Shown piece after piece: positions 1 to 64,000 of a DNA stretch of 64,000 nucleotides. Origin of the DNA: Megamonas hypermegale. Lineage in GTDB: Bacteria; Bacillota; Negativicutes; Selenomonadales; Selenomonadaceae. Under the pieces are notes generated by a model. That model did no database searches. It was not told the DNA's origin and worked only from the letters and a program-made list of their open reading frames with translations. Position 1 is the stretch's first letter, and each line of letters begins with the position of its first letter. A program made the position numbers and the translations under genes. The stretch spans positions 1,922,001 through 1,986,000 of the forward strand of contig NZ_LT906446.1 of assembly GCF_900187035.1 (NCBI RefSeq), in the 5' to 3' direction.

Positions 1-631
1 CTTTAACTCTAGCAGAGATATCCTTAGCACCCATTACAGCAGAACCTGCTACAATAACATTAGCGCCAGCAGCAAAACAAGTCTTTATTGTTTCAGGATT
101 TACACCACCGTCAACTTCTATATCATAATTATAATTATTTTCCTTGCGAAGTTTTACTAAATCTTTTACTTTTTCCATCTGGTCTTGCATGAATTTTTGA
201 CCACCAAAGCCCGGTTCTACAGTCATAACGAGTACCATATCAAGTTCTGGTAAAAGTTCTTCAATCGTAGAAATTGGTGTTGCTGGTTTTAAAGCAATAG
301 CTGCTTTCATACCTAAATCTTTTATTTTTGCTATAAGTTCTTTAGCATTTTCTGTAGCTTCAATATGGAAACAGAAAATATCTGCTCCAGCTTTAGCAAA
401 TTGTTCTACATAACGTTCTGGTTCAATAATCATTAAATGTACATCAAATATTATTTTTGTGTATTTTCTAATAGATTGCACAACAGCAAGTCCAAAAGAT
501 AAATTTGGTACAAATACGCCGTCCATAATATCTAAATGAAGATATGGTACATTTGCTTTGTCTAACTCTTCTAATTGCTGTTTTAAAATTCCAAAATCTG
601 CGGCTAACAGTGATGGGGATAACTTATACAT
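1..631 (-). CDS. rpe: Ribulose-phosphate 3-epimerase (3' end cut by window edge)
   Basis: The minus-strand frame starting at ATG 631-629 reads MYKLSPSLLAADFG..., followed by LHLDIMDGVFVPNLSFG, VHLMIIEP and MTVEPGFGGQKF, the conserved blocks of ribulose-5-phosphate 3-epimerase, including the metal-binding His/Asp residues. About 210 residues are visible; the family is about 215-220 long, so only the last few are missing. The enzyme interconverts ribulose-5-P and xylulose-5-P in the non-oxidative pentose phosphate pathway in the cytosol. An AGGAAG ribosome-binding site precedes the start. It is divergent from the MFS exporter gene, with a 190-bp regulatory gap. Identity is secure from motifs; in Firmicutes it usually follows prpC/prkC/rsgA, which would lie outside the window. 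Confidence 0.93.
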   Translation of the reverse strand, partial: MYKLSPSLLAADFGILKQQLEELDKANVPYLHLDIMDGVFVPNLSFGLAVVQSIRKYTKIIFDVHLMIIEPERYVEQFAKAGADIFCFHIEATENAKELIAKIKDLGMKAAIALKPATPISTIEELLPELDMVLVMTVEPGFGGQKFMQDQMEKVKDLVKLRKENNYNYDIEVDGGVNPETIKTCFAAGANVIVAGSAVMGAKDISARVK

Positions 632-722
632 ATAATCGCTTCCTTTCATTTTTCTAAATTTATTGTAGACCAAAGTCAATATTTAGTCTACCAAAAACCA
701 GTATTTAGGTATATAATCTTAT

Positions 723-749
723 TACTAAATCATTTGATTAGTATATAAT
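723..749 (+). promoter_or_regulatory. Near-palindrome overlapping a -10 box upstream of the MFS exporter
   Basis: Half-sites TACTAAATCA and TGATTAGTA form an inverted repeat (one base longer on the left) that runs directly into TATAAT at 744-749. The -35 is poor. The position suits a repressor site controlling the exporter at 823. A second inverted pair, GTAGAC 665-670 and GTCTAC 686-691, lies on the rpe side of the gap. The sequence is observed; the operator role is inference. Confidence 0.4.
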
Positions 750-822
750 TATCCCAAATAATTATATACATTATAATAAATATAAATAATTAACTATTTA
801 AGTTAAGAAAGGAATGATCTAA

Positions 823-2034
823 TTGAGTTGGAAAGCTATTTTATCCATATTAACATGTAATGTCGTGTTAATGTCAGCCAGCTACACAATGCTAATTCCA
901 TTCTTGCCTATGTATCTGATTCAAGAACTAGGCGTTCCAGCAGACCATGCTAATATGTGGTCAGGTGTAGTTTTTTCCATTTCATTTGTCGTTAGTGCTG
1001 TTATGGGGCCTATTTGGGGTAAATTATCCGATAAAAAAGGACGCAAATTAATGGCTATTCGCTCCGGTGCCGGACTCGCTATCGCTTATTTTCTTTGTGG
1101 TATCGTCAGCTCTCCATTTCAATTAATGCTTGCACGTGCATTTCAAGGTTTTGCAGCCGGTCTTTGGCCTGCTGAACTTGCTATCATGTCTGCTTATGCA
1201 CCAAAACAAAAACTTGGTTTTTGTATGGGCGTAATGCAAGGCGCATTAACTGCTGGTGGCGTCATCGGTCCACTACTTGGGGGCATCCTTGCTAGCGTTT
1301 TTGGTATGCGTATATCTTTTTTCATTGCAGCTGCAGCTCTCGGTATAATCACAATAATTACATTTATCTTCATTAAAGAACCACCACGTGTGGAAAAAAC
1401 ACCAGAACAAATACTCGTTGCTCAAAAAGCAGAACAAGTAAATCTATTAAAAATACCTATGATACGTCGCCTTTTAGAATGTGCTGTTGTCATTCAAATG
1501 GCAATCTTGATTTTACAACCAATCTTAACAATTTATATTGCTGAACTCAATCACAGCATGGAAAATGTTGTAATGTTATCTGGTATTGTATTTTCACTAG
1601 GTGGCTTTGCAGGCGCTATATCTTCACCGCTTTGGGGTAAATACGGTCAAGCTCATGGCTTTTTCCGCACTATGTGTATAACTCTCGCCATTTCAGGTAT
1701 AGTCTTAATCTTGCAATCAATTCCTGATACTTTAATACCTTTTGCTATATTACAATTTATGTGCGGTCTATTCTATGCAGGGGTATATCCTTCTATAAAT
1801 TCCATTCTCGTCAAAAAAAGTCCACCAGAACAACGTGGTCGTATATTCGGTCTGATGTTTTCAGCTCAACAAGTCGGTTCAACAATAGGACCACTCGTTG
1901 GAGGTCTTATCGGTACTTTTATCGGTTTGAAATTCGTCTTTATTTTCGCTGGTGCACTAATGTTCTTAACTAGTGCTTCCATGTACCTTAAACCACCTAT
2001 TAGAAAAATAAATCGAAAAAAATTTGCTAATTAA
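823..2034 (+). CDS. MFS multidrug exporter, MdtG-like (DHA1 family)
   Basis: A 403-residue protein with about 12 hydrophobic segments. It carries the MFS loop motif GKLSDKKGRK near residues 66-75 and a second-half copy (GKYGQAHG). The N-terminal stretch FLPMYLIQELGV...NMWSGVVFSISF closely follows the MdtG pattern of enterobacteria (408 residues), an inner-membrane drug/proton antiporter family; substrate cannot be read from sequence. The start is TTG 823, preceded by AGAAAGGA at 806-813; no in-frame ATG fits better. It is transcribed alone, divergent from rpe, and ends at a strong terminator shared with the RND pump. The AT-rich upstream gap holds a likely operator, suggesting inducible expression. 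Confidence 0.82.
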   Translation: MSWKAILSILTCNVVLMSASYTMLIPFLPMYLIQELGVPADHANMWSGVVFSISFVVSAVMGPIWGKLSDKKGRKLMAIRSGAGLAIAYFLCGIVSSPFQLMLARAFQGFAAGLWPAELAIMSAYAPKQKLGFCMGVMQGALTAGGVIGPLLGGILASVFGMRISFFIAAAALGIITIITFIFIKEPPRVEKTPEQILVAQKAEQVNLLKIPMIRRLLECAVVIQMAILILQPILTIYIAELNHSMENVVMLSGIVFSLGGFAGAISSPLWGKYGQAHGFFRTMCITLAISGIVLILQSIPDTLIPFAILQFMCGLFYAGVYPSINSILVKKSPPEQRGRIFGLMFSAQQVGSTIGPLVGGLIGTFIGLKFVFIFAGALMFLTSASMYLKPPIRKINRKKFAN

Positions 2035-2041
2035 ATGCACT

Positions 2042-2077
2042 AAAAAAGTTCTAGGCTATACACCTAGAACTTTTTTT
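2042..2077. terminator. Bidirectional intrinsic terminator
   Basis: A perfect hairpin: arms AAAAAAGTTCTAGG 2042-2055 and CCTAGAACTTTTTT 2063-2076 with a 7-nt loop. The A-tract and T-tract make it work for both the MFS gene (+) and the RND gene (-). Confidence 0.92.
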
Positions 2078-2087
2078 ACTATATAAA

Positions 2088-5000
2088 TCATGAATTATTT
2101 GCTACTTTATTTTCACTATCCGGTTTAATTTTAAACCATGTAGCATACAAAGTAGGCAAAATCAATAATGTAAGCACTGTTGCTACCAAAAGACCGCACG
2201 ATATAGCAATTGCCATAGAACCCCAAAGAGGACTTGATACGAGTGGCATCATACCGAGTATTGCCGCAGCAGCCGTCAACATTATCGGTCTAAATCGCAA
2301 TACAGCTGAATCTATAATAGCATCCCATGGTTTTTCGCCACTTGCTATATGTTTTTTTATCTGGTCAATCAAGATAATTGAATTTCTAATTATCATGCCA
2401 GATAATGCTAAAATTCCTAAAATAGCTACAAAACCAATCGGTTTATCAAATATCAACATACCAAAACTTACACCAATTATGCCAAGCGGTGCAGTAAGTG
2501 CTGTTATTATCATGAGCTGTACACTTCGAAGCTGGAACATCAACACTGTTATGATAACTAAAAACATCGCAGGCAATGGTTCAGTTAAATATTTTAAGGA
2601 TTTTTCACTATTTTCTACATTACCATCAACATGTAGGGTATAACCAAATGGCAAATTATTTTCTATTTCAGTTAATTTCGCAGCAATTTTATTTGTAGCA
2701 TCATTAGCTGTACCTTCATAAATATTGCCCTGTACTTTTATAGTAGGTTTTAAATCACGTCGCCAAATAACACCATCTTCTGCCCTATAACTAATTTTAG
2801 CAATTTGTTCTAATGGTACATAACCATACTGACCTAAATAAATCGGTAAATTGCGTACTTCATCAAGATTATCTCTATCCTTATCCTGCAAACGCATGAC
2901 AATATCAATCGTTCTATCGCCTGTATAAAATTGTGCAGCCGTTGCTCCCGTTATTTCTGTATAAAGCATTTGCGCTACAACTTGACTTGATATACCCATA
3001 GAACGCAATTTATCTTGGTCAAGTTCTAAATGAATTGTCTTCGATTTTTCTTGCCAATCAAAATTAACATTATATATATTGCTGTCACTGCGCATTACTT
3101 CGGCTACTTGATTAGCAATTTCTTTCACCTTATCTGTATCATATCCCGATACTCTAAACATAACTGGATAATCAGCTGGTGGTCCCATTTCAATAAGTTT
3201 TATATTTGATTTAACTTCAGGGAATTCTTCATTTAAAGTCTTAGCTAAAGATTTTCTTAATTCTTCTCTTGCATCGACATCTTTTGTCGTGATTATGAAT
3301 TGTGCATAATTATCTTTCGGCAATACTGGGTCAAATTGCAATACAAAGCGCGATGAACCTTGTCCTGTATAATAAGCAAAATTATTTATTTTATCTTGCT
3401 CCTCATTCAATATTTGAGCAAGTTTTTGTGCTTGTTCTTCCGTTGCCTTTATCGATGAACCCTCAGGAAGCGTCATCTCTACTACAAGTTCTGGACGAAG
3501 AGATGGTGGGAAAAATTCTTGTTTAACGAAGCTCAAACAGTATATAGACACACCAAAAATAACTACAGTCCCTAATAGTACTTTTTTTCTATGTGTTAAA
3601 CACATGTATAAAATTTTTCTAAATGCTTTATAAAATTTATTTTGATATGGGTCAATCTCACCTTTATCATTGCGTTTAACTTTTACTTTTATTATCTTAT
3701 ATCCATATAAAGGAGCTACCATAACTGATACAAACCACGACAATATAAGTGCCATTGCCACAACAGGGAATAAAGCTTTACAAAATTCAGAAGCTACACC
3801 ATTTGAAAAAGCTACTGGAATAAAGCCCGCACATGTTATAAGTGTTCCGCTAAGCATCGGCATAGCTGTCGCCTTATACGCATAACAAGCTGCATCAAAT
3901 CGATTTAATCCTTCTTCTAATTTTACACTCATCATCTCTACGGCAATAATCGCATCATCTACTAATAAACCGAGTGAAATGATAAGCGCGCCGAGCGATA
4001 CTTTATGCAAATCAATTCCAGCAATCCCCATGCCTACAAATACACCAGCTATAACAAGCGGTATACAACCTGCTACTACCAAACCCGTTCTTATACCTAA
4101 ACTCAAGAAACTAACAGCTAATACGATTATGACAGCTTCTCTAAGCGAACCGACAAATTCATCAATAGAATTTTTTACTACTTGAGGCTGGTCTGATACT
4201 TGATGTATTTCTAATCCTGTCGGCATTAATTTTTCTACTTTTTCGATTGTATCACTTAAATTTTCACCTAAAGCTAAGATATTTCCGCCATTTTCCATAG
4301 AAACAGCCAATCCCACAGCTGGCTCACCATTATAAAACATCTTAGGCTCAGCCGGTTCAACATAACGGCGCTCTACTGTAGCGATATCGCCAAGGCGTAA
4401 AATTCTGCCACCTGCATTTATTGGCATATTTTTGAGCATTTCTACATCAGCAAATTGTCCACTAAAACGCACATATACATTATCCGATTGTGTTTCAATC
4501 ATGCCAGCCGGCGTCATTTGCTGTTGAGTTTGTACAGCATTTGCTATATCCTGTGGACTTATGCCAAGTTCTGATAATTTTTCTCTTGCAGCTTCAATAT
4601 AAATTTTTTCTGGTTGTTCACCGATTATTTCTACCTTGCTGACATTATCTATACTTAATAAAATACGTCTTATCTTTTCCGCTCTCTGACGCATTTCTTC
4701 ATAAGAATAGCCATCACCCGTTATAGCATATATCGAGCCATATACATCATCAAATCTATCATTATAATATGGGCCATAAACGCCATCAGGTAAATCCTTT
4801 TTTATATCTTCTACCATATTTCGCACTTCCAGCCAAGTCGTGCGAATTTTTTCTGTTTTTACATCATCTCTAAGCGTTACATATATCACAGCTTCACCAG
4901 CACGCGAAGAACTTTTCACATAATCTAGTCCTGGTGTATCTTGCAATTTTTTTTCAATTTTATCCGTTACTTGCTGTTCCATTTGCACAGCATCAGCACC

Positions 5001-5159
5001 AGGCCATGCAACTGTTACAACCATTTGACGAATAGTATATGCAGGGTCTTCCATTCTCCCAAGTTTTGTATATGAAAAAATACCTGCAATAAATATAACT
5101 ACGATAAAATACCAAACAAGATTTTTATTTCTTAATGATACTTCTGTCAAATTTCTCAT
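2088..5159 (-). CDS. RND-family efflux pump inner-membrane transporter (AcrB/MexB-like)
   Basis: 1023 residues, normal length for HAE-type RND pumps. One N-terminal membrane helix (about 12-30) is followed by a large periplasmic domain starting with the usual PAYTIRQMVVTVAWPGADA pattern, then helices from about 340. The proton-relay pair of aspartates is present in GLLVDDAIIAVE (D401, D402), equivalent to the AcrB Asp pair. The second half repeats the layout. It exports small molecules across a diderm envelope, driven by protons. Its start overlaps the adaptor gene by 4 bp, so the two are co-translated. No TolC-like outer-membrane channel is encoded next to them, so it must be supplied from elsewhere. 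Substrate unknown. Confidence 0.93.
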   Translation of the reverse strand: MRNLTEVSLRNKNLVWYFIVVIFIAGIFSYTKLGRMEDPAYTIRQMVVTVAWPGADAVQMEQQVTDKIEKKLQDTPGLDYVKSSSRAGEAVIYVTLRDDVKTEKIRTTWLEVRNMVEDIKKDLPDGVYGPYYNDRFDDVYGSIYAITGDGYSYEEMRQRAEKIRRILLSIDNVSKVEIIGEQPEKIYIEAAREKLSELGISPQDIANAVQTQQQMTPAGMIETQSDNVYVRFSGQFADVEMLKNMPINAGGRILRLGDIATVERRYVEPAEPKMFYNGEPAVGLAVSMENGGNILALGENLSDTIEKVEKLMPTGLEIHQVSDQPQVVKNSIDEFVGSLREAVIIVLAVSFLSLGIRTGLVVAGCIPLVIAGVFVGMGIAGIDLHKVSLGALIISLGLLVDDAIIAVEMMSVKLEEGLNRFDAACYAYKATAMPMLSGTLITCAGFIPVAFSNGVASEFCKALFPVVAMALILSWFVSVMVAPLYGYKIIKVKVKRNDKGEIDPYQNKFYKAFRKILYMCLTHRKKVLLGTVVIFGVSIYCLSFVKQEFFPPSLRPELVVEMTLPEGSSIKATEEQAQKLAQILNEEQDKINNFAYYTGQGSSRFVLQFDPVLPKDNYAQFIITTKDVDAREELRKSLAKTLNEEFPEVKSNIKLIEMGPPADYPVMFRVSGYDTDKVKEIANQVAEVMRSDSNIYNVNFDWQEKSKTIHLELDQDKLRSMGISSQVVAQMLYTEITGATAAQFYTGDRTIDIVMRLQDKDRDNLDEVRNLPIYLGQYGYVPLEQIAKISYRAEDGVIWRRDLKPTIKVQGNIYEGTANDATNKIAAKLTEIENNLPFGYTLHVDGNVENSEKSLKYLTEPLPAMFLVIITVLMFQLRSVQLMIITALTAPLGIIGVSFGMLIFDKPIGFVAILGILALSGMIIRNSIILIDQIKKHIASGEKPWDAIIDSAVLRFRPIMLTAAAAILGMMPLVSSPLWGSMAIAISCGLLVATVLTLLILPTLYATWFKIKPDSENKVANNS

Positions 5160-6232
5160 AGAGCATCACCGTCCAAAAGTTTTACATCTTGCCCAGCAAA
5201 AAGCTTATGAACGCCAGCCGTTACGACAACATCACCCTCATTTAATCCTGTAACTTCGACATCATTCTTACCAAAGGCATTTACCTTTATATCTTTGAGT
5301 TCCACTTTATTTTCACTATTTACAACCCAAACTTGTGTTTTATTTTCAATCTGATACAGTGCCGATAATGGCAATACCGCATAATTTAAGCCATCATTTA
5401 CACTGAAGACAATATTTGCTGTCATGCCTAACTGAATATCTGCCGGTAATTGTGATAAACTTATTCGCACTTTATACGTTCTCGCTACAGGGTCAGCAAT
5501 TGGCGCAATTTCCCTAACAGCGCCCATCACCTCAACATTGTTAAGTGCCCAAAAAGTCACTAATGCACTTTGCCCTGTGGATATCGACTGTATCTTATTT
5601 TCTGGTACAGAAATTTCTATCTCTCTATCACCATCTTGGACTATTGTAGCCACTGTTTGTCCAGCTGAAACCACTTGTCCCACTTCACCAGAAATAGCTG
5701 AAATAACACCTGAATTATCCGCTATAAGCTGTGTATAATCTAAAGCATTTTGTCCCTGTTCTCTCTGTGCTATAGCTTGATTATACGCTGCTAAAGCATT
5801 TTTATATGAATTTTTATATTGGTCTAATTCTTGTGCACTCACCGCAGAAGCTGCATATAATTTTTCATATCGCGCTAATGTAGTCTGCGCCAAATCTAAT
5901 TGAGATTTAGCCGATTGAACCTGTGCTTCAAATACATTTAAATTTTGTTGAATATCTCTAGCATCAATACTCATAAGCACATCTCCGGCTGATACGCTAT
6001 CCCCAACATTCACATTACGAGATAATATTTTTCCACTGACTTGAAAAGATAAATTACTTTCATATCTGCCTTTTACCGTACCTGCATAACTGTCTTCACT
6101 ATCATGGTTTCCATAAATAACCTTTTGTGTTTTAACATAAACACAGTTATCCACAGCCTGTTCATCTTTTCCACAACCTGTGACTAAAAATATTGATAAT
6201 AGCAAAAATATCCACAATACTTTATATTTCAT
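5156..6232 (-). CDS. RND efflux periplasmic adaptor (membrane fusion) lipoprotein
   Basis: 358 residues. The N-terminus is a lipoprotein signal peptide with lipobox VTGC (Cys20). Then come a barrel-sandwich half-motif (VGDSVSAGDVLMSIDARD), a coiled-coil hairpin of about residues 85-160 rich in Gln/Ala, the matching half-motif (SGEVGQVVSAGQTVATI), a beta-barrel domain and a membrane-proximal domain, the order expected for HlyD/AcrA-type adaptors. It should bridge the RND pump to an outer-membrane channel. Start ATG 6232 has AAGGAGGG 12-14 nt upstream. First gene of a two-gene operon with the pump. Confidence 0.92.
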   Translation of the reverse strand: MKYKVLWIFLLLSIFLVTGCGKDEQAVDNCVYVKTQKVIYGNHDSEDSYAGTVKGRYESNLSFQVSGKILSRNVNVGDSVSAGDVLMSIDARDIQQNLNVFEAQVQSAKSQLDLAQTTLARYEKLYAASAVSAQELDQYKNSYKNALAAYNQAIAQREQGQNALDYTQLIADNSGVISAISGEVGQVVSAGQTVATIVQDGDREIEISVPENKIQSISTGQSALVTFWALNNVEVMGAVREIAPIADPVARTYKVRISLSQLPADIQLGMTANIVFSVNDGLNYAVLPLSALYQIENKTQVWVVNSENKVELKDIKVNAFGKNDVEVTGLNEGDVVVTAGVHKLFAGQDVKLLDGDAL

Positions 6233-6304
6233 ATCTAATCCCTCCTTAATTGCTATTTTCTATCTATATAATAACACATGGTTAATTTTATTTTAATTTG
6301 TTCT

Positions 6305-6365
6305 AAAAAAAAAGAGATTGCAACATAATGAGATTTATTTCCCATATAGTTACAATCTCTTTTTA
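6305..6365 (-). terminator. Terminator downstream of the biotin carboxylase gene
   Basis: Arms AAAGAGATTG (6311-6320) and CAATCTCTTT (6353-6362) flank a 32-nt loop; on the minus strand the stem is followed by a run of T. Long loop but strong stem and U-tract. Confidence 0.75.
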
Positions 6366-6378
6366 TCGTTAAATTAAA

Positions 6379-7803
6379 TCAAGCATAATACATACTTGCA
6401 TTAATAGCATTGATAATTTCTTCTTCAGTTCTTGCTTTCTTAGAAGCTTTAAGCTGTGCAGGTGTCATTGGTTGTACATATTTAGAGAAATGATTTCTGA
6501 TAAATCTTGTATCAATATCACCTGTGCAGAAATATTCATCTTTTAAAATACGCTGATGAAGTGGAATTGTAGTTTTAATACCACGAACTTGGAATTCTTT
6601 TAAAGCACGACGCATAATTTTAATAGCATCACCGCGTGTACGACCGTGTACAATAATTTTAGCAATAAGAGAATCATAATACGGTGAAATAGAAAGGCCA
6701 GCACAAACACCGCTATCTACACGAACACGAGGGCCACCTGGTTCTAAGAAGAAATCAACTTTACCAGGAGATGGCATAAAGTTATTATCTGGGTCTTCTG
6801 CATTGATACGACATTCTATAGCATGACCTGTGAATTTAACATCTTCTTGTTGTAATTCTAAAGCTTCACCAGCTGCAATGCGAATTTGTGTACGCACGAG
6901 GTCAATACCTGTAACAGCTTCTGTTATACCATGTTCAACTTGAACACGTGGATTTATTTCCATGAAATTAAATTGATTTGTTTTTAAATCAAGCAAAAAT
7001 TCTACTGTACCGATATTATTATAATGAACACTTTTTGCGGCCTTAATAGCTAAAGCACCAACTTCTGCACGGCGGTCAGGAGTTAAAGCAATAGATGGAG
7101 ATTCTTCTAATAATTTTTGATTGCGACGTTGAAGAGAACATTCACGTTCACCTAAATGAATAACATGACCATAATTATCTGCCACAATCTGTACTTCAAT
7201 ATGGCGAGAATGTTCAATATAATGTTCAAAATAATATTTTACTTTATGGATATCTATAATATTTAAGATGTTTTTCAAATCTTCTTCGTTGTTAGCAATG
7301 AGCATACCTTTACCGCCACCACCAGCAACAGGTTTTAAAATAATAGGATATCCAACATCTTTTGCTTTTTCAATAGCATCTTCATTGCTTTCAAGTGGTG
7401 TACTACCTTTTGACATTGGAATACCTGATGGCACCATAGCTGCTCTAGCTATATCTTTATCGCCAACTTTACGAATAGTATCAGCCCACGGTCCAATCCA
7501 AGTCATACCAGATTTTGTTACCATTTCTGCAAAATCTGCATCTTCTGATAAGAAACCATAACCAGGATGAACAGCATCAGCTTCAGTATTTCTAGCAGCT
7601 TCCATCAAAGCATCTTTATTTAAATAACTTTCACTGGCATCAGCTGGTCCAATATTATAACTATAATCAGCCAATCTTACATGCATTGCATCAACATCTT
7701 CATCTGAATATACAGCAACAGTTTCTATGCCCATCTCTTGGCAAGCACGAATAATTCGCACTGCAATTTCTCCACGGTTGGCTATTAAGACTCTTTTAAA
7801 CAT
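6379..7803 (-). CDS. accC: Biotin carboxylase (AccC-type)
   Basis: 474 residues, slightly longer than AccC of E. coli (449). Order: biotin-carboxylase N domain (LIANRGEIAVRIIRAC), ATP-grasp domain with glycine loop GGGGKGM at 161-167, catalytic block MEINPRVQVEH at 281-291, and the C-terminal domain with SPGKV and AKIIVHGRTR. It carboxylates biotin on a carrier protein using ATP and bicarbonate. No biotin-carrier or carboxyltransferase gene is adjacent, so it could serve acetyl-CoA carboxylase or act as subunit A of a two-part pyruvate or other acyl carboxylase; sequence alone does not separate these. The start has a TAGGAGG-type ribosome-binding site. Single-gene unit. Confidence 0.85.
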   Translation of the reverse strand: MFKRVLIANRGEIAVRIIRACQEMGIETVAVYSDEDVDAMHVRLADYSYNIGPADASESYLNKDALMEAARNTEADAVHPGYGFLSEDADFAEMVTKSGMTWIGPWADTIRKVGDKDIARAAMVPSGIPMSKGSTPLESNEDAIEKAKDVGYPIILKPVAGGGGKGMLIANNEEDLKNILNIIDIHKVKYYFEHYIEHSRHIEVQIVADNYGHVIHLGERECSLQRRNQKLLEESPSIALTPDRRAEVGALAIKAAKSVHYNNIGTVEFLLDLKTNQFNFMEINPRVQVEHGITEAVTGIDLVRTQIRIAAGEALELQQEDVKFTGHAIECRINAEDPDNNFMPSPGKVDFFLEPGGPRVRVDSGVCAGLSISPYYDSLIAKIIVHGRTRGDAIKIMRRALKEFQVRGIKTTIPLHQRILKDEYFCTGDIDTRFIRNHFSKYVQPMTPAQLKASKKARTEEEIINAINASMYYA

Positions 7804-8001
7804 AAAAACTTACCTCCTAAAATAACACATATTAATATAAGTATTTATATATATTATGATATATAATAGAAAAGAGCCTTATTTTAGAAAATGGCCCATT
7901 TATTCTATAACTTATAGTTATCAAATTCATACAAAATTTACATAATTAGACTAAAATTATTATATCACACTGAATTAAAATATCAATTGTAAATTTCTTG
8001 A

Positions 8002-8017
8002 ATTTTGTATACAAAAT
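8002..8017. promoter_or_regulatory. 16-bp perfect palindrome in the accC / PHP divergent gap
   Basis: ATTTTGTATACAAAAT is a perfect palindrome about 95 bp before the PHP gene and 200 bp before accC. A TTGACA hexamer follows at 8033-8038 with CAAAAT 17 bp later (8056-8061), a plausible promoter for the PHP gene. TTGTATACAA-type palindromes resemble GntR-family operators; this assignment is inference. The rest of the 300-bp gap is AT-rich, with a smaller dyad CTATAA-C-TTATAG at 7905-7917. Confidence 0.45.
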
Positions 8018-8111
8018 CTATATTAATTTATATTGACAGCATTAAAAACATACATCAAAATATAAGTGTTAATAATTAATCATTATATTATCATGAAAGA
8101 AGATGTTAACT

Positions 8112-8819
8112 ATGATTGATGTTCTCGATGCCCATATGCATACTATTGCTAGCGGTCATGCTTACAGTACTTTAAATGAAATGATTGCAAGCGGAAAAAA
8201 GAAAAATTTAAAATTAATTGGTATAACTGAACATACTAATAAGATGCCTGGTACTTGTCATGAAATATATTTTTGCAATTTTAAAGTAATACCTCGTCAT
8301 CAAGATGATATTGAAATACGTATGGGAGCAGAAATAAATATCATAAATTATTACGGTAATATGGATTTATCCGAAAAGGGATTTTCTAAAATCGATTACG
8401 GAATAGCCAGCCTGCATGACATCTGTATCGACCCCGGCAGTCAAGAAGAAAATACAAATGCCATAATCGGTGCTATGAAACATCCGAAAGTAAAAATAAT
8501 CGGTCATCCCGACAATGGCTACTATCCTGTAAATTACGAAAAAATCGTTTTAGCTGCTAAAGAATACCACGTTCTGCTTGAGCTGAACAACAGTTCTTTA
8601 AATCCTTTGGGCGAACGCCTTAATTCCCGCGATAATATGAAAACCATGCTTAAACTCTGCCAGAAGCATCAGACGGAACTGATTATCGACAGCGATGCTC
8701 ATATTGCCGATGATGTTGGCAACCATAAATATGTACATGAATTATTAGATAATTTAAATTTCCCAGAAGAACTAATTGTTAACACCTCTGTGGATAAGTT
8801 TAAAAAATATATAAAATAA
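8112..8819 (+). CDS. PHP-domain metal-dependent phosphatase (YcdX-like)
   Basis: 235 residues from ATG 8112; AAAGAAG upstream is spaced 8-9 nt from this ATG, whereas the in-frame ATG at 8103 would be too close. Metal-binding motifs of the PHP superfamily are present: DAHMHT near the start, TEHT, a glutamate in MGAEINI, GHPD and DSDAH near the C-terminus. The arrangement and length match E. coli YcdX, a trinuclear-zinc phosphatase-like protein, better than histidinol phosphatase. Substrate unknown. It stands alone, ending at a strong terminator shared with the DciA-like gene. Confidence 0.8.
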   Translation: MIDVLDAHMHTIASGHAYSTLNEMIASGKKKNLKLIGITEHTNKMPGTCHEIYFCNFKVIPRHQDDIEIRMGAEINIINYYGNMDLSEKGFSKIDYGIASLHDICIDPGSQEENTNAIIGAMKHPKVKIIGHPDNGYYPVNYEKIVLAAKEYHVLLELNNSSLNPLGERLNSRDNMKTMLKLCQKHQTELIIDSDAHIADDVGNHKYVHELLDNLNFPEELIVNTSVDKFKKYIK

Positions 8820-8828
8820 ATTACTCAA

Positions 8829-8864
8829 TAAAAAAGGACTGAATTTTTATTCAGTCCTTTTTTT
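8829..8864. terminator. Bidirectional terminator between the PHP and DciA-like genes
   Basis: Arms AAAAAAGGACTGAA and TTCAGTCCTTTTTT around a short loop. The stop codon of the leftward DciA-like gene (8847-8849) lies inside the loop, so its last four codons are part of the hairpin. Confidence 0.9.
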
Positions 8865-9791
8865 ATATTCCCAATAAGCCGTATCATAACGCAATTTAAA
8901 AATAGTATCTTTTAATACATTTTTATTTAATTTATCAGGGGGAATAGATTTATACATCATTACTACCGTTTGTGCATCTATACTATATTTAAAATTATCC
9001 ACATCATCCACAGGATAATCCACACCTGGTTTTAATTTACTTGCTAAAATCTGCACTAATTTAGTTCTTTGTTTATTCACCATATCCATACTACAATCTA
9101 CATATTTAATAATATCTTGGTATCTTGCCCAAGGGATTTCTAATAAAATTTCTGCAATTTTTTGTTGTTTTTCTTCTTTTATTTCTCTTTGACAATTATA
9201 ACAATATGGATTTTCAGGTGGGGTTAAATGACCACATTTTTTACAAGGTATCCAATTATATTTTTCTTTTAATTTTTTTAATTGAAGATTTTTCATATAC
9301 ACTTTTTTTATTGCTGATTTTAAATCTTCATCTTCTATACAATCGGTTTTTTTATCAATTAAATTTAAATCTTCGTCCGTTATTTCTACTTGTTTTATAT
9401 AACTTCCTAAATTTACTTTTTTCTCTAAAATAGGTGAATAAATTTTTCTTTTTACTTTATTAAAACGTGTAAATTGAATATCTTTTATCAGTTTATACCC
9501 TAAATATTCATTTATTTTTTTTATCGTATCTAATTTTAAATATTGGAAACTGTTAGCCCAAACTGATGAATAAGTATACACATATAAAACAGAAAAAGTT
9601 ACGTCTTGTGGAATAATATATTTAGCAATATCTTTACCAACTATATCATTCCAAGAATAAAATAATTTATATTTTAAATATATTTTAAGTAAACCTAAAT
9701 TATTTTTATCATTTTTATTTCCTAATAACTTCATAGTTTTAGGAATAATTGTTTTTCCTGTTTCAAATAATTTATTTGTATGTGCTCTCAT
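8847..9791 (-). CDS. DciA-like (DUF721) protein with an inserted zinc ribbon
   Basis: 314 residues. The first ~105 match the DUF721/DciA pattern: FYSWNDIVGKDIAKYIIPQ and later VYTYSSVWANSFQYLK, where the W..IVG and VWANxxxYL signatures are typical. DciA is the ancestral loader of the replicative helicase DnaB. A lysine-rich linker leads to a four-cysteine zinc ribbon (C183, C186, C197, C200), then an unrecognised C-terminal domain of about 110 residues, which makes it much longer than minimal DciA (about 100-170). It lies directly behind recF in the dnaA-dnaN-recF series, with a 16-bp gap, so it is probably co-transcribed with replication genes. The helicase-loader role is inference from family and position. 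Confidence 0.72.
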   Translation of the reverse strand: MRAHTNKLFETGKTIIPKTMKLLGNKNDKNNLGLLKIYLKYKLFYSWNDIVGKDIAKYIIPQDVTFSVLYVYTYSSVWANSFQYLKLDTIKKINEYLGYKLIKDIQFTRFNKVKRKIYSPILEKKVNLGSYIKQVEITDEDLNLIDKKTDCIEDEDLKSAIKKVYMKNLQLKKLKEKYNWIPCKKCGHLTPPENPYCYNCQREIKEEKQQKIAEILLEIPWARYQDIIKYVDCSMDMVNKQRTKLVQILASKLKPGVDYPVDDVDNFKYSIDAQTVVMMYKSIPPDKLNKNVLKDTIFKLRYDTAYWEYKKRTE

Positions 9792-9807
9792 CTTTCACCA
9801 CCCTTTA

Positions 9808-10920
9808 TTAACTAACTATACCTTTATTAACAATAAAAAATTTACTTTTATTATTAACACTAAACAATGATTTATCTGTCGCCGTAATTAATGTTTGAAT
9901 ATTTTTAGCTTGAATATAATCCAATAAACTATTTCTACGATTATTATCTAATTCGCTCATCACATCATCTAATAATAATATAGGATATTCACCCGTTTCA
10001 TTTTTTAAAAATGTTAATTCCGCTAATTTTAAAGATAATACTGAACTGCGCTGTTGCCCTTGTGAACCAAAAGATTTTAAATCTACATTATTGATAAAAA
10101 AATAAATATCATCACGATGAGGACCTATACTAGTAGAACCTTTAAATATATCATTTTTTCTAAATTTATTTAAAGCATTAATATAATATGTGTATAATTC
10201 TTCATACGTAATATCCAAAGATAAATTTGCATTATTTTTATTCATAATATATTTTACTTCAAGATTTTCTTGATTTTTAGATATATAATTATGTGCATTA
10301 TTTGCTAATTTATTTAATTTATCCACACTTTTTAAACGTTTATCAACAATAAAAGCTGCACTTTTAGCAAATTGCTCGTCCCACATATCCAGCATACTAA
10401 TTAATTTATTATTTTCTTTTATTTTTTTTAATAAATTATTTCTTTGCAATAATATTTTATTATATTGGACTAATTGATTATAATAAATCAAACTAATTTG
10501 TGACAATTCTATATCTAAAAATCTTCTGCGCAATACAGGAGAACCTTTTATTAACATTAAATCTTCAGGAGAAAATAATATCATCGTCAATAAACCAGGT
10601 AATTCTTTTTGTTTTATATTTTCTCCGTTAAAATTTAATTGTTTTCTTTGATTTCGTTTCAAAAAAATTTTTAATGTAGATGTAATATCTATTTTAGAAA
10701 ATTTTATATTAATATTTGCTTCATTTTCTTGCCAATAAATTAAATCGTTATCGTTGCGAGTGCGATGGGAAATACCTATAGAAGCAAAACGCACTGCTTC
10801 TATAATATTGGTTTTTCCCTGTGCATTATATCCAATAAAAATATTAATATTTGGTATTAAATCGATATCTAAATCTTTATAATTTCTATAATTATGAAGG
10901 GTTATATTTTTTATATTCAT
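9808..10920 (-). CDS. recF: DNA replication and repair protein RecF
   Basis: 370 residues, typical length. It begins MNIKNITLHNYRNY and has Walker A GYNAQGKTN near residue 33, the SMC-like signature FGSQGQQRSSVLSLKLAE, and Walker B/D-loop ILLLDDVMSELD near the C-terminus. RecF binds gapped DNA and, with RecO and RecR, loads RecA on SSB-coated single strands. It starts 5 bp after dnaN; the S4-domain gene yaaA that sits between them in Bacillus is missing here. Confidence 0.97.
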   Translation of the reverse strand: MNIKNITLHNYRNYKDLDIDLIPNINIFIGYNAQGKTNIIEAVRFASIGISHRTRNDNDLIYWQENEANINIKFSKIDITSTLKIFLKRNQRKQLNFNGENIKQKELPGLLTMILFSPEDLMLIKGSPVLRRRFLDIELSQISLIYYNQLVQYNKILLQRNNLLKKIKENNKLISMLDMWDEQFAKSAAFIVDKRLKSVDKLNKLANNAHNYISKNQENLEVKYIMNKNNANLSLDITYEELYTYYINALNKFRKNDIFKGSTSIGPHRDDIYFFINNVDLKSFGSQGQQRSSVLSLKLAELTFLKNETGEYPILLLDDVMSELDNNRRNSLLDYIQAKNIQTLITATDKSLFSVNNKSKFFIVNKGIVS

Positions 10921-10925
10921 TTTTA

Positions 10926-12044
10926 TTACATGGATTTTGTTCTAACAGGTGTAACTACATAGGTAAAATTACTATTATTTTCTTCTCTTATAGATGCTGT
11001 AGTTAATGGTTGATTAAATGAAAAAATAAAGTTTTCATTTTCAATAGCTTTTAATACATCCATAATGTATTTTGCATTAAATGAAATATTTATACCAGGG
11101 CCTTCTATTTGAACTTTAATTGTTTCTTCTGCTTTACCAATATTAGGGTTATCAGAAGAAATTCGTACTCTATCATCAATAAATTCAAAATGAATAATAT
11201 TATAATCTTCAGAACGAGAAATTAAAGATACACGGTCTAATGCTGATTGGAATTCACTTTTATTTATTATCACATTTGTTTTAAATTCTTTTGGAATAAC
11301 TCTATTATAATCTGGGAATTGACCTTCTATTAAACGAGATATTACATAAATATTTTCGTAAGAAAAGCTTATTTTATTATGTGTGCAAGATATTTTAACA
11401 TCTTCTGGTATATCTGAATTAAAAATGTGGATAAATTCGTTCAAAATTTTAGCAGGTATTATTATTTTTAAATTATCGTTAGTTAAATTACCTATATTTT
11501 CACGAATTAATGCTAATCTGTGCATATTTGTTGCAGCCATAACAATATTATTATTATTAATATCGATTAAGCATCCAGTGAATACAGGTCTAGATTCATC
11601 TGTTGAACAAGCAAATGATGTTTTTTTAATAAAATTTAAAAATACATTATTTTTTAATGTGAAATTTATTTGTCCTTGTAATTTTTCTATTATTGGGAAA
11701 TCAGTTGCTTGCATATTTAATAAATTAAATTGAGCTGCATTGGAAGAAATATTAACAGAATTATCTGTTTCATTATTTTTTATTTCTACATAATCTCCAG
11801 GTAATGTTCTGATGACTTCGTATAGATATTTTCCTGGTAATACGATAGTGCCTTCTTCATTTATGTTTGCATCAATTTTGCATGTAATGCTTAGTTCATA
11901 ATCTGTTGCTTTTAATTCTAGTGTATTTTCACTAGCTTTGATGTAGATACCAGATAAAATAGGCATTTGTGGTCTACTTGGTATGGCTTTTAATACTGTT
12001 TGTATTGCTTGTGTAAGTTCTCTTTTTTCACAGGTAATTTTCAT
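10926..12044 (-). CDS. dnaN: DNA polymerase III beta subunit (sliding clamp)
   Basis: 372 residues, standard clamp length, with three repeated clamp domains. Diagnostic blocks are MKITCEKRELTQAIQ at the N-terminus, LPGKYLYEVIRTLP, ATNMHRLAL, GQFPDYNRVIP and the C-terminal YVVTPVRTK (usually Y.(I/V)(M/T)P.R). It forms the ring that tethers polymerase III to DNA. It lies directly left of the origin, with its start adjoining the AT-rich unwinding segment. Its operon continues with recF and the DciA-like gene. Confidence 0.98.
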   Translation of the reverse strand: MKITCEKRELTQAIQTVLKAIPSRPQMPILSGIYIKASENTLELKATDYELSITCKIDANINEEGTIVLPGKYLYEVIRTLPGDYVEIKNNETDNSVNISSNAAQFNLLNMQATDFPIIEKLQGQINFTLKNNVFLNFIKKTSFACSTDESRPVFTGCLIDINNNNIVMAATNMHRLALIRENIGNLTNDNLKIIIPAKILNEFIHIFNSDIPEDVKISCTHNKISFSYENIYVISRLIEGQFPDYNRVIPKEFKTNVIINKSEFQSALDRVSLISRSEDYNIIHFEFIDDRVRISSDNPNIGKAEETIKVQIEGPGINISFNAKYIMDVLKAIENENFIFSFNQPLTTASIREENNSNFTYVVTPVRTKSM

Positions 12045-12300
12045 AAGTTATCCACTCCTATATTATATAATACTATTATTATTTATATATTTATATTTTA
12101 GTAGTAGTAGTAGTAGGTGGCTGTGGATATGTTGATAAGTGGCATCAAGCCTTGTACTGTCTGGGCTGATGCCTGTGTATAACTTGTGGATAATTTGTGA
12201 CAACTTATCCACATATCCACAATTGATTCTAGTTTATACACTTATCCACAGTTTATCCACAAGGTTATCCATAGGTTTATCCACAACCTTGTTGATATCT
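12045..12300. other. Chromosomal replication origin (oriC) between dnaA and dnaN
   Basis: The gap holds five consensus DnaA boxes (TTATCCACA or complement): 12185-12193 (-), 12205-12213, 12242-12250, 12253-12261 and 12277-12285 (+). One-mismatch boxes lie at 12122-12130, 12130-12138, 12174-12182, 12213-12221 and 12265-12273. On the dnaN side is an AT-only stretch (12061-12098) fitting a DNA unwinding element, bordered by a DnaA-trio. A GC-rich hairpin, GGCATC/GATGCC with inner AGCC/GGCT, lies at 12141-12173 between the two box groups. DnaA should assemble here to open the duplex. The gene context (divergent dnaA and rpmH operons) agrees. Confidence 0.94.
12099..12138 (+). other. DnaA-trio unwinding module of oriC
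   Basis: Six TAG trinucleotides at 12099-12116 read as 3'-GAT-5' repeats when followed leftward from the adjacent DnaA boxes. They are separated by the short GC-rich spacer GTGGC from TGTGGATAT (12122-12130) and TGTTGATAA (12130-12138). This is the order described for the basal unwinding system of Bacillus subtilis: two DnaA boxes, GC cluster, DnaA-trios, AT-rich DUE. A DnaA filament would grow from the boxes onto the trio strand. Confidence 0.85.
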
Positions 12301-13770
12301 TTATGCATGATTAATTTGTTCACGTAATTTATTAATTGTTTTAGCGATTTCTGTATTTTCCATGTATTGTTTTTTTATTTTATCGCATGCATGCATTACT
12401 GTAGTATGGTCTCTACCCCCAAAAGTTTTACCAATGCGAGGCAATGAAGACGATGTTAATTCTCGACATAGATACATCGCAATTTGGCGAGGAAAGGCAA
12501 TACTGCGATTGCGTTTTTTTCCATTTAAATCTGCTATGGTTATTTTAAAATAATTTGCCACTGTTTCTTGAATAGAATTTATATTGATTATTTTTGTATT
12601 TTGTTTCGGTGGATTTTTTATAGCTATATGTTGTAATACATTCATAGCAAATTGATTTGTGATAGGATAATGGCAAAGTGATGCACGAGCGACGACTTGT
12701 GTTAAAGCGCCTTCTAGTTCGCGTACGTTGTTGTCGATATGACTAGCGATATATGCCATTACGTCATCAGGTACATTGTAGTTTTCTAATATAGATTTTT
12801 TCTTTAAAATAGCTATACGTGTTTCTAAATCTGGTGCTTGAACATCAGCAATAAGTCCACCTTCAAAACGAGAACAAAGTCTATCTTGTAGTTTTTCTAT
12901 TTCTTTAGGTGGTCTATCACTTGATAAGATGATTTGTTTATTTGCATCTTTTAGGGCATTGAAGGTGTGGAAAAATTCTTCTTGAACACGTTCTTTATTA
13001 GCTAAAAATTGAATGTCATCAACGAGTAAAACATCTACATTGCGATATTTTTGACGAAATGCCTCAGGTTTTCCATCTTTGATGGAGTTGATTAATTCAT
13101 TGATAAATTTTTCGCTAGAAATATATAAAACCCTTTTTTGCGGTTGGTTTTGTAGTATTTTATGACCGATAGCGTGCATTAAATGTGTTTTTCCTAGGCC
13201 TACTCCACCATACATGAAAAAAGGATTATAATTTTTAGCTGGATTTTCTGCAACAGCAAGTGCTGCAGCATGGGCAAAGCTATTGGAATTACCTGTAACG
13301 AAAGTATCAAAGGTATATTTTGGATTAAGCGTAGATTTATCACCAGGATTTATAGGCATTGGTGTTTCTGCCGTATCATATTGGATAGCTTCAGTTAAGG
13401 TCGGTTGTATTAAGTCGTTTGCTTTTTTCTTTGTCCGAGTGCGACGATTTCTTTGCTTGATTTGTTTGAGCTGTTGATTCATTAATTCTTTTTGAGTATC
13501 ATCGTCGTTTTGTTCTTCTTGAGCTATGCTTATTGTAATTTCTACGTGATTTTGCGTTACTTCATAGCAAGAGTCTTTTAAAAATGGAAGATAGCGGCTT
13601 TTAACGCGGTCTTTAGAATAATCATTAGGTGCTAAAAGCTCTAGTCTGTCATTTGTCAATTTTATAGGTTTTAATGGTTTTATATAATTTTGACAAACGT
13701 GCTCAGCTAGAGATTGTTGAATATTTTTTAAAATTTTTTCCCAGGTCAATTGAAGCTCAAGATTGGTCAT
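12301..13770 (-). CDS. dnaA: Chromosomal replication initiator DnaA
   Basis: 489 residues. An N-terminal DnaB-interaction domain (WEKILKNIQQSL) is followed by a long Lys/Arg/Gln-rich linker. The AAA+ domain starts at NPKYTFDTFVTGNSN with Walker A GGVGLGKTH and Walker B VLLVDDIQFL, plus arginine-finger region LCSRFEGG. Domain IV ends with the DNA-binding signature GGRDHTTVMHACDKI. It initiates replication at the DnaA boxes on both sides of its own gene and likely represses itself through the upstream boxes. AAAGGA lies about 11 nt before ATG 13770. I could not resolve its promoter. Confidence 0.98.
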   Translation of the reverse strand: MTNLELQLTWEKILKNIQQSLAEHVCQNYIKPLKPIKLTNDRLELLAPNDYSKDRVKSRYLPFLKDSCYEVTQNHVEITISIAQEEQNDDDTQKELMNQQLKQIKQRNRRTRTKKKANDLIQPTLTEAIQYDTAETPMPINPGDKSTLNPKYTFDTFVTGNSNSFAHAAALAVAENPAKNYNPFFMYGGVGLGKTHLMHAIGHKILQNQPQKRVLYISSEKFINELINSIKDGKPEAFRQKYRNVDVLLVDDIQFLANKERVQEEFFHTFNALKDANKQIILSSDRPPKEIEKLQDRLCSRFEGGLIADVQAPDLETRIAILKKKSILENYNVPDDVMAYIASHIDNNVRELEGALTQVVARASLCHYPITNQFAMNVLQHIAIKNPPKQNTKIININSIQETVANYFKITIADLNGKKRNRSIAFPRQIAMYLCRELTSSSLPRIGKTFGGRDHTTVMHACDKIKKQYMENTEIAKTINKLREQINHA

Positions 13771-13851
13771 TAAAGAGGTCCTTTCTGTAAAATATAACGT
13801 TGAATTGTCCTACAATTTGGGAAAATTCATTGTTTTTCTGTAAGTAGCAAT

Positions 13852-13881
13852 ATATCCACAGGTTTAAAAACCTGTGGATAA
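13852..13881. promoter_or_regulatory. DnaA-box inverted repeat upstream of dnaA
   Basis: A 13-bp perfect inverted repeat (13853-13865 and 13868-13880) with a 2-base loop contains two head-to-head DnaA boxes: ATATCCACA 13852-13860 and TGTGGATAA 13873-13881. Such a site suits autoregulation of dnaA or the second half of a bipartite origin, as in Bacillus. AT-rich sequence follows on the rpmH side (13882-13935). Confidence 0.75.
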
Positions 13882-13938
13882 GTGTATAAATATCTTATCA
13901 AAATGGTTATAATATATCAATAAGTATTTTGAAATCAG

Positions 13939-13967
13939 TTGACACGAAAAGTGCAGTAGTCTATAAT
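13939..13967 (+). promoter_or_regulatory. Consensus sigma-A promoter for the rpmH operon
   Basis: TTGACA (13939-13944), a 17-bp spacer and TATAAT (13962-13967): an exact consensus promoter, as expected for a highly expressed ribosomal-protein operon. It implies a transcribed leader of about 225 nt before rpmH. Confidence 0.85.
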
Positions 13968-13974
13968 TCTAATA

Positions 13975-14198
13975 GCTATATTTGAAATATTACAACTGTA
14001 ACTGTACTGATTGTATCCAAAGTGTTGTAAAACCTTTAACTAGCTATAGTGATATAAAGCATATCTATAAAGTAAACGGAACGCTAAATTTCCTGTCTTT
14101 AGGTATGAGTGAGATTTGCAATGGCTAATATTTATTGCATCTTGCATCTAGGACAGTTATCAGTTTATCGATTGTGGTGTTTTAAGGAGGTGTAAAGA
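13975..14198 (+). other. Long, possibly structured leader of rpmH-rnpA
   Basis: There is no gene between the promoter and the rpmH start. Complementary segments CTGTC 14093-14097 and GACAG 14152-14156 enclose a hairpin TGCAAT 14117-14122 / ATTGCA 14134-14139, ending 40 nt before the ribosome-binding site. Pairing is seen by eye only; a regulatory role is inference. Confidence 0.3.
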
Positions 14199-14333
14199 TT
14201 GAAACAGACATTTCAGCCAAATACTCATTGGAAAAAGAAAACTCATGGTTTCCGTCAACGCATGAAAACTAAAGGTGGTCGCCTTGTTTTAAAAAGAAGA
14301 CGTGCTAGAGGAAGACATAAGTTATCCGCATAA
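14199..14333 (+). CDS. rpmH: 50S ribosomal protein L34
   Basis: A 44-residue protein: [18 protein letters not shown], then [20 protein letters not shown] and HKLSA. This is the standard L34 length and pattern, extremely rich in Lys and Arg. The start is TTG 14199, preceded by AAGGAGGTG, close to the ideal Shine-Dalgarno. L34 is part of the large ribosomal subunit. It is the first gene of the rightward rpmH-rnpA-yidD-yidC-jag series that conventionally flanks dnaA, and it is divergent from dnaA here as in most bacteria. Confidence 0.97.
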
Positions 14334-14394
14334 TAACAGGTCACTACGGTGGCCTCTTTTTCCTTTTACCTTGTATTTGTTTTGTGGGGATAAT

Positions 14395-14760
14395 ATGAAA
14401 TATACTTTGCCAAAGAAAATGGTAGTAAAACAAAATAGTGATTTTCAGAAAATTTATCGAAATGGCCGTTCTCTAGCAAATAGGAATTTGGTCGTTTATT
14501 TTTGCAAAGCATTTCATCCATCCTATCGTGTGGCTTTTGCAGCTGGAAAAAAATTGGGAAATGCTGTTACGAGAAATCGAGTAAAAAGATTACTTAGAGA
14601 AGCATATAGACTACATCGTCACGAAATTGATGAGAATTATTGTTTATTGCTTGTTGGCAGAGCCGCAGCTGTGGATATTTCATCCACAGAGATGGAAAAG
14701 TCATTTTATTCATTATGCCAACGTGCAAATGTTTTGAGAAAAGAAGATGAACAAAAGTGA
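14395..14760 (+). CDS. rnpA: Ribonuclease P protein component
   Basis: 121 residues from ATG 14395, with GGGGA just upstream; a longer frame opening at 14302 overlaps rpmH and is not credible. The RNase P protein signature is present: RNLVVYF, then the RNR motif [18 protein letters not shown]. The protein helps the RnpB RNA remove 5' leaders from tRNA precursors. It overlaps yidD by 4 bp. Confidence 0.96.
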
Positions 14761-14966
14761 AGCGGATTTTCATTGTGTTGATTGTGTTTTATCGTAATTT
14801 TATATCACCTTTGAAACCGCCTTGCTGTCGTTATATTCCAACATGTTCGGAATATGCGTTAATTGCTATAGAAAAATACGGAGCGTACAAAGGTGGTTGG
14901 ATGGCGTTTAAGAGAATAATGCGCTGTCATCCTTTTCATAAAGGTGGGTACGACCCGGTTAAATAG
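14757..14966 (+). CDS. yidD: Membrane protein insertion efficiency factor YidD
   Basis: 69 residues, usual size. It contains the invariant pattern [24 protein letters not shown] and [11 protein letters not shown]. The GTG start overlaps the rnpA stop (GTGA). YidD is a small amphipathic inner-face membrane protein that assists YidC-dependent insertion; it is nearly always placed between rnpA and yidC, as here. Confidence 0.95.
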
Positions 14967-15017
14967 ATTTTAATATTAGTTTTGATTTTTTAGATATAAA
15001 ATTTAGGATGTGATGAA

Positions 15018-15695
15018 TTGGACTTTCTTTCTTCTATTTTTAATCCTTTAGTGCAAGCTTTGGAATTTATTTTAGGTTTTATTCATGATATTTTTAGTGT
15101 TGTAGGAATAGAATCTTACGGTATAGCGATAATTGTATTAACAGTTATCATTAAGATGATTTTTTATCCACTTACTGTAAAACAGGTTAAATCCATGAAG
15201 GCAATGCAAGAATTGCAGCCTAAAATGAAAAAATTACAAGAAAAATATAAGAATGACCCGAAACGTTTACAGTTAGAAATGGGCAATTTATATAAAACAG
15301 CTGGTGTAAATCCTTTAGCAGGATGTTTGCCTTTACTTGTACAAATGCCATTTTTAATGGGTATGTTCTATGCTTTACAAAGTCTTGATTATGGTGGAGA
15401 TCCGACTTTTTTATGGATTAAAAATTTGTCTAATCCAGACCCATTTTATATATTGCCTGTCTTATCAGCTTTAAGTACTTTTATAGTACAAAAACAGACA
15501 GCATCTTCATCAGGCTCAGCACAGATGCAAATGCAGATGAAGATTATGTCTATTGTAATGCCTTTATTCATCGGTTGGATCAGTTGTAACTTTGCTGCTG
15601 GATTGGTAATATACTGGATTGTTAATAACGTTATGCAGATATTACAGCAGTGGTGGATGTACAGACATGAAGATACGACTGCGAAAAAGGAGTAA
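15018..15695 (+). CDS. yidC: Membrane protein insertase YidC/OxaA
   Basis: 225 residues, the short form seen in Gram-positive lineages, lacking the large periplasmic domain of E. coli YidC. The core YidC/Oxa1 domain has about five membrane segments. The signature IIKMIFYPLTVKQVKSMKAMQELQPKMKKLQEKYKNDP is followed by MGNLYKTAGVNPLAGCLPLLVQMP and the C-terminal LVIYWIVNNVMQILQQWW. The start is TTG 15018 with AGGATG upstream. No lipobox is evident, unlike Bacillus SpoIIIJ. It inserts and folds membrane proteins, with or without Sec. Confidence 0.95.
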   Translation: MDFLSSIFNPLVQALEFILGFIHDIFSVVGIESYGIAIIVLTVIIKMIFYPLTVKQVKSMKAMQELQPKMKKLQEKYKNDPKRLQLEMGNLYKTAGVNPLAGCLPLLVQMPFLMGMFYALQSLDYGGDPTFLWIKNLSNPDPFYILPVLSALSTFIVQKQTASSSGSAQMQMQMKIMSIVMPLFIGWISCNFAAGLVIYWIVNNVMQILQQWWMYRHEDTTAKKE

Positions 15696-15701
15696 TCGTT
15701 G

Positions 15702-16358
15702 ATGGCAAGAGTCATTGAAGTAACTGGTAAAGATATCGAAGAGGCAAAAAAAGCTGCTCTTTTACAGTTAAATTTACCAGAAGAGCGTGTAATTTTTGAA
15801 GTCTTAGAAGAACCATCAAAAGGGTTTTTTGGTATTATTGGTACAAAAGAAGCTAAAATAAGAGCAACAGAAAAAGAATTTACACCACTTGAAAAAGGAC
15901 AGGAATTTTTAAAAAGTGTGTTTAAGGCAATGCATAAAGATATTGCCATTGAATGTGTAGAAGAAGATATAAATTATAAATTCAATCTCATCGGTGATGA
16001 TTTAGGTGTTCTTATCGGTAAACATGGCCAAACTCTTGATTCATTGCAGTATTTAACAAATATGGCAGCTAATAAAAATGTTATGGGCGCTAGAGTTCGC
16101 ATCGTTTTAGATGTGGAAAATTATCGTAGTCGCCGTGAAGAAACTTTATGTCAATTAGCACAAAAATTGGCTGCTAGAGCGCGTAAATACAGAAACAAGG
16201 TTGTACTTGAACCGATGAATCGTCATGAACGAAAAATAATTCATATGGCTCTTCAAGATTATGCAGATATTATCACATACAGCGAAGGTGTAGAACCACA
16301 TCGCAAAATTGTAGTAGATATTAAGCATAATAAAAATGAAGATTTGTTAATTAAATAA
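15702..16358 (+). CDS. jag: RNA-binding protein Jag (KhpB/EloR)
   Basis: 218 residues from ATG 15702 (AAAGGAG about 9 nt before; an in-frame TTG three bases earlier is possible). Domains: Jag_N (MARVIEVTGKDIEEAKKAAL ... KGFFGIIGTKEAK), a KH domain with IGKHGQTLDSLQYL, and an R3H domain with EPMNRHERKIIHMAL. Jag partners with KhpA and affects cell elongation and RNA metabolism in Firmicutes. It lies directly behind yidC. Confidence 0.94.
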   Translation: MARVIEVTGKDIEEAKKAALLQLNLPEERVIFEVLEEPSKGFFGIIGTKEAKIRATEKEFTPLEKGQEFLKSVFKAMHKDIAIECVEEDINYKFNLIGDDLGVLIGKHGQTLDSLQYLTNMAANKNVMGARVRIVLDVENYRSRREETLCQLAQKLAARARKYRNKVVLEPMNRHERKIIHMALQDYADIITYSEGVEPHRKIVVDIKHNKNEDLLIK

Positions 16359-16373
16359 ATGATTTGTTAAGCT

Positions 16374-16421
16374 GTGAAAGGGCTGTTTCCAATCTGTTAT
16401 TATTTGGGGCAGTCCTTTTGT
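16374..16421 (+). terminator. Weak hairpin between jag and mnmE
   Basis: GTGAAAGGGCTG pairs with CAGTCCTTTT (one G-U) around a ~25-nt loop, followed by a short T-run. It could be a partial terminator or attenuator before mnmE. Confidence 0.3.
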
Positions 16422-16442
16422 GTCTGATTGGAGAGATTTTTG

Positions 16443-17840
16443 ATGAAAGATTTTGCAGATAATGATACAATTGCAGCAATAGCGACACCTCCAGGTGAAG
16501 GTGGTATCGGCATTGTTCGCATAAGTGGAGAAAATGCTGGTTTTGTTGCAGATAAATTTTTTAAACCTGTAAAAAAAGGTTTTTCTGTAATAGATTTTAA
16601 AACGCACCAAGCTGTTTATGGAAAAGTAATCGATGATGTAGGCAATGTCATTGATGAAGCGTTATGTATAGCTATGTGGGCACCAAACTCTTATACAAAA
16701 GAAAATGTCGTAGAAATACAAAGCCATGGCGGAAGTTTGGTAGTACATCGCATTTTAGAATTGGCATTGAGTCATGGCGCAAGAATGGCTGAACCGGGCG
16801 AATTTACTAAAAGAGCTTTTTTAAATGGTAGATTGGATTTATCGCAAGCTCAATCAGTCATGGATATCATTCAAGCTAGAACAGATGCTTCACTTCGCAT
16901 GGCTGCTGGTCATTTACAGGGTGCTTTTTCAGAAGAGATAAAATCCATGCGTCATGATATCTTGGAAATAATTGCTCATTTAGAAGCATCAATAGATTTT
17001 CCTGAAGATGATATTGAAGATGTGGCAAAACAAGAAGCTGAAGAAAAAATTTGTAAGATAAAAGACCGCATAGATGAGATTTTAAAGACATTCCATACAG
17101 GGAGAATTTTGCGAGAAGGGCTTATGACAGCTATTATTGGTAAGCCTAATGTAGGGAAATCCAGTTTATTAAATGCTCTATTGCGAGAAGAAAGAGCTAT
17201 AGTAACAGATATTCCAGGAACGACGCGCGATAGCTTAGAGGAATATGCTAATATTAAAGGTGTACCACTTAGAATAATAGACACAGCAGGTATTCGCGAA
17301 ACGCAGGATAAAGTTGAACAAATCGGTGTGGAAAAATCTGTATCATATTTGCAAAGAGCTGATTTGATTTTAGCGTTATTTGATATCTCTCGACCGTTAT
17401 CTACAGAAGATGAAGAAATCATAAATATGCTTGAAGGCAAAAAGGGTATCATTTTATTGACTAAAAAGGATTTGCCAAAAGAAATTGATGTAGATGATTT
17501 AAAAGATAAACTACATGGTGATTTTAAATATATTTATATCTCTACGTTAAATAAAGAAGGATTAAAGGATTTAGAAGATGAGATTGTCAGCCGTGTTTAT
17601 AGTGGTAATAGTGGACAAGCAGAAGGCTGTTTTGTAAGCAATTTAAGACAAGCTGAAGCACTTAAAGCTGCTAAAAAACATTTAGAAGAATGTTTAAATA
17701 CGATAAAAATGGACATGGCAGAAGACTTTATTGTCATAGATGTGCGTTCTGCTTGGGAAAAATTGGGTGAAATAACAGGTGATACAGTCGATGAAGATAT
17801 TATCGACCAGATTTTTAGCCAGTTCTGTATTGGAAAATAA
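16443..17840 (+). CDS. mnmE: tRNA modification GTPase MnmE (TrmE)
   Basis: 465 residues from ATG 16443, with GGAGAG 8 nt before. The N-terminal folate-binding domain begins DTIAAIATPPGEGGIGIVRISG. A helical domain follows, and the GTPase domain is embedded: G1 GKPNVGKSS at 233-241, G2 TTRDS, G3 DTAG, G4 TKKD. The C-terminal catalytic FCIGK is intact. With MnmG it makes 5-carboxymethylaminomethyl or taurine-like modifications at wobble U34 of tRNAs. Confidence 0.97.
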   Translation: MKDFADNDTIAAIATPPGEGGIGIVRISGENAGFVADKFFKPVKKGFSVIDFKTHQAVYGKVIDDVGNVIDEALCIAMWAPNSYTKENVVEIQSHGGSLVVHRILELALSHGARMAEPGEFTKRAFLNGRLDLSQAQSVMDIIQARTDASLRMAAGHLQGAFSEEIKSMRHDILEIIAHLEASIDFPEDDIEDVAKQEAEEKICKIKDRIDEILKTFHTGRILREGLMTAIIGKPNVGKSSLLNALLREERAIVTDIPGTTRDSLEEYANIKGVPLRIIDTAGIRETQDKVEQIGVEKSVSYLQRADLILALFDISRPLSTEDEEIINMLEGKKGIILLTKKDLPKEIDVDDLKDKLHGDFKYIYISTLNKEGLKDLEDEIVSRVYSGNSGQAEGCFVSNLRQAEALKAAKKHLEECLNTIKMDMAEDFIVIDVRSAWEKLGEITGDTVDEDIIDQIFSQFCIGK

Positions 17841-17866
17841 AGGATTGAAGATTGGAGGAGAAATCT

Positions 17867-19747
17867 TTGTTTATTGCGGGAAATTATGATGTAATTGTCA
17901 TTGGTGCTGGTCATGCTGGCGTAGAAGCAGCTCTTGCTAGTGCTAGGATGGGTTGTCAAACACTTCTTACAACACTTAATATGGATAATATTGCCATGAT
18001 GCCATGCAATCCATCAGTCGGTGGTCCAGCTAAAGGTCATTTAGTGCGTGAAATTGATGCTTTAGGTGGAGAAATGGGTGTAAATGCGGATAAAACTTGT
18101 ATTCAGTATCGCATGTTAAATACAGGTAAAGGTCCAGCTGTTCAGGCTTTGCGTGCTCAAGCAGATAAAAAACTGTATCAGCATATGATGAAGAAAACGT
18201 GTGAACTTCAAGAAAATCTCGATGTTAAACAATTATTGATAGATGAAATCTTGTTTGAAAATGATGCTGTTACAGGTGTCGTCGTAGAAACAGGTGAAGT
18301 TTATACATGCAAGGCTGTTGTATTAGCTTCAGGAACGTATTTAAAAGGCAGAATTATCATCGGTGAAAATACTTATGCAGGTGGTCCAAATGGACAGCGT
18401 GCAGCCGTAAAACTTTCTGATTGCTTGAAAAAAGCAGGCATAGAAATAATGCGCTTTAAAACTGGAACACCAGCACGTGTTGACCGTCGCAGTTTAGATT
18501 TTTCTAAGATGATTATTCAGCCTGGTGATGATGAAGTACACAATTTTTCTTTTATGAGCGATGTGAAAACGCGCGAACAAGTGCCATGTTGGCTCACATA
18601 TACAAATGAACAGACGCATAAAATAATCCGCGACAATATTGAGCGCGCTCCAATGGCTAATGGTATTATAAAGGGAATTGGACCGAGATATTGCCCTTCT
18701 ATTGAAACGAAAATCGTGCGTTTCCCTGATAAACAGCGCCATCAATTATTCATTGAACCAGAAGGTTTAGATACAGAAGAAATGTACGTTCAAGGCATGT
18801 CAACGAGTATGCCGATTGATGTTCAAATGGAATTTTTGCGCACTATACCGGGACTTGAACATGTAAAAATCATGCGTCCTGGTTATGCCATTGAATATGA
18901 TTGCATCAATCCATTACAATTAAAACCATCTTTGGAATTTAAAAAGATAAGTGGTTTCTTTTCCGCAGGACAGACAAATGGTACATCTGGTTATGAAGAA
19001 GCAGCAGCACAAGGTATTATAGCTGGTATTAATGCAGCACTTAAAATCCAAGGCAAAGAGCCTCTTATTTTAAAACGTTCTGAAGCATATATCGGTGTAT
19101 TGATAGATGATTTAGTAACTAAAGGAACGAATGAACCGTATCGTATAATGACTTCTCGTGCAGAATATCGTTTACTTTTGCGCCAAGATAATGCTGATTT
19201 GCGTTTGACGGAAAAAGGCAGAGCTATAGGCTTAGTATCAGATGAACGATATGCGCGCTTTGTAAAACGTCGTGATGATATAAAACAAGCTATTGCACTT
19301 TTAAATGAAATCAAGATTTATCCAAATAAAGAAACTTTAGCTAAGATGCAAGAGTTGGAATTAGGCTCTATTCACAACACTGCTACAGCAGCTGATTTAT
19401 TAAAACGCAGTGGTATAACGTATGATAGATTAGCACAACTTATTGAGCTTCCAGAACTCGCTGATGATGTAAAAAAACAAGTAGAAATTTCCATAGTGTA
19501 TGAAGGCTATATTAAAAAACAGCTGGAACAAGTAGAACGCATGGAAAAATTAGAGTCAAAATTACTGCCTGCTGATATCGATTATGATGAAGTATCTAGT
19601 CTGCGCGATGAAGCACGTGAAAAACTCAGCAAAATAAGACCAATATCCATTGGACAAGCAAGTCGTATTTCAGGCGTATCACCAGCTGATATATCTGTAC
19701 TGCTCGTTTATCTTGAACAGCATCGTCGACAGGAGGAACATCAATGA
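17867..19747 (+). CDS. mnmG: tRNA uridine-5-carboxymethylaminomethyl synthesis enzyme MnmG (GidA)
   Basis: 626 residues from TTG 17867. The preceding GGAGGAG at 17854-17860 is the ribosome-binding site, so the in-frame TTG at 17852 that would translate it is less likely. The FAD-binding Rossmann motif [14 protein letters not shown] is followed by [34 protein letters not shown] and the C-terminal [22 protein letters not shown]. It works with MnmE on tRNA U34. Overlaps rsmG by 4 bp. Confidence 0.97.
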
Positions 19748-20463
19748 ATTTTGTAGATGAATTGAAGATAGCTGCAACAGAATACGGTTTAAACTTAACA
19801 GAAGACCAAATAAGCGCTTTTAATAAGTATTATGAGCTTCTTTATGAATGGAATAAAAAAATCAATTTGACGGCTATTACGGAGCCTAAAGACGTAGCGA
19901 TAAAACACATGGTAGATTCACTTAGCTGTTTTAAAGCTGATTTATTTAAAGAAAATACTTCTTTAATCGATGTTGGAACAGGTGCAGGTTTTCCAGGTTT
20001 GCCACTTAAAATTTTTTATCCATCACTTAAATTGACATTATTAGATTCACTTAATAAACGCGTGAAATTCTTACAATTAGTTGTAGATGAATTGGGTTTA
20101 AAAGATGTTGAGGTAATTCATGCTAGAAGTGAAGAAGCTGCTCGCAATAAGAAATATCGTGAGAAATTTGATTTAGCGACAGCTAGAGCTGTAGCTAGAT
20201 TGCCGATTATCTGTGAATATTGCCTACCATTTGTCAAAGATGGTGGAACATTTATTGCATTAAAAGGTCGTCAATATGAAGAAGAAGCAGCGCAAGCACA
20301 AAAGGCTATAAAGGTATTAGGCGGAGAGATTTCAGATATAATGCCTGTTAAATTGCCGGAAATCGATGACAAACGTGCTGTAATTTATATAAAAAAAATA
20401 AAATCTACACCGAAAACATATCCACGCAAAGCAGGAACACCAGAACGCAATCCGATTGTATAA
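19744..20463 (+). CDS. rsmG: 16S rRNA (guanine527-N7)-methyltransferase RsmG (GidB)
   Basis: 239 residues. It has [16 protein letters not shown] at the N-terminus, the SAM-binding motif [18 protein letters not shown], then [11 protein letters not shown] and ARAVARLP, all typical of RsmG. It methylates G527 of 16S rRNA; in other bacteria, loss gives low-level streptomycin resistance. ATG 19744 overlaps the mnmG stop, with CAGGAGGA 8 nt before. Last gene of the mnmE-mnmG-rsmG series, closed by a terminator. Confidence 0.96.
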
Positions 20464-20467
20464 ATAT

Positions 20468-20506
20468 AAAAAAGGAAGCTATCTAAAATTAAAGGTAGCT
20501 TCTTTT
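20468..20506 (+). terminator. Terminator after rsmG
   Basis: AAAAGGAAGCTATCT pairs with AGGTAGCTTCTTTT (one bulged G, one G-U), ending in a T-run. Confidence 0.82.
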
Positions 20507-20595
20507 AGTTTATCGTAAAAGATAATTATAATATATTGAAAATATGATAATGATAAATTAAATATACATAGAAATAAAATACAGGAGATGTTTTT

Positions 20596-21753
20596 GTGCA
20601 AAGAGATAGTTTAGTTTTTCAAAAAAATTTATTGATTGCGATTGTAGTATTATTTTGGTTCGCTCAATATGTATATGTGCCATTTCAAACGCCATATTTA
20701 ATCGGTATGCAGGTATCTTCTAGTATGGTTGGGATAATCATAGGTATTTATGGCTTCTCGCAAATGGCACTTAGAATGCCAATCGGTATCATGGCAGATA
20801 AAAACGGTCATCATAAGTTTTTTATCATTGTAGGAGTAGCATCTTCTGCTTTAGCTTCAATTTTTCGCATACTGCTTTCGCCAGAGATTGGTTTTTTTAT
20901 TGGCAATATTTTATCTGGTTTAGCTTCCGCAATGTGGATATCCTTCATGGTTTTATACGCAAGTTATTTTACGAAAGAAAATCTACAAAAAGCAATGGGA
21001 CTTATAATTGCGGCAAATAATATTGGGGTTTTAGGCGGATTTGTCATAAGTACATTGCTTTATAATTATTTAGGCATGAATTTTTTATGTCTATTGAGTG
21101 TTTGCAGTGGCGTTCCAGCGATATTGCTTTCATTTTTAATAAAAGAAACGAGAAGTGAAGCGACGACTTTAAAAGTGAGTTCATTGATAAAGGTCTATGT
21201 AGATAAGAGATTGATTTTCTTTGCATTAATCGCTTTGGTGCAGCAAGGAATACTAATGGCTACGTGTATGAGTTTTACTACGCAAGTAGCACATGAATTA
21301 AATGCCACATCAATACAAATCGGTTTATTGTCTATTGTATATATCGTATCAGCTGTAATTTTTTCATATTTTTCAGCTTCTGTTTTTGCGCAGCGGTACA
21401 GTTCTAAATTTTGGATTGCAACGATAATGTTTTGTTTAGCTATCTATTGTTTTATTGTACCGAATGTGCAGTCACCTAATTTATTAATTTTGGCGCAAAT
21501 TTTAGCTGGTATGTCAACAGGTATAATATTTTCTTTTGCAACATCTGAAGCTATGAAAAATGTGCCAGTAGAAAAGCGTTCGACGGCGATGGGATATTAT
21601 CAAGCTATTTATGCTGTAGGAATGACAGTTGTGCCGATGTTTTCAGGTATTATCTCAGAAAGTTATGGCTTAGATATGGCTTTTTATATTGAAGGGACAG
21701 TTGCAGTTTTAGCTACATTAGCAGTGATAGTATTATTTCATCAAAAAAAATGA
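20596..21753 (+). CDS. MFS transporter (12 membrane segments)
   Basis: 385 residues, strongly hydrophobic, with the MFS signature RMPIGIMADKNGHHK between helices 2 and 3 and a two-fold layout. GTG start 20596 has AGGAGATG 6-8 nt upstream. Likely a drug or metabolite exporter; substrate unknown. It stands alone, 130 bp after rsmG, followed by a DUF454 gene 79 bp on. Confidence 0.8.
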   Translation: MQRDSLVFQKNLLIAIVVLFWFAQYVYVPFQTPYLIGMQVSSSMVGIIIGIYGFSQMALRMPIGIMADKNGHHKFFIIVGVASSALASIFRILLSPEIGFFIGNILSGLASAMWISFMVLYASYFTKENLQKAMGLIIAANNIGVLGGFVISTLLYNYLGMNFLCLLSVCSGVPAILLSFLIKETRSEATTLKVSSLIKVYVDKRLIFFALIALVQQGILMATCMSFTTQVAHELNATSIQIGLLSIVYIVSAVIFSYFSASVFAQRYSSKFWIATIMFCLAIYCFIVPNVQSPNLLILAQILAGMSTGIIFSFATSEAMKNVPVEKRSTAMGYYQAIYAVGMTVVPMFSGIISESYGLDMAFYIEGTVAVLATLAVIVLFHQKK

Positions 21754-21832
21754 TTTACTATGTTTATAAAAAACTATTTTCTATATAATATATTTAAACG
21801 GAATATATTGCTTAGGAGATTGAGAATATAAG

Positions 21833-22222
21833 ATGCATGAACGAAAAAGCATTTTTACACGGTATTTTTTTATATCTATAGGTTGTTTAAGTTTTATTTT
21901 GGGAACAGTTGGTATTATTTTGCCAATATTGCCGACCGTTCCTTTTTATATGTTAACTGTATTTTGTTTTGCTAAAGGCTCAGAAAAGTTAGAACGTTGG
22001 TTTAAGGGTACAGATTTATATAAAAATCATTTAGAGATTTTTGAACAAAAAAGACAGATGCGTGTAGATACAAAATTAAAGATTATATCTACAGTTACAA
22101 TATTGATGGCTGGTGCAATATACTTAATGCCAAAAGGATTAATTGTTGGGTATATTGTAATTGGTTTAATATGGTTTATACATGTATTTTATTTCATTTT
22201 TAGTGTAAAAAATGCAAAATAA
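21833..22222 (+). CDS. DUF454 (YbaN-like) inner-membrane protein
   Basis: 129 residues with about four membrane segments. The family pattern is clear: GCLSFILGTVGIILPILPTVPFYMLTVFCFAKGSEKLERW, where the repeated PILPT and the FAKGS...W block match E. coli YbaN. Function of the family is not established. ATG 21833 has TAGGAGA upstream. It ends at a perfect bidirectional terminator. Confidence 0.85.
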   Translation: MHERKSIFTRYFFISIGCLSFILGTVGIILPILPTVPFYMLTVFCFAKGSEKLERWFKGTDLYKNHLEIFEQKRQMRVDTKLKIISTVTILMAGAIYLMPKGLIVGYIVIGLIWFIHVFYFIFSVKNAK

Positions 22223-22262
22223 AAAATAGATAACACCTTATACAAGGTGTTATCTATTTTTT
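22222..22262. terminator. Bidirectional terminator
   Basis: 18-bp arms 22222-22239 and 22244-22261 with core AACACCTT/AAGGTGTT and loop ATAC; A-tract and T-tract on both sides serve DUF454 (+) and EamA (-) genes. Confidence 0.93.
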
Positions 22263-22263
22263 A

Positions 22264-23142
22264 TTATTTAGCTTTAGCAAGTAAAAAAACGGTGCTTAAA
22301 ATAAAGGTAGCTCCAATTAATTCTATAAAAGAAAAAGATACGTTTAAAAATATAACTGATAAAATAATAGAACAAAGTGGTTCTCCAACGGTTAAAATGC
22401 TGGCTTGTGTAGCTGGTAAATAATCAAGACTTTTCAAGTAAAAGCAAAAAGCAATGACAGTGCCAAATAATATCATGCCTAAAATGGCACTTAATGTATA
22501 AATCGTTATTTCACCAGGAATTTCTAATGGATTATTAAAACAAGATATGAATATTCCACCAAAGAGCATACTCCATCCCATGACATTCGTTGGTGAGTAT
22601 TTGGCTAACATCTTACGTGGTTGTAATGTATAAAATACACAGCAAAGAGCAGATGTAATACCGGCAACTAGTGCCATTGGAGAAAGAACAATAGAAGAAA
22701 AATCCCCTTTAGTAACGATGCAGATTGTACCAGTGATAGCAAATAAAATGCAGATTAATTCAACACCAGAAGGTCGTTTATGTTTAATGATTAATGTGTA
22801 AAGCATTATGAAAACAGGTAATAAGAAGACTAAAATTGTTGCAGTCGGTGCATTGCTGTATTTTATAGCTATATAAAAGCCGTATTGTGAACCGAGCATA
22901 CCGATTATACCAAGTAAAATAAGTCCAACTAGATTGTGCTTTAAAATTTTAAATATATTTTTTTCGTAAAAAAAATAAGTGGCAATTAGAAGAATTAAAC
23001 CGCTAGCAAGCAATCTTGTATTAACGAGCCATTCAGGTGTGAACTGTTTTTGGCTGATTAAATATTGGACAAGAATGCCTACAAGTCCCCACATAGCAGT
23101 GGCAGATAGTACCATTAAAACGCCTTTTAAATGAGTGTTCAT
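22264..23142 (-). CDS. EamA-family (DMT) transporter
   Basis: 292 residues with ten hydrophobic segments arranged as two EamA repeats: the first starts GVLMVLSATAMWGLVGILVQYL, the second MALVAGITSALCCVFYTLQPRKM. The PATQASILTVGEPL stretch in helix 9 is typical. The family exports or imports metabolites such as amino acids; substrate unknown. Start ATG 23142 has AGGAGATATT upstream. Divergent from ung. Confidence 0.88.
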   Translation of the reverse strand: MNTHLKGVLMVLSATAMWGLVGILVQYLISQKQFTPEWLVNTRLLASGLILLIATYFFYEKNIFKILKHNLVGLILLGIIGMLGSQYGFYIAIKYSNAPTATILVFLLPVFIMLYTLIIKHKRPSGVELICILFAITGTICIVTKGDFSSIVLSPMALVAGITSALCCVFYTLQPRKMLAKYSPTNVMGWSMLFGGIFISCFNNPLEIPGEITIYTLSAILGMILFGTVIAFCFYLKSLDYLPATQASILTVGEPLCSIILSVIFLNVSFSFIELIGATFILSTVFLLAKAK

Positions 23143-23229
23143 TTAATATCTCCTTTGTTTTTCCTATAGTTAATATTTTGGTATAATAAAATTAATACAT
23201 AATTATGAATGAAAGAGGTGTTAAGCAAT

Positions 23230-23904
23230 ATGGAAATTTTTCACAATGATTGGGCGCAATATTTGAATTCAGAATTAAAAGAGCCGTATTATTTACAGTT
23301 GCGACAATTTTTGATTAATGAGTATAAAACACAGCAAATTTTTCCGGACATGTATGATATTTTTAATGCACTACATTACACAAGCTACCATGATACAAAA
23401 GTCGTAATCTTAGGACAAGACCCATATCATGGAGATGGACAGGCACATGGCTTGAGTTTTTCTGTAAAACCAGGCATAAAACCGCCACCATCTTTAGTTA
23501 ATATTTTTAAAGAATTACATGATGATTTGGGCTGTTTTGTGCCTAATAATGGCTGTTTAAAACCATGGACAGAGCAAGGTGTTTTGCTTTTAAACACTGT
23601 ACTGACAGTGCGTGCTCACCAAGCAAATTCACATCGCAATATGGGTTGGGAGCATTTTACTGATAAGATTATTGAGCTTTTAAATGAAAGAGAAAAACCG
23701 ATTGCTTTTATTTTATGGGGTGCACCGGCTCGTCGTAAGAAGAAAATGATAACAAATCCGAAACATTTTATAGTAGAGTCAGCACATCCAAGCCCACTTT
23801 CAGCTTATAATGGATTTTTTGGCAGTAGACCATTTTCTAAGGTAAATAAGTTCTTGGAAAGTGTTGGCGAAAAACCAATTGATTGGCAGATACCAAATAT
23901 TTGA
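23230..23904 (+). CDS. ung: Uracil-DNA glycosylase, family 1
   Basis: 224 residues from ATG 23230; AAAGAGGTG lies about 10 nt upstream and would be inside the coding part if the in-frame ATG at 23209 were used. The water-activating loop [29 protein letters not shown] and the DNA-intercalating loop [17 protein letters not shown] are all intact. It removes uracil from DNA in base-excision repair. Convergent with the pseudouridine synthase gene, only 3 bp apart, with no obvious terminator between. Confidence 0.97.
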
Positions 23905-23907
23905 TAT

Positions 23908-24768
23908 TTAAAGCAATTTTTGCATATCTAATGGTAATTGGCTTTCAATCGTTATTTCTTTATGTGTAAATGGATGAATGAATTGCAATTTATAGGCATG
24001 TAAGGCATGGCGTGAAATAAGGTTTCGTTTTCCTCCATATAAATCATCACCTAATAATGGATGGTTTAGATAAGACATGTGTACACGAATTTGATGGGTG
24101 CGACCTGTTTCAAGATTTAGTTCTATTAAAGAGTAATCGTCATATGTTTTTATAGTGCGATAATGTGTTATGGCATTTTTGCCGTTTTTATCCACTCGGT
24201 GCAAGATTATGCTGTTTAAAGAGCGCCCAATTGGTTCATCTATGGTGCCATTAGGCATTGTTAATTTCCCATGGACGAGGGCTAAATAATATCTTTTTAA
24301 TAATTGATGATTATTGCCGAGCAAATGTTGTATCTGTCCAACTTTAGCAAAGACGACCAATCCTGAAGTATTGCGGTCTAAGCGATATAACGGGTGACAG
24401 CCTATTTGTTGATTTGTCTGTTGATAATGATACATCACAGCATTTGCTAATGTATTTTCAGCTTCAAATGTCAAAGGATGAGTTAATATACCGGCTGGTT
24501 TATCAGCGATTAATAAATAATCATCTTCGTAGCAAATGGTGAGCGGTAAATTGACGGGCAAGACATTTGACTGTTCTACAATGCGATATTCAATTATATC
24601 GCCTGGTTTTACAATAGCGCGAGTTGGTCGTATTTTTTGTCCATTTAAGAAAAATTCATCTTGTTTTTTTATTTTTTTCCAAAGAGAAGATGAAATATTT
24701 TCATGTCGTTTTAAATAATCTTTGGCGGATTGTTCTTTGACATTATTTTTTACGATGTATTTTAGCAT
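23908..24768 (-). CDS. RluA-family 23S rRNA/tRNA pseudouridine synthase
   Basis: 286 residues. A short S4-like N-terminal part (SSSLWKKIKKQDEFFLNGQKIRPTRAIVKPGD) is followed by the catalytic motif HPLYRLDRNTSGLVVFAK with the invariant Asp of RLDxxTSG. The binding block ETGRTHQIRVHMSYLNHPLLGDDLYG follows. It isomerises uridine to pseudouridine in structured RNA; the target position cannot be predicted. The atpZ-like gene lies 14 bp upstream, so the two may be co-transcribed. Confidence 0.92.
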   Translation of the reverse strand: MLKYIVKNNVKEQSAKDYLKRHENISSSLWKKIKKQDEFFLNGQKIRPTRAIVKPGDIIEYRIVEQSNVLPVNLPLTICYEDDYLLIADKPAGILTHPLTFEAENTLANAVMYHYQQTNQQIGCHPLYRLDRNTSGLVVFAKVGQIQHLLGNNHQLLKRYYLALVHGKLTMPNGTIDEPIGRSLNSIILHRVDKNGKNAITHYRTIKTYDDYSLIELNLETGRTHQIRVHMSYLNHPLLGDDLYGGKRNLISRHALHAYKLQFIHPFTHKEITIESQLPLDMQKLL

Positions 24769-24782
24769 AATTCTCCTTATTG

Positions 24783-24995
24783 TTATTTATTAACATCTTT
24801 TACTTTTTGATACGCTGTGTAAATGGCTGTAATCATTCCTAAAATGATACCGATTAATGTGCATACAGGTGTTGTGTTAAAATATAAATCAGCTTTACGG
24901 CCAATGAAAATGCATATCCCTATTGTTATAACGAAATGAAAACCTATGCCACTTACAAAAGAAAAAGTTTCCCAAGTTGATTTTGGTTTTTTCAT
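24783..24995 (-). CDS. AtpZ/AtpI-like two-helix membrane protein
   Basis: 70 residues from ATG 24995, with GAGGTG nine bases before (an in-frame GTG at 25007 overlaps that site). Sequence KSTWETFSFVSGIGFHFVITIGICIFIGRKADLYFNTTP...IGIILGMITAIYTAYQKVK has two membrane helices with the G-R-x-x-D motif of the AtpZ/ATPase_gene1 family. That family is normally encoded at the head of the F-ATPase operon; here it sits apart, before a pseudouridine synthase gene. Assignment is by pattern only. Confidence 0.6.
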   Translation of the reverse strand: MKKPKSTWETFSFVSGIGFHFVITIGICIFIGRKADLYFNTTPVCTLIGIILGMITAIYTAYQKVKDVNK

Positions 24996-25047
24996 AATGA
25001 AAATCACCTCATTTAGATAAAATATACTTTGAAAAGGTTGTGATGAT

Positions 25048-25521
25048 ATGTTAAAAAGAGTAATTTATTTAGTAGCTGTTTTATGGATTATGATGCTTTG
25101 TACAGCTTTTGCTGAAGAGCAAAAAACAGACAAAGATGCTGGCTGGGAAGTAATTGATATAGGACCAGCAGAAAATTATGAGTATGCTTTCAACACATTG
25201 ACGATTAAATATGATAGAAATAAAGATGGTTCCATCAATAAGAATATCATTGTTTACGAAGAACGGAAAATGAATGTGATGATAGCCTCTAATGAGTATA
25301 AATATTATACAATTACTGATTGTAAATTGAATAAAGACTTACAGTCAATCTTATTTGGTGATGAAAAATTTTATACAAGAGAAGGCAAATATCGTTGGAC
25401 TGATAAGCCTGCTTATTTAGCATGGATTACAGTAAGACCGGAAACAATCGGTGGAGATAGATTTATTGCTCTTGTAACGTATGCTGCTCAACATGATGTA
25501 GAACTGGAAGCTCGCTCTTAA
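25048..25521 (+). CDS. Secreted protein of unknown function
   Basis: 157 residues with a signal peptide (LIYLVAVLWIMMLCTAFA-like hydrophobic run, cleavage probably after AFA at residue ~22). The mature part is soluble, rich in Tyr, Lys and Asp, with no motif I recognise. Start ATG 25048 has AAAGGTTGTGATG upstream. Monocistronic, closed by a perfect terminator, divergent from the atpZ-like gene across a 50-bp gap. Presumably periplasmic. Confidence 0.65.
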   Translation: MLKRVIYLVAVLWIMMLCTAFAEEQKTDKDAGWEVIDIGPAENYEYAFNTLTIKYDRNKDGSINKNIIVYEERKMNVMIASNEYKYYTITDCKLNKDLQSILFGDEKFYTREGKYRWTDKPAYLAWITVRPETIGGDRFIALVTYAAQHDVELEARS

Positions 25522-25539
25522 TATTAAATTATGGCAGAT

Positions 25540-25573
25540 AAAAACCGCAACATTTATCAATGTTGCGGTTTTT
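25540..25573. terminator. Bidirectional terminator
   Basis: Stem AAAAACCGCAACATT / AATGTTGCGGTTTTT with loop TATC, between the secreted-protein gene and the leftward HAD gene. Confidence 0.93.
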
Positions 25574-25575
25574 GT

Positions 25576-26388
25576 TTATTTATTTAAAACAAATTTTTCA
25601 ATAGCTTTAGCTACACCATCATTATCATTTGTATCTGTAACATAATCGGCAATAGCTTTAACTTTATCAATACCGTTTTCCATAGCTACACCAAGACCAG
25701 CAGCTTTTATCATGGTATAATCATTGCCTTGGTCACCACATGCCATAGTTTCAGATTGTTTGATATTTAAATAATCAGCAAGTTGTAATAAACCAACGCC
25801 TTTATCTACACCTTTATTTGTGATTTCTAAAAAGAACGGAGCACTTTTAAATACATTATAACGTTCTTTAACCCAATTAGGTAAATTAGCAATAGCTTTA
25901 TCCAAAATTTCTGGTGGGTCAATAAACATTACTTTTATGATGTCATCTTCATCTGTAATATCTGTTAAAGGATTGATGATGTTGATATCGAGTTTATTGA
26001 TGCTAGCTTCGTATTCTGTATATTGACTAGTTTCATTAGTCACTAATCCATGTTTAGTAGAAAAAGCTTGGCAGTGAACGCCCAATTCTTGAGATAATTT
26101 AAATAAATCTTTGTAATCTGTGCCTTGTAATATACATTTAGATACGGCTTCGCCTGTTTTGGCATCAACGATTAAAGCACCATTAAAGCTTAAAACGTAT
26201 TCATTTTCATGAATTAAATCTAATTCTTTAAGTGGTGGTTGAAGTCCAGCAAGCGGTCTACCAGAAGCGAGAACAATTTTTACACCTTTAGCTCTAGCTT
26301 GCGCTAATGTCTTTTTTGTTCTATCGGTAATTTGTTTTTCGGAATTTAATAAAGTACCGTCCATATCAAGTGCAATTAATTTATACAT
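25576..26388 (-). CDS. Cof-type HAD-IIB sugar-phosphatase (YidA-like)
   Basis: 270 residues. HAD motif I LDMDGTLLNS, motif II LASGRP, motif III Lys region and motif IV GDQGNDYTMIKAAG are all intact, with the C2b cap between. Cof-type enzymes hydrolyse sugar phosphates or related small phosphoesters in the cytosol with Mg2+. Start ATG 26388 has AGGGGATTTTT upstream. Another Cof-type gene lies at 50186, of the same subfamily but clearly diverged. Confidence 0.9.
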   Translation of the reverse strand: MYKLIALDMDGTLLNSEKQITDRTKKTLAQARAKGVKIVLASGRPLAGLQPPLKELDLIHENEYVLSFNGALIVDAKTGEAVSKCILQGTDYKDLFKLSQELGVHCQAFSTKHGLVTNETSQYTEYEASINKLDINIINPLTDITDEDDIIKVMFIDPPEILDKAIANLPNWVKERYNVFKSAPFFLEITNKGVDKGVGLLQLADYLNIKQSETMACGDQGNDYTMIKAAGLGVAMENGIDKVKAIADYVTDTNDNDGVAKAIEKFVLNK

Positions 26389-26433
26389 AAAAATCCCCTT
26401 TAATATTAATATGTGAATATCATAATTATATCA

Positions 26434-29400
26434 TTAATAATCACTCATTTCGACTGATTGTGCGCTATGGAATAAATAAAGGTATTTTTCTTTAACTGGC
26501 TTTTGTAAAATCTGTGCTGCTGCATTAGCATATAGTTTTATTTGAACAGCATATTTTTCGTGCGCTTCATCTTTAGTGCAATTATCCGTTTTATAATCGA
26601 GTAATACAAAGCCATCATCTTCTTCAAATAATAAGTCAATAATACCTTGTACAAAAATAGTATCATCATCGTTAGCGTTATTAAAGAGCAATTTTTTAGC
26701 GGGAAGCATGCGGCTAAAAGCCAATTCGCGCTGTATAGATTTTGCCTTATGCAATCGTTTTATTATCGGTTCTGTACTGTTTTTTAAGGGATTGAAGAGA
26801 AACTCGCGAATATTTTTGCGATATATATTGTTAATATATTCTTTAGCGATGATTTTCTTATCTGCCATGGCTATTAATTGATTTAAAATACCTTTATCGC
26901 TTAAATCGCCGAAAAAATCAAGGTGTTGCATTACTGTGTGCATTAAACTACCGTATTCAGTAGCCGTCATCGTCGTGCGTTTTTGAATGAATTGCGGTCT
27001 ATGAAAACTTAGTTCCTCATAGTAATTTGTAGTGTATTCATCTGCACCTAAATTAAAACGTTGCTTGATTTCAGTTACGGAAAGTTTAGCCGGTATGCTC
27101 AAGCCTTCTTGATGTGGATATACCCAATTTAAGCGTTCATTTATCCAATCTTTATTTTTCGTTTCAGGCAGTGGTTTTAATTTTTTCACGGTATCTAAAA
27201 TAATTTGCGCTGTAGTATCTTCTGTACGTTCAGTAGAAGTAGGCAATTTATCAATAAAGGATATCTGCCATTTGGAAGTGTCATTTAATAACACAGCGGG
27301 GCTGTCTTGAATTTGACGAAGTGGCAAACCATCTGCATGGCGGGCTAGTGCAGGTCCTATCCAATCGAGATACGATTTAGCGCTCGTTATGATATGTTCT
27401 GGTAAAGTGCGCTCAGAAGAATTCGTTTGCTTTGTGCAATAGGATTTAAATTTATCAAAATCACGCAAACAGCCAGTCATTATTAATTTTTCGCGCGCGC
27501 GCGTCATCGCAACGTACAATACGCGCATTTCTTCTGCTTTATTTTCGTGGATTATTTGTTGGCTTATAGCTTGGCGCGATAGAGTTTGATAGCGAACATG
27601 GTGTTTTACATCGTTTAAATACAAGCCTAATCCTAATTTTTTATGAAATAGTACAGGGTTTTTCGTATCCGTTAAATTAAATTGTTTACCTATATCGGCT
27701 AAAATAACGATAGGAAATTCCAATCCTTTGCTTTTATGAATGCTCATAATGCGCACAACGTCTTCACTTTCGCCAAGACTTCTAGCTACTGCTAAATCAT
27801 TGCCTGTATTTTGCATTTTTTGAATGAAGCGCAAAAAACGGAATAGACCGCGAAATGAAGTTTGTTCATAGCTAGAGGCACGGTCGTAAAGTGCGCGTAA
27901 ATTGGCTTGACGTACCATGCCTTCAGGTAGTCCGCCTACATAATCATAATATCCCGTTTCATTTAAAAGGAGCCAAATGAGTTCCGGTACGCTGTGACAG
28001 CGAGCATAATTTCTCCAGCTATTTAATTGCTCTAAGAATTTAGTGATTTTCTGTTTTAGTTTTTGCCTTAATGGGCTATCTTCTTGGCTGGCTTTTATCA
28101 ATGCGTTATACATATTGCCCTGCGGTGATATTAAGCGAATGCGCGATAATTCTTCAGCATTTAAATTTATAATCGGTGAATATAAAACGGCTGCGAGCGG
28201 TATATCCTGTTCAGGATTATCGATTATTTGCAGTAAAGACAGCATTATGCGAACTTCTGTTTCTTGAAAATAACCCGTTTCAATGCTGGCATAGACAGGA
28301 ATATCAGCATCGCGCAATTTTTCCACTAATATTTTGGCTTTATTTTGCACTGAACGCAATAAAATGACGATATCGCGCCATTTTAATGGTCGATAATCCT
28401 TCGTGTGCTTATCAAAAACGAGATAATTGTTTTGCATCAATTCTTGCAGGCGATTTACTATATAGACGGCTTCTTTTTCAAATCCTTGCAAATCACTTTC
28501 TTCGTCATCTTCTTTGGGGGTGGGATGGATTTCTTTAGCAAATAAAGCTACTTCTATCGGTGAACAGAGGGATTTATCGTTTTGAGGATAAGAAAAACCA
28601 CAGCGCAAAGCTTCAGCTTCGCCATAATCGAGTTCGCTGGCTTTTTTTGTCATGATTTGAGAGAAAATAAAGTTTACACCATCTAAAATTTCTTTGCGAC
28701 TGCGGAAATTTTGAGCTAAATCAATGCGTTCACAGTCTTCTTTATCGGGATACGTATTGTATTTTTCAAGGAATAATTCTGGTTCAGCTAGGCGAAATTT
28801 ATAGATACTCTGCTTTACATCACCTACGAAGAAAAGATTGGGCGTGGTAGAAGAGGCGATTAATTTTAAAATAGCTTCTTGTACGCCGTTCGTATCTTGG
28901 TATTCATCGACCATTATTTCCTTGTATTTTTGTTGAAGTGTATAAGCCGTATCAGTTGGGATTAAATTATCAGCAGTAGAAGTTTCATCAGCTAGAATTT
29001 TCAAAGTGAAATGCTCTAAATCGTTAAAATCGACAATCATTTTTTCTGCTTTAGCGCGAGCAAAAGCCATGGAAAAATCCAAAGTTATTTGGCAAAGTGT
29101 TTTTGCCTGTTGCTTTAGCTTAGGCATATCGTTTAGTTCATCATCTAAAGGTCTAGCAAAGTAATTATCTTTTAAATTGGTGATGATTTTTTTTATATCA
29201 TCGCGCATAGCTTTAAATCGTTCTTTTACCTCTTCATCTGTGCCTTTAGTGGCGCGCATTGTGGAAAAGCTCAATTCATTCATGGCAGTATAGAGATTTA
29301 TGAAATCATTCTGCGCTAAATACTGTAAATTAGAAATTAATTCATAATCTTTATCAATCGTCTTTAAATAGTAATCGAGATTTAATTCACTAGCTGCCTG

Positions 29401-30078
29401 TTGCATGATTTTAAGATTATCGAGTGCAAGTTCAATTTGATTTATGACAGTATCTTTGATTATCTGTAGCCAAGTACAATCAGAACTGTTCGGCGATAAA
29501 TTGAAATAATCAGGCAGTGCTTTGAGCCATTTTTCGGGAAAAGGCTGGCTTTGCGCGTATTCGTATAATTTTAAGATGATGTCATATATATTGTCATCGC
29601 CACGTTCATTGCCATACGTATCGGTAAATTCCAAGAAATCTTCGTTATTTTCCATATCGTATTTTTCTTCAAATAGGGCATTTAATACATCGAGCTTTAA
29701 AAGGTCGATTTCCTGCGGATTGGCAAGGCGAAACTTAGGGTCTAAATCTATTTGATGGAAATTTTGGCGAATGATATTCTGACAAAAGGAATGCAATGTG
29801 GAGATAGAAGCGGCATTTAAGAGTATTAATTGGCGTTCTTTTTCTTTTATGGGTAATCGTTCGGAAATAGCTTGAGCGATGCGTTCGCGCATTTCGCTAG
29901 CGGCGGCATTTGTAAAAGTAACGACGAGAATTTCATTGATATCGCATTTTTTATTTAAGATATGTGAAATGACGCGTTCTACCAATACAGAAGTTTTGCC
30001 CGAACCTGCTGCTGCCGCAACTAAGATATTTTTATCATAAGTGTTTATTGCTCGTTGTTGTTGCTTGGACCAAGGCAT
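26434..30078 (-). CDS. addA: Helicase-nuclease AddA subunit
   Basis: 1214 residues, normal for AddA. UvrD-like helicase with Q-motif and Walker A AAAAGSGKTSVLVERV (24-30), Walker B VDEYQDTNGVQE, motif VI VAMTRAREKLIMTG and a C-terminal RecB-type nuclease with GIIDLLFEEDDGFVLLDYKTD. With AddB it processes double-strand breaks and recognises Chi before RecA loading; it also degrades invading linear DNA. It overlaps the end of addB by 34 bp. Confidence 0.96.
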   Translation of the reverse strand: MPWSKQQQRAINTYDKNILVAAAAGSGKTSVLVERVISHILNKKCDINEILVVTFTNAAASEMRERIAQAISERLPIKEKERQLILLNAASISTLHSFCQNIIRQNFHQIDLDPKFRLANPQEIDLLKLDVLNALFEEKYDMENNEDFLEFTDTYGNERGDDNIYDIILKLYEYAQSQPFPEKWLKALPDYFNLSPNSSDCTWLQIIKDTVINQIELALDNLKIMQQAASELNLDYYLKTIDKDYELISNLQYLAQNDFINLYTAMNELSFSTMRATKGTDEEVKERFKAMRDDIKKIITNLKDNYFARPLDDELNDMPKLKQQAKTLCQITLDFSMAFARAKAEKMIVDFNDLEHFTLKILADETSTADNLIPTDTAYTLQQKYKEIMVDEYQDTNGVQEAILKLIASSTTPNLFFVGDVKQSIYKFRLAEPELFLEKYNTYPDKEDCERIDLAQNFRSRKEILDGVNFIFSQIMTKKASELDYGEAEALRCGFSYPQNDKSLCSPIEVALFAKEIHPTPKEDDEESDLQGFEKEAVYIVNRLQELMQNNYLVFDKHTKDYRPLKWRDIVILLRSVQNKAKILVEKLRDADIPVYASIETGYFQETEVRIMLSLLQIIDNPEQDIPLAAVLYSPIINLNAEELSRIRLISPQGNMYNALIKASQEDSPLRQKLKQKITKFLEQLNSWRNYARCHSVPELIWLLLNETGYYDYVGGLPEGMVRQANLRALYDRASSYEQTSFRGLFRFLRFIQKMQNTGNDLAVARSLGESEDVVRIMSIHKSKGLEFPIVILADIGKQFNLTDTKNPVLFHKKLGLGLYLNDVKHHVRYQTLSRQAISQQIIHENKAEEMRVLYVAMTRAREKLIMTGCLRDFDKFKSYCTKQTNSSERTLPEHIITSAKSYLDWIGPALARHADGLPLRQIQDSPAVLLNDTSKWQISFIDKLPTSTERTEDTTAQIILDTVKKLKPLPETKNKDWINERLNWVYPHQEGLSIPAKLSVTEIKQRFNLGADEYTTNYYEELSFHRPQFIQKRTTMTATEYGSLMHTVMQHLDFFGDLSDKGILNQLIAMADKKIIAKEYINNIYRKNIREFLFNPLKNSTEPIIKRLHKAKSIQRELAFSRMLPAKKLLFNNANDDDTIFVQGIIDLLFEEDDGFVLLDYKTDNCTKDEAHEKYAVQIKLYANAAAQILQKPVKEKYLYLFHSAQSVEMSDY

Positions 30079-33000
30079 GAAATCCCTTCTTTCTGGCGTA
30101 GTTTTTCCATGATTGTATCATCATCATTGTCTTTTAATTCGTTATAAGCGTAGCCTGCAATCGCTTTATCAAAGCGACAAATAGAGATGTACGGGCAGTA
30201 TTTGCAAGCCGTATCATCTTTTGATTTATATGGGAAAATAGTCATTTCACCTTGTAAAATTCGCTTGCCAGCTTCTTTTAACAGCGCTTCTATATGGTTT
30301 AAGAGCAAATCAAATTCTTCTTTCGTTTTTACATAAGAGCGACTAAGTGCAGAAATGCTGTCTTTATTTTTATTTAAACGAACTTTGATGAAGTTCAAGG
30401 AGTCATCTATTTTTTTGATGATTTCAGGGTCAGCAAGTACCCAGCCAGGCATTTTTAATTTTTTATCAATCTCTGCATGCAATTGTTCAGTAGATAATTT
30501 TGCTTTGCTCGTTATGAGAGGTATCTTTAAGAAACAGTATAAAATGCCAGCAGGAATGGCATCACCATTGCCAAGCAGTGCATCAGCAGAATTTTTAGCG
30601 ACTAATAAATACGTCAAAAGTTGAAGTTTTAAGCCATAATAAATCTGTAGCAGATTGATAAAGGCACTGCCGGATTTATAATCAATGACAAGATAATAAT
30701 TATCCGTGATATCAATGCGGTCAATTTGTCCCGTTATCTCGATTTTATGGCCGTTATCATCATCGAATATGAGTGGAGGCATAGAACTGTTTAAACTGAA
30801 ACTCTGCTCTAAAGCGCGCGGCTTAAATTCGCTATGCTTAGAAAACTCAATCAAGCGATTTAAAGACAAGATGGAAAGTTCACGGATACGCTTTAGCAGA
30901 TGTTTATAGCGATTGTTGCTCAAGAGAATTTCATTTTGCAGTTTTGGCGCGATTGTAGATATTATTTTATCGCAAATCTCAGCACATTCTTGTGGTGAAA
31001 CGGATTGCCAAGAGCGATTTTCCTTTATCAATATATTGCCGAATTGGTGCATAACAGCATGCAGTAATATACCTAAATCGGGTGAAGCAAAGCGGAATTC
31101 TTTTCGTTCTTGTAGATTTAAGGCATAGTGTGCAAAATGTTTAAATGGACAATTGAAGAATTGTTCAAAGCGGGTTACACTGCCTTTTAATATCTTGCGT
31201 TTCGTGTATAATTTAGCGGCAACACTAGCAGGTAAAGTCTCCTGCGGTGCTTTAGCGAAAATACCTGAGATAGCTATATCAAGCGGTATATCCTTTTGTT
31301 TTAATAGATAATCGTAAACATCTTGCCAAAAATCATCCATATGTCCCGTTTCATTTAATTTGCGCAGTGCCAAAGTGAAATTTGTAAGACTGCGCCTTTT
31401 TGTCGTAACGAGCATGGTTGTATCTTGTTTGATAGTTTCTAACGGAATTGATGTGAATTTTGCTTTAGGCAGAATTTGGCGAAGATTAGTTATTATAATA
31501 GATTTATTGAGCCCTGCGCCTTCGCTATCTGCAAGAGCATAAGATACCCAAAGATAATCAGTAGCGAGGCTAAAACCCTTGTACAGTAAATACCGTTCAG
31601 CAAAATTATCTTCACTGACACCACTTGAGATATTAAGTCCTTGGCTTGCCATGATTAATCGTTCGGCATCAGTCAATAAACCTTCATTTTTCATATGGCG
31701 AGGCATGATTTTTTCATTAGCACCGAGAATGTAAATGGCTTTTTTATTGTTTAATGTATTGTGTTCAAATGGCGCAATCGTGACATAATCATAACCAGGC
31801 GGAATTAGAGCGATTTTAATGCTATCTAGCCCATCATTTATCAGTTGCTCATAATTTTGCAAAGAAATAAAATCACTGCCACACGTTTGAACCATTTGGT
31901 CGAATAACTCAACGATATTATTCCAAATCTGTTGATGTTCTTTGGCAAGTGCCATATCCTTTTGCTCATTGAGTTGCCATTGGGATAATTTTTCTGGCAC
32001 TTGCATTTGCACGAGAAAATCATAGAGCGCACGCGTGTAATCTTCCACTGTTTCAGAATTTTTTATTTCCGCGTAAAAATCCTTTAATGGTGCGGTCAAC
32101 GCGCGGCGCGTATTATTGATGTCGATGAGATTTTGCTTCTCTTCTTCATCCATCACCATTGAATCAATTTGGCGAATTTGACTATAATGCCAATCTTCTT
32201 CATTTAGCCAGCGATTAGCACCGGAGATGCCAAAGGACAATACATAATTTTCGAGCTTATCAATTTCAGAGCGAGAGGCAATGAAGAAATCAGTTTTAAA
32301 CGCGCGAAATAATGGTTCATATTGCCAAGTACGAACAGCTTCTAAGCCAGAACGGATTAATTCCGCTAATGGATGATGAGCCGATTGGCGTTTGCTATCA
32401 CTGAAATAAGGAATTTCATAATCTGAAAGCACAGCCTCTAGTAAATTGGCATATTCATCTTCAGCGCGCAATAAGATGCCGATTTCATGATGATGGTAAT
32501 TTTCCTCACGGCATAAGCGCAAGATATCAGCGGCTACAGCTTCACATTCTAAACGGCGATTGGCAGTTTCCACGATATTTAAGCCATCGCTATAATCTGC
32601 GCTAGTTAGAGGAAATTTAAATAATTGTTGTTCGATAAAAGCTAAAGCATCTTTATGATAGCGATGATTTTCATTTAAAATCGTTACTTTAGTGACAATA
32701 TCTAATTTATGTGCTATCTTGCTCAATTGCTGATAAATCGAGTATTGGCGGTGAAATAAAGCAGTAGGCGCTTCATGCTCAATGCCATTTAAATTATCAA
32801 TACAGATAGTTAAATAAACATCATCAGCTAGTTTTAATAGTTTTTCAAGAATTAAATAATGTTGCGGATTAAACGCATCAAAACCATCAATCCAAATCTC
32901 AGAATTTTGTAGCCAAGTGCAATCATCTAATTTGTCTATGGCAAGGCTCATGATATCTTCCGTATCATGATAATGCCCTTCCGTTTGAGCGTTAAGACCT

Positions 33001-33485
33001 TCATAGATAGAAGTTAAATCCGTAAGCTTTTGTTTTAAAGTTTCATTTTCAATCACAGAAGCAACGGCTTTTAAATCAGCACTCGTGATATTAGCAGTCT
33101 TAAATTCCTCAATGATATTGGAGATGGAAGAAGTGAAATGGTGTTGCCTTGCGGCTTTAGCTAGGATAGAGAGTTTTTGTCTGCTCAAAACGCGCGACAA
33201 TAATAATTGTTTGCCGATTTCAGAAAGATGTGGACAGATAGCACCGCCACAGCGCATCAAAATTTGGTAAGCAAGGCGACTCATGCCGAGAATATAAGCA
33301 CGTGAAAAGCCGCCTACATCTCTTAAATCGTAAGCGAGTTGCCGTTCAATGGCGAAAGTCATATGGTCAGGCAAGAGCATTATGAGCGGTGTACCCTGCG
33401 GTGATTGACGAAGTTTTTCTTCAATCATCTTTAAGCAATAGCTCGTTTTACCCGTGCCTGCTCTACCGATAATAAAATTTAACAT
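30045..33485 (-). CDS. addB: Helicase-nuclease AddB subunit
   Basis: 1146 residues. An N-terminal P-loop GRAGTGKTSYC is followed by a degenerate helicase core, then a C-terminal nuclease motif (EITGQIDRIDI ... YLVIDYKSG). The four-cysteine iron-sulphur site typical of AddB is present: one Cys in NCPFKHFAHYAL and three in CKYCPYISIC. It is translated first in an addB-addA pair, the usual Firmicute order. The RexB variant lacks the cluster, so AddB is the right name. Confidence 0.95.
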   Translation of the reverse strand: MLNFIIGRAGTGKTSYCLKMIEEKLRQSPQGTPLIMLLPDHMTFAIERQLAYDLRDVGGFSRAYILGMSRLAYQILMRCGGAICPHLSEIGKQLLLSRVLSRQKLSILAKAARQHHFTSSISNIIEEFKTANITSADLKAVASVIENETLKQKLTDLTSIYEGLNAQTEGHYHDTEDIMSLAIDKLDDCTWLQNSEIWIDGFDAFNPQHYLILEKLLKLADDVYLTICIDNLNGIEHEAPTALFHRQYSIYQQLSKIAHKLDIVTKVTILNENHRYHKDALAFIEQQLFKFPLTSADYSDGLNIVETANRRLECEAVAADILRLCREENYHHHEIGILLRAEDEYANLLEAVLSDYEIPYFSDSKRQSAHHPLAELIRSGLEAVRTWQYEPLFRAFKTDFFIASRSEIDKLENYVLSFGISGANRWLNEEDWHYSQIRQIDSMVMDEEEKQNLIDINNTRRALTAPLKDFYAEIKNSETVEDYTRALYDFLVQMQVPEKLSQWQLNEQKDMALAKEHQQIWNNIVELFDQMVQTCGSDFISLQNYEQLINDGLDSIKIALIPPGYDYVTIAPFEHNTLNNKKAIYILGANEKIMPRHMKNEGLLTDAERLIMASQGLNISSGVSEDNFAERYLLYKGFSLATDYLWVSYALADSEGAGLNKSIIITNLRQILPKAKFTSIPLETIKQDTTMLVTTKRRSLTNFTLALRKLNETGHMDDFWQDVYDYLLKQKDIPLDIAISGIFAKAPQETLPASVAAKLYTKRKILKGSVTRFEQFFNCPFKHFAHYALNLQERKEFRFASPDLGILLHAVMHQFGNILIKENRSWQSVSPQECAEICDKIISTIAPKLQNEILLSNNRYKHLLKRIRELSILSLNRLIEFSKHSEFKPRALEQSFSLNSSMPPLIFDDDNGHKIEITGQIDRIDITDNYYLVIDYKSGSAFINLLQIYYGLKLQLLTYLLVAKNSADALLGNGDAIPAGILYCFLKIPLITSKAKLSTEQLHAEIDKKLKMPGWVLADPEIIKKIDDSLNFIKVRLNKNKDSISALSRSYVKTKEEFDLLLNHIEALLKEAGKRILQGEMTIFPYKSKDDTACKYCPYISICRFDKAIAGYAYNELKDNDDDTIMEKLRQKEGISCLGPSNNNEQ

Positions 33486-33623
33486 AATAAAAATCCTTTT
33501 TATTTATAGTCTATTGTTTATAGCAAATACGTAATTATATATATTTTACGGCTTTTATCGCTGTAAAAAAAGAAAAATAAACTCATCTAAAACAGAATTT
33601 TTTATTAAAATTAAAAAAAATTG

Positions 33624-33679
33624 TTGTAAAATTTTTCGGCTTGTATTACAATTATGTGTAAATTTTGCTGTCATGACAG
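33624..33679 (+). promoter_or_regulatory. Promoter with a downstream palindromic operator, NiaP-like gene
   Basis: TTGTAA (33624-33629), a 17-bp spacer and TACAAT (33647-33652). CTGTCATGACAG, a perfect 12-bp palindrome, lies at 33668-33679, just after the expected start of transcription, a classic repressor position. Because the gene resembles niacin transporters, a NiaR-type regulator is a possible ligand; that link is speculation. Confidence 0.6.
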
Positions 33680-33712
33680 TAGGATATATAATAGTAAAAG
33701 GAGAGATTGGAA

Positions 33713-35026
33713 ATGTTATTGCAACGATTAGAAGCGTTGCCTATGGGTAGTTTTCATTATAAGTTATTATTCATAACAGGTCTTGGCTGGTTATTTGATG
33801 CCATGGATACAGGTATTATCGGATTTGTATTGCCAGTACTCGGCAAGGAATGGGGACTTGCAGCAACTCAAATGGGTGCTATCGGTTCTATCGGTCTTGT
33901 CGGCATGGCTATCGGTGCAGTCATTGCAGGCTCAATTGCTGACCGCTTCGGTCGAAAGACAGTCTTTTCAGCCACCGTCATCATGTACAGTATAGCTACA
34001 GGTCTTTGTGCTATATCTTGGAGTTATGAATCGTTATTATTATTCCGTTTCTTTGTAGGCTTTGGTTTAGGTGGCGAGCTTCCTGTTGCAGCAACACTAA
34101 TGTCTGAATATGCTCCAACTAATTTACGCGGTAGATTTATCGTCTTATTAGAAAGCTTCTGGGGCGTTGGCTGGATTTGTGCTGCGTGCATTGCTTATTT
34201 ATTCATTCCAGTTTATGGCTGGCATTATGCTTTCCTAATCGGTGCACTTCCTGCAATATATGTATTTTTCATTCGTTTACATATGCCAGAATCTGTACGT
34301 TATCTCTTATCTAAAGGTAGAGTAGCTGAAGCACAAAAAATTGTCAGTGATTTAGAAAATAAATTAGGCGTAAAATACACTGGCGATTTAACTGTAAAAC
34401 CAGAAGAAATCAAAGTTGAAAAACCACATTTAAAAGATTTATGGTCCAGAAAATATTTAGCAAGAACCATCATGCTTTGGATTGTATGGTTTGGCATCGT
34501 TTACAGCTATTATGGCATTTTCACATGGCTTCCAGCTATCGTTTATCAGCAAGGTTTTGCTTTTGTTAAAACTTTTGAATATGTACTTTTAATCACATTT
34601 GCTCAACTTCCAGGTTATTTCTGTGCTGCATGGCTGGTTGATAAAATCGGCAGAAAATACACTTTATCAATCTTCTTATGCATGAGCGGTGTAGCAAGTT
34701 ACTTCTTTGGTCAATCAGATACAGCTCAAATGATTATTTTCTGGGGCTGTGTAATGTCCTTCTTTAATCTCGGTGCTTGGGGCGTTGTATATACTTATAC
34801 ACCAGAACTTTATCCAACATCTATCCGCGCTATGGGCAGTGGTTGGGCAGCAGGTATCGGCCGTATCGGCGGTATGGCAGCACCATTTGTTGTAGGTATC
34901 ATGCTTGAAGCTGGTAGCGATATGCACACAGTATTTTATATGTTTGCCGCTGTATTTGTAATCATTGCCATTGCAGTATTTAGCTTAGGCATAGAAACAA
35001 AACAGAAGAACTTAGAAAACATTTAA
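33713..35026 (+). CDS. MFS transporter, NiaP/sugar-porter-like
   Basis: 437 residues from ATG 33713 (AAAGGAGAG 8 nt before; an in-frame TTG at 33707 is too close). It begins LLQRLEALPMGSFHYKLL, then GLGWLFDAMDTGIIGFVLP, AGSIADRFGRKTVF, FFVGFGLGGELPVAATLMSEYAPTNLRGR and PESVRYLLSKGR, the pattern of the NiaP/YceI niacin-transporter group and related aromatic-acid transporters. Twelve membrane segments. Substrate by analogy only. Monocistronic, with its own terminator. Confidence 0.8.
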   Translation: MLLQRLEALPMGSFHYKLLFITGLGWLFDAMDTGIIGFVLPVLGKEWGLAATQMGAIGSIGLVGMAIGAVIAGSIADRFGRKTVFSATVIMYSIATGLCAISWSYESLLLFRFFVGFGLGGELPVAATLMSEYAPTNLRGRFIVLLESFWGVGWICAACIAYLFIPVYGWHYAFLIGALPAIYVFFIRLHMPESVRYLLSKGRVAEAQKIVSDLENKLGVKYTGDLTVKPEEIKVEKPHLKDLWSRKYLARTIMLWIVWFGIVYSYYGIFTWLPAIVYQQGFAFVKTFEYVLLITFAQLPGYFCAAWLVDKIGRKYTLSIFLCMSGVASYFFGQSDTAQMIIFWGCVMSFFNLGAWGVVYTYTPELYPTSIRAMGSGWAAGIGRIGGMAAPFVVGIMLEAGSDMHTVFYMFAAVFVIIAIAVFSLGIETKQKNLENI

Positions 35027-35035
35027 ATATAGCGA

Positions 35036-35073
35036 TAAAATAGCAGGTACGAAAAGTATCTGCTATTTTTTTA
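35036..35073 (+). terminator. Terminator after the NiaP-like gene
   Basis: AAAATAGCAG and CTGCTATTTT arms with inner TAC/GTA pairing, then a T-run. Confidence 0.85.
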
Positions 35074-35077
35074 TCTT

Positions 35078-35136
35078 TTATCGGCAAATTAAAATTGAAA
35101 ATAAACAGCTTTTTTTGATTGATAACTTGCCGATAA
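35078..35136. promoter_or_regulatory. Long-spaced inverted repeat upstream of the Fic gene
   Basis: TTATCGGCAA (35078-35087) and TTGCCGATAA (35127-35136) are perfect 10-bp inverted copies separated by 39 bp. The right copy overlaps a second dyad GCCG-ATAA-CGGC (35129-35140). It could be a two-site operator bound by the HTH of the Fic protein itself; inference. Confidence 0.4.
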
Positions 35137-35170
35137 CGGCATAAAATTATAAAAGATTGAAGGTGAGATT

Positions 35171-36070
35171 GTGAAATATTGTTCAGTAGCGCAAATGGCG
35201 GCAAGATGGCAATTATCAGAAAGAACAGTGCGAAATTATTGTGCTAAAGGCAAGATAACGGGAGCTTTTTTGACTGGAAAGACATGGAATATACCAGAAA
35301 CGGCACAAAAACCATTGCGAAAAAAACGCAGTAAAAAAAGCAAAAATAATTTATTGGCTGTTTTGCAAAGAGAGAAGGAAAGTAAACTATCTGGTGGCAT
35401 CTATCATAGATTGCAAATAGATATGACATATAATTCTAATCATATTGAAGGAAGTTTATTAACACACGAACAGACGCGATATATTTTTGAAACGAATACT
35501 ATTGGCATATCAGAAAATGTAGTAAATGTAGATGATATCATAGAAACGACAAATCATTTTCGCTGTATAGATATGATTATTGATAATGCTAAAGGTAAAT
35601 TGACAGATGATTTTATTAAACATTTGCATAGAATTTTAAAAACTAATACCAGTGATAGCAGGAAAGATTGGTTTGCTGTTGGTGAATATAAGAAATTGCC
35701 AAATGAAGTTGGCGGAAGAAAGACGACAGAACCTGCACAGGTAAGTGAAAAAATAAGACAATTATTAAATGTCTATAATGCTACGACTAAAAAGAGTTTA
35801 GAAGATATAATTGCTTTTCATGTGGCTTTTGAAACAATTCATCCATTTCAAGATGGCAATGGACGAGTAGGCAGGCTAATTATGCTGAAAGAATGTTTAA
35901 AATACGATATCGTGCCATTTATTATCAGTGATGATTTGAAAATGTTTTATTATCGAGGTTTGCATGAATGGAATAAAGAAAAAGGGTATTTAATGGATAC
36001 TTGTTTGACAGCTCAAGATAGATTTAAAAAGTTACTGGATTATTTTAAAATTGGCTATAAAGATGAATAA
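35171..36070 (+). CDS. Fic-domain protein with N-terminal HTH, class II self-inhibited
   Basis: 299 residues, GTG start 35171. Residues 1-45 form a MerR-like helix-turn-helix (SVAQMAARWQLSERTVRNYC). After a basic linker comes the Fic domain: inhibitory helix motif SNHIEG (89-94, pattern [S/T]xxxE[G/N]) and the active-site loop HPFQDGNGRVGR (224-235), fully intact. Fic enzymes usually AMPylate target proteins; an inhibitory helix ahead of the core makes this class II. The target is unknown. It sits 135 bp before hsdR on the same strand, in the same accessory block, so a role linked to defence or post-infection dormancy is plausible but unproven. Confidence 0.88.
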   Translation: MKYCSVAQMAARWQLSERTVRNYCAKGKITGAFLTGKTWNIPETAQKPLRKKRSKKSKNNLLAVLQREKESKLSGGIYHRLQIDMTYNSNHIEGSLLTHEQTRYIFETNTIGISENVVNVDDIIETTNHFRCIDMIIDNAKGKLTDDFIKHLHRILKTNTSDSRKDWFAVGEYKKLPNEVGGRKTTEPAQVSEKIRQLLNVYNATTKKSLEDIIAFHVAFETIHPFQDGNGRVGRLIMLKECLKYDIVPFIISDDLKMFYYRGLHEWNKEKGYLMDTCLTAQDRFKKLLDYFKIGYKDE

Positions 36071-36091
36071 AATGTATTTAAGGTTACTTTC

Positions 36092-36120
36092 TTGAGAATG
36101 AATATAATACGTGAGATAAT
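36092..36120 (+). promoter_or_regulatory. Promoter of the hsdRMS operon
   Basis: TTGAGA (36092-36097), 17-bp spacer, GATAAT (36115-36120); about 80 nt of leader to the hsdR ATG. Confidence 0.65.
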
Positions 36121-36205
36121 AAAGGATATAAATTAAATGACAATGTTAATACAGATTTTAAATAAATCGGTTGTAAATACAAAAATGTAAGAAAGAAGGG
36201 GTATC

Positions 36206-38554
36206 ATGAGTGTTGATTTAACGGAAGAGGATATAAAGTTTAAATATATAACCCCTGCAATAGAAAAATCTGGCTGGGATAAAGATAATGTATTTTATGA
36301 ATACTGTATAACAAATGGAGCTGTTCAAGTTCGAGGAAATAAAGTAACACGAGGAAGTCGAAAAAAAGCAGATTATGTATTAACTTATGGTATAAATAAA
36401 AAACCATTAGCAATTATAGAAGCTAAAAAAATGAATTATTCTATAGGGCATGGTATGCCACAAGCTATGGAATACGCTCAAATGCTAGATGTAAAATTTG
36501 CGTATTCTTCAAATGGAAAAGGTTTTGTAGAATATGATTTTTTTACAGGTAAGACAAAAGCTTTAAAATTGGAAGAATTTCCAACACCTGAACAATTATG
36601 GGAGCGTTATATTAAAGGCGAAAAATTGAATAAAAATATGCTTGATGTTGTACAAGAAGCATATTATATTGACCCATTAGCGAATAAAAAACCTAGATAT
36701 TATCAACAAGTAGCTATTGATAGAACTGTTGAAGCTGTTGCTAAAAATCAAAAACGTATTTTATTAGTAATGGCAACAGGTACAGGAAAAACATATACAG
36801 CATTTCAGATTGTATATAGATTAATTAAAGCTAATAAGGTAAATCGTGTACTTTACTTAGCAGATAGAAATATTTTAATAGACCAAACCATAGGGCAAGA
36901 TTTTAAGCCGTTTGAAAAGGTTATAACTAAAGTTAAAAATAGACATTTAGATAGTGCTTACGAAATTTATATGAGTTTATATCAGCAGCTTGTCGGAGAA
37001 AATGGCGAAGAGATTTTTCGTCAGTTTAAGCCAGAATTTTTTGATTTAATCATTGTTGATGAATGTCATCGTGGTAGCGCTAGAGAAGATTCACAGTGGC
37101 GAACTATCTTGAATTATTTTAAAGACGCCGTTCAAATTGGTCTTACAGCAACGCCAAAAGAAACGAAAGACGTTAGCAATCAATCGTATTTTGGAGAACC
37201 TATTTATACATACAGTTTAAAACAGGGTATAGCAGATGGATTTTTAGCACCATATAAAGTTATTCGTGTAAATATAGATAGAGATATCGACGGTTGGCGA
37301 CCATATAAAGGGCAATTTGATAAAAATGGCTTACAAATTGAAGATAAATTATATTTAGGCAAAGATTTTGATAAAAATTTAATTATTGATGAACGTACGC
37401 AAGAAGTGGCAAAACGTATTACAAAATGGCTAAAAGAAAATGGCAGGTATAGCAAAACTATAGTTTTTTGTGTAGATATAGAACACGCTGAAAGAATGAG
37501 GCAAGCACTTGCAAATGAAAATAGCGATATCATGAAGGTTAATCCTAAATATATCATGCGAATTACAGGCGATAATAGAGAAGGAAAAGCCATGCTAGAT
37601 TATTTTATTGACCCTAGCGAAAAATACCCAACGATTGTCACTACTTCAAAATTGATGACTACAGGCGTAGATGCTAAAAATTGCAAATTGATTGTATTAG
37701 AAAATAATATAAATTCTATTATAGAATTTAAACAAATTATTGGTCGTGGTACTCGTTTAAATCCAGATTATGATAAAAATTATTTCACTATAATGGATTT
37801 TAGAGGAGTAACAAGATTATTCTCAGACCCTAATTTTGATGGTGACCCAATTGTCATAATTGATGATGATACGGATAATCTAGAAAAAACGGGAGAAGAT
37901 ACATCAAACGAAGGTAACAATACATTTACAGAACCAGTGGTAAATGAAGGTAAAGTAAAATACCATGTTGATAATGTAGATGTAAATATAATAAATGAAC
38001 GTGTACAATACCTTGATGCTAATGGAAAATTAATAACAGAAAGTGTCGTTGATTTTACTAAGAAAAATGTTCGTAAAGAATATGCTTCATTAGATGAATT
38101 CATTAATGCCTGGAGTAGTACAGCGAAAAAGCAAGTTATTCTTGAAGAATTATCAAAACATAATGTTTCTATAGACGAATTGTATAAAGCTACAGGTAAA
38201 AAAGATATAGATGAGTTCGATTTAATTCTGCATATCGTATATGACCAAAAACCTTTGACTAGAAAAGAACGCATTAATAATGTAAAAAAGAGAGATTATT
38301 TTGCTAAATATTCGCCTGTTTGTAGAGAAGTATTAGATGCTTTGATGGAACAATACATGAACGAAGGCATAAGAGAAATACAAAATCTTCAAGTTTTGCG
38401 TAATAAAAATTTTGCTAAATGGGGAAGCGCGCCTAAAATTGTAAAAATGTTTGGCGGTAAAGAAAAATATTTTAAAGCAGTAGATGAATTAACAAGTTTA
38501 ATTTACGATAGTGAAATATCCACAAATCAAGGAAATAATGTATATAACCAATAA
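36206..38554 (+). CDS. hsdR: Type I restriction endonuclease R subunit (EcoEI-like)
   Basis: 782 residues. The N-terminal PD-(D/E)xK nuclease is visible as D56 in KADYVLTYG and EAK at 72-74. A superfamily 2 motor follows: Walker A ATGTGKT (190-196), DECHRG (285-290), motif III TATP and motif VI QIIGRGTRLNP. The C-terminal region resembles the EcoEI R-subunit family. It translocates unmethylated DNA and cuts it after stalling. Strong AAGAAGGGG ribosome-binding site before ATG 36206. The reading frame is intact, and 21 bp separate it from hsdM. Confidence 0.94.
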   Translation: MSVDLTEEDIKFKYITPAIEKSGWDKDNVFYEYCITNGAVQVRGNKVTRGSRKKADYVLTYGINKKPLAIIEAKKMNYSIGHGMPQAMEYAQMLDVKFAYSSNGKGFVEYDFFTGKTKALKLEEFPTPEQLWERYIKGEKLNKNMLDVVQEAYYIDPLANKKPRYYQQVAIDRTVEAVAKNQKRILLVMATGTGKTYTAFQIVYRLIKANKVNRVLYLADRNILIDQTIGQDFKPFEKVITKVKNRHLDSAYEIYMSLYQQLVGENGEEIFRQFKPEFFDLIIVDECHRGSAREDSQWRTILNYFKDAVQIGLTATPKETKDVSNQSYFGEPIYTYSLKQGIADGFLAPYKVIRVNIDRDIDGWRPYKGQFDKNGLQIEDKLYLGKDFDKNLIIDERTQEVAKRITKWLKENGRYSKTIVFCVDIEHAERMRQALANENSDIMKVNPKYIMRITGDNREGKAMLDYFIDPSEKYPTIVTTSKLMTTGVDAKNCKLIVLENNINSIIEFKQIIGRGTRLNPDYDKNYFTIMDFRGVTRLFSDPNFDGDPIVIIDDDTDNLEKTGEDTSNEGNNTFTEPVVNEGKVKYHVDNVDVNIINERVQYLDANGKLITESVVDFTKKNVRKEYASLDEFINAWSSTAKKQVILEELSKHNVSIDELYKATGKKDIDEFDLILHIVYDQKPLTRKERINNVKKRDYFAKYSPVCREVLDALMEQYMNEGIREIQNLQVLRNKNFAKWGSAPKIVKMFGGKEKYFKAVDELTSLIYDSEISTNQGNNVYNQ

Positions 38555-38575
38555 GAGGAGCAAATAAATTAAGAT

Positions 38576-40054
38576 ATGAGTTTAGGAACATTTGTAAAAA
38601 ACATTCAAAATATAATGCGTGGTGATAGTGGTGTAAATGGTGATGCACAGCGCATTGAACAATTAACATGGTTATTATTTTTAAAGATTTATGCTAAAAA
38701 AGAAGAAGAATGGGAACTTTTTGATGATAATTATAAATCCATATTGCCAGAAGAATGTAAATGGGAAAATTGGGCAGTAGATAAAGTAGATGGTAAATCG
38801 TTAACAGAAGATAAATTATTAACATTTGTTAATGAAAAACTGTTTAAACAGCTAAAAAATATAAAATTGCCAGCTGATGCACCTATTAAGCATAGAATTT
38901 TAAAAGATGTATTTGCAAGCACCAATCAATATATGAAAGATGGTGTCTTGTTGCGTCAATTAATCAATGAAATCAATAAAATAGATTTTGATAATATTAA
39001 AGAATTGCACGCTTTTGGTGAAATTTATGAAACCATCTTAAAAAGCTTGCAAAGTGCGGGAAATGCAGGGGAGTTCTATACACCTAGGGCAGTAACTGAT
39101 TTTATCGTAGAAATGGTAAATCCAAAGCTTGGCGAAACTGTAGCTGATTTTGCTTGTGGAACAGGTGGATTTTTGACTTCTACATTAAATCATTTAGAAA
39201 AAAACATGAAAAATACAGAAGATAGAGCAGAATATAATAATGCTATTTATGGTATAGAAAAGAAACCTTTACCGCATTTATTATGTGTAACAAATATGTT
39301 AGTGCATGATATAGATAATCCTGCTATTTATAATGCTAATTCATTAGAACGTAATGTAAGAGAATATAAAGATAATGAAAAATTTGAAGTTATTTTGATG
39401 AACCCACCATATGGTGGAGCTGAAGGAGATGCAATAAAAAATAATTTTCCAGCGGATTTGCGCAGTAGTGAAACAGCAGATTTATTCATATCTTTAATTA
39501 TGTATCGCTTAAAGGAAAATGGCAGAGCAGCAGTTATTATACCAGATGGATTTTTGTTTGGTTTAGATAATGCTAAAGTAGCTATTAAGAAAAAATTATT
39601 TAGTGAATTTAATGTGCATACGATTGTCCGCTTGCCTGCTTCTGTGTTTGCTCCATATACATCTATTACAACAAATATTATCTTCTTTGATAATACAGGA
39701 ACTACGAAAGAAACTTATTTTTATCGTTTGGATATGCCAGAAGGATATAAACATTTTTCTAAAACAAAACCAATGAAATTAGAACATTTTGCTGATTGTA
39801 TAAAATGGTGGAATGATAGATGCGATATTAAAGATGAAGAAACTGATACTTATAAGGCTAAAGTTTATACATTAGAAGAAATCGTAAATCGCAACTATGA
39901 TATAGATTTATGCGGTTATCCTACGATTGAAGAGGAAGTATTATCTCCAGAAGAAACTATTTTAGAGTATAAAGAAAAAAGAGCTACTTTGAATTCCAAA
40001 ATAGATAAGAAGCTCCAAGAAATAGAAAATATTTTAGGAGTAAAATTATGCTAG
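38576..40054 (+). CDS. hsdM: Type I modification methyltransferase M subunit
   Basis: 492 residues. HsdM N-terminal helical domain (IEQLTWLLFLKIY), SAM motif I ADFACGTGGFL (190-200), and catalytic motif IV LMNPPYGG (NPPY at 276-279) identify an N6-adenine methyltransferase. It methylates the site chosen by HsdS and protects host DNA; with HsdR the complex becomes a restriction enzyme. Overlaps hsdS by 7 bp. Complete. Confidence 0.96.
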   Translation: MSLGTFVKNIQNIMRGDSGVNGDAQRIEQLTWLLFLKIYAKKEEEWELFDDNYKSILPEECKWENWAVDKVDGKSLTEDKLLTFVNEKLFKQLKNIKLPADAPIKHRILKDVFASTNQYMKDGVLLRQLINEINKIDFDNIKELHAFGEIYETILKSLQSAGNAGEFYTPRAVTDFIVEMVNPKLGETVADFACGTGGFLTSTLNHLEKNMKNTEDRAEYNNAIYGIEKKPLPHLLCVTNMLVHDIDNPAIYNANSLERNVREYKDNEKFEVILMNPPYGGAEGDAIKNNFPADLRSSETADLFISLIMYRLKENGRAAVIIPDGFLFGLDNAKVAIKKKLFSEFNVHTIVRLPASVFAPYTSITTNIIFFDNTGTTKETYFYRLDMPEGYKHFSKTKPMKLEHFADCIKWWNDRCDIKDEETDTYKAKVYTLEEIVNRNYDIDLCGYPTIEEEVLSPEETILEYKEKRATLNSKIDKKLQEIENILGVKLC

Positions 40055-41538
40055 CAAATAAATTAAGAAAATCAGTATTACAATCAGCTATACAAGGTAA
40101 ATTGACAGAGCAATTAGCTACAGATGATAAGATAGAAGATTTATTAAAAGCTATAAAGGAAGAAAAGGAACGCTTAATCAAAGAAAAAAAGATAAAAAAA
40201 CAAAAACCATTGCCAGAAATAACAGAAGAAGAAATACCATTTGAAATACCTAAAAATTGGAGATGGGTAAGATTAGATAATATATGTATATATTTACAAA
40301 GAGGAAAATCACCAACATATTCAGATATAAAAAAATATCCTGTTGTATCTCAAAAGTGTAATCAGTGGAGTGGGTTTACTTTAGAGCCAGCAAAATATTT
40401 ATCACCAGAAGTATTAGAAAAATATTCTGATGAAAGATATTTAAAGAAACATGATATATTAATAAACTCTACAGGATTAGGTACAGTTGGAAGGGTATGT
40501 TTATTTAAAACAGATTCAAAATATCCTATTATAGTAGCAGATAGTCATGTTACAGTTGTGCGTAGTACGCGTTTAATAAGTGAGATATATATAAAGTATT
40601 TTTTATCTTCTCCACATATTCAAGATAATATAGAAGATATGTGTAGTGGTTCAACTAAACAGAAAGAACTGGCATTGAATACAATAAAAAATTTATTAAT
40701 ACCTTTGCCATCATTAGCAGAACAAAAGCGTATAGTAGAAAAGCTTGATAATGTTTTGGCTGATATAGATGAATTAAAAGCTAATGAAGAAAAATTATCT
40801 ATACTACAAAAGAATTTCCCTGATAAGTTAAAAAAATCTATATTACAATCAGCTATACAAGGAAATTTGACGGAACAATTAGCTACAGATGATAAAGTAG
40901 AAGATTTATTAAAGGCGATAAAAGAAGAAAAAGAACGCTTAATCAAAGAAAAAAAGATAAAAAAACAAAAACCATTGCCAGAGATAACAGAAGAAGAGAT
41001 ACCATTTGCTATACCTGAAAATTGGAAATGGGTAAGATTAGGTGAAATAGGAAAAATTATAGGTGGAGGAACACCAAAAACAACAAATTTAGAGTATTGG
41101 CAAAATGGTAAAATAGCATGGATTACTCCAGCGGATATGAAAAATGTTAAAGGAAAATATATATCGTATGGAAAAAAATATATAACTTTATTAGGTTTGG
41201 AAAAATCTTCAGCACAATTATTGCCAAAAGGTAGTATTCTTTTTTCAAGTAGAGCGCCAATTGGATATGTTGCCATAGCAAAAGAAGAAGTATCTACTAA
41301 TCAAGGATTTAAATCGGTAGTGCCTTTTTCTTTAAATTTATCACTTTATTTGTATTATGTTTTATTAGGTATGGTAGATATAATAAAAAAATTAGGAACA
41401 GGAACAACATTTAAAGAAGTATCTGGAAGTGTTGTAGAAAAAATATTAGTGCCATTGCCACCATTAGCAGAACAAAAGCGTATAGTAGAAAAGTTAGATA
41501 AGCTTTTAGCTGATATAGAAGAATTAAAGATAGAATAA
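40048..41538 (+). CDS. hsdS: Type I specificity subunit with duplicated conserved regions
   Basis: 496 residues. Two target-recognition domains, each introduced by the same ~72-residue segment: KLRKSVLQSAIQGKLTEQLA...EITEEEIPFEIPKNWRWVRL (40060-40275) and its near copy (40825-41040). Each is followed by a shared coil LAEQKRIVEKLDNVLADI (about 40711-40777 and 41461-41527). The layout is therefore CR-TRD1-CR-CR-TRD2-CR, with each TRD reading half of a bipartite target. The DNA of the repeats is nearly identical, allowing recombination between halves or with other hsdS copies. No second hsdS or recombinase is present nearby. A terminator follows at once. Confidence 0.95.
   Translation: MLANKLRKSVLQSAIQGKLTEQLATDDKIEDLLKAIKEEKERLIKEKKIKKQKPLPEITEEEIPFEIPKNWRWVRLDNICIYLQRGKSPTYSDIKKYPVVSQKCNQWSGFTLEPAKYLSPEVLEKYSDERYLKKHDILINSTGLGTVGRVCLFKTDSKYPIIVADSHVTVVRSTRLISEIYIKYFLSSPHIQDNIEDMCSGSTKQKELALNTIKNLLIPLPSLAEQKRIVEKLDNVLADIDELKANEEKLSILQKNFPDKLKKSILQSAIQGNLTEQLATDDKVEDLLKAIKEEKERLIKEKKIKKQKPLPEITEEEIPFAIPENWKWVRLGEIGKIIGGGTPKTTNLEYWQNGKIAWITPADMKNVKGKYISYGKKYITLLGLEKSSAQLLPKGSILFSSRAPIGYVAIAKEEVSTNQGFKSVVPFSLNLSLYLYYVLLGMVDIIKKLGTGTTFKEVSGSVVEKILVPLPPLAEQKRIVEKLDKLLADIEELKIE
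40060..41040 (+). repeat. 216-bp direct repeat inside hsdS (two copies)
   Basis: Copies at 40060-40275 and 40825-41040, 765 bp apart, differ at a limited number of positions, mostly silent or conservative; a second pair of about 70 bp lies at 40711-40777 and 41461-41527. Confidence 0.9.
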
Positions 41539-41539
41539 T

Positions 41540-41575
41540 AAAAATACCGCATATTATTATGCGGTATTTTTACAA
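41540..41575 (+). terminator. Terminator between hsdS and the KAP NTPase gene
   Basis: AAAAATACCGCATA (41540-41553) pairs with TATGCGGTATTTTT (41558-41571) around TTAT. Only 23 bp remain before the next start codon. Confidence 0.88.
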
Positions 41576-41594
41576 AGAAAGGATTGATTGGTGA

Positions 41595-44198
41595 GTGAAC
41601 TATTTACGAGATTTATGGAAAAAGGACTTTTTTGTTAATGTTATAATATGGTCAATTTTAATATATTTAGCTATCTTTTTTGTAAATAGATATAATTTGA
41701 TAAGTAAATTAATAAATATGTTTACACTTTTTATTGCGGGTTTAGTATTTTTATTAATAGTGGTAATGTGTTTTTCAAAGTTAAAACTTATTGATGCATA
41801 TAAAGTAAAATCAATAAATATAATAGATAGATTGGCAGGAATAGGTTTTTTTATAAGTTTATTTAGTATGGTTTATACTATCGTGTATGAGAAAGAAATA
41901 TATAAATTTTGTTTAGAATGTATTTTAATGGGTATTTCATTAAAAATATTAAGAGATAAGGAAAGTGCTTTTCAAAATATTATACTTAAAAGAGAAAATG
42001 AATGTAGTAATTTGATAGATTTAAAAGATTTATATAATAATGATATTAGTAATAGTATTATAAACAATGAGGTAAAATATTTATTAATAGATGAAAATGA
42101 TGTTGATTATGATTTTTTACATAGAGATATAATAATTGAGCATATCTATAATAGTATACTAAATACTAGAGCTAATAACAGTTTTGTTATAGGTATAAAT
42201 GGAGCATGGGGTTCTGGAAAAACAACAACCGTTAATATAGTGAAGAAAAAAATAAAAAGTAATATAAATGATAAAGAACTTATATTAAGTGATTTTAGTC
42301 CTTGGATATACGATAATCCTCAAAATATGATGATAGGATTACTTAAATCTATTTTAGTAGAAGCAAATATCGCAAGTAATCCACTTGAACATGAAAAAAT
42401 ATTTAAATCATTAGTTAATGTAATATTTAAAAAGGTAGGATTTGACAATACTTTTGTAAATAACTTTTTTTATAATTTTGATACTGTTGAAAAAATCAAA
42501 AATGAACTTAATGATTTTTTGGAATTTAATCAAAAAAGAGTTGTATTATTCATTGATAATTTAGAACGAGCAGAAGCAGATAATATAATTTTTTTGTTTA
42601 AGTTAATCGGGCAAGTTTTTGACTTAAAACGAATAACGTATGTAATTATTTATGATGAGGATAGATTAAAGGATGTCTTTTCTGATAAATTGAAAATAGA
42701 TTATCATTATATTGAGAAAATTATCCAACAGAATATATCTGTACCACCTATTCAACAAGAATTATTGTCGAATATATGTAGAGTTTGTATAGAAAGATTG
42801 CTTATATTTTATGGTGAAAGAAATCTAGAAAAATATGAATTAATTGTAAATTTTATAGTATCAGAAGTAAATGATTTAAGAAAGCTAAAGAGATTTTTGA
42901 ATACAGTAGTAACGGAAATTTTTGCTACACAACATTATTTATCAAAGTATACGTTATTTGCATTAAATACAATAAAATTTTTTGATGGGGATATGTATTA
43001 TAATATTTATCAAAATAAGGAATATTTTATAACTACGGATAAACTTTGTGATGTGAGTACAAAACATATGGATATAGATAAAGAAGATAGTAAAAAAGCT
43101 AAAGAGTTATTTGATAAATTAATTAAAGATAAGAACAAGGAATATAAAGATTTGTTATCAGATATGTTTATTGCTGTGCAAAGGTATTTTTCAGGCAAAG
43201 ATATTATTAGTAATAACTATAATGATGTAGATTATGATTTTATAAGAATAAATAAATGTATTTATAGTGGTAAATATTTTGATATATATTTTTCACAAAA
43301 TGAAAATAGATTTTTGGAAATAAATAAAGAAGTTAATGATTTTATAAAATGTATAAATTATATACAAGATGAAAATTTACTATGTGATTTTGTTAGACAA
43401 AAAATAATTGATATTAACATAAAATATGAAAATGATGAATATTTGTGGATTGATAAATTTTTTAGTTATATTAAAAAAAATGATTGTAGTAACGAATTTT
43501 TGATAGTAAAAGTTTTGTATAAAAATATTTTAGAATTAAGTGATGATAAGAATACTTTTAGTAGGAGTTCAAGAAATAGAGTAGGGGACTTTATTATAAT
43601 ATATTTGAGAAATTGCACATTAGAAAAGTTTAATCAGATTGTGGATTTAATGAAAAATGATTATAAAAAATTAAATATAATATATAATATAAAATGTTTA
43701 ATTAGTAATGTTATATCTTATGATGGATTAAAAATATTAGATGTAAATTTTAAAGCTTTAATTATAAATAATATATTTGATAATTTATGTAAAACTATAA
43801 TAGAAAAGAAAATAAATTTATATGATGATAAATATTATAGTAAAAATAATGTATTTATCTTATTAAATAATGTACATGATGAAATGTATTTAAAGGAAAT
43901 AGTTGGACATAATACAGTATATAGATTGTTGAAAGACTTAGTAATAGAAAATGTCAATAATGATAAAGAATATATTTACTATATAGATGAGAAATTATTT
44001 AAAAAGTATATAGTAGGTGAAATGGAAGAGAAAATAGAGTATTATTTAAAAAGAAATCCGCCTAAGACAGAAAGTGAAATAGTTTTGATAAATTTGTATC
44101 ATAAAAGTAGAAATTTATATTATTTAAGTGATAATGAAGATATACCTTTTGATAAAAGTCAAATACGTAGAATAATTCCTATTAAATTTATTGTATAG
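41595..44198 (+). CDS. Membrane-anchored KAP-family P-loop NTPase, putative defence protein
   Basis: 867 residues, GTG start 41595 (AAAGGA about 12 nt upstream; start less certain than most). Four hydrophobic segments (about 12-31, 41-61, 80-98, 102-117) precede the NTPase: Walker A GINGAWGSGKTT (200-211), Walker B VVLFIDNLERAE (316-327), a sensor-like YVIIYDEDRL, and YIEKIIQQNISVPP (372-385), the hallmark tail of KAP NTPases. Classical KAP proteins carry membrane helices inside the P-loop domain; here they come first. The last ~450 residues are unrecognised, rich in Asn, Lys, Ile and Tyr. KAP proteins include phage-exclusion PifA of F. The gene is conspicuously more AT-rich than its neighbours, suggesting recent acquisition, and has no room for a promoter of its own. 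Confidence 0.8.
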   Translation: MNYLRDLWKKDFFVNVIIWSILIYLAIFFVNRYNLISKLINMFTLFIAGLVFLLIVVMCFSKLKLIDAYKVKSINIIDRLAGIGFFISLFSMVYTIVYEKEIYKFCLECILMGISLKILRDKESAFQNIILKRENECSNLIDLKDLYNNDISNSIINNEVKYLLIDENDVDYDFLHRDIIIEHIYNSILNTRANNSFVIGINGAWGSGKTTTVNIVKKKIKSNINDKELILSDFSPWIYDNPQNMMIGLLKSILVEANIASNPLEHEKIFKSLVNVIFKKVGFDNTFVNNFFYNFDTVEKIKNELNDFLEFNQKRVVLFIDNLERAEADNIIFLFKLIGQVFDLKRITYVIIYDEDRLKDVFSDKLKIDYHYIEKIIQQNISVPPIQQELLSNICRVCIERLLIFYGERNLEKYELIVNFIVSEVNDLRKLKRFLNTVVTEIFATQHYLSKYTLFALNTIKFFDGDMYYNIYQNKEYFITTDKLCDVSTKHMDIDKEDSKKAKELFDKLIKDKNKEYKDLLSDMFIAVQRYFSGKDIISNNYNDVDYDFIRINKCIYSGKYFDIYFSQNENRFLEINKEVNDFIKCINYIQDENLLCDFVRQKIIDINIKYENDEYLWIDKFFSYIKKNDCSNEFLIVKVLYKNILELSDDKNTFSRSSRNRVGDFIIIYLRNCTLEKFNQIVDLMKNDYKKLNIIYNIKCLISNVISYDGLKILDVNFKALIINNIFDNLCKTIIEKKINLYDDKYYSKNNVFILLNNVHDEMYLKEIVGHNTVYRLLKDLVIENVNNDKEYIYYIDEKLFKKYIVGEMEEKIEYYLKRNPPKTESEIVLINLYHKSRNLYYLSDNEDIPFDKSQIRRIIPIKFIV

Positions 44199-44383
44199 AT
44201 TAAAAATTAAATTTATAGGTGCAATTCATGTATTTAGATTATTGTTTATAATGATAAAATAGATTTAATTAAAGTATGAAGAAGTGGATAGAAAAAGTAT
44301 AATTTATTAAACTATAGTAAAGTGAAAGAGTTGACAAAAGTCGATAAGAAAAGAAGTAAAAATTTATAAGGAGATGAAGCATT

Positions 44384-44848
44384 TTGATAAAACTAATGTT
44401 TGTATGCCATGGCAATATCTGCCGTTCAACAATGGCTGAATTTGTGATGAAGGATTTAGTGCGTAGAGCGGGTTTGGCGGATAAATTCATTATCAATTCA
44501 TCAGCTACTAGCCGTGAGGAAATAGGCAGTGATATTCACTATGGTACAAAAGCAAAATTGCGTGAAAAGGGCATACCTTATACAAAAAGAAAAGCAGTTC
44601 AAATGACAAAAGCTGATTATGATATGTATGATTATATTATCGTAATGGATAATAACAATTTATATAATTTGAAGTATATAATTGGTGAAGATACTGAGCA
44701 TAAAGTATATAAAATGATGTCTTTTGTTGGTGAAAATCGTGATGTAAAAGACCCTTGGTATACTGGCAATTTTGATGAAACATTTGTAGATATAGATAGA
44801 GGCTGTAGAGCGTTGTTGATGCAGATAGAAAACAATGCAAATATTTGA
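44384..44848 (+). CDS. Low-molecular-weight protein-tyrosine phosphatase
   Basis: 154 residues, TTG start 44384 with AAGGAGATGA 8-10 nt before. The catalytic loop VCHGNICRSTMAE (Cx5R) near residue 8 and the general-acid loop DPWYTGNFDE near 120 are intact. Such enzymes dephosphorylate tyrosine on proteins (for example exopolysaccharide BY-kinases) or low-molecular-weight phosphoarginine; the substrate here is unknown. No kinase or polysaccharide gene adjoins. A MerR-regulator gene follows after 76 bp. Confidence 0.93.
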   Translation: MIKLMFVCHGNICRSTMAEFVMKDLVRRAGLADKFIINSSATSREEIGSDIHYGTKAKLREKGIPYTKRKAVQMTKADYDMYDYIIVMDNNNLYNLKYIIGEDTEHKVYKMMSFVGENRDVKDPWYTGNFDETFVDIDRGCRALLMQIENNANI

Positions 44849-44857
44849 TAATATGTA

Positions 44858-44888
44858 TTGACTTATAGTGCACTTTAAGATGTAGTCT
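44858..44888 (+). promoter_or_regulatory. MerR-type promoter with 19-bp spacer
   Basis: TTGACT (44858-44863) and TAGTCT (44883-44888) are separated by 19 bp. Between them is the near-perfect dyad CTTATAGTG-CACTTTAAG (44862-44879). Over-long spacers with a dyad are the hallmark of MerR-activated promoters, so the downstream regulator probably controls its own gene. Confidence 0.6.
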
Positions 44889-44924
44889 GATATTGACTAG
44901 TTTGGGTAAAAGAGGTTAGTTAAT

Positions 44925-45338
44925 ATGACATATACTATTTCGGAATTTGCAAAAAAATTGGGTTTGACTGCATATACTTTGCGCTATTATGAAAAAGAAG
45001 GGCTATTGCCTTTTGTTGAAAGAATAAATGGCAGGCGTGTGTTTAAAGATGAGGATTTTACTTTAGTGAGAACGCTTATCTGCTTAAAGCATACGGGAAT
45101 GCCTATTCGTGAAATCAAAGAATATATGGATTTATGCCAAAGGGGCGATTGTACTTTAGAGCAAAGGCATAATATCATATTGAAGCAAAAAGATTTGTTA
45201 GAGAAAAAAATATGTTCTTTGCAAAGAAATTTAGAAGTTTTAAAGCATAAAGAAGAGTATTATCAAAAAGCTATTGAAGCTGGTACGGAAAATATAGATG
45301 GTCTGGATGAGATTTTATGGAGAAATGAAAAAGGTTGA
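44925..45338 (+). CDS. MerR-family transcriptional regulator
   Basis: 137 residues. MerR winged-helix N-terminus (TISEFAKKLGLTAYTLRYYEKEGLLPFVERINGRRVF), then a long coiled coil (about 75-115). The length and sequence fit the AdhR/stress-response group, which senses reactive aldehydes or similar compounds, rather than the metal-binding group; a CQRGDC pair at about 70-75 could be redox-active. The effector is unknown. A MerR-type promoter lies just upstream. The stop codon lies within the left arm of the terminator. Confidence 0.88.
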   Translation: MTYTISEFAKKLGLTAYTLRYYEKEGLLPFVERINGRRVFKDEDFTLVRTLICLKHTGMPIREIKEYMDLCQRGDCTLEQRHNIILKQKDLLEKKICSLQRNLEVLKHKEEYYQKAIEAGTENIDGLDEILWRNEKG

Positions 45339-45367
45339 ATGTCTAAAAGTGGACATTCAACCTTTTG
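45327..45367. terminator. Bidirectional terminator
   Basis: AAAAAGGTTGAATGTC pairs with GACATTCAACCTTTT around a short loop; serves merR (+) and ridA (-). Confidence 0.9.
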
Positions 45368-45376
45368 TTTTTGCTA

Positions 45377-45748
45377 TTATTTTGTAGCTATTACTTCAAC
45401 TTCGATTAATGCGCCTTTTGGTAATTTGCTTACTTCTACGCAAGAACGAGCTGGATATGGCTGTTTGAAATATGTTGCATAAATTTCGTTTACTTTGCCG
45501 AAATCATCAATGTTAGTGATGAAAACAGTTGTTTTAATTACGTTTTCCCATTTTGCTCCGGAAGCTTCAATTACAGCTTGTGCATTTTTTAAAGCTTGAT
45601 GAGCTTGAGCTTCAATGCCTTCTGCCATTTCACCTGTTGCAGGATTGAGTGCGATTTGACCAGATGCAAATACAAGATTGTCGATTTCTACAGCTTGAGA
45701 ATATGGACCAACAGCAGCTGGTGCATTATTTGTTTGAATGATTTTCAC
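45377..45748 (-). CDS. ridA: RidA-family 2-iminobutanoate/2-iminopropanoate deaminase
   Basis: 123 residues. It has NAPAAVGPYSQAVEIDNLVFASGQIALNP near the N-terminus and the catalytic arginine in YPARSCVEVSKLPKGALIEVEVIA near the C-terminus, diagnostic of active RidA. It hydrolyses reactive enamine/imine intermediates released by PLP enzymes such as threonine dehydratase. GTG start 45748 with AGAGGTGAA upstream. Single gene. Confidence 0.95.
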   Translation of the reverse strand: MKIIQTNNAPAAVGPYSQAVEIDNLVFASGQIALNPATGEMAEGIEAQAHQALKNAQAVIEASGAKWENVIKTTVFITNIDDFGKVNEIYATYFKQPYPARSCVEVSKLPKGALIEVEVIATK

Positions 45749-45869
45749 AATAATTCACCTCTAATTATGATATATATGTATTTTACCATAAAATAGCAAA
45801 TGTATTTTCAAAAAAATTTTGCTATAATAAAAAAATAATAAGATGAGAACTAAGGAGTAATATTTTGTC

Positions 45870-47642
45870 TTGAAAGTACAAAAAAATAAAAATAAATTAC
45901 AAAACAATATAATAAAACTGTTCTTTGGTGTAATCATTGCGATTTTAGTGCTGATTGGGCGTTATGGCTGGGTGCAACTTGTTGAAGGTGACCAGATGAT
46001 GGCAAGGCTTAAAGGACAGGTACAAGAGGAAAGTGTTTTGCATGTGCCACGCGGTACGATTTATGATGCCAACATGAAAGAAATGGCTATAAGTACAATG
46101 GTAAGTTCGCTTTTCGTTGACCCAAATCATACAGAAAATCCAGAACAGGTGGCAACGGATTTAGCTCCGATTATCGGCATGACTAAAGAAGAGATTTTGG
46201 AACGTATTGGGCGTGGTGGCGGTTTCGTTTGGCTCAAAAGACAGATGGAACCAGAGATGACGAATGCTGTGAAGAACTTGATAAAGCAAAAACCTGAGTA
46301 TAATGCTTGTCTTGGTTTTCGTCAGGAAAGTAAGCGCTATTATCCAAATGATATGTTAGCTGCTAATGTGCTTGGTTTTGTCGGTACTGATGATAAGGGG
46401 CTTGATGGTATTGAGCAACAGTTTGATAGCATGATAAAGGGTGAAGACCAAGAGGCTTCTATTTTTACTGATGCATTGGCTCGTCCTATTTTAGATTCAG
46501 TATTTATGATAAATTCACCTGTAGATGCTAATTGCAAAAATATCCAGCTTACCATAAATGCACAGTATCAATTCATTGTGGAAAAAGCACTCGATAAAGC
46601 ATTAGTTGAGCATGGTGCGCAATCTGTAACAGCTGTAGTAATGAACCCGCAAAATGGGGAAATTTTGGCTATGGCAACGCGTCCATCATATGACCCGAAC
46701 TATTTTTATAAATACAGTCCTGAAACGTGGAAAAATAAAGCTGTATCCGATATATATGAACCGGGCTCTACTTTTAAATCCATTGTAGCAGCTGCTGGTT
46801 TTCAGGAAAAAATCGTTTCTCCGTCTGATATATTTGTAGACCCAGGTAGAATTGAAGTTTCTGGCAGAGTTATTCAAAACTGGACTGGCGATAGCTTCGG
46901 CACAGTTACATTCCTAGATGTCGTAAAAAATTCCATCAATACGGGATTTGCTGAACTCGGTTTAAAATTGGGCGGTGAACGCTTGATGAATTATGCTCGC
47001 AAATTCGGTTTTGGTGAAAGGACGGGCATTGAGCTTCCGGGCGAAGAACCGGGCATTTTATTTGACCCGAAAGATATGGTAGCATCAGATGTGGCTACTT
47101 CTTCTATCGGTCAGAGTATTGCAGTTACACCTCTTCAAATGGTTACAGCGATGTCGGCGATTGCAAATGATGGTGTTCTCTTAAAACCGCATATAGTAAA
47201 AGCTATTTACAATGCAGATGGTTCAGTTTATCAGCAGATGGAAAAAGAAGAAGTGCGCCGTTGTATTGATTCTGATGTAGATAAGACATTAAAGTCTGTA
47301 CTTGAGCAGGTAGTATCAACGGGTGGTGGCTCGAAGGCTTCTATAGAAGGTTATAATATCGCTGGTAAAACTGGTACAGCACAGAAAATTGATATGGTAC
47401 ATGGCGGTTATATGCCAGGTCATTATATCGCTTCATTCTGCGGTTTTGGTCCAGTGGAAAATCCTCAATTCACTGTGCTTGTAGTCATCAATGACCCGGG
47501 TACAGATAATTATTACGGTGGTCAAATTGCAGCACCAATAGCACATGATATTTTCGTGCAATTATTTAGATATGCCAATGTAAAACCGATAAATGGCAAT
47601 CAATCCTTGATAGATGAATTAAATAAGACTGACGCACAGTAA
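45870..47642 (+). CDS. Class B penicillin-binding protein (FtsI/SpoVD group)
   Basis: 590 residues. One membrane anchor (about 15-35), a PBP-dimerisation domain (HVPRGTIYDANMKEMAIS) and a transpeptidase domain: SxxK at S300-TFK303, SxN at S355-I-N357, KTG at 500-502. No C-terminal PASTA repeats, unlike Bacillus SpoVD. It cross-links septal or lateral peptidoglycan. It stands outside any dcw cluster, so it is probably an additional division or sporulation-lineage PBP. Start TTG 45870 with AAGGAG 12 nt before. Confidence 0.9.
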   Translation: MKVQKNKNKLQNNIIKLFFGVIIAILVLIGRYGWVQLVEGDQMMARLKGQVQEESVLHVPRGTIYDANMKEMAISTMVSSLFVDPNHTENPEQVATDLAPIIGMTKEEILERIGRGGGFVWLKRQMEPEMTNAVKNLIKQKPEYNACLGFRQESKRYYPNDMLAANVLGFVGTDDKGLDGIEQQFDSMIKGEDQEASIFTDALARPILDSVFMINSPVDANCKNIQLTINAQYQFIVEKALDKALVEHGAQSVTAVVMNPQNGEILAMATRPSYDPNYFYKYSPETWKNKAVSDIYEPGSTFKSIVAAAGFQEKIVSPSDIFVDPGRIEVSGRVIQNWTGDSFGTVTFLDVVKNSINTGFAELGLKLGGERLMNYARKFGFGERTGIELPGEEPGILFDPKDMVASDVATSSIGQSIAVTPLQMVTAMSAIANDGVLLKPHIVKAIYNADGSVYQQMEKEEVRRCIDSDVDKTLKSVLEQVVSTGGGSKASIEGYNIAGKTGTAQKIDMVHGGYMPGHYIASFCGFGPVENPQFTVLVVINDPGTDNYYGGQIAAPIAHDIFVQLFRYANVKPINGNQSLIDELNKTDAQ

Positions 47643-47682
47643 GATAAACTTTTATTTTTGTCTATTATGTTGTAAAATTAAG

Positions 47683-47707
47683 AATGCTACATAGTAATAG
47701 CATTTTG
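47683..47707 (+). terminator. Short hairpin between the PBP gene and serS
   Basis: AATGCTA/TAGCATT with an 8-nt loop, followed by TTTG. Weak terminator or leader hairpin; too small for a T-box. Confidence 0.35.
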
Positions 47708-47722
47708 TTATAAATTTTTTAA

Positions 47723-49018
<1,296 letters not shown>

Positions 49019-49035
49019 GTTTAGTTTAAATTATA

Positions 49036-49075
49036 AATAGCTCATCGTGGTTTATGCCCTGATGAGCTATTTTTA
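49036..49075 (+). terminator. Terminator after serS
   Basis: AAATAGCTCATC and GATGAGCTATTT arms around a 14-nt loop, then a T-run. Confidence 0.88.
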
Positions 49076-49112
49076 TATAAATATAAGAATTTAATTTATA
49101 AGAGGTGATTTT

Positions 49113-49868
49113 ATGAAAATGTTTAAATGGGCAATGTGCTTTTGCTTAGCGGGTATCTGTGCATTTTCAGCAGTTGCGCAGGCTAAGACGATTACACTTG
49201 ATAAGACAAAAGTTCTCGTTCCGCAAGGCTGGAGCACAATCAATGAAGATTTGAAGTTTAAAAAGGGTACGACTGTCGAATTAAACAGCAATGGCGAAGT
49301 TATAAGCGGTACATTAAATCGTGATATAGCACTTCGTCCAACGGGCTGGCGCAATATGATAAATGACTATTATGAAGAAAGCAATAATAGCATTTTTTAT
49401 CCGCGTATTTTCCACCCATTTACAAGTGTATCCATACCGATGCCTACTTATGCTCATGTGCGCTATAAAGGCGATAAGCCGATTACATTTGCAGCTGATG
49501 GCACAGTTTTATCAGGTACAATTGATGAAGAAGTAACGGTCGGCATTCAAAAAGATAAATATGGGCTTGTTACTTTTAATGACCAATATGAATTATCTTT
49601 TTATCCAGATGGTTCTGTGAGAAAAGGCAGATTAAATGATGATACGTTTTTGCGCCCTTATGGTTGGCAAAAAGGCTTGATTGGCGATGAAAAAGCGGGT
49701 TTTGTTGAATTTAAAAAAGGAAATGATGTGACATTTTCTAAAGATGGTTATGTAACCTCTGGTGTGCTTAAAAAAGATTTAAGCTGGCAACTACCAAATG
49801 GTGGTATTGTGATGCTTAAAGCAGGCAGTGTGATTTACTTCACAGATAATGGTCCATCTATGCAATAA
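49113..49868 (+). CDS. Secreted protein with internal beta-type repeats
   Basis: 251 residues with a signal peptide ending at AQA (residue 24). The mature protein holds four diverged repeats centred on (D/N)GxVxSGxLxxD: about 55-79, 123-144, 160-185 and 205-225. Two of them end in LRPTGW/LRPYGW. This spacing suggests stacked beta-hairpins, distantly recalling MORN or YwqK-type repeats, but I do not recognise the family. It probably resides in the periplasm or on the surface. AGAGGTGATT precedes ATG 49113. Monocistronic. Confidence 0.7.
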   Translation: MKMFKWAMCFCLAGICAFSAVAQAKTITLDKTKVLVPQGWSTINEDLKFKKGTTVELNSNGEVISGTLNRDIALRPTGWRNMINDYYEESNNSIFYPRIFHPFTSVSIPMPTYAHVRYKGDKPITFAADGTVLSGTIDEEVTVGIQKDKYGLVTFNDQYELSFYPDGSVRKGRLNDDTFLRPYGWQKGLIGDEKAGFVEFKKGNDVTFSKDGYVTSGVLKKDLSWQLPNGGIVMLKAGSVIYFTDNGPSMQ

Positions 49869-49871
49869 AAA

Positions 49872-49898
49872 AAGAGCGGTTACTTACGTAACCGCTTA
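49872..49898 (+). terminator. Hairpin after the repeat-protein gene
   Basis: AGCGGTTAC (49875-49883) and GTAACCGCT (49888-49896) with loop TTAC, strong stem but no proper T-run. The following 280 bp to the next gene hold no gene; a smaller hairpin AGAGAAA/TTTCTCT lies at about 49910-49928. Confidence 0.6.
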
Positions 49899-50046
49899 TA
49901 AATTTAGAGAGAGAAAAGTTGTTTCTCTACGACAAACTAGTTTTATTGTATACCTTATTTATTCTTTTAGCAATTAAAAAACGCAATTATTTTTAGCTTT
50001 TAGTTTATTTGTATAAAATATTGCTATTTGTGAGTTAATATGATAA

Positions 50047-50075
50047 AAGTAAAAGGCTTTTTGTTTTACTTGACA
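50047..50075 (+). promoter_or_regulatory. Inverted repeat abutting a TTGACA box upstream of a HAD gene
   Basis: AAGTAAAA (50047-50054) and TTTTACTT (50064-50071) form a dyad whose right arm merges with TTGACA at 50070-50075. The -10 is not clear. Possible regulated promoter of the gene at 50186. Confidence 0.35.
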
Positions 50076-50185
50076 ATGATATGAATATTTGAAACGATAT
50101 AGATAATATTAAAAATTTAATTTATGTTAGATATATTATAAAAGTCTAATGAAGTTAAATAATATCTTTAAAGGAGAAAATATTG

Positions 50186-50983
50186 ATGTCTATAAAATTG
50201 ATTGCCTTAGATATGGATAATACATTGCTTAATCGACAAAAATTAGTTTCGCCCAAAAATAAAAAAGCGATTTATAAAGCTATGCAAAATGGCGTGCATG
50301 TGACAATTGCGACTGGTAGAATGCCAGCTTCAGCTAGTTATTTTGCTAAAAATCTTGGCATGAATTGTCCAGTTGTATCTTGTAATGGCGGTGTTGTTAA
50401 ATCGCTTGATAGTAAAAATACTATATTTGAAGCACATTTTCTGCCTGAAACAATTTTATCTTTAATTGAAACGTGCTATGAACATGATTGGTATATTCGT
50501 TGGTACATAGGTGATGTGATTTATGTAAAATATAAAGATGCTAGAATGTTTCCTGCATATAAGACGACTAAGGGATTAAATATCGTAGAAGTTGGCAATG
50601 ATTATAAAAATTATATAAATAATGTTACTCAACTTGTTATCTGCGATATAAATGGAAAAATACAGCAAATTTACGATTATGTTGCCGAAGTATTTAATGG
50701 TAAAATAGGATTACAGCAAAATACAGGTTTTACAATGGATGTTACTCCGCCGGGCATCACTAAAGCTGTAGGACTGAAAAAATTAGCAGATTATTTAGGT
50801 GTAAAACAAGAAGAAGTTATGGCAATCGGTGATGGTGATAATGATTTATCTATGATAAAATACGCTGGCTGTAGTGTAGCTATGGAGAATGCCATTGCTG
50901 ATTTAAAAGCAGAAGCATCATTTATCACAAAAGATTGTGATGAAGATGGAGTTGCTTATGCAATAGAAAAATTTGTTTTATAA
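50186..50983 (+). CDS. Cof-type HAD-IIB phosphatase
   Basis: 265 residues from ATG 50186 (AAGGAG 9 nt before; TTG 50183 is an alternative). Motif I LDMDNTLLN, motif II IATGRMP, motif IV AIGDGDNDLSMIKYAG. Same superfamily as the gene at 25576 but with a distinct cap. Likely a sugar or nucleotide phosphate phosphatase; substrate unknown. Ends at a clean terminator. Confidence 0.9.
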   Translation: MSIKLIALDMDNTLLNRQKLVSPKNKKAIYKAMQNGVHVTIATGRMPASASYFAKNLGMNCPVVSCNGGVVKSLDSKNTIFEAHFLPETILSLIETCYEHDWYIRWYIGDVIYVKYKDARMFPAYKTTKGLNIVEVGNDYKNYINNVTQLVICDINGKIQQIYDYVAEVFNGKIGLQQNTGFTMDVTPPGITKAVGLKKLADYLGVKQEEVMAIGDGDNDLSMIKYAGCSVAMENAIADLKAEASFITKDCDEDGVAYAIEKFVL

Positions 50984-50998
50984 GATTGAAATATTTTG

Positions 50999-51032
50999 TA
51001 GGAAATTGATATATAATCAATTTCCTATTTTT
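50999..51032 (+). terminator. Terminator after the HAD gene
   Basis: TAGGAAATTGAT / ATCAATTTCCTA with a 5-nt loop and five T. Confidence 0.9.
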
Positions 51033-51226
51033 GTATAATATGTAATTTATTTATGCTTAAAATAAATATTGTTTTATATTTTTGTTAGTAGTATAATAAA
51101 TAAAAATAATAATTATTTATTAAATCATTTGTTGAATTTATGTAAAATATTATCGGATTATTTGAAATTTTTTTATAAAATATAAAAAATATGTAAAATA
51201 AAAGTAAAGAGAGGATTAAATTTGAC

Positions 51227-52345
51227 ATGAAAAAAACAACAAAGAAATTATTAGCAGCAGGATTAGCAGCATTTAGTTTATATTCTGGAGTTGGTATGAT
51301 GGACACATCTATATCAGAAGCTAAAGTTCAATATGATGTATTTGATTTTGAAGCACACCGTGGTGGTCGTGATGCTAGACCAGAAAATACGTTGTATTCA
51401 TATGCTTATGCTATGGAAATGGGTGCAACTAGTATAGAATGTGATATGCAACTTACAAAAGATGGGCAAATTGTTATGAGTCATAATCCTATTTTAAATC
51501 CAGATATTACACGCGATAAAGATGGAAATTATGTTCCTAAAAATAAATACGATATTCGTACTATGACAGTTGACCAATTAAAACAGTTTGATGTAGGTGT
51601 AATGAACCCTGAAATTGGTGAATATTATGACCTTCACGGTAGAACACAAATTATGCATGATGCTCAATTACCAACATTAGATGAAGTAATGCAACTCATT
51701 CAATCGTATGGTGATAAAAAAATTGTTTTAAATATAGAAACTAAATCTTATCCAGACCCTAATACAATGGAATATAAAAATAATGCTGACCCTAAGAAAT
51801 TTGTAGAAGTATTTAATGATACAGTGAAAAAATATGGCATGGAAGATAGAGTGGTATTACAGTCTTTTGATTGGAGAACACTTATTGAAATGAAAAAATT
51901 AAATCCTAATATATCTACAAGTGCATTATGGCAAGCTTCTTCTTCTTGGGAAAGTTATGGAAATCAAAAATCTCCATGGCTTGGTGGTTTAGATATAAAA
52001 GACTATGATAATGACCCAGTAAAAGCAGCACATGCTATAGGTGTAGATATTGTATCTCCATATTATATGGATGTGACAAAGGAAATGGTAGATGAAGCAC
52101 ATTCTTTAGGCATAAAAATTGTACCATGGACTGTAAATGACGAAAAAGATATGAATGAATTATTAGATATGGGTGTAGATGGTATTATTTCAGATAGAGC
52201 ATGGATATTAAAAGATGTTTTACAAAAACGCAATATCACTCTTCATGAACCAGTTGTAAATGAAAATAGCCCTTATCATACAGGTACAGGACATAATGAT
52301 GTAAAACCGATAAAAGCTGAAAACGGACGAGATGCCGCTTATTAA
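51227..52345 (+). CDS. Secreted glycerophosphodiester phosphodiesterase
   Basis: 372 residues with an N-terminal signal peptide (KKTTKKLLAAGLAAFSLYSG..., cleavage near SEA at ~32). Catalytic GDPD motifs: EAHRGGRDARPENT, ECDMQLTKDGQIVMSHNP, LNIETK and a C-terminal VNDEKDMNELLDMGVDGIISD. It hydrolyses glycerophosphodiesters to glycerol-3-phosphate plus alcohol outside the cytoplasm, to salvage carbon or phosphate from phospholipid head groups. Monocistronic. Confidence 0.93.
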   Translation: MKKTTKKLLAAGLAAFSLYSGVGMMDTSISEAKVQYDVFDFEAHRGGRDARPENTLYSYAYAMEMGATSIECDMQLTKDGQIVMSHNPILNPDITRDKDGNYVPKNKYDIRTMTVDQLKQFDVGVMNPEIGEYYDLHGRTQIMHDAQLPTLDEVMQLIQSYGDKKIVLNIETKSYPDPNTMEYKNNADPKKFVEVFNDTVKKYGMEDRVVLQSFDWRTLIEMKKLNPNISTSALWQASSSWESYGNQKSPWLGGLDIKDYDNDPVKAAHAIGVDIVSPYYMDVTKEMVDEAHSLGIKIVPWTVNDEKDMNELLDMGVDGIISDRAWILKDVLQKRNITLHEPVVNENSPYHTGTGHNDVKPIKAENGRDAAY

Positions 52346-52385
52346 AAAATAAAGACTGTCGCATACTGCGACAGTCTTTATTTTT
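52346..52385. terminator. Bidirectional terminator
   Basis: 17-bp arms, core AAAGACTGTCGCA / TGCGACAGTCTTT with loop TAC; serves the GDPD gene (+) and the regulator gene (-). Confidence 0.93.
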
Positions 52386-52395
52386 ATATTCATTT

Positions 52396-54303
52396 TTATT
52401 TTTCTAAACCGTATTTTTTAATATAACGATATAATGTTACGCGACTTACACTGAGTAAATTAGAAAGACGACTTACATTACCACCAGCAGCTTTCCAAGC
52501 TTTAAGGAAGATTTCTTTATCTGTTTTCCATTTATTATCTGGTTTAACATTACCCATGAGATTAATATCAGCAGGTAAAATATTAGTACCAGCTGTATTG
52601 AAGAAGGAGTATTCCAATACACTTTGAAGTTGTTTAATATTACCTGGCCAATCGTAATTGCGAAGTAATTCAATTGTTTCAGGTAAAAGTTTTTTAGCTT
52701 CCATTTGATGTTGACGAGATAATTCTTCAATGATGTTTATGGAGAGTTTTGGTATATCATCACGGCGAGAACGAAGCGATGGCACTCTTATAATGCTACG
52801 GGAAATTATATTAAAGAGTTTTTCATTGAATTGGCCTTTTTCTGTCAAGCGACGTAAATTGCTATCAGTTGCGGCGATGATACGAACATCAATACTGCGT
52901 TCAAGGCTTTCACCAATGCGATGAGTTTTCTTTTCAGATAATGCTTGTGCTAGCATTTTAGCGATATTATTAGGGATTTTTTCTATTTCATCTATGAATA
53001 ATGTTCCCTTGCTAGCAAGTTCCAATTTTCCTGGATGACTTACTTCTGGTTCAGTTGCGGCACCGAATAAATCTTGTTCTAAAAGTTCTGGTGTAAAATC
53101 ACCGCAATTTATAGAAATGAGTGGACCAGCCATGCGCATGCTTGCCATATGAATGCCATGTGCCAAGCGTTGTTTACCGACACCAGCTTCACCTTGAATT
53201 AATATGTGGTTTTTATTGCGAGCTACGCGATAAGCACGTTCTTTCATCTGTATAAATGTCTTGCTGTCGCCTACCATGGAACTTAAGCTGTATTTTGCTG
53301 TATAACCAGAAGCATGTGCTACAAGAGTGCGCAAGTCTTCAATTGGCATAGAAACAGTAACAACGCTTTGTACTTCTTCATCGTCTTCAGAATTTTTTAA
53401 TGGTACAACTGTTGTTATATCTTCATACGTTTTATTATTTGTAATCCATGTTGTTTCGCGGTTATAACAGGAAATTCCTTGAAAACCATCATAAATAGGT
53501 GTATGTGTATAGTTTAAAACAACGTCTTTTAAATGTGCTGTTACATTATTTTCATCAATAGCATTGATTACGGATAAACGTTCTTTACCCATGCGATTAG
53601 TATAGACGATTTTATCTTCTGGCATAATATGGTAAACGGCAAATGGTGCAGCGTCTAAAATCGCTTTTTGAGCTTTGATATTTAAAGATTGTTTGATATT
53701 TAATTCCAAAGCTGTTTTAAGTGTGAATAATAAAGCTAAAACAACATCTTGTGATATTTTTTCATGTTGCAAGGCTGTCAGTGATACGATATAAGTCAAT
53801 TCATCATTGACAATTACAGGAACAGAACCAGAATTAACATCATGGAATTCTTCGAACCACATTTCAGGTCCAAAAATCCAAAATGGAGATTTTGTTTCTT
53901 TTACGATATTACAACTGAGTGTACCGACATTTTCTACACCTAAAGAAGCACCTTCTAATTTATCGATAAAACGGGAAGAAATATTAGCATATTTTTTTAA
54001 AACAATACAATCAGAAGTCATAAATGTTAAGCATAAATCGTATTCATGAATAAAGTCGATAATACTGTCAATAAAATGGTCTAAGTAGTTTATAGCATCA
54101 GCGTGTTTATTTTGTAATTGAGATAATTCATTTGATGATAAATGGACATTTGAAGAGATTTTTTTAGGGTTTACTTGATGTGCTTTGGATTGTTGCCAAG
54201 AATTAGCAATCCATGGATGGACATTAGGGTCGATAGTGCCTTTTGTTGTAAAGGTTTTATAGTAATTTATCAATTTTTCGCGATTGCGGTGTTCTCTAAT
54301 CAT
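52396..54303 (-). CDS. AcoR-like AAA+ transcriptional regulator lacking the GAFTGA loop
   Basis: 635 residues. N-terminal GAF-like sensor as in AcoR (SWQQSKAHQVNP at ~35-46), a PAS-like region about 205-320, an AAA+ domain with Walker A GEAGVGKQ (371-378) and Walker B GTLFIDEI (433-440), and a Fis-type HTH at the end. Between DLFG (411-414) and GKLELA (425-430) only ten residues remain, so the sigma-54-contacting GAFTGA loop is gone. The usual YRL arginine-finger segment is also changed. As in TyrR, it may act on sigma-70 promoters. Target and effector unknown. Confidence 0.85.
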   Translation of the reverse strand: MIREHRNREKLINYYKTFTTKGTIDPNVHPWIANSWQQSKAHQVNPKKISSNVHLSSNELSQLQNKHADAINYLDHFIDSIIDFIHEYDLCLTFMTSDCIVLKKYANISSRFIDKLEGASLGVENVGTLSCNIVKETKSPFWIFGPEMWFEEFHDVNSGSVPVIVNDELTYIVSLTALQHEKISQDVVLALLFTLKTALELNIKQSLNIKAQKAILDAAPFAVYHIMPEDKIVYTNRMGKERLSVINAIDENNVTAHLKDVVLNYTHTPIYDGFQGISCYNRETTWITNNKTYEDITTVVPLKNSEDDEEVQSVVTVSMPIEDLRTLVAHASGYTAKYSLSSMVGDSKTFIQMKERAYRVARNKNHILIQGEAGVGKQRLAHGIHMASMRMAGPLISINCGDFTPELLEQDLFGAATEPEVSHPGKLELASKGTLFIDEIEKIPNNIAKMLAQALSEKKTHRIGESLERSIDVRIIAATDSNLRRLTEKGQFNEKLFNIISRSIIRVPSLRSRRDDIPKLSINIIEELSRQHQMEAKKLLPETIELLRNYDWPGNIKQLQSVLEYSFFNTAGTNILPADINLMGNVKPDNKWKTDKEIFLKAWKAAGGNVSRLSNLLSVSRVTLYRYIKKYGLEK

Positions 54304-54445
54304 AATTTAAAATAACCTCAATTCTGTAAAGTTTGTACAATAATTATCTATTTATATTATTAATATTAGCAAAACTGTAAAAAAGTATCAATTAGTTTGA
54401 TAAAAAATAATTACAAGTGTTCAAAAATTTTGTTTCAGTGTTAAC

Positions 54446-54474
54446 TTGTGACTATAAAATATATTTGATATACT
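54446..54474 (+). promoter_or_regulatory. Promoter for the 111-residue membrane protein
   Basis: TTGTGA (54446-54451), 17-bp spacer, TATACT (54469-54474), about 34 bp before the start codon. Confidence 0.55.
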
Positions 54475-54507
54475 TTAGGTATTATGAATTAAGGATGGGG
54501 TTTTCAA

Positions 54508-54846
54508 ATGGCTAGAATGAGTAAACGCATTAGCAACAAAATCCATAAAGCCAAAGAAGAACAACAGCCACAGGAAAAGAAGAAATACGGAAAAGATATT
54601 TGGCTGATTATTTTAATTGCACTGAATTTCTTCTTACTTGCTACTAGTTGGCAGATGTTATTAGAGTCTCCAACTAATTTTGCTACATATTTCTTACTGG
54701 AAATAGTTTTAATTATTATGTATGTTAGTAGACATGCTAATTTGTCAGAAAATGTTAGTAAATGGCTGTTTAGAGGACAAGTATTCTTTATGGCGATAAT
54801 TTTAATATTGTTCATATATAATGCTGGTTTGTATTTTATGAATTAA
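54508..54846 (+). CDS. Small membrane protein of unknown function
   Basis: 112 residues. A basic, Gln/Lys-rich cytoplasmic N-terminus (about 1-30) is followed by three hydrophobic segments (about 32-50, 58-74, 88-110). No recognised motif. ATG 54508, with AAGGATGGGG upstream. Monocistronic, flanked by a promoter and a perfect terminator, so it is a genuine gene. Divergent from the AcoR-like regulator, which could control it. Confidence 0.65.
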   Translation: MARMSKRISNKIHKAKEEQQPQEKKKYGKDIWLIILIALNFFLLATSWQMLLESPTNFATYFLLEIVLIIMYVSRHANLSENVSKWLFRGQVFFMAIILILFIYNAGLYFMN

Positions 54847-54884
54847 AAAAATCCTTGTGCCTATTAGGCACAAGGATTTTTTAT
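54846..54884. terminator. Bidirectional terminator
   Basis: AAAAAATCCTTGTGCCTA and TAGGCACAAGGATTTTTT with a 2-nt loop, between the membrane-protein gene and rubrerythrin. Confidence 0.93.
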
Positions 54885-54894
54885 TTAGGAGAAA

Positions 54895-55428
54895 TTAATA
54901 ATTGTTAGCTTTAATTTCAAAATATGCTTTTGGATGAGCACATACAGGGCAAATTTCAGGAGCCTGAGTTCCTTCATATACATGACCACAATTAGAGCAC
55001 ATCCAAATCATTTTTTCATTGCGTTTAAATACTTTATCTTCTTGAATATTTGCTAATAAGATATTATATCGTTCATCATGTTCTTTTTCGATTTTTGCAA
55101 CCATTTCAAAGAGATTAGCTATGCGAGTAAAACCTTCTTCACGAGCAACTTTAGCAAATTCAGGGTACATAGAAGTCCATTCTTCGTGCTCACCAGCAGC
55201 TGCAGCTTTTAAGTTTTCTTCAGTAGTACCGATATTATCTACTAATTTAAACCAAATTTTAGCATGTTCTTTTTCATTAGCAGCAGTTTCTTCAAAGATT
55301 TTGGCAATCTGTACATAACCGTCTTTTTTTGCCTTAGATGCAAAGAAAGTATATTTGTTACGTGCTTGAGATTCGCCAGCAAATGCCGCCCATAAATTTT
55401 GTTCTGTTTTGCTACCTTTTAATTCCAT
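54895..55428 (-). CDS. rbr: Rubrerythrin
   Basis: 177 residues. The N-terminal four-helix diiron domain has the two EExxH-type iron-ligand helices (AAFAGESQARNKY, EETAANEKEHAK, MVAKIEKEHDERY). The C-terminal rubredoxin domain has CSNCG and CPVCAHP. It reduces hydrogen peroxide in anaerobes, with electrons from NADH via rubredoxin-type carriers. Strong ribosome-binding site AGGAAG. Monocistronic with its own promoter. Confidence 0.96.
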   Translation of the reverse strand: MELKGSKTEQNLWAAFAGESQARNKYTFFASKAKKDGYVQIAKIFEETAANEKEHAKIWFKLVDNIGTTEENLKAAAAGEHEEWTSMYPEFAKVAREEGFTRIANLFEMVAKIEKEHDERYNILLANIQEDKVFKRNEKMIWMCSNCGHVYEGTQAPEICPVCAHPKAYFEIKANNY

Positions 55429-55474
55429 TTAAATCGCTTCCTTTCTAATCTACTTTTTAAACCTGACTAAAAAG

Positions 55475-55520
55475 TAATAATTATTAATTAATATTATATA
55501 CTATTTTTAACAATAGTCAA
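55475..55520 (-). promoter_or_regulatory. Rubrerythrin promoter with downstream AT palindrome
   Basis: On the minus strand TTGACT (55520-55515), 16-bp spacer, TATAAT (55498-55493). Just downstream is the perfect 12-bp palindrome TAATAATTATTA (55475-55486). A PerR/Fur-type peroxide regulator would be a natural binder; the match to a PerR box is only partial. Confidence 0.5.
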
Positions 55521-55573
55521 GATATTTTCATATTTTATTAGTAGAATTTGTTCTAAAAGATATATTGTATACA

Positions 55574-55604
55574 TTTACACTTTTACACTTTTTTGTTATA
55601 TAAT
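55574..55604 (+). promoter_or_regulatory. Probable promoter of korDABC
   Basis: TATAAT at 55599-55604 with TTTACA at 55574-55579 (19-bp spacer) or TTACAC one base on. It gives a leader of about 95 nt. Confidence 0.4.
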
Positions 55605-55704
55605 AGAAGTCATGATTGATATTGAATGTAGTATATAGTGAATTTATTGCTATTAATATTTATGTCAATTTTATGTATATATTTGAGAGTTTGGAAGTGA
55701 CATT

Positions 55705-55902
55705 TTGAAAAATATTATTTATTTGAAAACACAGAGGTGCAAAGGTTGCGGTATTTGCGTAGCTTTTTGTCCAAAAAAAGTTTTGCAATTAGATGTATTA
55801 AATCATTGTCAGATTGTTAACGCTGATGCTTGTATAGGTTGTGGACAATGTGAATTGCGTTGCCCAGATTATGCTATTTTTGTAGATAAGGAGGAAGCTT
55901 AA
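55705..55902 (+). CDS. korD: 2-oxoacid:ferredoxin oxidoreductase delta subunit (ferredoxin-type)
   Basis: 65 residues, TTG start. Two complete 4Fe-4S motifs, CKGCGICVAFCPKK and CIGCGQCELRCPDYA. It passes electrons from the catalytic subunits to ferredoxin. It shares one base with korA (TAATG), so the four kor genes form one tightly coupled operon. Confidence 0.92.
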   Translation: MKNIIYLKTQRCKGCGICVAFCPKKVLQLDVLNHCQIVNADACIGCGQCELRCPDYAIFVDKEEA

Positions 55903-57044
55903 TGATTAAATTAATGCAAGGCAACGAAGCGTGCAGTTATGGTGCTTTGGCGGCTGGTGTGCGCTTTTTTGCAGGTTATCCGATTACACCGTCTACAGAA
56001 ATTGCTGAAACAATGGCTAAATTATTGCCTAAAATGGGCGGTAAATTCGTTCAAATGGAAGATGAAATCGCTAGTATGGGTGCAGTTTTAGGTGCTTCTC
56101 TTGCTGGTGATAAAGTATTGACAGCAACTTCAGGACCAGGTTTTTCTTTAAAACAGGAATTAATCGGTTATGCTTGTGCTGCTGAAATTCCAGTAGTTAT
56201 TGCCAATGTACAGCGTGTTGGTCCTTCTACTGGCCAGCCAACATCTCCAGCACAGGGCGATATCATGCAAGCACGTTGGGGAACACATGGTGACCATTCC
56301 ATTATTGCGCTTTCTCCATGGAGCGTGCGTGAAACTTTTGATGTTACTGTTATGGCGGTTAATTATGCAGAACGTTTCCGTACTCCAGTTATTTTATTGA
56401 TGGATGAAATTGTAGGTCATTTGCGTGAAAACATAGATGTTCCTGAAAAGGACGGTATAGAAATTTATCCGCGTCGTCAGCCAAAGACTACTCCATCACC
56501 AGAATATAAAGCATATGCTCCTGATACTGATTTAGTGCCAAATATTGCTGATTTTGGTAAAGGATATCATATCCATGTAACTGGTCTTATTCACGATGAA
56601 ACAGGCTTCCCATCAGGCAGCCCAATCGTTACAAAAGAAGTTATTGATAGATTGCATAAGAAAATAGATATTGCGCGTGATGAAATTTGCCATTATGAAG
56701 CATATAATATGGAAGATGCACAGTATGCAATTGTAAGCTATGGCGGTACAGCTCGTACAGCATATGAAGCCATGCTCGATGCTCGTAAAAAAGGTTATAA
56801 AGTCGGTATGGTACGCCTTATAACAATTTGGCCATTTGCTGATAAAGTCATTGCAAATTTGGCAGATAAAGTAGATGCTATTTTAGTTCCAGAACTTAAT
56901 TATGGTCAGCTTGTACACGAAGTACAGCGTGCAAGTGAAGGCAAATGCAAAGTAGAATTTTTAGGTAAATACGATACACAGATTTTCACTCCAGCTGAAA
57001 TTGAAACAGCTATTATTAAAATGTGCGAAGGAGGCAATAATTAA
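55902..57044 (+). CDS. korA: 2-oxoacid:ferredoxin oxidoreductase alpha subunit (KorA-like)
   Basis: 380 residues. Starts LMQGNEACSYGALAAGVRFFAGYPITPSTEIAE, then ATSGPGFSLKQELIGYA and the C-terminal transketolase-like domain with GTARTAYEAM. This matches the KorA/VorB group; 2-oxoglutarate is the most likely substrate, but branched-chain keto acids cannot be excluded. With KorB it converts 2-oxoacid plus CoA to acyl-CoA, CO2 and reduced ferredoxin (or the reverse, for carboxylation). Confidence 0.9.
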   Translation: MIKLMQGNEACSYGALAAGVRFFAGYPITPSTEIAETMAKLLPKMGGKFVQMEDEIASMGAVLGASLAGDKVLTATSGPGFSLKQELIGYACAAEIPVVIANVQRVGPSTGQPTSPAQGDIMQARWGTHGDHSIIALSPWSVRETFDVTVMAVNYAERFRTPVILLMDEIVGHLRENIDVPEKDGIEIYPRRQPKTTPSPEYKAYAPDTDLVPNIADFGKGYHIHVTGLIHDETGFPSGSPIVTKEVIDRLHKKIDIARDEICHYEAYNMEDAQYAIVSYGGTARTAYEAMLDARKKGYKVGMVRLITIWPFADKVIANLADKVDAILVPELNYGQLVHEVQRASEGKCKVEFLGKYDTQIFTPAEIETAIIKMCEGGNN

Positions 57045-57868
57045 TGAAACCTAGAATTTATGAACAGCATTTTCGTCAGAACCGCCTTCCGCATTTATGG
57101 TGCCCTGGTTGCGGTAATGGTATTGTAATGAAAGCGATTGTAGAAGCTATCGTTAAGAAAAATCTTGACCCAGATAAAACAATAATCGTATCTGGTATAG
57201 GTTGCTCTTCTCGTGCTTCTGGTTATATGGATTTTGATACACTTCATACAGCTCATGGTAGAGCTATTCCATTTGCAACAGGTATAAAACTTGCTAGACC
57301 AGAACTCAATGTAATTGTAATAACAGGTGATGGTGATTGCATGGCTATCGGTGGCAATCATTTCATTCATGGTGCAAGACGTAATGTTGATTTAACTGTC
57401 GTATTATTCAATAACAATATTTATGGTATGACAGGTGGACAGGCATCACCTACTACTCCGCTTGATAAAAAAGCGACAACTGCTCCATATGGCTGTGTTG
57501 ATAATCCATTCGACCCATGCAGTTTAGCAGCAGCAGCAGGTGCTACATATGTGGCAAGAAGTACAGCTTATCATGTACCACATTTGATTAATATGATAGC
57601 GGGCGGTATTGAGAATAAAGGCTTCTCTTTGATTGAAGCTATTGTACAGTGCCCAACAGCTTTCGGTCGTAAAAATAAAATGGCAGACCCAGCACAGATG
57701 ATGATGTGGATGCGTGATAATGCAGTTATGAAACCAGCTTTTGATAAATTAGCTGATGATAAAAAAGCAGGCAAATTCCCAATTGGTTTATTACATCAAC
57801 ATCAATTTATTGATTATGACCATGCTTATGATAAAGTTATTGAAATTGCTGGAGGTGTTGAAAAATGA
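57044..57868 (+). CDS. korB: 2-oxoacid:ferredoxin oxidoreductase beta subunit (TPP-binding)
   Basis: 274 residues. N-terminal HLWCPGCGNGIVMKA and GIGCSSRASGYMDFDTLHTAHGRAIPFATGIK; thiamine-diphosphate motif GDGDCMAIGGNHFIHGARRNVD...NNNIYGMTGGQ. Provides the TPP catalytic centre. ATG overlaps the korA stop; end overlaps korC. Confidence 0.93.
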   Translation: MKPRIYEQHFRQNRLPHLWCPGCGNGIVMKAIVEAIVKKNLDPDKTIIVSGIGCSSRASGYMDFDTLHTAHGRAIPFATGIKLARPELNVIVITGDGDCMAIGGNHFIHGARRNVDLTVVLFNNNIYGMTGGQASPTTPLDKKATTAPYGCVDNPFDPCSLAAAAGATYVARSTAYHVPHLINMIAGGIENKGFSLIEAIVQCPTAFGRKNKMADPAQMMMWMRDNAVMKPAFDKLADDKKAGKFPIGLLHQHQFIDYDHAYDKVIEIAGGVEK

Positions 57869-58389
57869 TGAAACAACTCCGTTTATCCGGTTCTGGTGGT
57901 CAAGGCGTTATCACAGCAGCTATTATTTTTGCTGAAGCTGCTGTAAGCGAAGGTAAACAGGCTGTTCAATCTCAGTCTTATGGACCAGAAGCACGTGGTG
58001 GTGCTTCTAAAGCAGAAGTAATCATTTCTGATAATCCTATTTACCATCCAAAAGTTATAAAACCAGATATCGTACTTGCAATGACACAAAAAGCAGCTGA
58101 TAAATATTATAGCGATTTAGATAAAGACAATGGTTTATTAATCATTGATGAAGACCTCGTACTAGATGCGCCAGATTTTCCGCATATCATTAAAGTGCCA
58201 ATCACTAAAATGGCTTCAGAAAAACTTGGCAAATTATTATTTGCTAATATAGTAGCACTTGGTATTATGGTAAAACTTTCAGGTATTGTTTCACTTGAAA
58301 CAGTAAAACAATCTGTGGCACATCGCGTACCACCACATACAGTTGATAAAAATATGCAGGCATTAGAACTCGGTTATAATGCTGTTTAA
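57865..58389 (+). CDS. korC: 2-oxoacid:ferredoxin oxidoreductase gamma subunit
   Basis: 174 residues. LRLSGSGGQGVITAAIIFAEAAVSEGKQAVQSQSYGPEARGGASKAEVIIS is the hallmark of the gamma/KorC domain. 4-bp overlap with korB (ATGA). It ends the korDABC operon. Confidence 0.93.
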   Translation: MMKQLRLSGSGGQGVITAAIIFAEAAVSEGKQAVQSQSYGPEARGGASKAEVIISDNPIYHPKVIKPDIVLAMTQKAADKYYSDLDKDNGLLIIDEDLVLDAPDFPHIIKVPITKMASEKLGKLLFANIVALGIMVKLSGIVSLETVKQSVAHRVPPHTVDKNMQALELGYNAV

Positions 58390-58454
58390 AATAAAAACTC
58401 CCTTTTGATATAAGATTGTGCCTCTAAAAAATTATTTATATATTTTTTTCATGT

Positions 58455-58492
58455 CAAAAAAGGGATATATCTTTGGATATATCCCTTTTTAT
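58455..58492 (+). terminator. Terminator of the kor operon
   Basis: AAAAAGGGATATATC / GATATATCCCTTTTT with loop TTTG, about 65 bp after korC. The next 370 bp to 58863 are AT-rich and hold no feature that I can identify. Confidence 0.88.
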
Positions 58493-58863
58493 ATTGATTT
58501 TTTTTAATCATATTCATTATTTTTTGTCAATAACTTTATTATAGATTTCATTAAAATTTCCATTTTGTCATTACTTATCTATGTTAATTCAATGGATATT
58601 GTCACATACTTATTCTTATATAATTTATTTAAATTTAATTCAATTAAGAGTTATTTTTTCCTTTTCCATACTGTAATATATTTTTCAACACATACGATAT
58701 TTCAGTAAAAATAATATACTGCATTTAAATTATTTAATTCATATTTCAAAATATAATATAACACAAATTATCTTTATTCTTTAATACCTTTTTTTATTGT
58801 AAATTTAATTACAAACCATATAAAGATAATTATTATAAAGTTTAAATACTAAAGGTGATTATT

Positions 58864-59379
58864 ATGAAAAAATTTCTAATTATTTTTATTATAATCGGTA
58901 CTATATTTATTTACATTCCAACATCTTTTGCTAGTACAAAAATAACAACACCTAATTTCACAATATTTTGGGATATATCCCCACAAACAACACAAATAAA
59001 CTATGTAGGTTATTCTATAATATATATAACAACACCCAATTCATCTACCTATTTTTCATCTTCTAGCAATAATGAAGTTATAAATATTCATGAATTACAT
59101 TGTGTTCCCTATAATATTAATTCAGATAATTTTCTTAACCAATGGGAAAACAATCTAAAAAACAAATACAATAATATAATCTATATTGAAAAAATACCTA
59201 TTAAAAACGGAATTATATATATATTGATTGATGATTATGGAAATAAAGAAGTCAGAACTCATTATTATAAAAATAGTACTGTTTACACAACATGTACGTA
59301 TTTTAAAGACCCTAAAGTTACATTAAATAAATTAAAAACATTTTCATATAAAGCAATAGAAAGTATTTATCCATTCTAG
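58864..59379 (+). CDS. Small secreted protein of unknown function
   Basis: 171 residues from ATG 58864, with AAAGGTGAT 7 nt before (an in-frame GTG at 58855 falls inside that site). A signal peptide (KKFLIIFIIIGTIFIYIPTSFAS, cleavage near FAS at ~23) is followed by an Asn/Ile/Tyr/Thr-rich soluble part with no recognised motif. The gene is more AT-rich than surrounding genes and flanked by long AT-rich gaps, so it may be acquired. Closed by a terminator. Confidence 0.6.
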   Translation: MKKFLIIFIIIGTIFIYIPTSFASTKITTPNFTIFWDISPQTTQINYVGYSIIYITTPNSSTYFSSSSNNEVINIHELHCVPYNINSDNFLNQWENNLKNKYNNIIYIEKIPIKNGIIYILIDDYGNKEVRTHYYKNSTVYTTCTYFKDPKVTLNKLKTFSYKAIESIYPF

Positions 59380-59414
59380 AAAACATTTTATCAAATAAAA
59401 TAAAAAACTACTTG

Positions 59415-59468
59415 AACAACACCTCAAAAGTTAGATAAAAAACAATCTTTTGAGGTGTTGTTTTTTTA
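59415..59468 (+). terminator. Terminator after the small secreted protein
   Basis: 16-bp arms AACAACACCTCAAAAG and CTTTTGAGGTGTTGTT separated by 16 nt, followed by T-run. The next 200 bp are AT-rich and empty. Confidence 0.75.
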
Positions 59469-59651
59469 ACTAAATACTTAAATAAAATTAAAACAAAATT
59501 CCCATATAGCTAAAATTATAAATACACTAGATATATCTCCTATTTATTTATAAATAACTCATTATAAAAATGATATACATCCCGTATTTAAATCTAAAAC
59601 AGCTATTTGGAGAAGTGTACTTCATTTATTATTAAAATTTATTATAATAAC

Positions 59652-59674
59652 ATCTAATATATTTGTTATTAGAT
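59652..59674 (-). terminator. Weak hairpin after trpA
   Basis: ATCTAATA / TATTAGAT with a 7-nt loop directly behind the trpA stop; AT-only stem without a good T-run. It may be the end of the trp operon. Confidence 0.35.
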
Positions 59675-59677
59675 ATT

Positions 59678-60454
59678 TTATGTTTTTGAGATAGCTTCTT
59701 TCATGGATTTTACATAATCAAATAAATACGGTGCAGCATTTTTACCATATTTATCAACAATGCGGACGATAGCACTGCCTACAATTGCGCCATCAGAGAT
59801 TTTTGCCATATCATATGCTTGTTCAGGTGTTGCTATGCCAAAACCAACAGCTACTGGAATATCTGTATATCGACGAATGATATCAACAATGCTTTTTACA
59901 TCAGTTTTTATTTCACTGCGAACGCCTGTTACCCCGAGTGATGATACACAGTAAACAAAGCCTTGTGCTTCGCTGGCTATCATGCCAATGCGATTTTCAG
60001 AAGTTGGTGCAATTAAAGAAACAACTTCGACATCACAAGCATTGGCTTCATTTAGAATTTCATCTTTTTCTTCGTATGGTAAATCAGGAACGATTACACC
60101 ACAAATACCGCATTCTTTGCATTTTGCGAAAAATTTTTCTTTGCCATATACGAAAATCGGATTTACATATGTCATCAATACGAGTGGAATGTCAACTTGC
60201 GTTCTAGTTTTTTTAGCCATATCGAATATTTTATCTGTAGTTGTGCCAGCGTTTAATGCTGTTTTACTAGCTGCTTGAATAACAGTACCTTCAGCTACTG
60301 GGTCAGAAAAAGGCACGCCTATTTCTACTAAATCAGCACCTGCTTTTGCCATTTCTACTATAAATTTTTCGGTATGCTCTAAATCGGGGTCTCCTGCTAC
60401 AATGAATGGAATAAAAGCTTTATGGTTTTTAAATGCGTCTTTTATCTTAATCAT
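59678..60454 (-). CDS. trpA: Tryptophan synthase alpha subunit
   Basis: 258 residues. Catalytic Glu and Asp in [16 protein letters not shown], then [23 protein letters not shown] and [15 protein letters not shown]. It cleaves indole-3-glycerol phosphate to indole, channelled to TrpB. It overlaps the end of trpCFB by 8 bp, so it is co-translated with it. Last gene of the operon. Confidence 0.96.
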
Positions 60455-63050
60455 GAATTTTCACTCCTCTATATCTTGCCATAGCGGCTACGTCTTTATC
60501 TCCTCTACCGGATAAACAGATGATGATGATATCATCTTTATTCATTTGTGGCGCTATTTTCATAGCGTGCGCTACGGCATGAGCACTTTCAATTGCTGGA
60601 ATAATGCCTTCAGTGCGGGATAAGTATTCAAAAGCATTAACCGCTTCATCATCTGTTATTGGCACATATTGAGCTCTGCCGATATCGTGAAGATAGGCGT
60701 GTTCTGGCCCAATACCTGGATAATCAAGCCCAGCAGAAATGGAATATACAGGAGCGATTTGACCGTATTTATCTTGGCAGAAATACGATTTCATTCCATG
60801 GAATATACCTTCTGTGCCTTTAGCTATTGTTGCAGCGTGTTGGTCTGTATCAATGCCTTTGCCTGCTGCTTCACAACCGATTAATTTTACATCTTTATCA
60901 TTGATGAAATTATAGAACATGCCCATGGCATTGCTGCCACCGCCGACACATGCCATTACTACACTTGGCAAACGACCTTCTTTTTCGAGTATTTGCTGTC
61001 TAGCTTCACGGCTGATTACAGATTGAAAATCTCTGACGATTGTTGGGAATGGGTGTGGTCCCATGACAGAGCCTAATACATAATGTGTATCATCAATGCG
61101 ACGAGTCCATTCGCGGAGCGCTTCGTTTACGGCATCTTTTAAAGTTTGTGTACCACTAGTTACTGCGTGTACTTTAGCTCCGAGTAATTCCATGCGGTAT
61201 ACGTTTAATGCCTGGCGTTCAGTATCTTCTTTGCCCATGAAGATTTCACATTCCATGCCCATCAATGCGGCTGCTGTAGCTGTAGCAACGCCGTGTTGAC
61301 CAGCACCAGTTTCAGCGATTACACGCGTTTTACCCATGCGTTTTGCTAATAATATCTGTCCTAAAACATTGTTTAGTTTATGTGAACCTGTATGATTTAA
61401 GTCTTCTCGTTTTAAATAAATTTTAGCTCCGCCCAAATCTTTGGACATCTTTTCAGCATAGTATAAGAGCGAAGGTCTGCCTGTATAATTTATCTGTAAA
61501 TCTTCTAATTCACGGATAAAATCAGGGTCGTTTTTATATTTATTATAAGCTTCTTCTAATTCAATAACGGCATTCATTAAAGTTTCTGGCATGTACTGTC
61601 CGCCGTGAATGCCAAATCTTCCTTTTTTATGTTTTGTATCTATAGTCATGGTTATCACCTTTCTAATCGTAGACATTAATTGTTTTATTTTCCGTTCATC
61701 TTTTAAATGATTTGTTTCAACGCCACTGCTTATGTCGACTGCATACGGTTTGCAGGTGCGAATGGCTCTAGCGATATTTTTTATATTTAATCCACCAGCT
61801 AAGATGAATTTGCGTTTTACATTTTTTAATAATTGCCAATTGAAAGTTTTGCCTGTTCCGCCGATAGTGTTTTCAGTATAAGTATCAAATAAGAGCATAT
61901 CGGCTGAGCTATTTTGCCATTTTTCGATATCAGCGAGGCTTTTTACTCGTACAGCTTTCCAAACTTGAACATCAGTTTGTTGCTTTATGGTGCGTATCAT
62001 CTCTTCATCTTCATTGCCATGTAATTGCACTACATCAAGCGATAATTTACTAGCGAGTTTTTCAATTATTTCAGGCTGTTCATCGACAAATACGCCGACT
62101 TTTTTTATTTGTGGATTGAGATTTTTTACAAGCTTTGTAGCCGTATCTTCTGATATATAACGATGGCTTAATTTGGTGAATATAAAGCCTATATAATCGG
62201 GCTTAACTTCATTTATTATAGAGATATCTTCAAGGCGAGTTATGCCACAGATTTTTGTTTGTACAGAAGGCATTTTTCCGTATAATTTGCTCAGTTCAGC
62301 CGTTTTATCCAAAGCACGCATGAATGTTTCTCCTATCAAGGCTGCTTGTACATGATTTTGTCTTAAAAGCTCTATATCTTCAGCTGTTTTTAAACCGCTT
62401 TCTGATACGAAAATTATATTTTCTGGTACGAGATGGCGCAATTTTAAACTATTGCGAACATCTACAGAGAAATCTTTAAGATTGCGATTGTTTACACCGA
62501 TTATTCTAGCATTGACATTTAATGCCTTTTGTATTTCAGCTTCATCGTGAGCTTCCACTAGACAAGATAATCCTAAACTATCGGCGATTTGCAAAAAGTA
62601 TTTTAATTTTTCTTCAGATAAGATAGCGCAGATTAATAAGATAGCAGAAGCACCTAAAATTTTAGCTTCATATATTTGATATTCATCTATGGTAAAATCC
62701 TTGCGCAATACAGGAATATTAACGTTTTTAGCTATTTCTTTTAAATATGTATCTGAACCGAGAAAATAATCAGGTTCAGTCAATACGGAAATAGCACTTG
62801 CGCCAGCTTGTTCATATTCTTTTGCTATTTCAAGATAAGGAAAATCAGGAGCGATTATACCTTTAGATGGAGAAGCTTTTTTCACTTCACAGATAAAATT
62901 TATATCTTGCTGTGATAACGCTTGTTCAAACGGAAAGTTTTTATCTATAGGTAAAGTGAGTGCTTCTCGTTTTACATCTTCAAGGGATTTTTGCTGTTTT
63001 TGCTTTATAAGACGTTTTTGAGTTGCTTGTACTAATTTATCTAAAATCAT
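60447..63050 (-). CDS. trpCFB: Trifunctional fusion: IGP synthase (TrpC) - PRA isomerase (TrpF) - tryptophan synthase beta (TrpB)
   Basis: 867 residues in one frame. TrpC about 1-258: E55/K57 in [12 protein letters not shown]117 in VLRKDF, E166 in LVEAH, N188, E217 in VSESG. TrpF about 263-463: catalytic C268 in KICGITR, FDTYTEN and GGTGKTFNW. TrpB 468-867 (400 residues): PLP Lys558 in [24 protein letters not shown] and GGGSNAMG. All active-site residues are intact. The TrpF-TrpB junction is only a few residues (IRKVIT) and those codons contain AAAGGTG six bases before an in-frame ATG (61649), so free TrpB could also be made. trpD ends directly at the trpC start (TAAATG). Confidence 0.9.
61647..61664 (-). 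promoter_or_regulatory. Internal ribosome-binding site and ATG for the TrpB part
   Basis: On the minus strand AGAAAGGTGATAACCATG: AAAGGTG ends six bases before ATG 61649-61647, in frame with the whole fusion. It is a functional-looking initiation site inside a coding region. Confidence 0.7.
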
Positions 63051-64000
63051 TTAGGCTACCTCATTTGAATATTTTATGAACTGTTCCATTTGCTTATAAG
63101 CTTTGCCAGAATCTATGAGATTTTGGGCTAATTTTATGCCATCAGCAATGGATAAATCAGGTTTAGCGAGGTGAAGGCTCATGCCAGCATTTAAGAGAAC
63201 AGCGTTTCGTTTAGCTCCTTTTTCTCCTAATAGAATGTTTCTTGTGATTTGAGCATTGATAAATTTATCACCGCCGACAAGTTCTTCTGATTTTGCATAA
63301 TCCATGCCGTAATCTTTAGGGTCTAATGTGTAAACTTCTAATTTTCCATTGTTTATTTCACAGACGAGTGTTTTATTGCAAGCGGTGATTTCATCGAGTC
63401 CATCGTATCCGAAGACTACAGCACCGCGTTTTATGCCTAAATTAGCGAGTACTTGAGCTAGTGGCTCAACGAGTTCTTCAGAATATACACCCATTAACTG
63501 CATGGTAGCTCCAGCAGGGTTGCCTAAAGGGCCTAAGATATTAAATACTGTGCGAACACCGAGTTCGCGTCTTACAGGAGCGGCGTATTTCATAGAAGCA
63601 TGATAAAGTGGAGCAAACATAAAGCACATGCCTGTTTTATTTAGCATTTGTGTATTTTGGCTGGCGTTTAAATTTAAATTTGTTCCGAGAGCTTCGAGAC
63701 AATCGGCAGCGCCGCATTTACTCGATACACTGCGGTTACCATGTTTTGCTACTTGTACATCAGCAGAAGCGATTACAAATCCAGCAGTTGTGGAAATATT
63801 AAAGGTATTGGCTTCATCTCCGCCAGTGCCAACGATTTCAAATACATCTTGGCTATGTTTTACTGTAGAGCATTTTTCTTGCATAGCTTGGGCAAATGCT
63901 GTTATTTCATCGATTGTTTCACCTTTTAAGCGAAGTGCTGTTAAAAAACCGCCAATCTGTGCATTGGTTGCTTTGCCTTCCATGATTTCTTGCATTGCCT
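63051..64000 (-). CDS. trpD: Anthranilate phosphoribosyltransferase (5' end cut by window edge)
   Basis: The frame continues past the window edge; the last visible methionines belong to MQEIMEGKATNAQIGGFLTALRLKGET, which normally lies about 25 residues into TrpD. Active-site blocks are FEIVGTGGDEANTFNISTTAGFVIA, KHGNRSVSSKCGAADCLEALG and RRELGVRTVFNILGPLGNPAGA. It transfers phosphoribose to anthranilate. No TrpG fusion is visible in this part. trpE and trpG should lie upstream, beyond the window. Confidence 0.95.
   Translation of the reverse strand, partial: AMQEIMEGKATNAQIGGFLTALRLKGETIDEITAFAQAMQEKCSTVKHSQDVFEIVGTGGDEANTFNISTTAGFVIASADVQVAKHGNRSVSSKCGAADCLEALGTNLNLNASQNTQMLNKTGMCFMFAPLYHASMKYAAPVRRELGVRTVFNILGPLGNPAGATMQLMGVYSEELVEPLAQVLANLGIKRGAVVFGYDGLDEITACNKTLVCEINNGKLEVYTLDPKDYGMDYAKSEELVGGDKFINAQITRNILLGEKGAKRNAVLLNAGMSLHLAKPDLSIADGIKLAQNLIDSGKAYKQMEQFIKYSNEVA

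Follow-up and report, generated by a model that had tools for sequence, protein, structure and literature searches.

Natural DnaA-trio arrays probably follow the code 3′-N(A or C)N-5′, in which trio 1 has a central A and trios 2 to 6 may carry a central C. On this reading, which we hold with reasonable confidence, the middle-C trios (mostly 3′-GCY-5′, or TCG and CCG on the trio strand) form a conserved and repeatedly evolved second type that makes up three to five of the six trios in seven Lachnospiraceae-like origins. Six would be the preferred array size, and rules that demand a central A would undercount many arrays. The comparison starts from a trio array in a 64,000-nucleotide stretch of the chromosome of Megamonas hypermegale, a member of the Selenomonadaceae (the window). 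The module that holds this array is very probably the basal unwinding system (BUS) of the chromosome's oriC, and we infer that unwinding takes place there. By itself the window element is an ordinary, textbook BUS. The interesting part is the comparative result around it.

The initial annotation of the window described an AT-rich DUE, (TAG)6, GTGGC and two overlapping DnaA boxes, in that order and beside dnaN. A direct reading with script-checked coordinates gives exactly this order (Table 1), and the module sits between dnaA, which ends at 12301, and dnaN, which starts at 12044. The two boxes overlap by 1 bp, at position 12130. About 3e-4 occurrences of (TAG)6 would be expected by chance from the base composition of the window; the 2,230,342-base single-contig genome contains one, and none of the reversed control sequence. 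Within the window it is the sole six-unit trinucleotide run, the four other runs listed having four units each. When the window is scanned by a BUS-like rule, the module gives six exact trios and no other place more than two.

Table 1. Features of the origin region, in window coordinates.
Feature	Position	Strand	Remarks
dnaN	10926..12044	-	372 aa; named from sequence and gene order; downstream anchor
DnaA-box-like TTATCCACT (AGTGGATAA on the dnaN strand)	12048..12056	+	overlaps dnaN ribosome-binding site; far side of DUE
AT-rich DUE (predicted)	12057..12098		93% AT over 42 bp; between trio array and dnaN, directly beyond the trios
DnaA-trio array, six 5′-TAG-3′ (= 3′-GAT-5′)	12099..12116	+	trio 1 = 12114-12116, trio 6 = 12099-12101
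G+C-rich 5-bp spacer GTGGC	12117..12121
Trio-proximal DnaA box ATATCCACA	12122..12130	-	1 mismatch to TTATCCACA; position of B. subtilis DnaA-box 7
Trio-distal DnaA box TTATCAACA	12130..12138	-	1 mismatch to TTATCCACA; position of B. subtilis DnaA-box 6
Eight further DnaA boxes	12174..12285	12174, 12185 on -; 12205, 12213, 12242, 12253, 12265, 12277 on +	0-1 mismatch
dnaA, cognate initiator	12301..13770	-	489 aa; identity backed by PDB and Pfam matches
Facing DnaA box pair, near-perfect palindrome TATCCACAGGTTTAAAAACCTGTGGATA	13852..13881 (palindrome about 13850-13885)		80-110 bases before dnaA start

Order, orientation and spacing agree with the published BUS, which bears out the proposed likeness to the unwinding module of B. 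subtilis. BUS boxes lie within two mismatches of the consensus in Table 1, mostly as a tandem pair, and the module has two on the same strand. The BUS spacer rule allows up to 16 bp to the first trio, with a peak 10-13 bp from the better box; here the first trio lies 5 bp from the inner box and 13 bp from the outer one. The correct strand carries six central-A trios, where at least three are called for, and the AT-rich stretch begins right past them. Gene order and GC skew place the module in the chromosome origin. Some points count against this reading: the spacer is 5 bp long where 4 is usual in the class; Gly233 of the window DnaA stands in place of Asn196, the residue that touches the third base of a trio in B. 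subtilis; the genome has no PF07261 match; and another AT-rich region lies upstream of dnaA, although the scan lists no trio array there.

The other trio-binding residues checked in the cognate DnaA are conserved. In the B. subtilis cryo-EM structure, seven DnaA protomers are arranged on six trios, with two bound to the tandem boxes; two bases per trio enter a pocket, and Asn187 reads the central base via its amine (PMC10721633). Nine of the ten residues checked by alignment are identical: B. subtilis Glu183, Asn187, Ile190, Ile193, Arg202, Lys222, Glu223, Glu228 and Arg264 correspond to Glu220, Asn224, Ile227, Ile230, Arg239, Lys259, Glu260, Glu265 and Arg301 in the window protein. Work on B. 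subtilis suggests how binding, filament growth, strand choice and opening would proceed at the window module. Two DnaA-ATP molecules would bind the overlapping boxes (12122-12138). Over the spacer, their AAA+ domains would build the first pocket and take hold of two trio 1 bases on the plus strand, G at 12116 and A at 12115. More subunits would join 3′ to 5′ along this strand, each covering one TAG, until trio 6 (12099) is reached. The stretching of the strand would open the adjoining AT-rich DUE (12057-12098) towards dnaN, and the helicase would be loaded there.

GC skew switches sign at about 11-12 kb of the window. Across the genome, sampled as 20 spaced 10-kb stretches, the skew is positive in 9/9 stretches from 2.03 to 0.72 Mb via the contig ends (three barely, at 0.004, 0.020 and 0.028) and negative in 11/11 from 0.82 to 1.91 Mb. 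The module, at 1.934 Mb, coincides with one switch, and the second is about half a genome away. This skew pattern locates the predicted chromosome origin at the module. Elsewhere in the window, positions of about 41000-45000 have a GC content of 0.20-0.24 and a GC skew of up to 0.47, unlike their surroundings, and a similar patch occurs at 160-170 kb of the genome (L223).

A different role for the array and boxes would be control of dnaN transcription, or marking of a strand for DnaD, with opening elsewhere, such as upstream of dnaA. A DnaA box does lie over the dnaN ribosome-binding site, two facing boxes lie upstream of dnaA, and B. subtilis has a DnaD element, made of pairs of 5′-TnnT-3′, on the strand that faces the trios (PMC10201434); the T's of TnnT are, in our own reading, the middle T's of neighbouring CTA triplets. 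However, the window genome has no match to PF07261, the DnaD family (B. subtilis and L. lactis controls match), and only 36/220 genomes of its class, the Negativicutes, have one (best 49 bits), yet all 131 class genomes compared have the array. Across the class, CGN is frequent at triplets 4 and 5, which often breaks the TnnT pattern on the opposite strand, and the BUS-like scan of the window lists no trio array upstream of dnaA. We therefore consider it very unlikely that opening occurs elsewhere and that the module mainly serves dnaN or DnaD. DnaD is rejected as the cause of array conservation in this genome and is an unlikely cause in the class as a whole. Since PF07261 has no match here, the opposite-strand element is unlikely to be used, and helicase loading after opening probably differs from that in B. 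subtilis.

The surroundings of the module offer a few further observations. The second genome of the genus carries the box-like sequence at the dnaN ribosome-binding site unchanged. As a general feature it was rejected: a box within one mismatch occurs there in 3/51 class genomes, two of which are the window's genus. The palindrome upstream of dnaA is a candidate autoregulatory site and a candidate upstream half of a bipartite origin, and the region around it (13771-14180) is 70% AT. On the dnaA strand, a strong hairpin at 12138-12176, immediately upstream of the BUS box pair, has a predicted RNA energy of -15.5 kcal/mol (z -3.95) and can also fold in the sister genome, where its letters have changed. 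A hairpin at this place is not a class feature, as 13/131 genomes fall below z -2 against 39/131 at a control position.

The module itself recurs across the class genomes examined. The class sample consisted of the dnaA 3′ regions of 131 genomes, 51 from gathered loci and 80 fetched by place from the class genomes with a DnaA match (204/220). It is a convenience sample, and 21 of its genomes entered via the TAGTAGTAG pattern, which requires three TAGs near a box; figures are also given without them (n = 110). A position matrix trained on 83 regions found the module downstream of dnaA in 131/131 genomes, every one above the best of 262 shuffles. Tallies were unchanged with an anchor of boxes, spacer and trio 1 only, which ignores triplets 2-6 but was itself derived from the class. 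Read on the box strand, where CTA is the trio 3′-GAT-5′, CTA occupies triplets 1 to 9 in 121, 99, 115, 13, 37, 124, 0, 1 and 4 of the 131 genomes, and in 100, 78, 95, 12, 26, 104, 0, 1 and 0 of the 110. The usual class array thus comprises six triplets, with CTA at triplet 6 in 124/131 genomes and at triplet 7 in none. Under a strict run rule ([C/T/A][T/G][A/G] from trio 1), the array is exactly six long in 103/131 class genomes, 31/73 arrays of a phylum set (a) and 23/60 of a second set (b), both described below. Six triplets are near-fixed in the class and merely the commonest size elsewhere. The class figure agrees with the B. subtilis structure, in which seven protomers engage six trios. 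The spacer is 4 bp in 129/131 class genomes; it is 5 bp in the window and the other genome of its genus alone among the class genomes examined, and outside the class a few set (a) rows share this length. The step between the boxes is 8 bp (1-bp overlap) in 116 class genomes and 9 bp in 15.

This conservation bears on whether (TAG)6 is a microsatellite, produced by replication slippage and placed beside the boxes by accident or neutral expansion. It is a perfect trinucleotide repeat that the genome holds once, as a microsatellite might be. However, the triplet count hardly varies across the class, and the array of the sister genome is likewise six triplets long and differs by one substitution, where slippage would alter length. 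A microsatellite would be expected to vary in unit number; here six units are the rule in a comparison between class genomes. Because all 131 class genomes have a six-triplet array, the window's perfect array is not a product of slippage; we give the microsatellite explanation almost no credence. The genus pair fits the reading of the array as part of a BUS: boxes and trios are nearly unchanged, the array differing by one base in trio 4, whereas the remaining intergenic region has diverged.

All six triplets are CTA in the window alone within the class, and five of six are CTA in 26 genomes. The initial annotation had called the window trios more regular than those of B. subtilis. The regularity holds against 263 other arrays, none of which is CTA at six of six, a set that does not include B. 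subtilis; among the 264 arrays in total (131 + 73 + 60), only the window's is canonical throughout. This regularity is probably not functionally special, because an origin of B. subtilis in which every one of the six trios is 3′-GA-5′ is reported to be functional (PMC10721633). In the six-triplet module a central C may replace the A of triplets 2-6, and the window array stands at the fully canonical extreme.

Some loci drew attention during sampling and lie outside this picture. The three-TAGs-near-box pattern matched 28 of 300 class genomes, and the reversed pattern 5. Ten of 141 gathered loci were dropped, five for lack of dnaN and five as pattern matches without dnaA or dnaN; neither gene is present at the pattern-brought loci L113, L121, L122, L134 and L140. 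The matches in L121 and its close homologue L122 lie inside an apparent amino-acid/sodium symporter gene, and were rejected as origins and put down to chance. L134 (G136:C153, 48446-48474) has BUS-like boxes, a GC gap and CTA triplets in a 3-kb stretch without dnaA or dnaN from a 5.9-Mb genome of family f23, and may be a second replicon or an origin that has moved. L140 (G033:C206, a 4,095-base contig) holds a second BUS-like array (TAGTAGCCGTAGTAGTAG, GGCC, boxes) beside the genome's own module, and may be contamination or a plasmid.

The usual departure of the window's relatives from the canonical array is a C instead of an A in the middle of triplet 4 or 5. Over triplets 1-6 of the class, on the trio strand, the middle base is A or C in 775/786 cases (A 606, C 169, T or G 11), and in 652/660 without the pattern-brought genomes. 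A middle C occurs at triplets 2, 3, 4, 5 and 6 in 20, 8, 54, 82 and 5 genomes and never at triplet 1, which belongs to the anchor. The preference belongs to the array and not its flanks: C makes up 164/174 of the non-A middles in triplets 2-5 versus 7/271 in flanking triplets 8-11. A pairing rule in which a central C demands a G first was rejected. It appeared at triplet 4 in the class (45/54 versus 17/73) and was absent in the phylum set and in set (b).

The same preference is found outside the class. Set (a) came from the 98 non-class genomes in an even phylum draw, of which 97 were scored (G383, with dnaA at a contig end, was skipped; G343 offered only 213 bases). Set (b) comprised 73 further loci not evidently of the class, which may share species with set (a). 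For both, scoring used the anchor without triplets 2-6, and the null for set (a) was 388 shuffles. In set (a), 73/97 regions scored above the best shuffle, and the middles of triplets 2-5 were A 245, C 31, T 8 and G 8, against 20 C among 175 non-A middles in the flanks (odds ratio 15, p = 3e-13, a value that ignores shared descent). A reverse-strand control passed the threshold of 12.8 in 4/97 cases (12.9 to 25.3); 24/97 regions fell below the threshold, and rows L266, L271 and L328 are visibly misplaced. In set (b), 60/73 loci scored above the null, with middles of A 201, C 32, T 4 and G 3, against 12/133 C in the flanks (odds ratio 46). Counting distinct 18-mers only changes these results little. 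A middle T or G in at least one of trios 2-6 occurs in 11/131 class arrays, 21/73 of set (a) and 16/60 of set (b), so outside the class the A/C rule is a strong bias and not a law. Seven Lachnospiraceae-like origins of set (b) (L049, L062, L068, L075, L079, L080 and L081) carry the high counts of middle C noted at the outset; the array of L080 is CTA.AGG.CGG.CGA.AGG.CGG. In a 111-row DnaA tree built with FastTree from the class loci and set (b), at least 16 changes are needed to explain where a middle-C trio is present (shuffled mean 36.5), and 5-15 for each position. This many changes indicates that the middle-C trio arose or was lost many times.

These counts link an in vitro observation to natural origins. 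PMC10721633 reports that a C at the centre of trio 1, opposite an abasic site, gives strand separation like A, and that B. subtilis with C in trios 1-3 grows faster than with G or T. A and C are the two amine-bearing bases, so a preference for them over G or T in nature is what a rule of reading by the amine predicts. The A/C bias is natural evidence for the amine-recognition rule from B. subtilis biochemistry (PMC10721633). For other DnaA proteins, that study only 'raises the possibility' of a range of usable sequences, C included, and its Introduction, Results and Discussion report no natural survey of middle-C trios. Among the listed titles and abstract beginnings on DnaA-trios and, since 2023, on the basal unwinding system, we found no description of natural middle-C trios, subscription papers and preprints lying outside that search, and a 2026 review still gives the motif as NAN (PMC13220808). 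The published BUS survey, which found a BUS in 1,755/2,070 origins and left 15% without one, required central-A trios as (.A.){3,} (PMC8287927). The run of central-A trios from trio 1 is shorter than three in 30/131 class arrays, 12/73 of set (a) and 14/60 of set (b). If the A-or-C code is true, origin-prediction rules based on a central A need correcting, and it becomes testable why arrays have six triplets and why C is commonest at triplets 4 and 5 in the class. The window supplies a clearly defined predicted unwinding site, strand and direction included, and a naturally all-canonical array to compare with mixed ones.

The absence of DnaD may have eased the change to a middle C in the Negativicutes, as TnnT would fix a T opposite the central A. 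PF07261 matches in 72/101 genomes of the phylum draw. Phylum arrays with a middle-C trio number 9/19 where PF07261 has no match, 8/19 where the match is weak and 8/35 where it is strong (60 bits or more). This is a weak trend (none versus strong, Fisher p = 0.076; one-sided rank test p = 0.019), and middle-C trios also occur in genomes with DnaD.

Finally, the window module can be set beside known systems. The BUS of B. subtilis (DnaA-boxes 6/7, a GC-rich gap and six trios; PMC6669920, PMC10721633) is alike in its two co-oriented boxes and GC-rich gap, in trios that read 3′-GAT-5′ away from the boxes, and in an AT-rich DUE and a position downstream of dnaA. The window differs in its six canonical trios, its 5-bp spacer and a genome without a PF07261 match. 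Between dnaA and dnaN, Bacillus sp. 28A-2 (L011) has this module too, its boxes likewise overlapping by 1 bp. The 131 Negativicutes share the place, box arrangement and six triplets with the window; 118 of them have at least one middle-C trio at positions 2-6, whereas the window and its sister genome have none and a 5-bp spacer. In Clostridioides difficile, the origin is bipartite, as that of the window may be, and the trios of oriC2 (CACCTACTACTATTACTACTATGA) adjoin the DUE downstream of dnaA (PMC7561715). Its fourth triplet is TTA, and opening was tested there, P1-nuclease opening being mapped to its trio/DUE region (PMC7561715).
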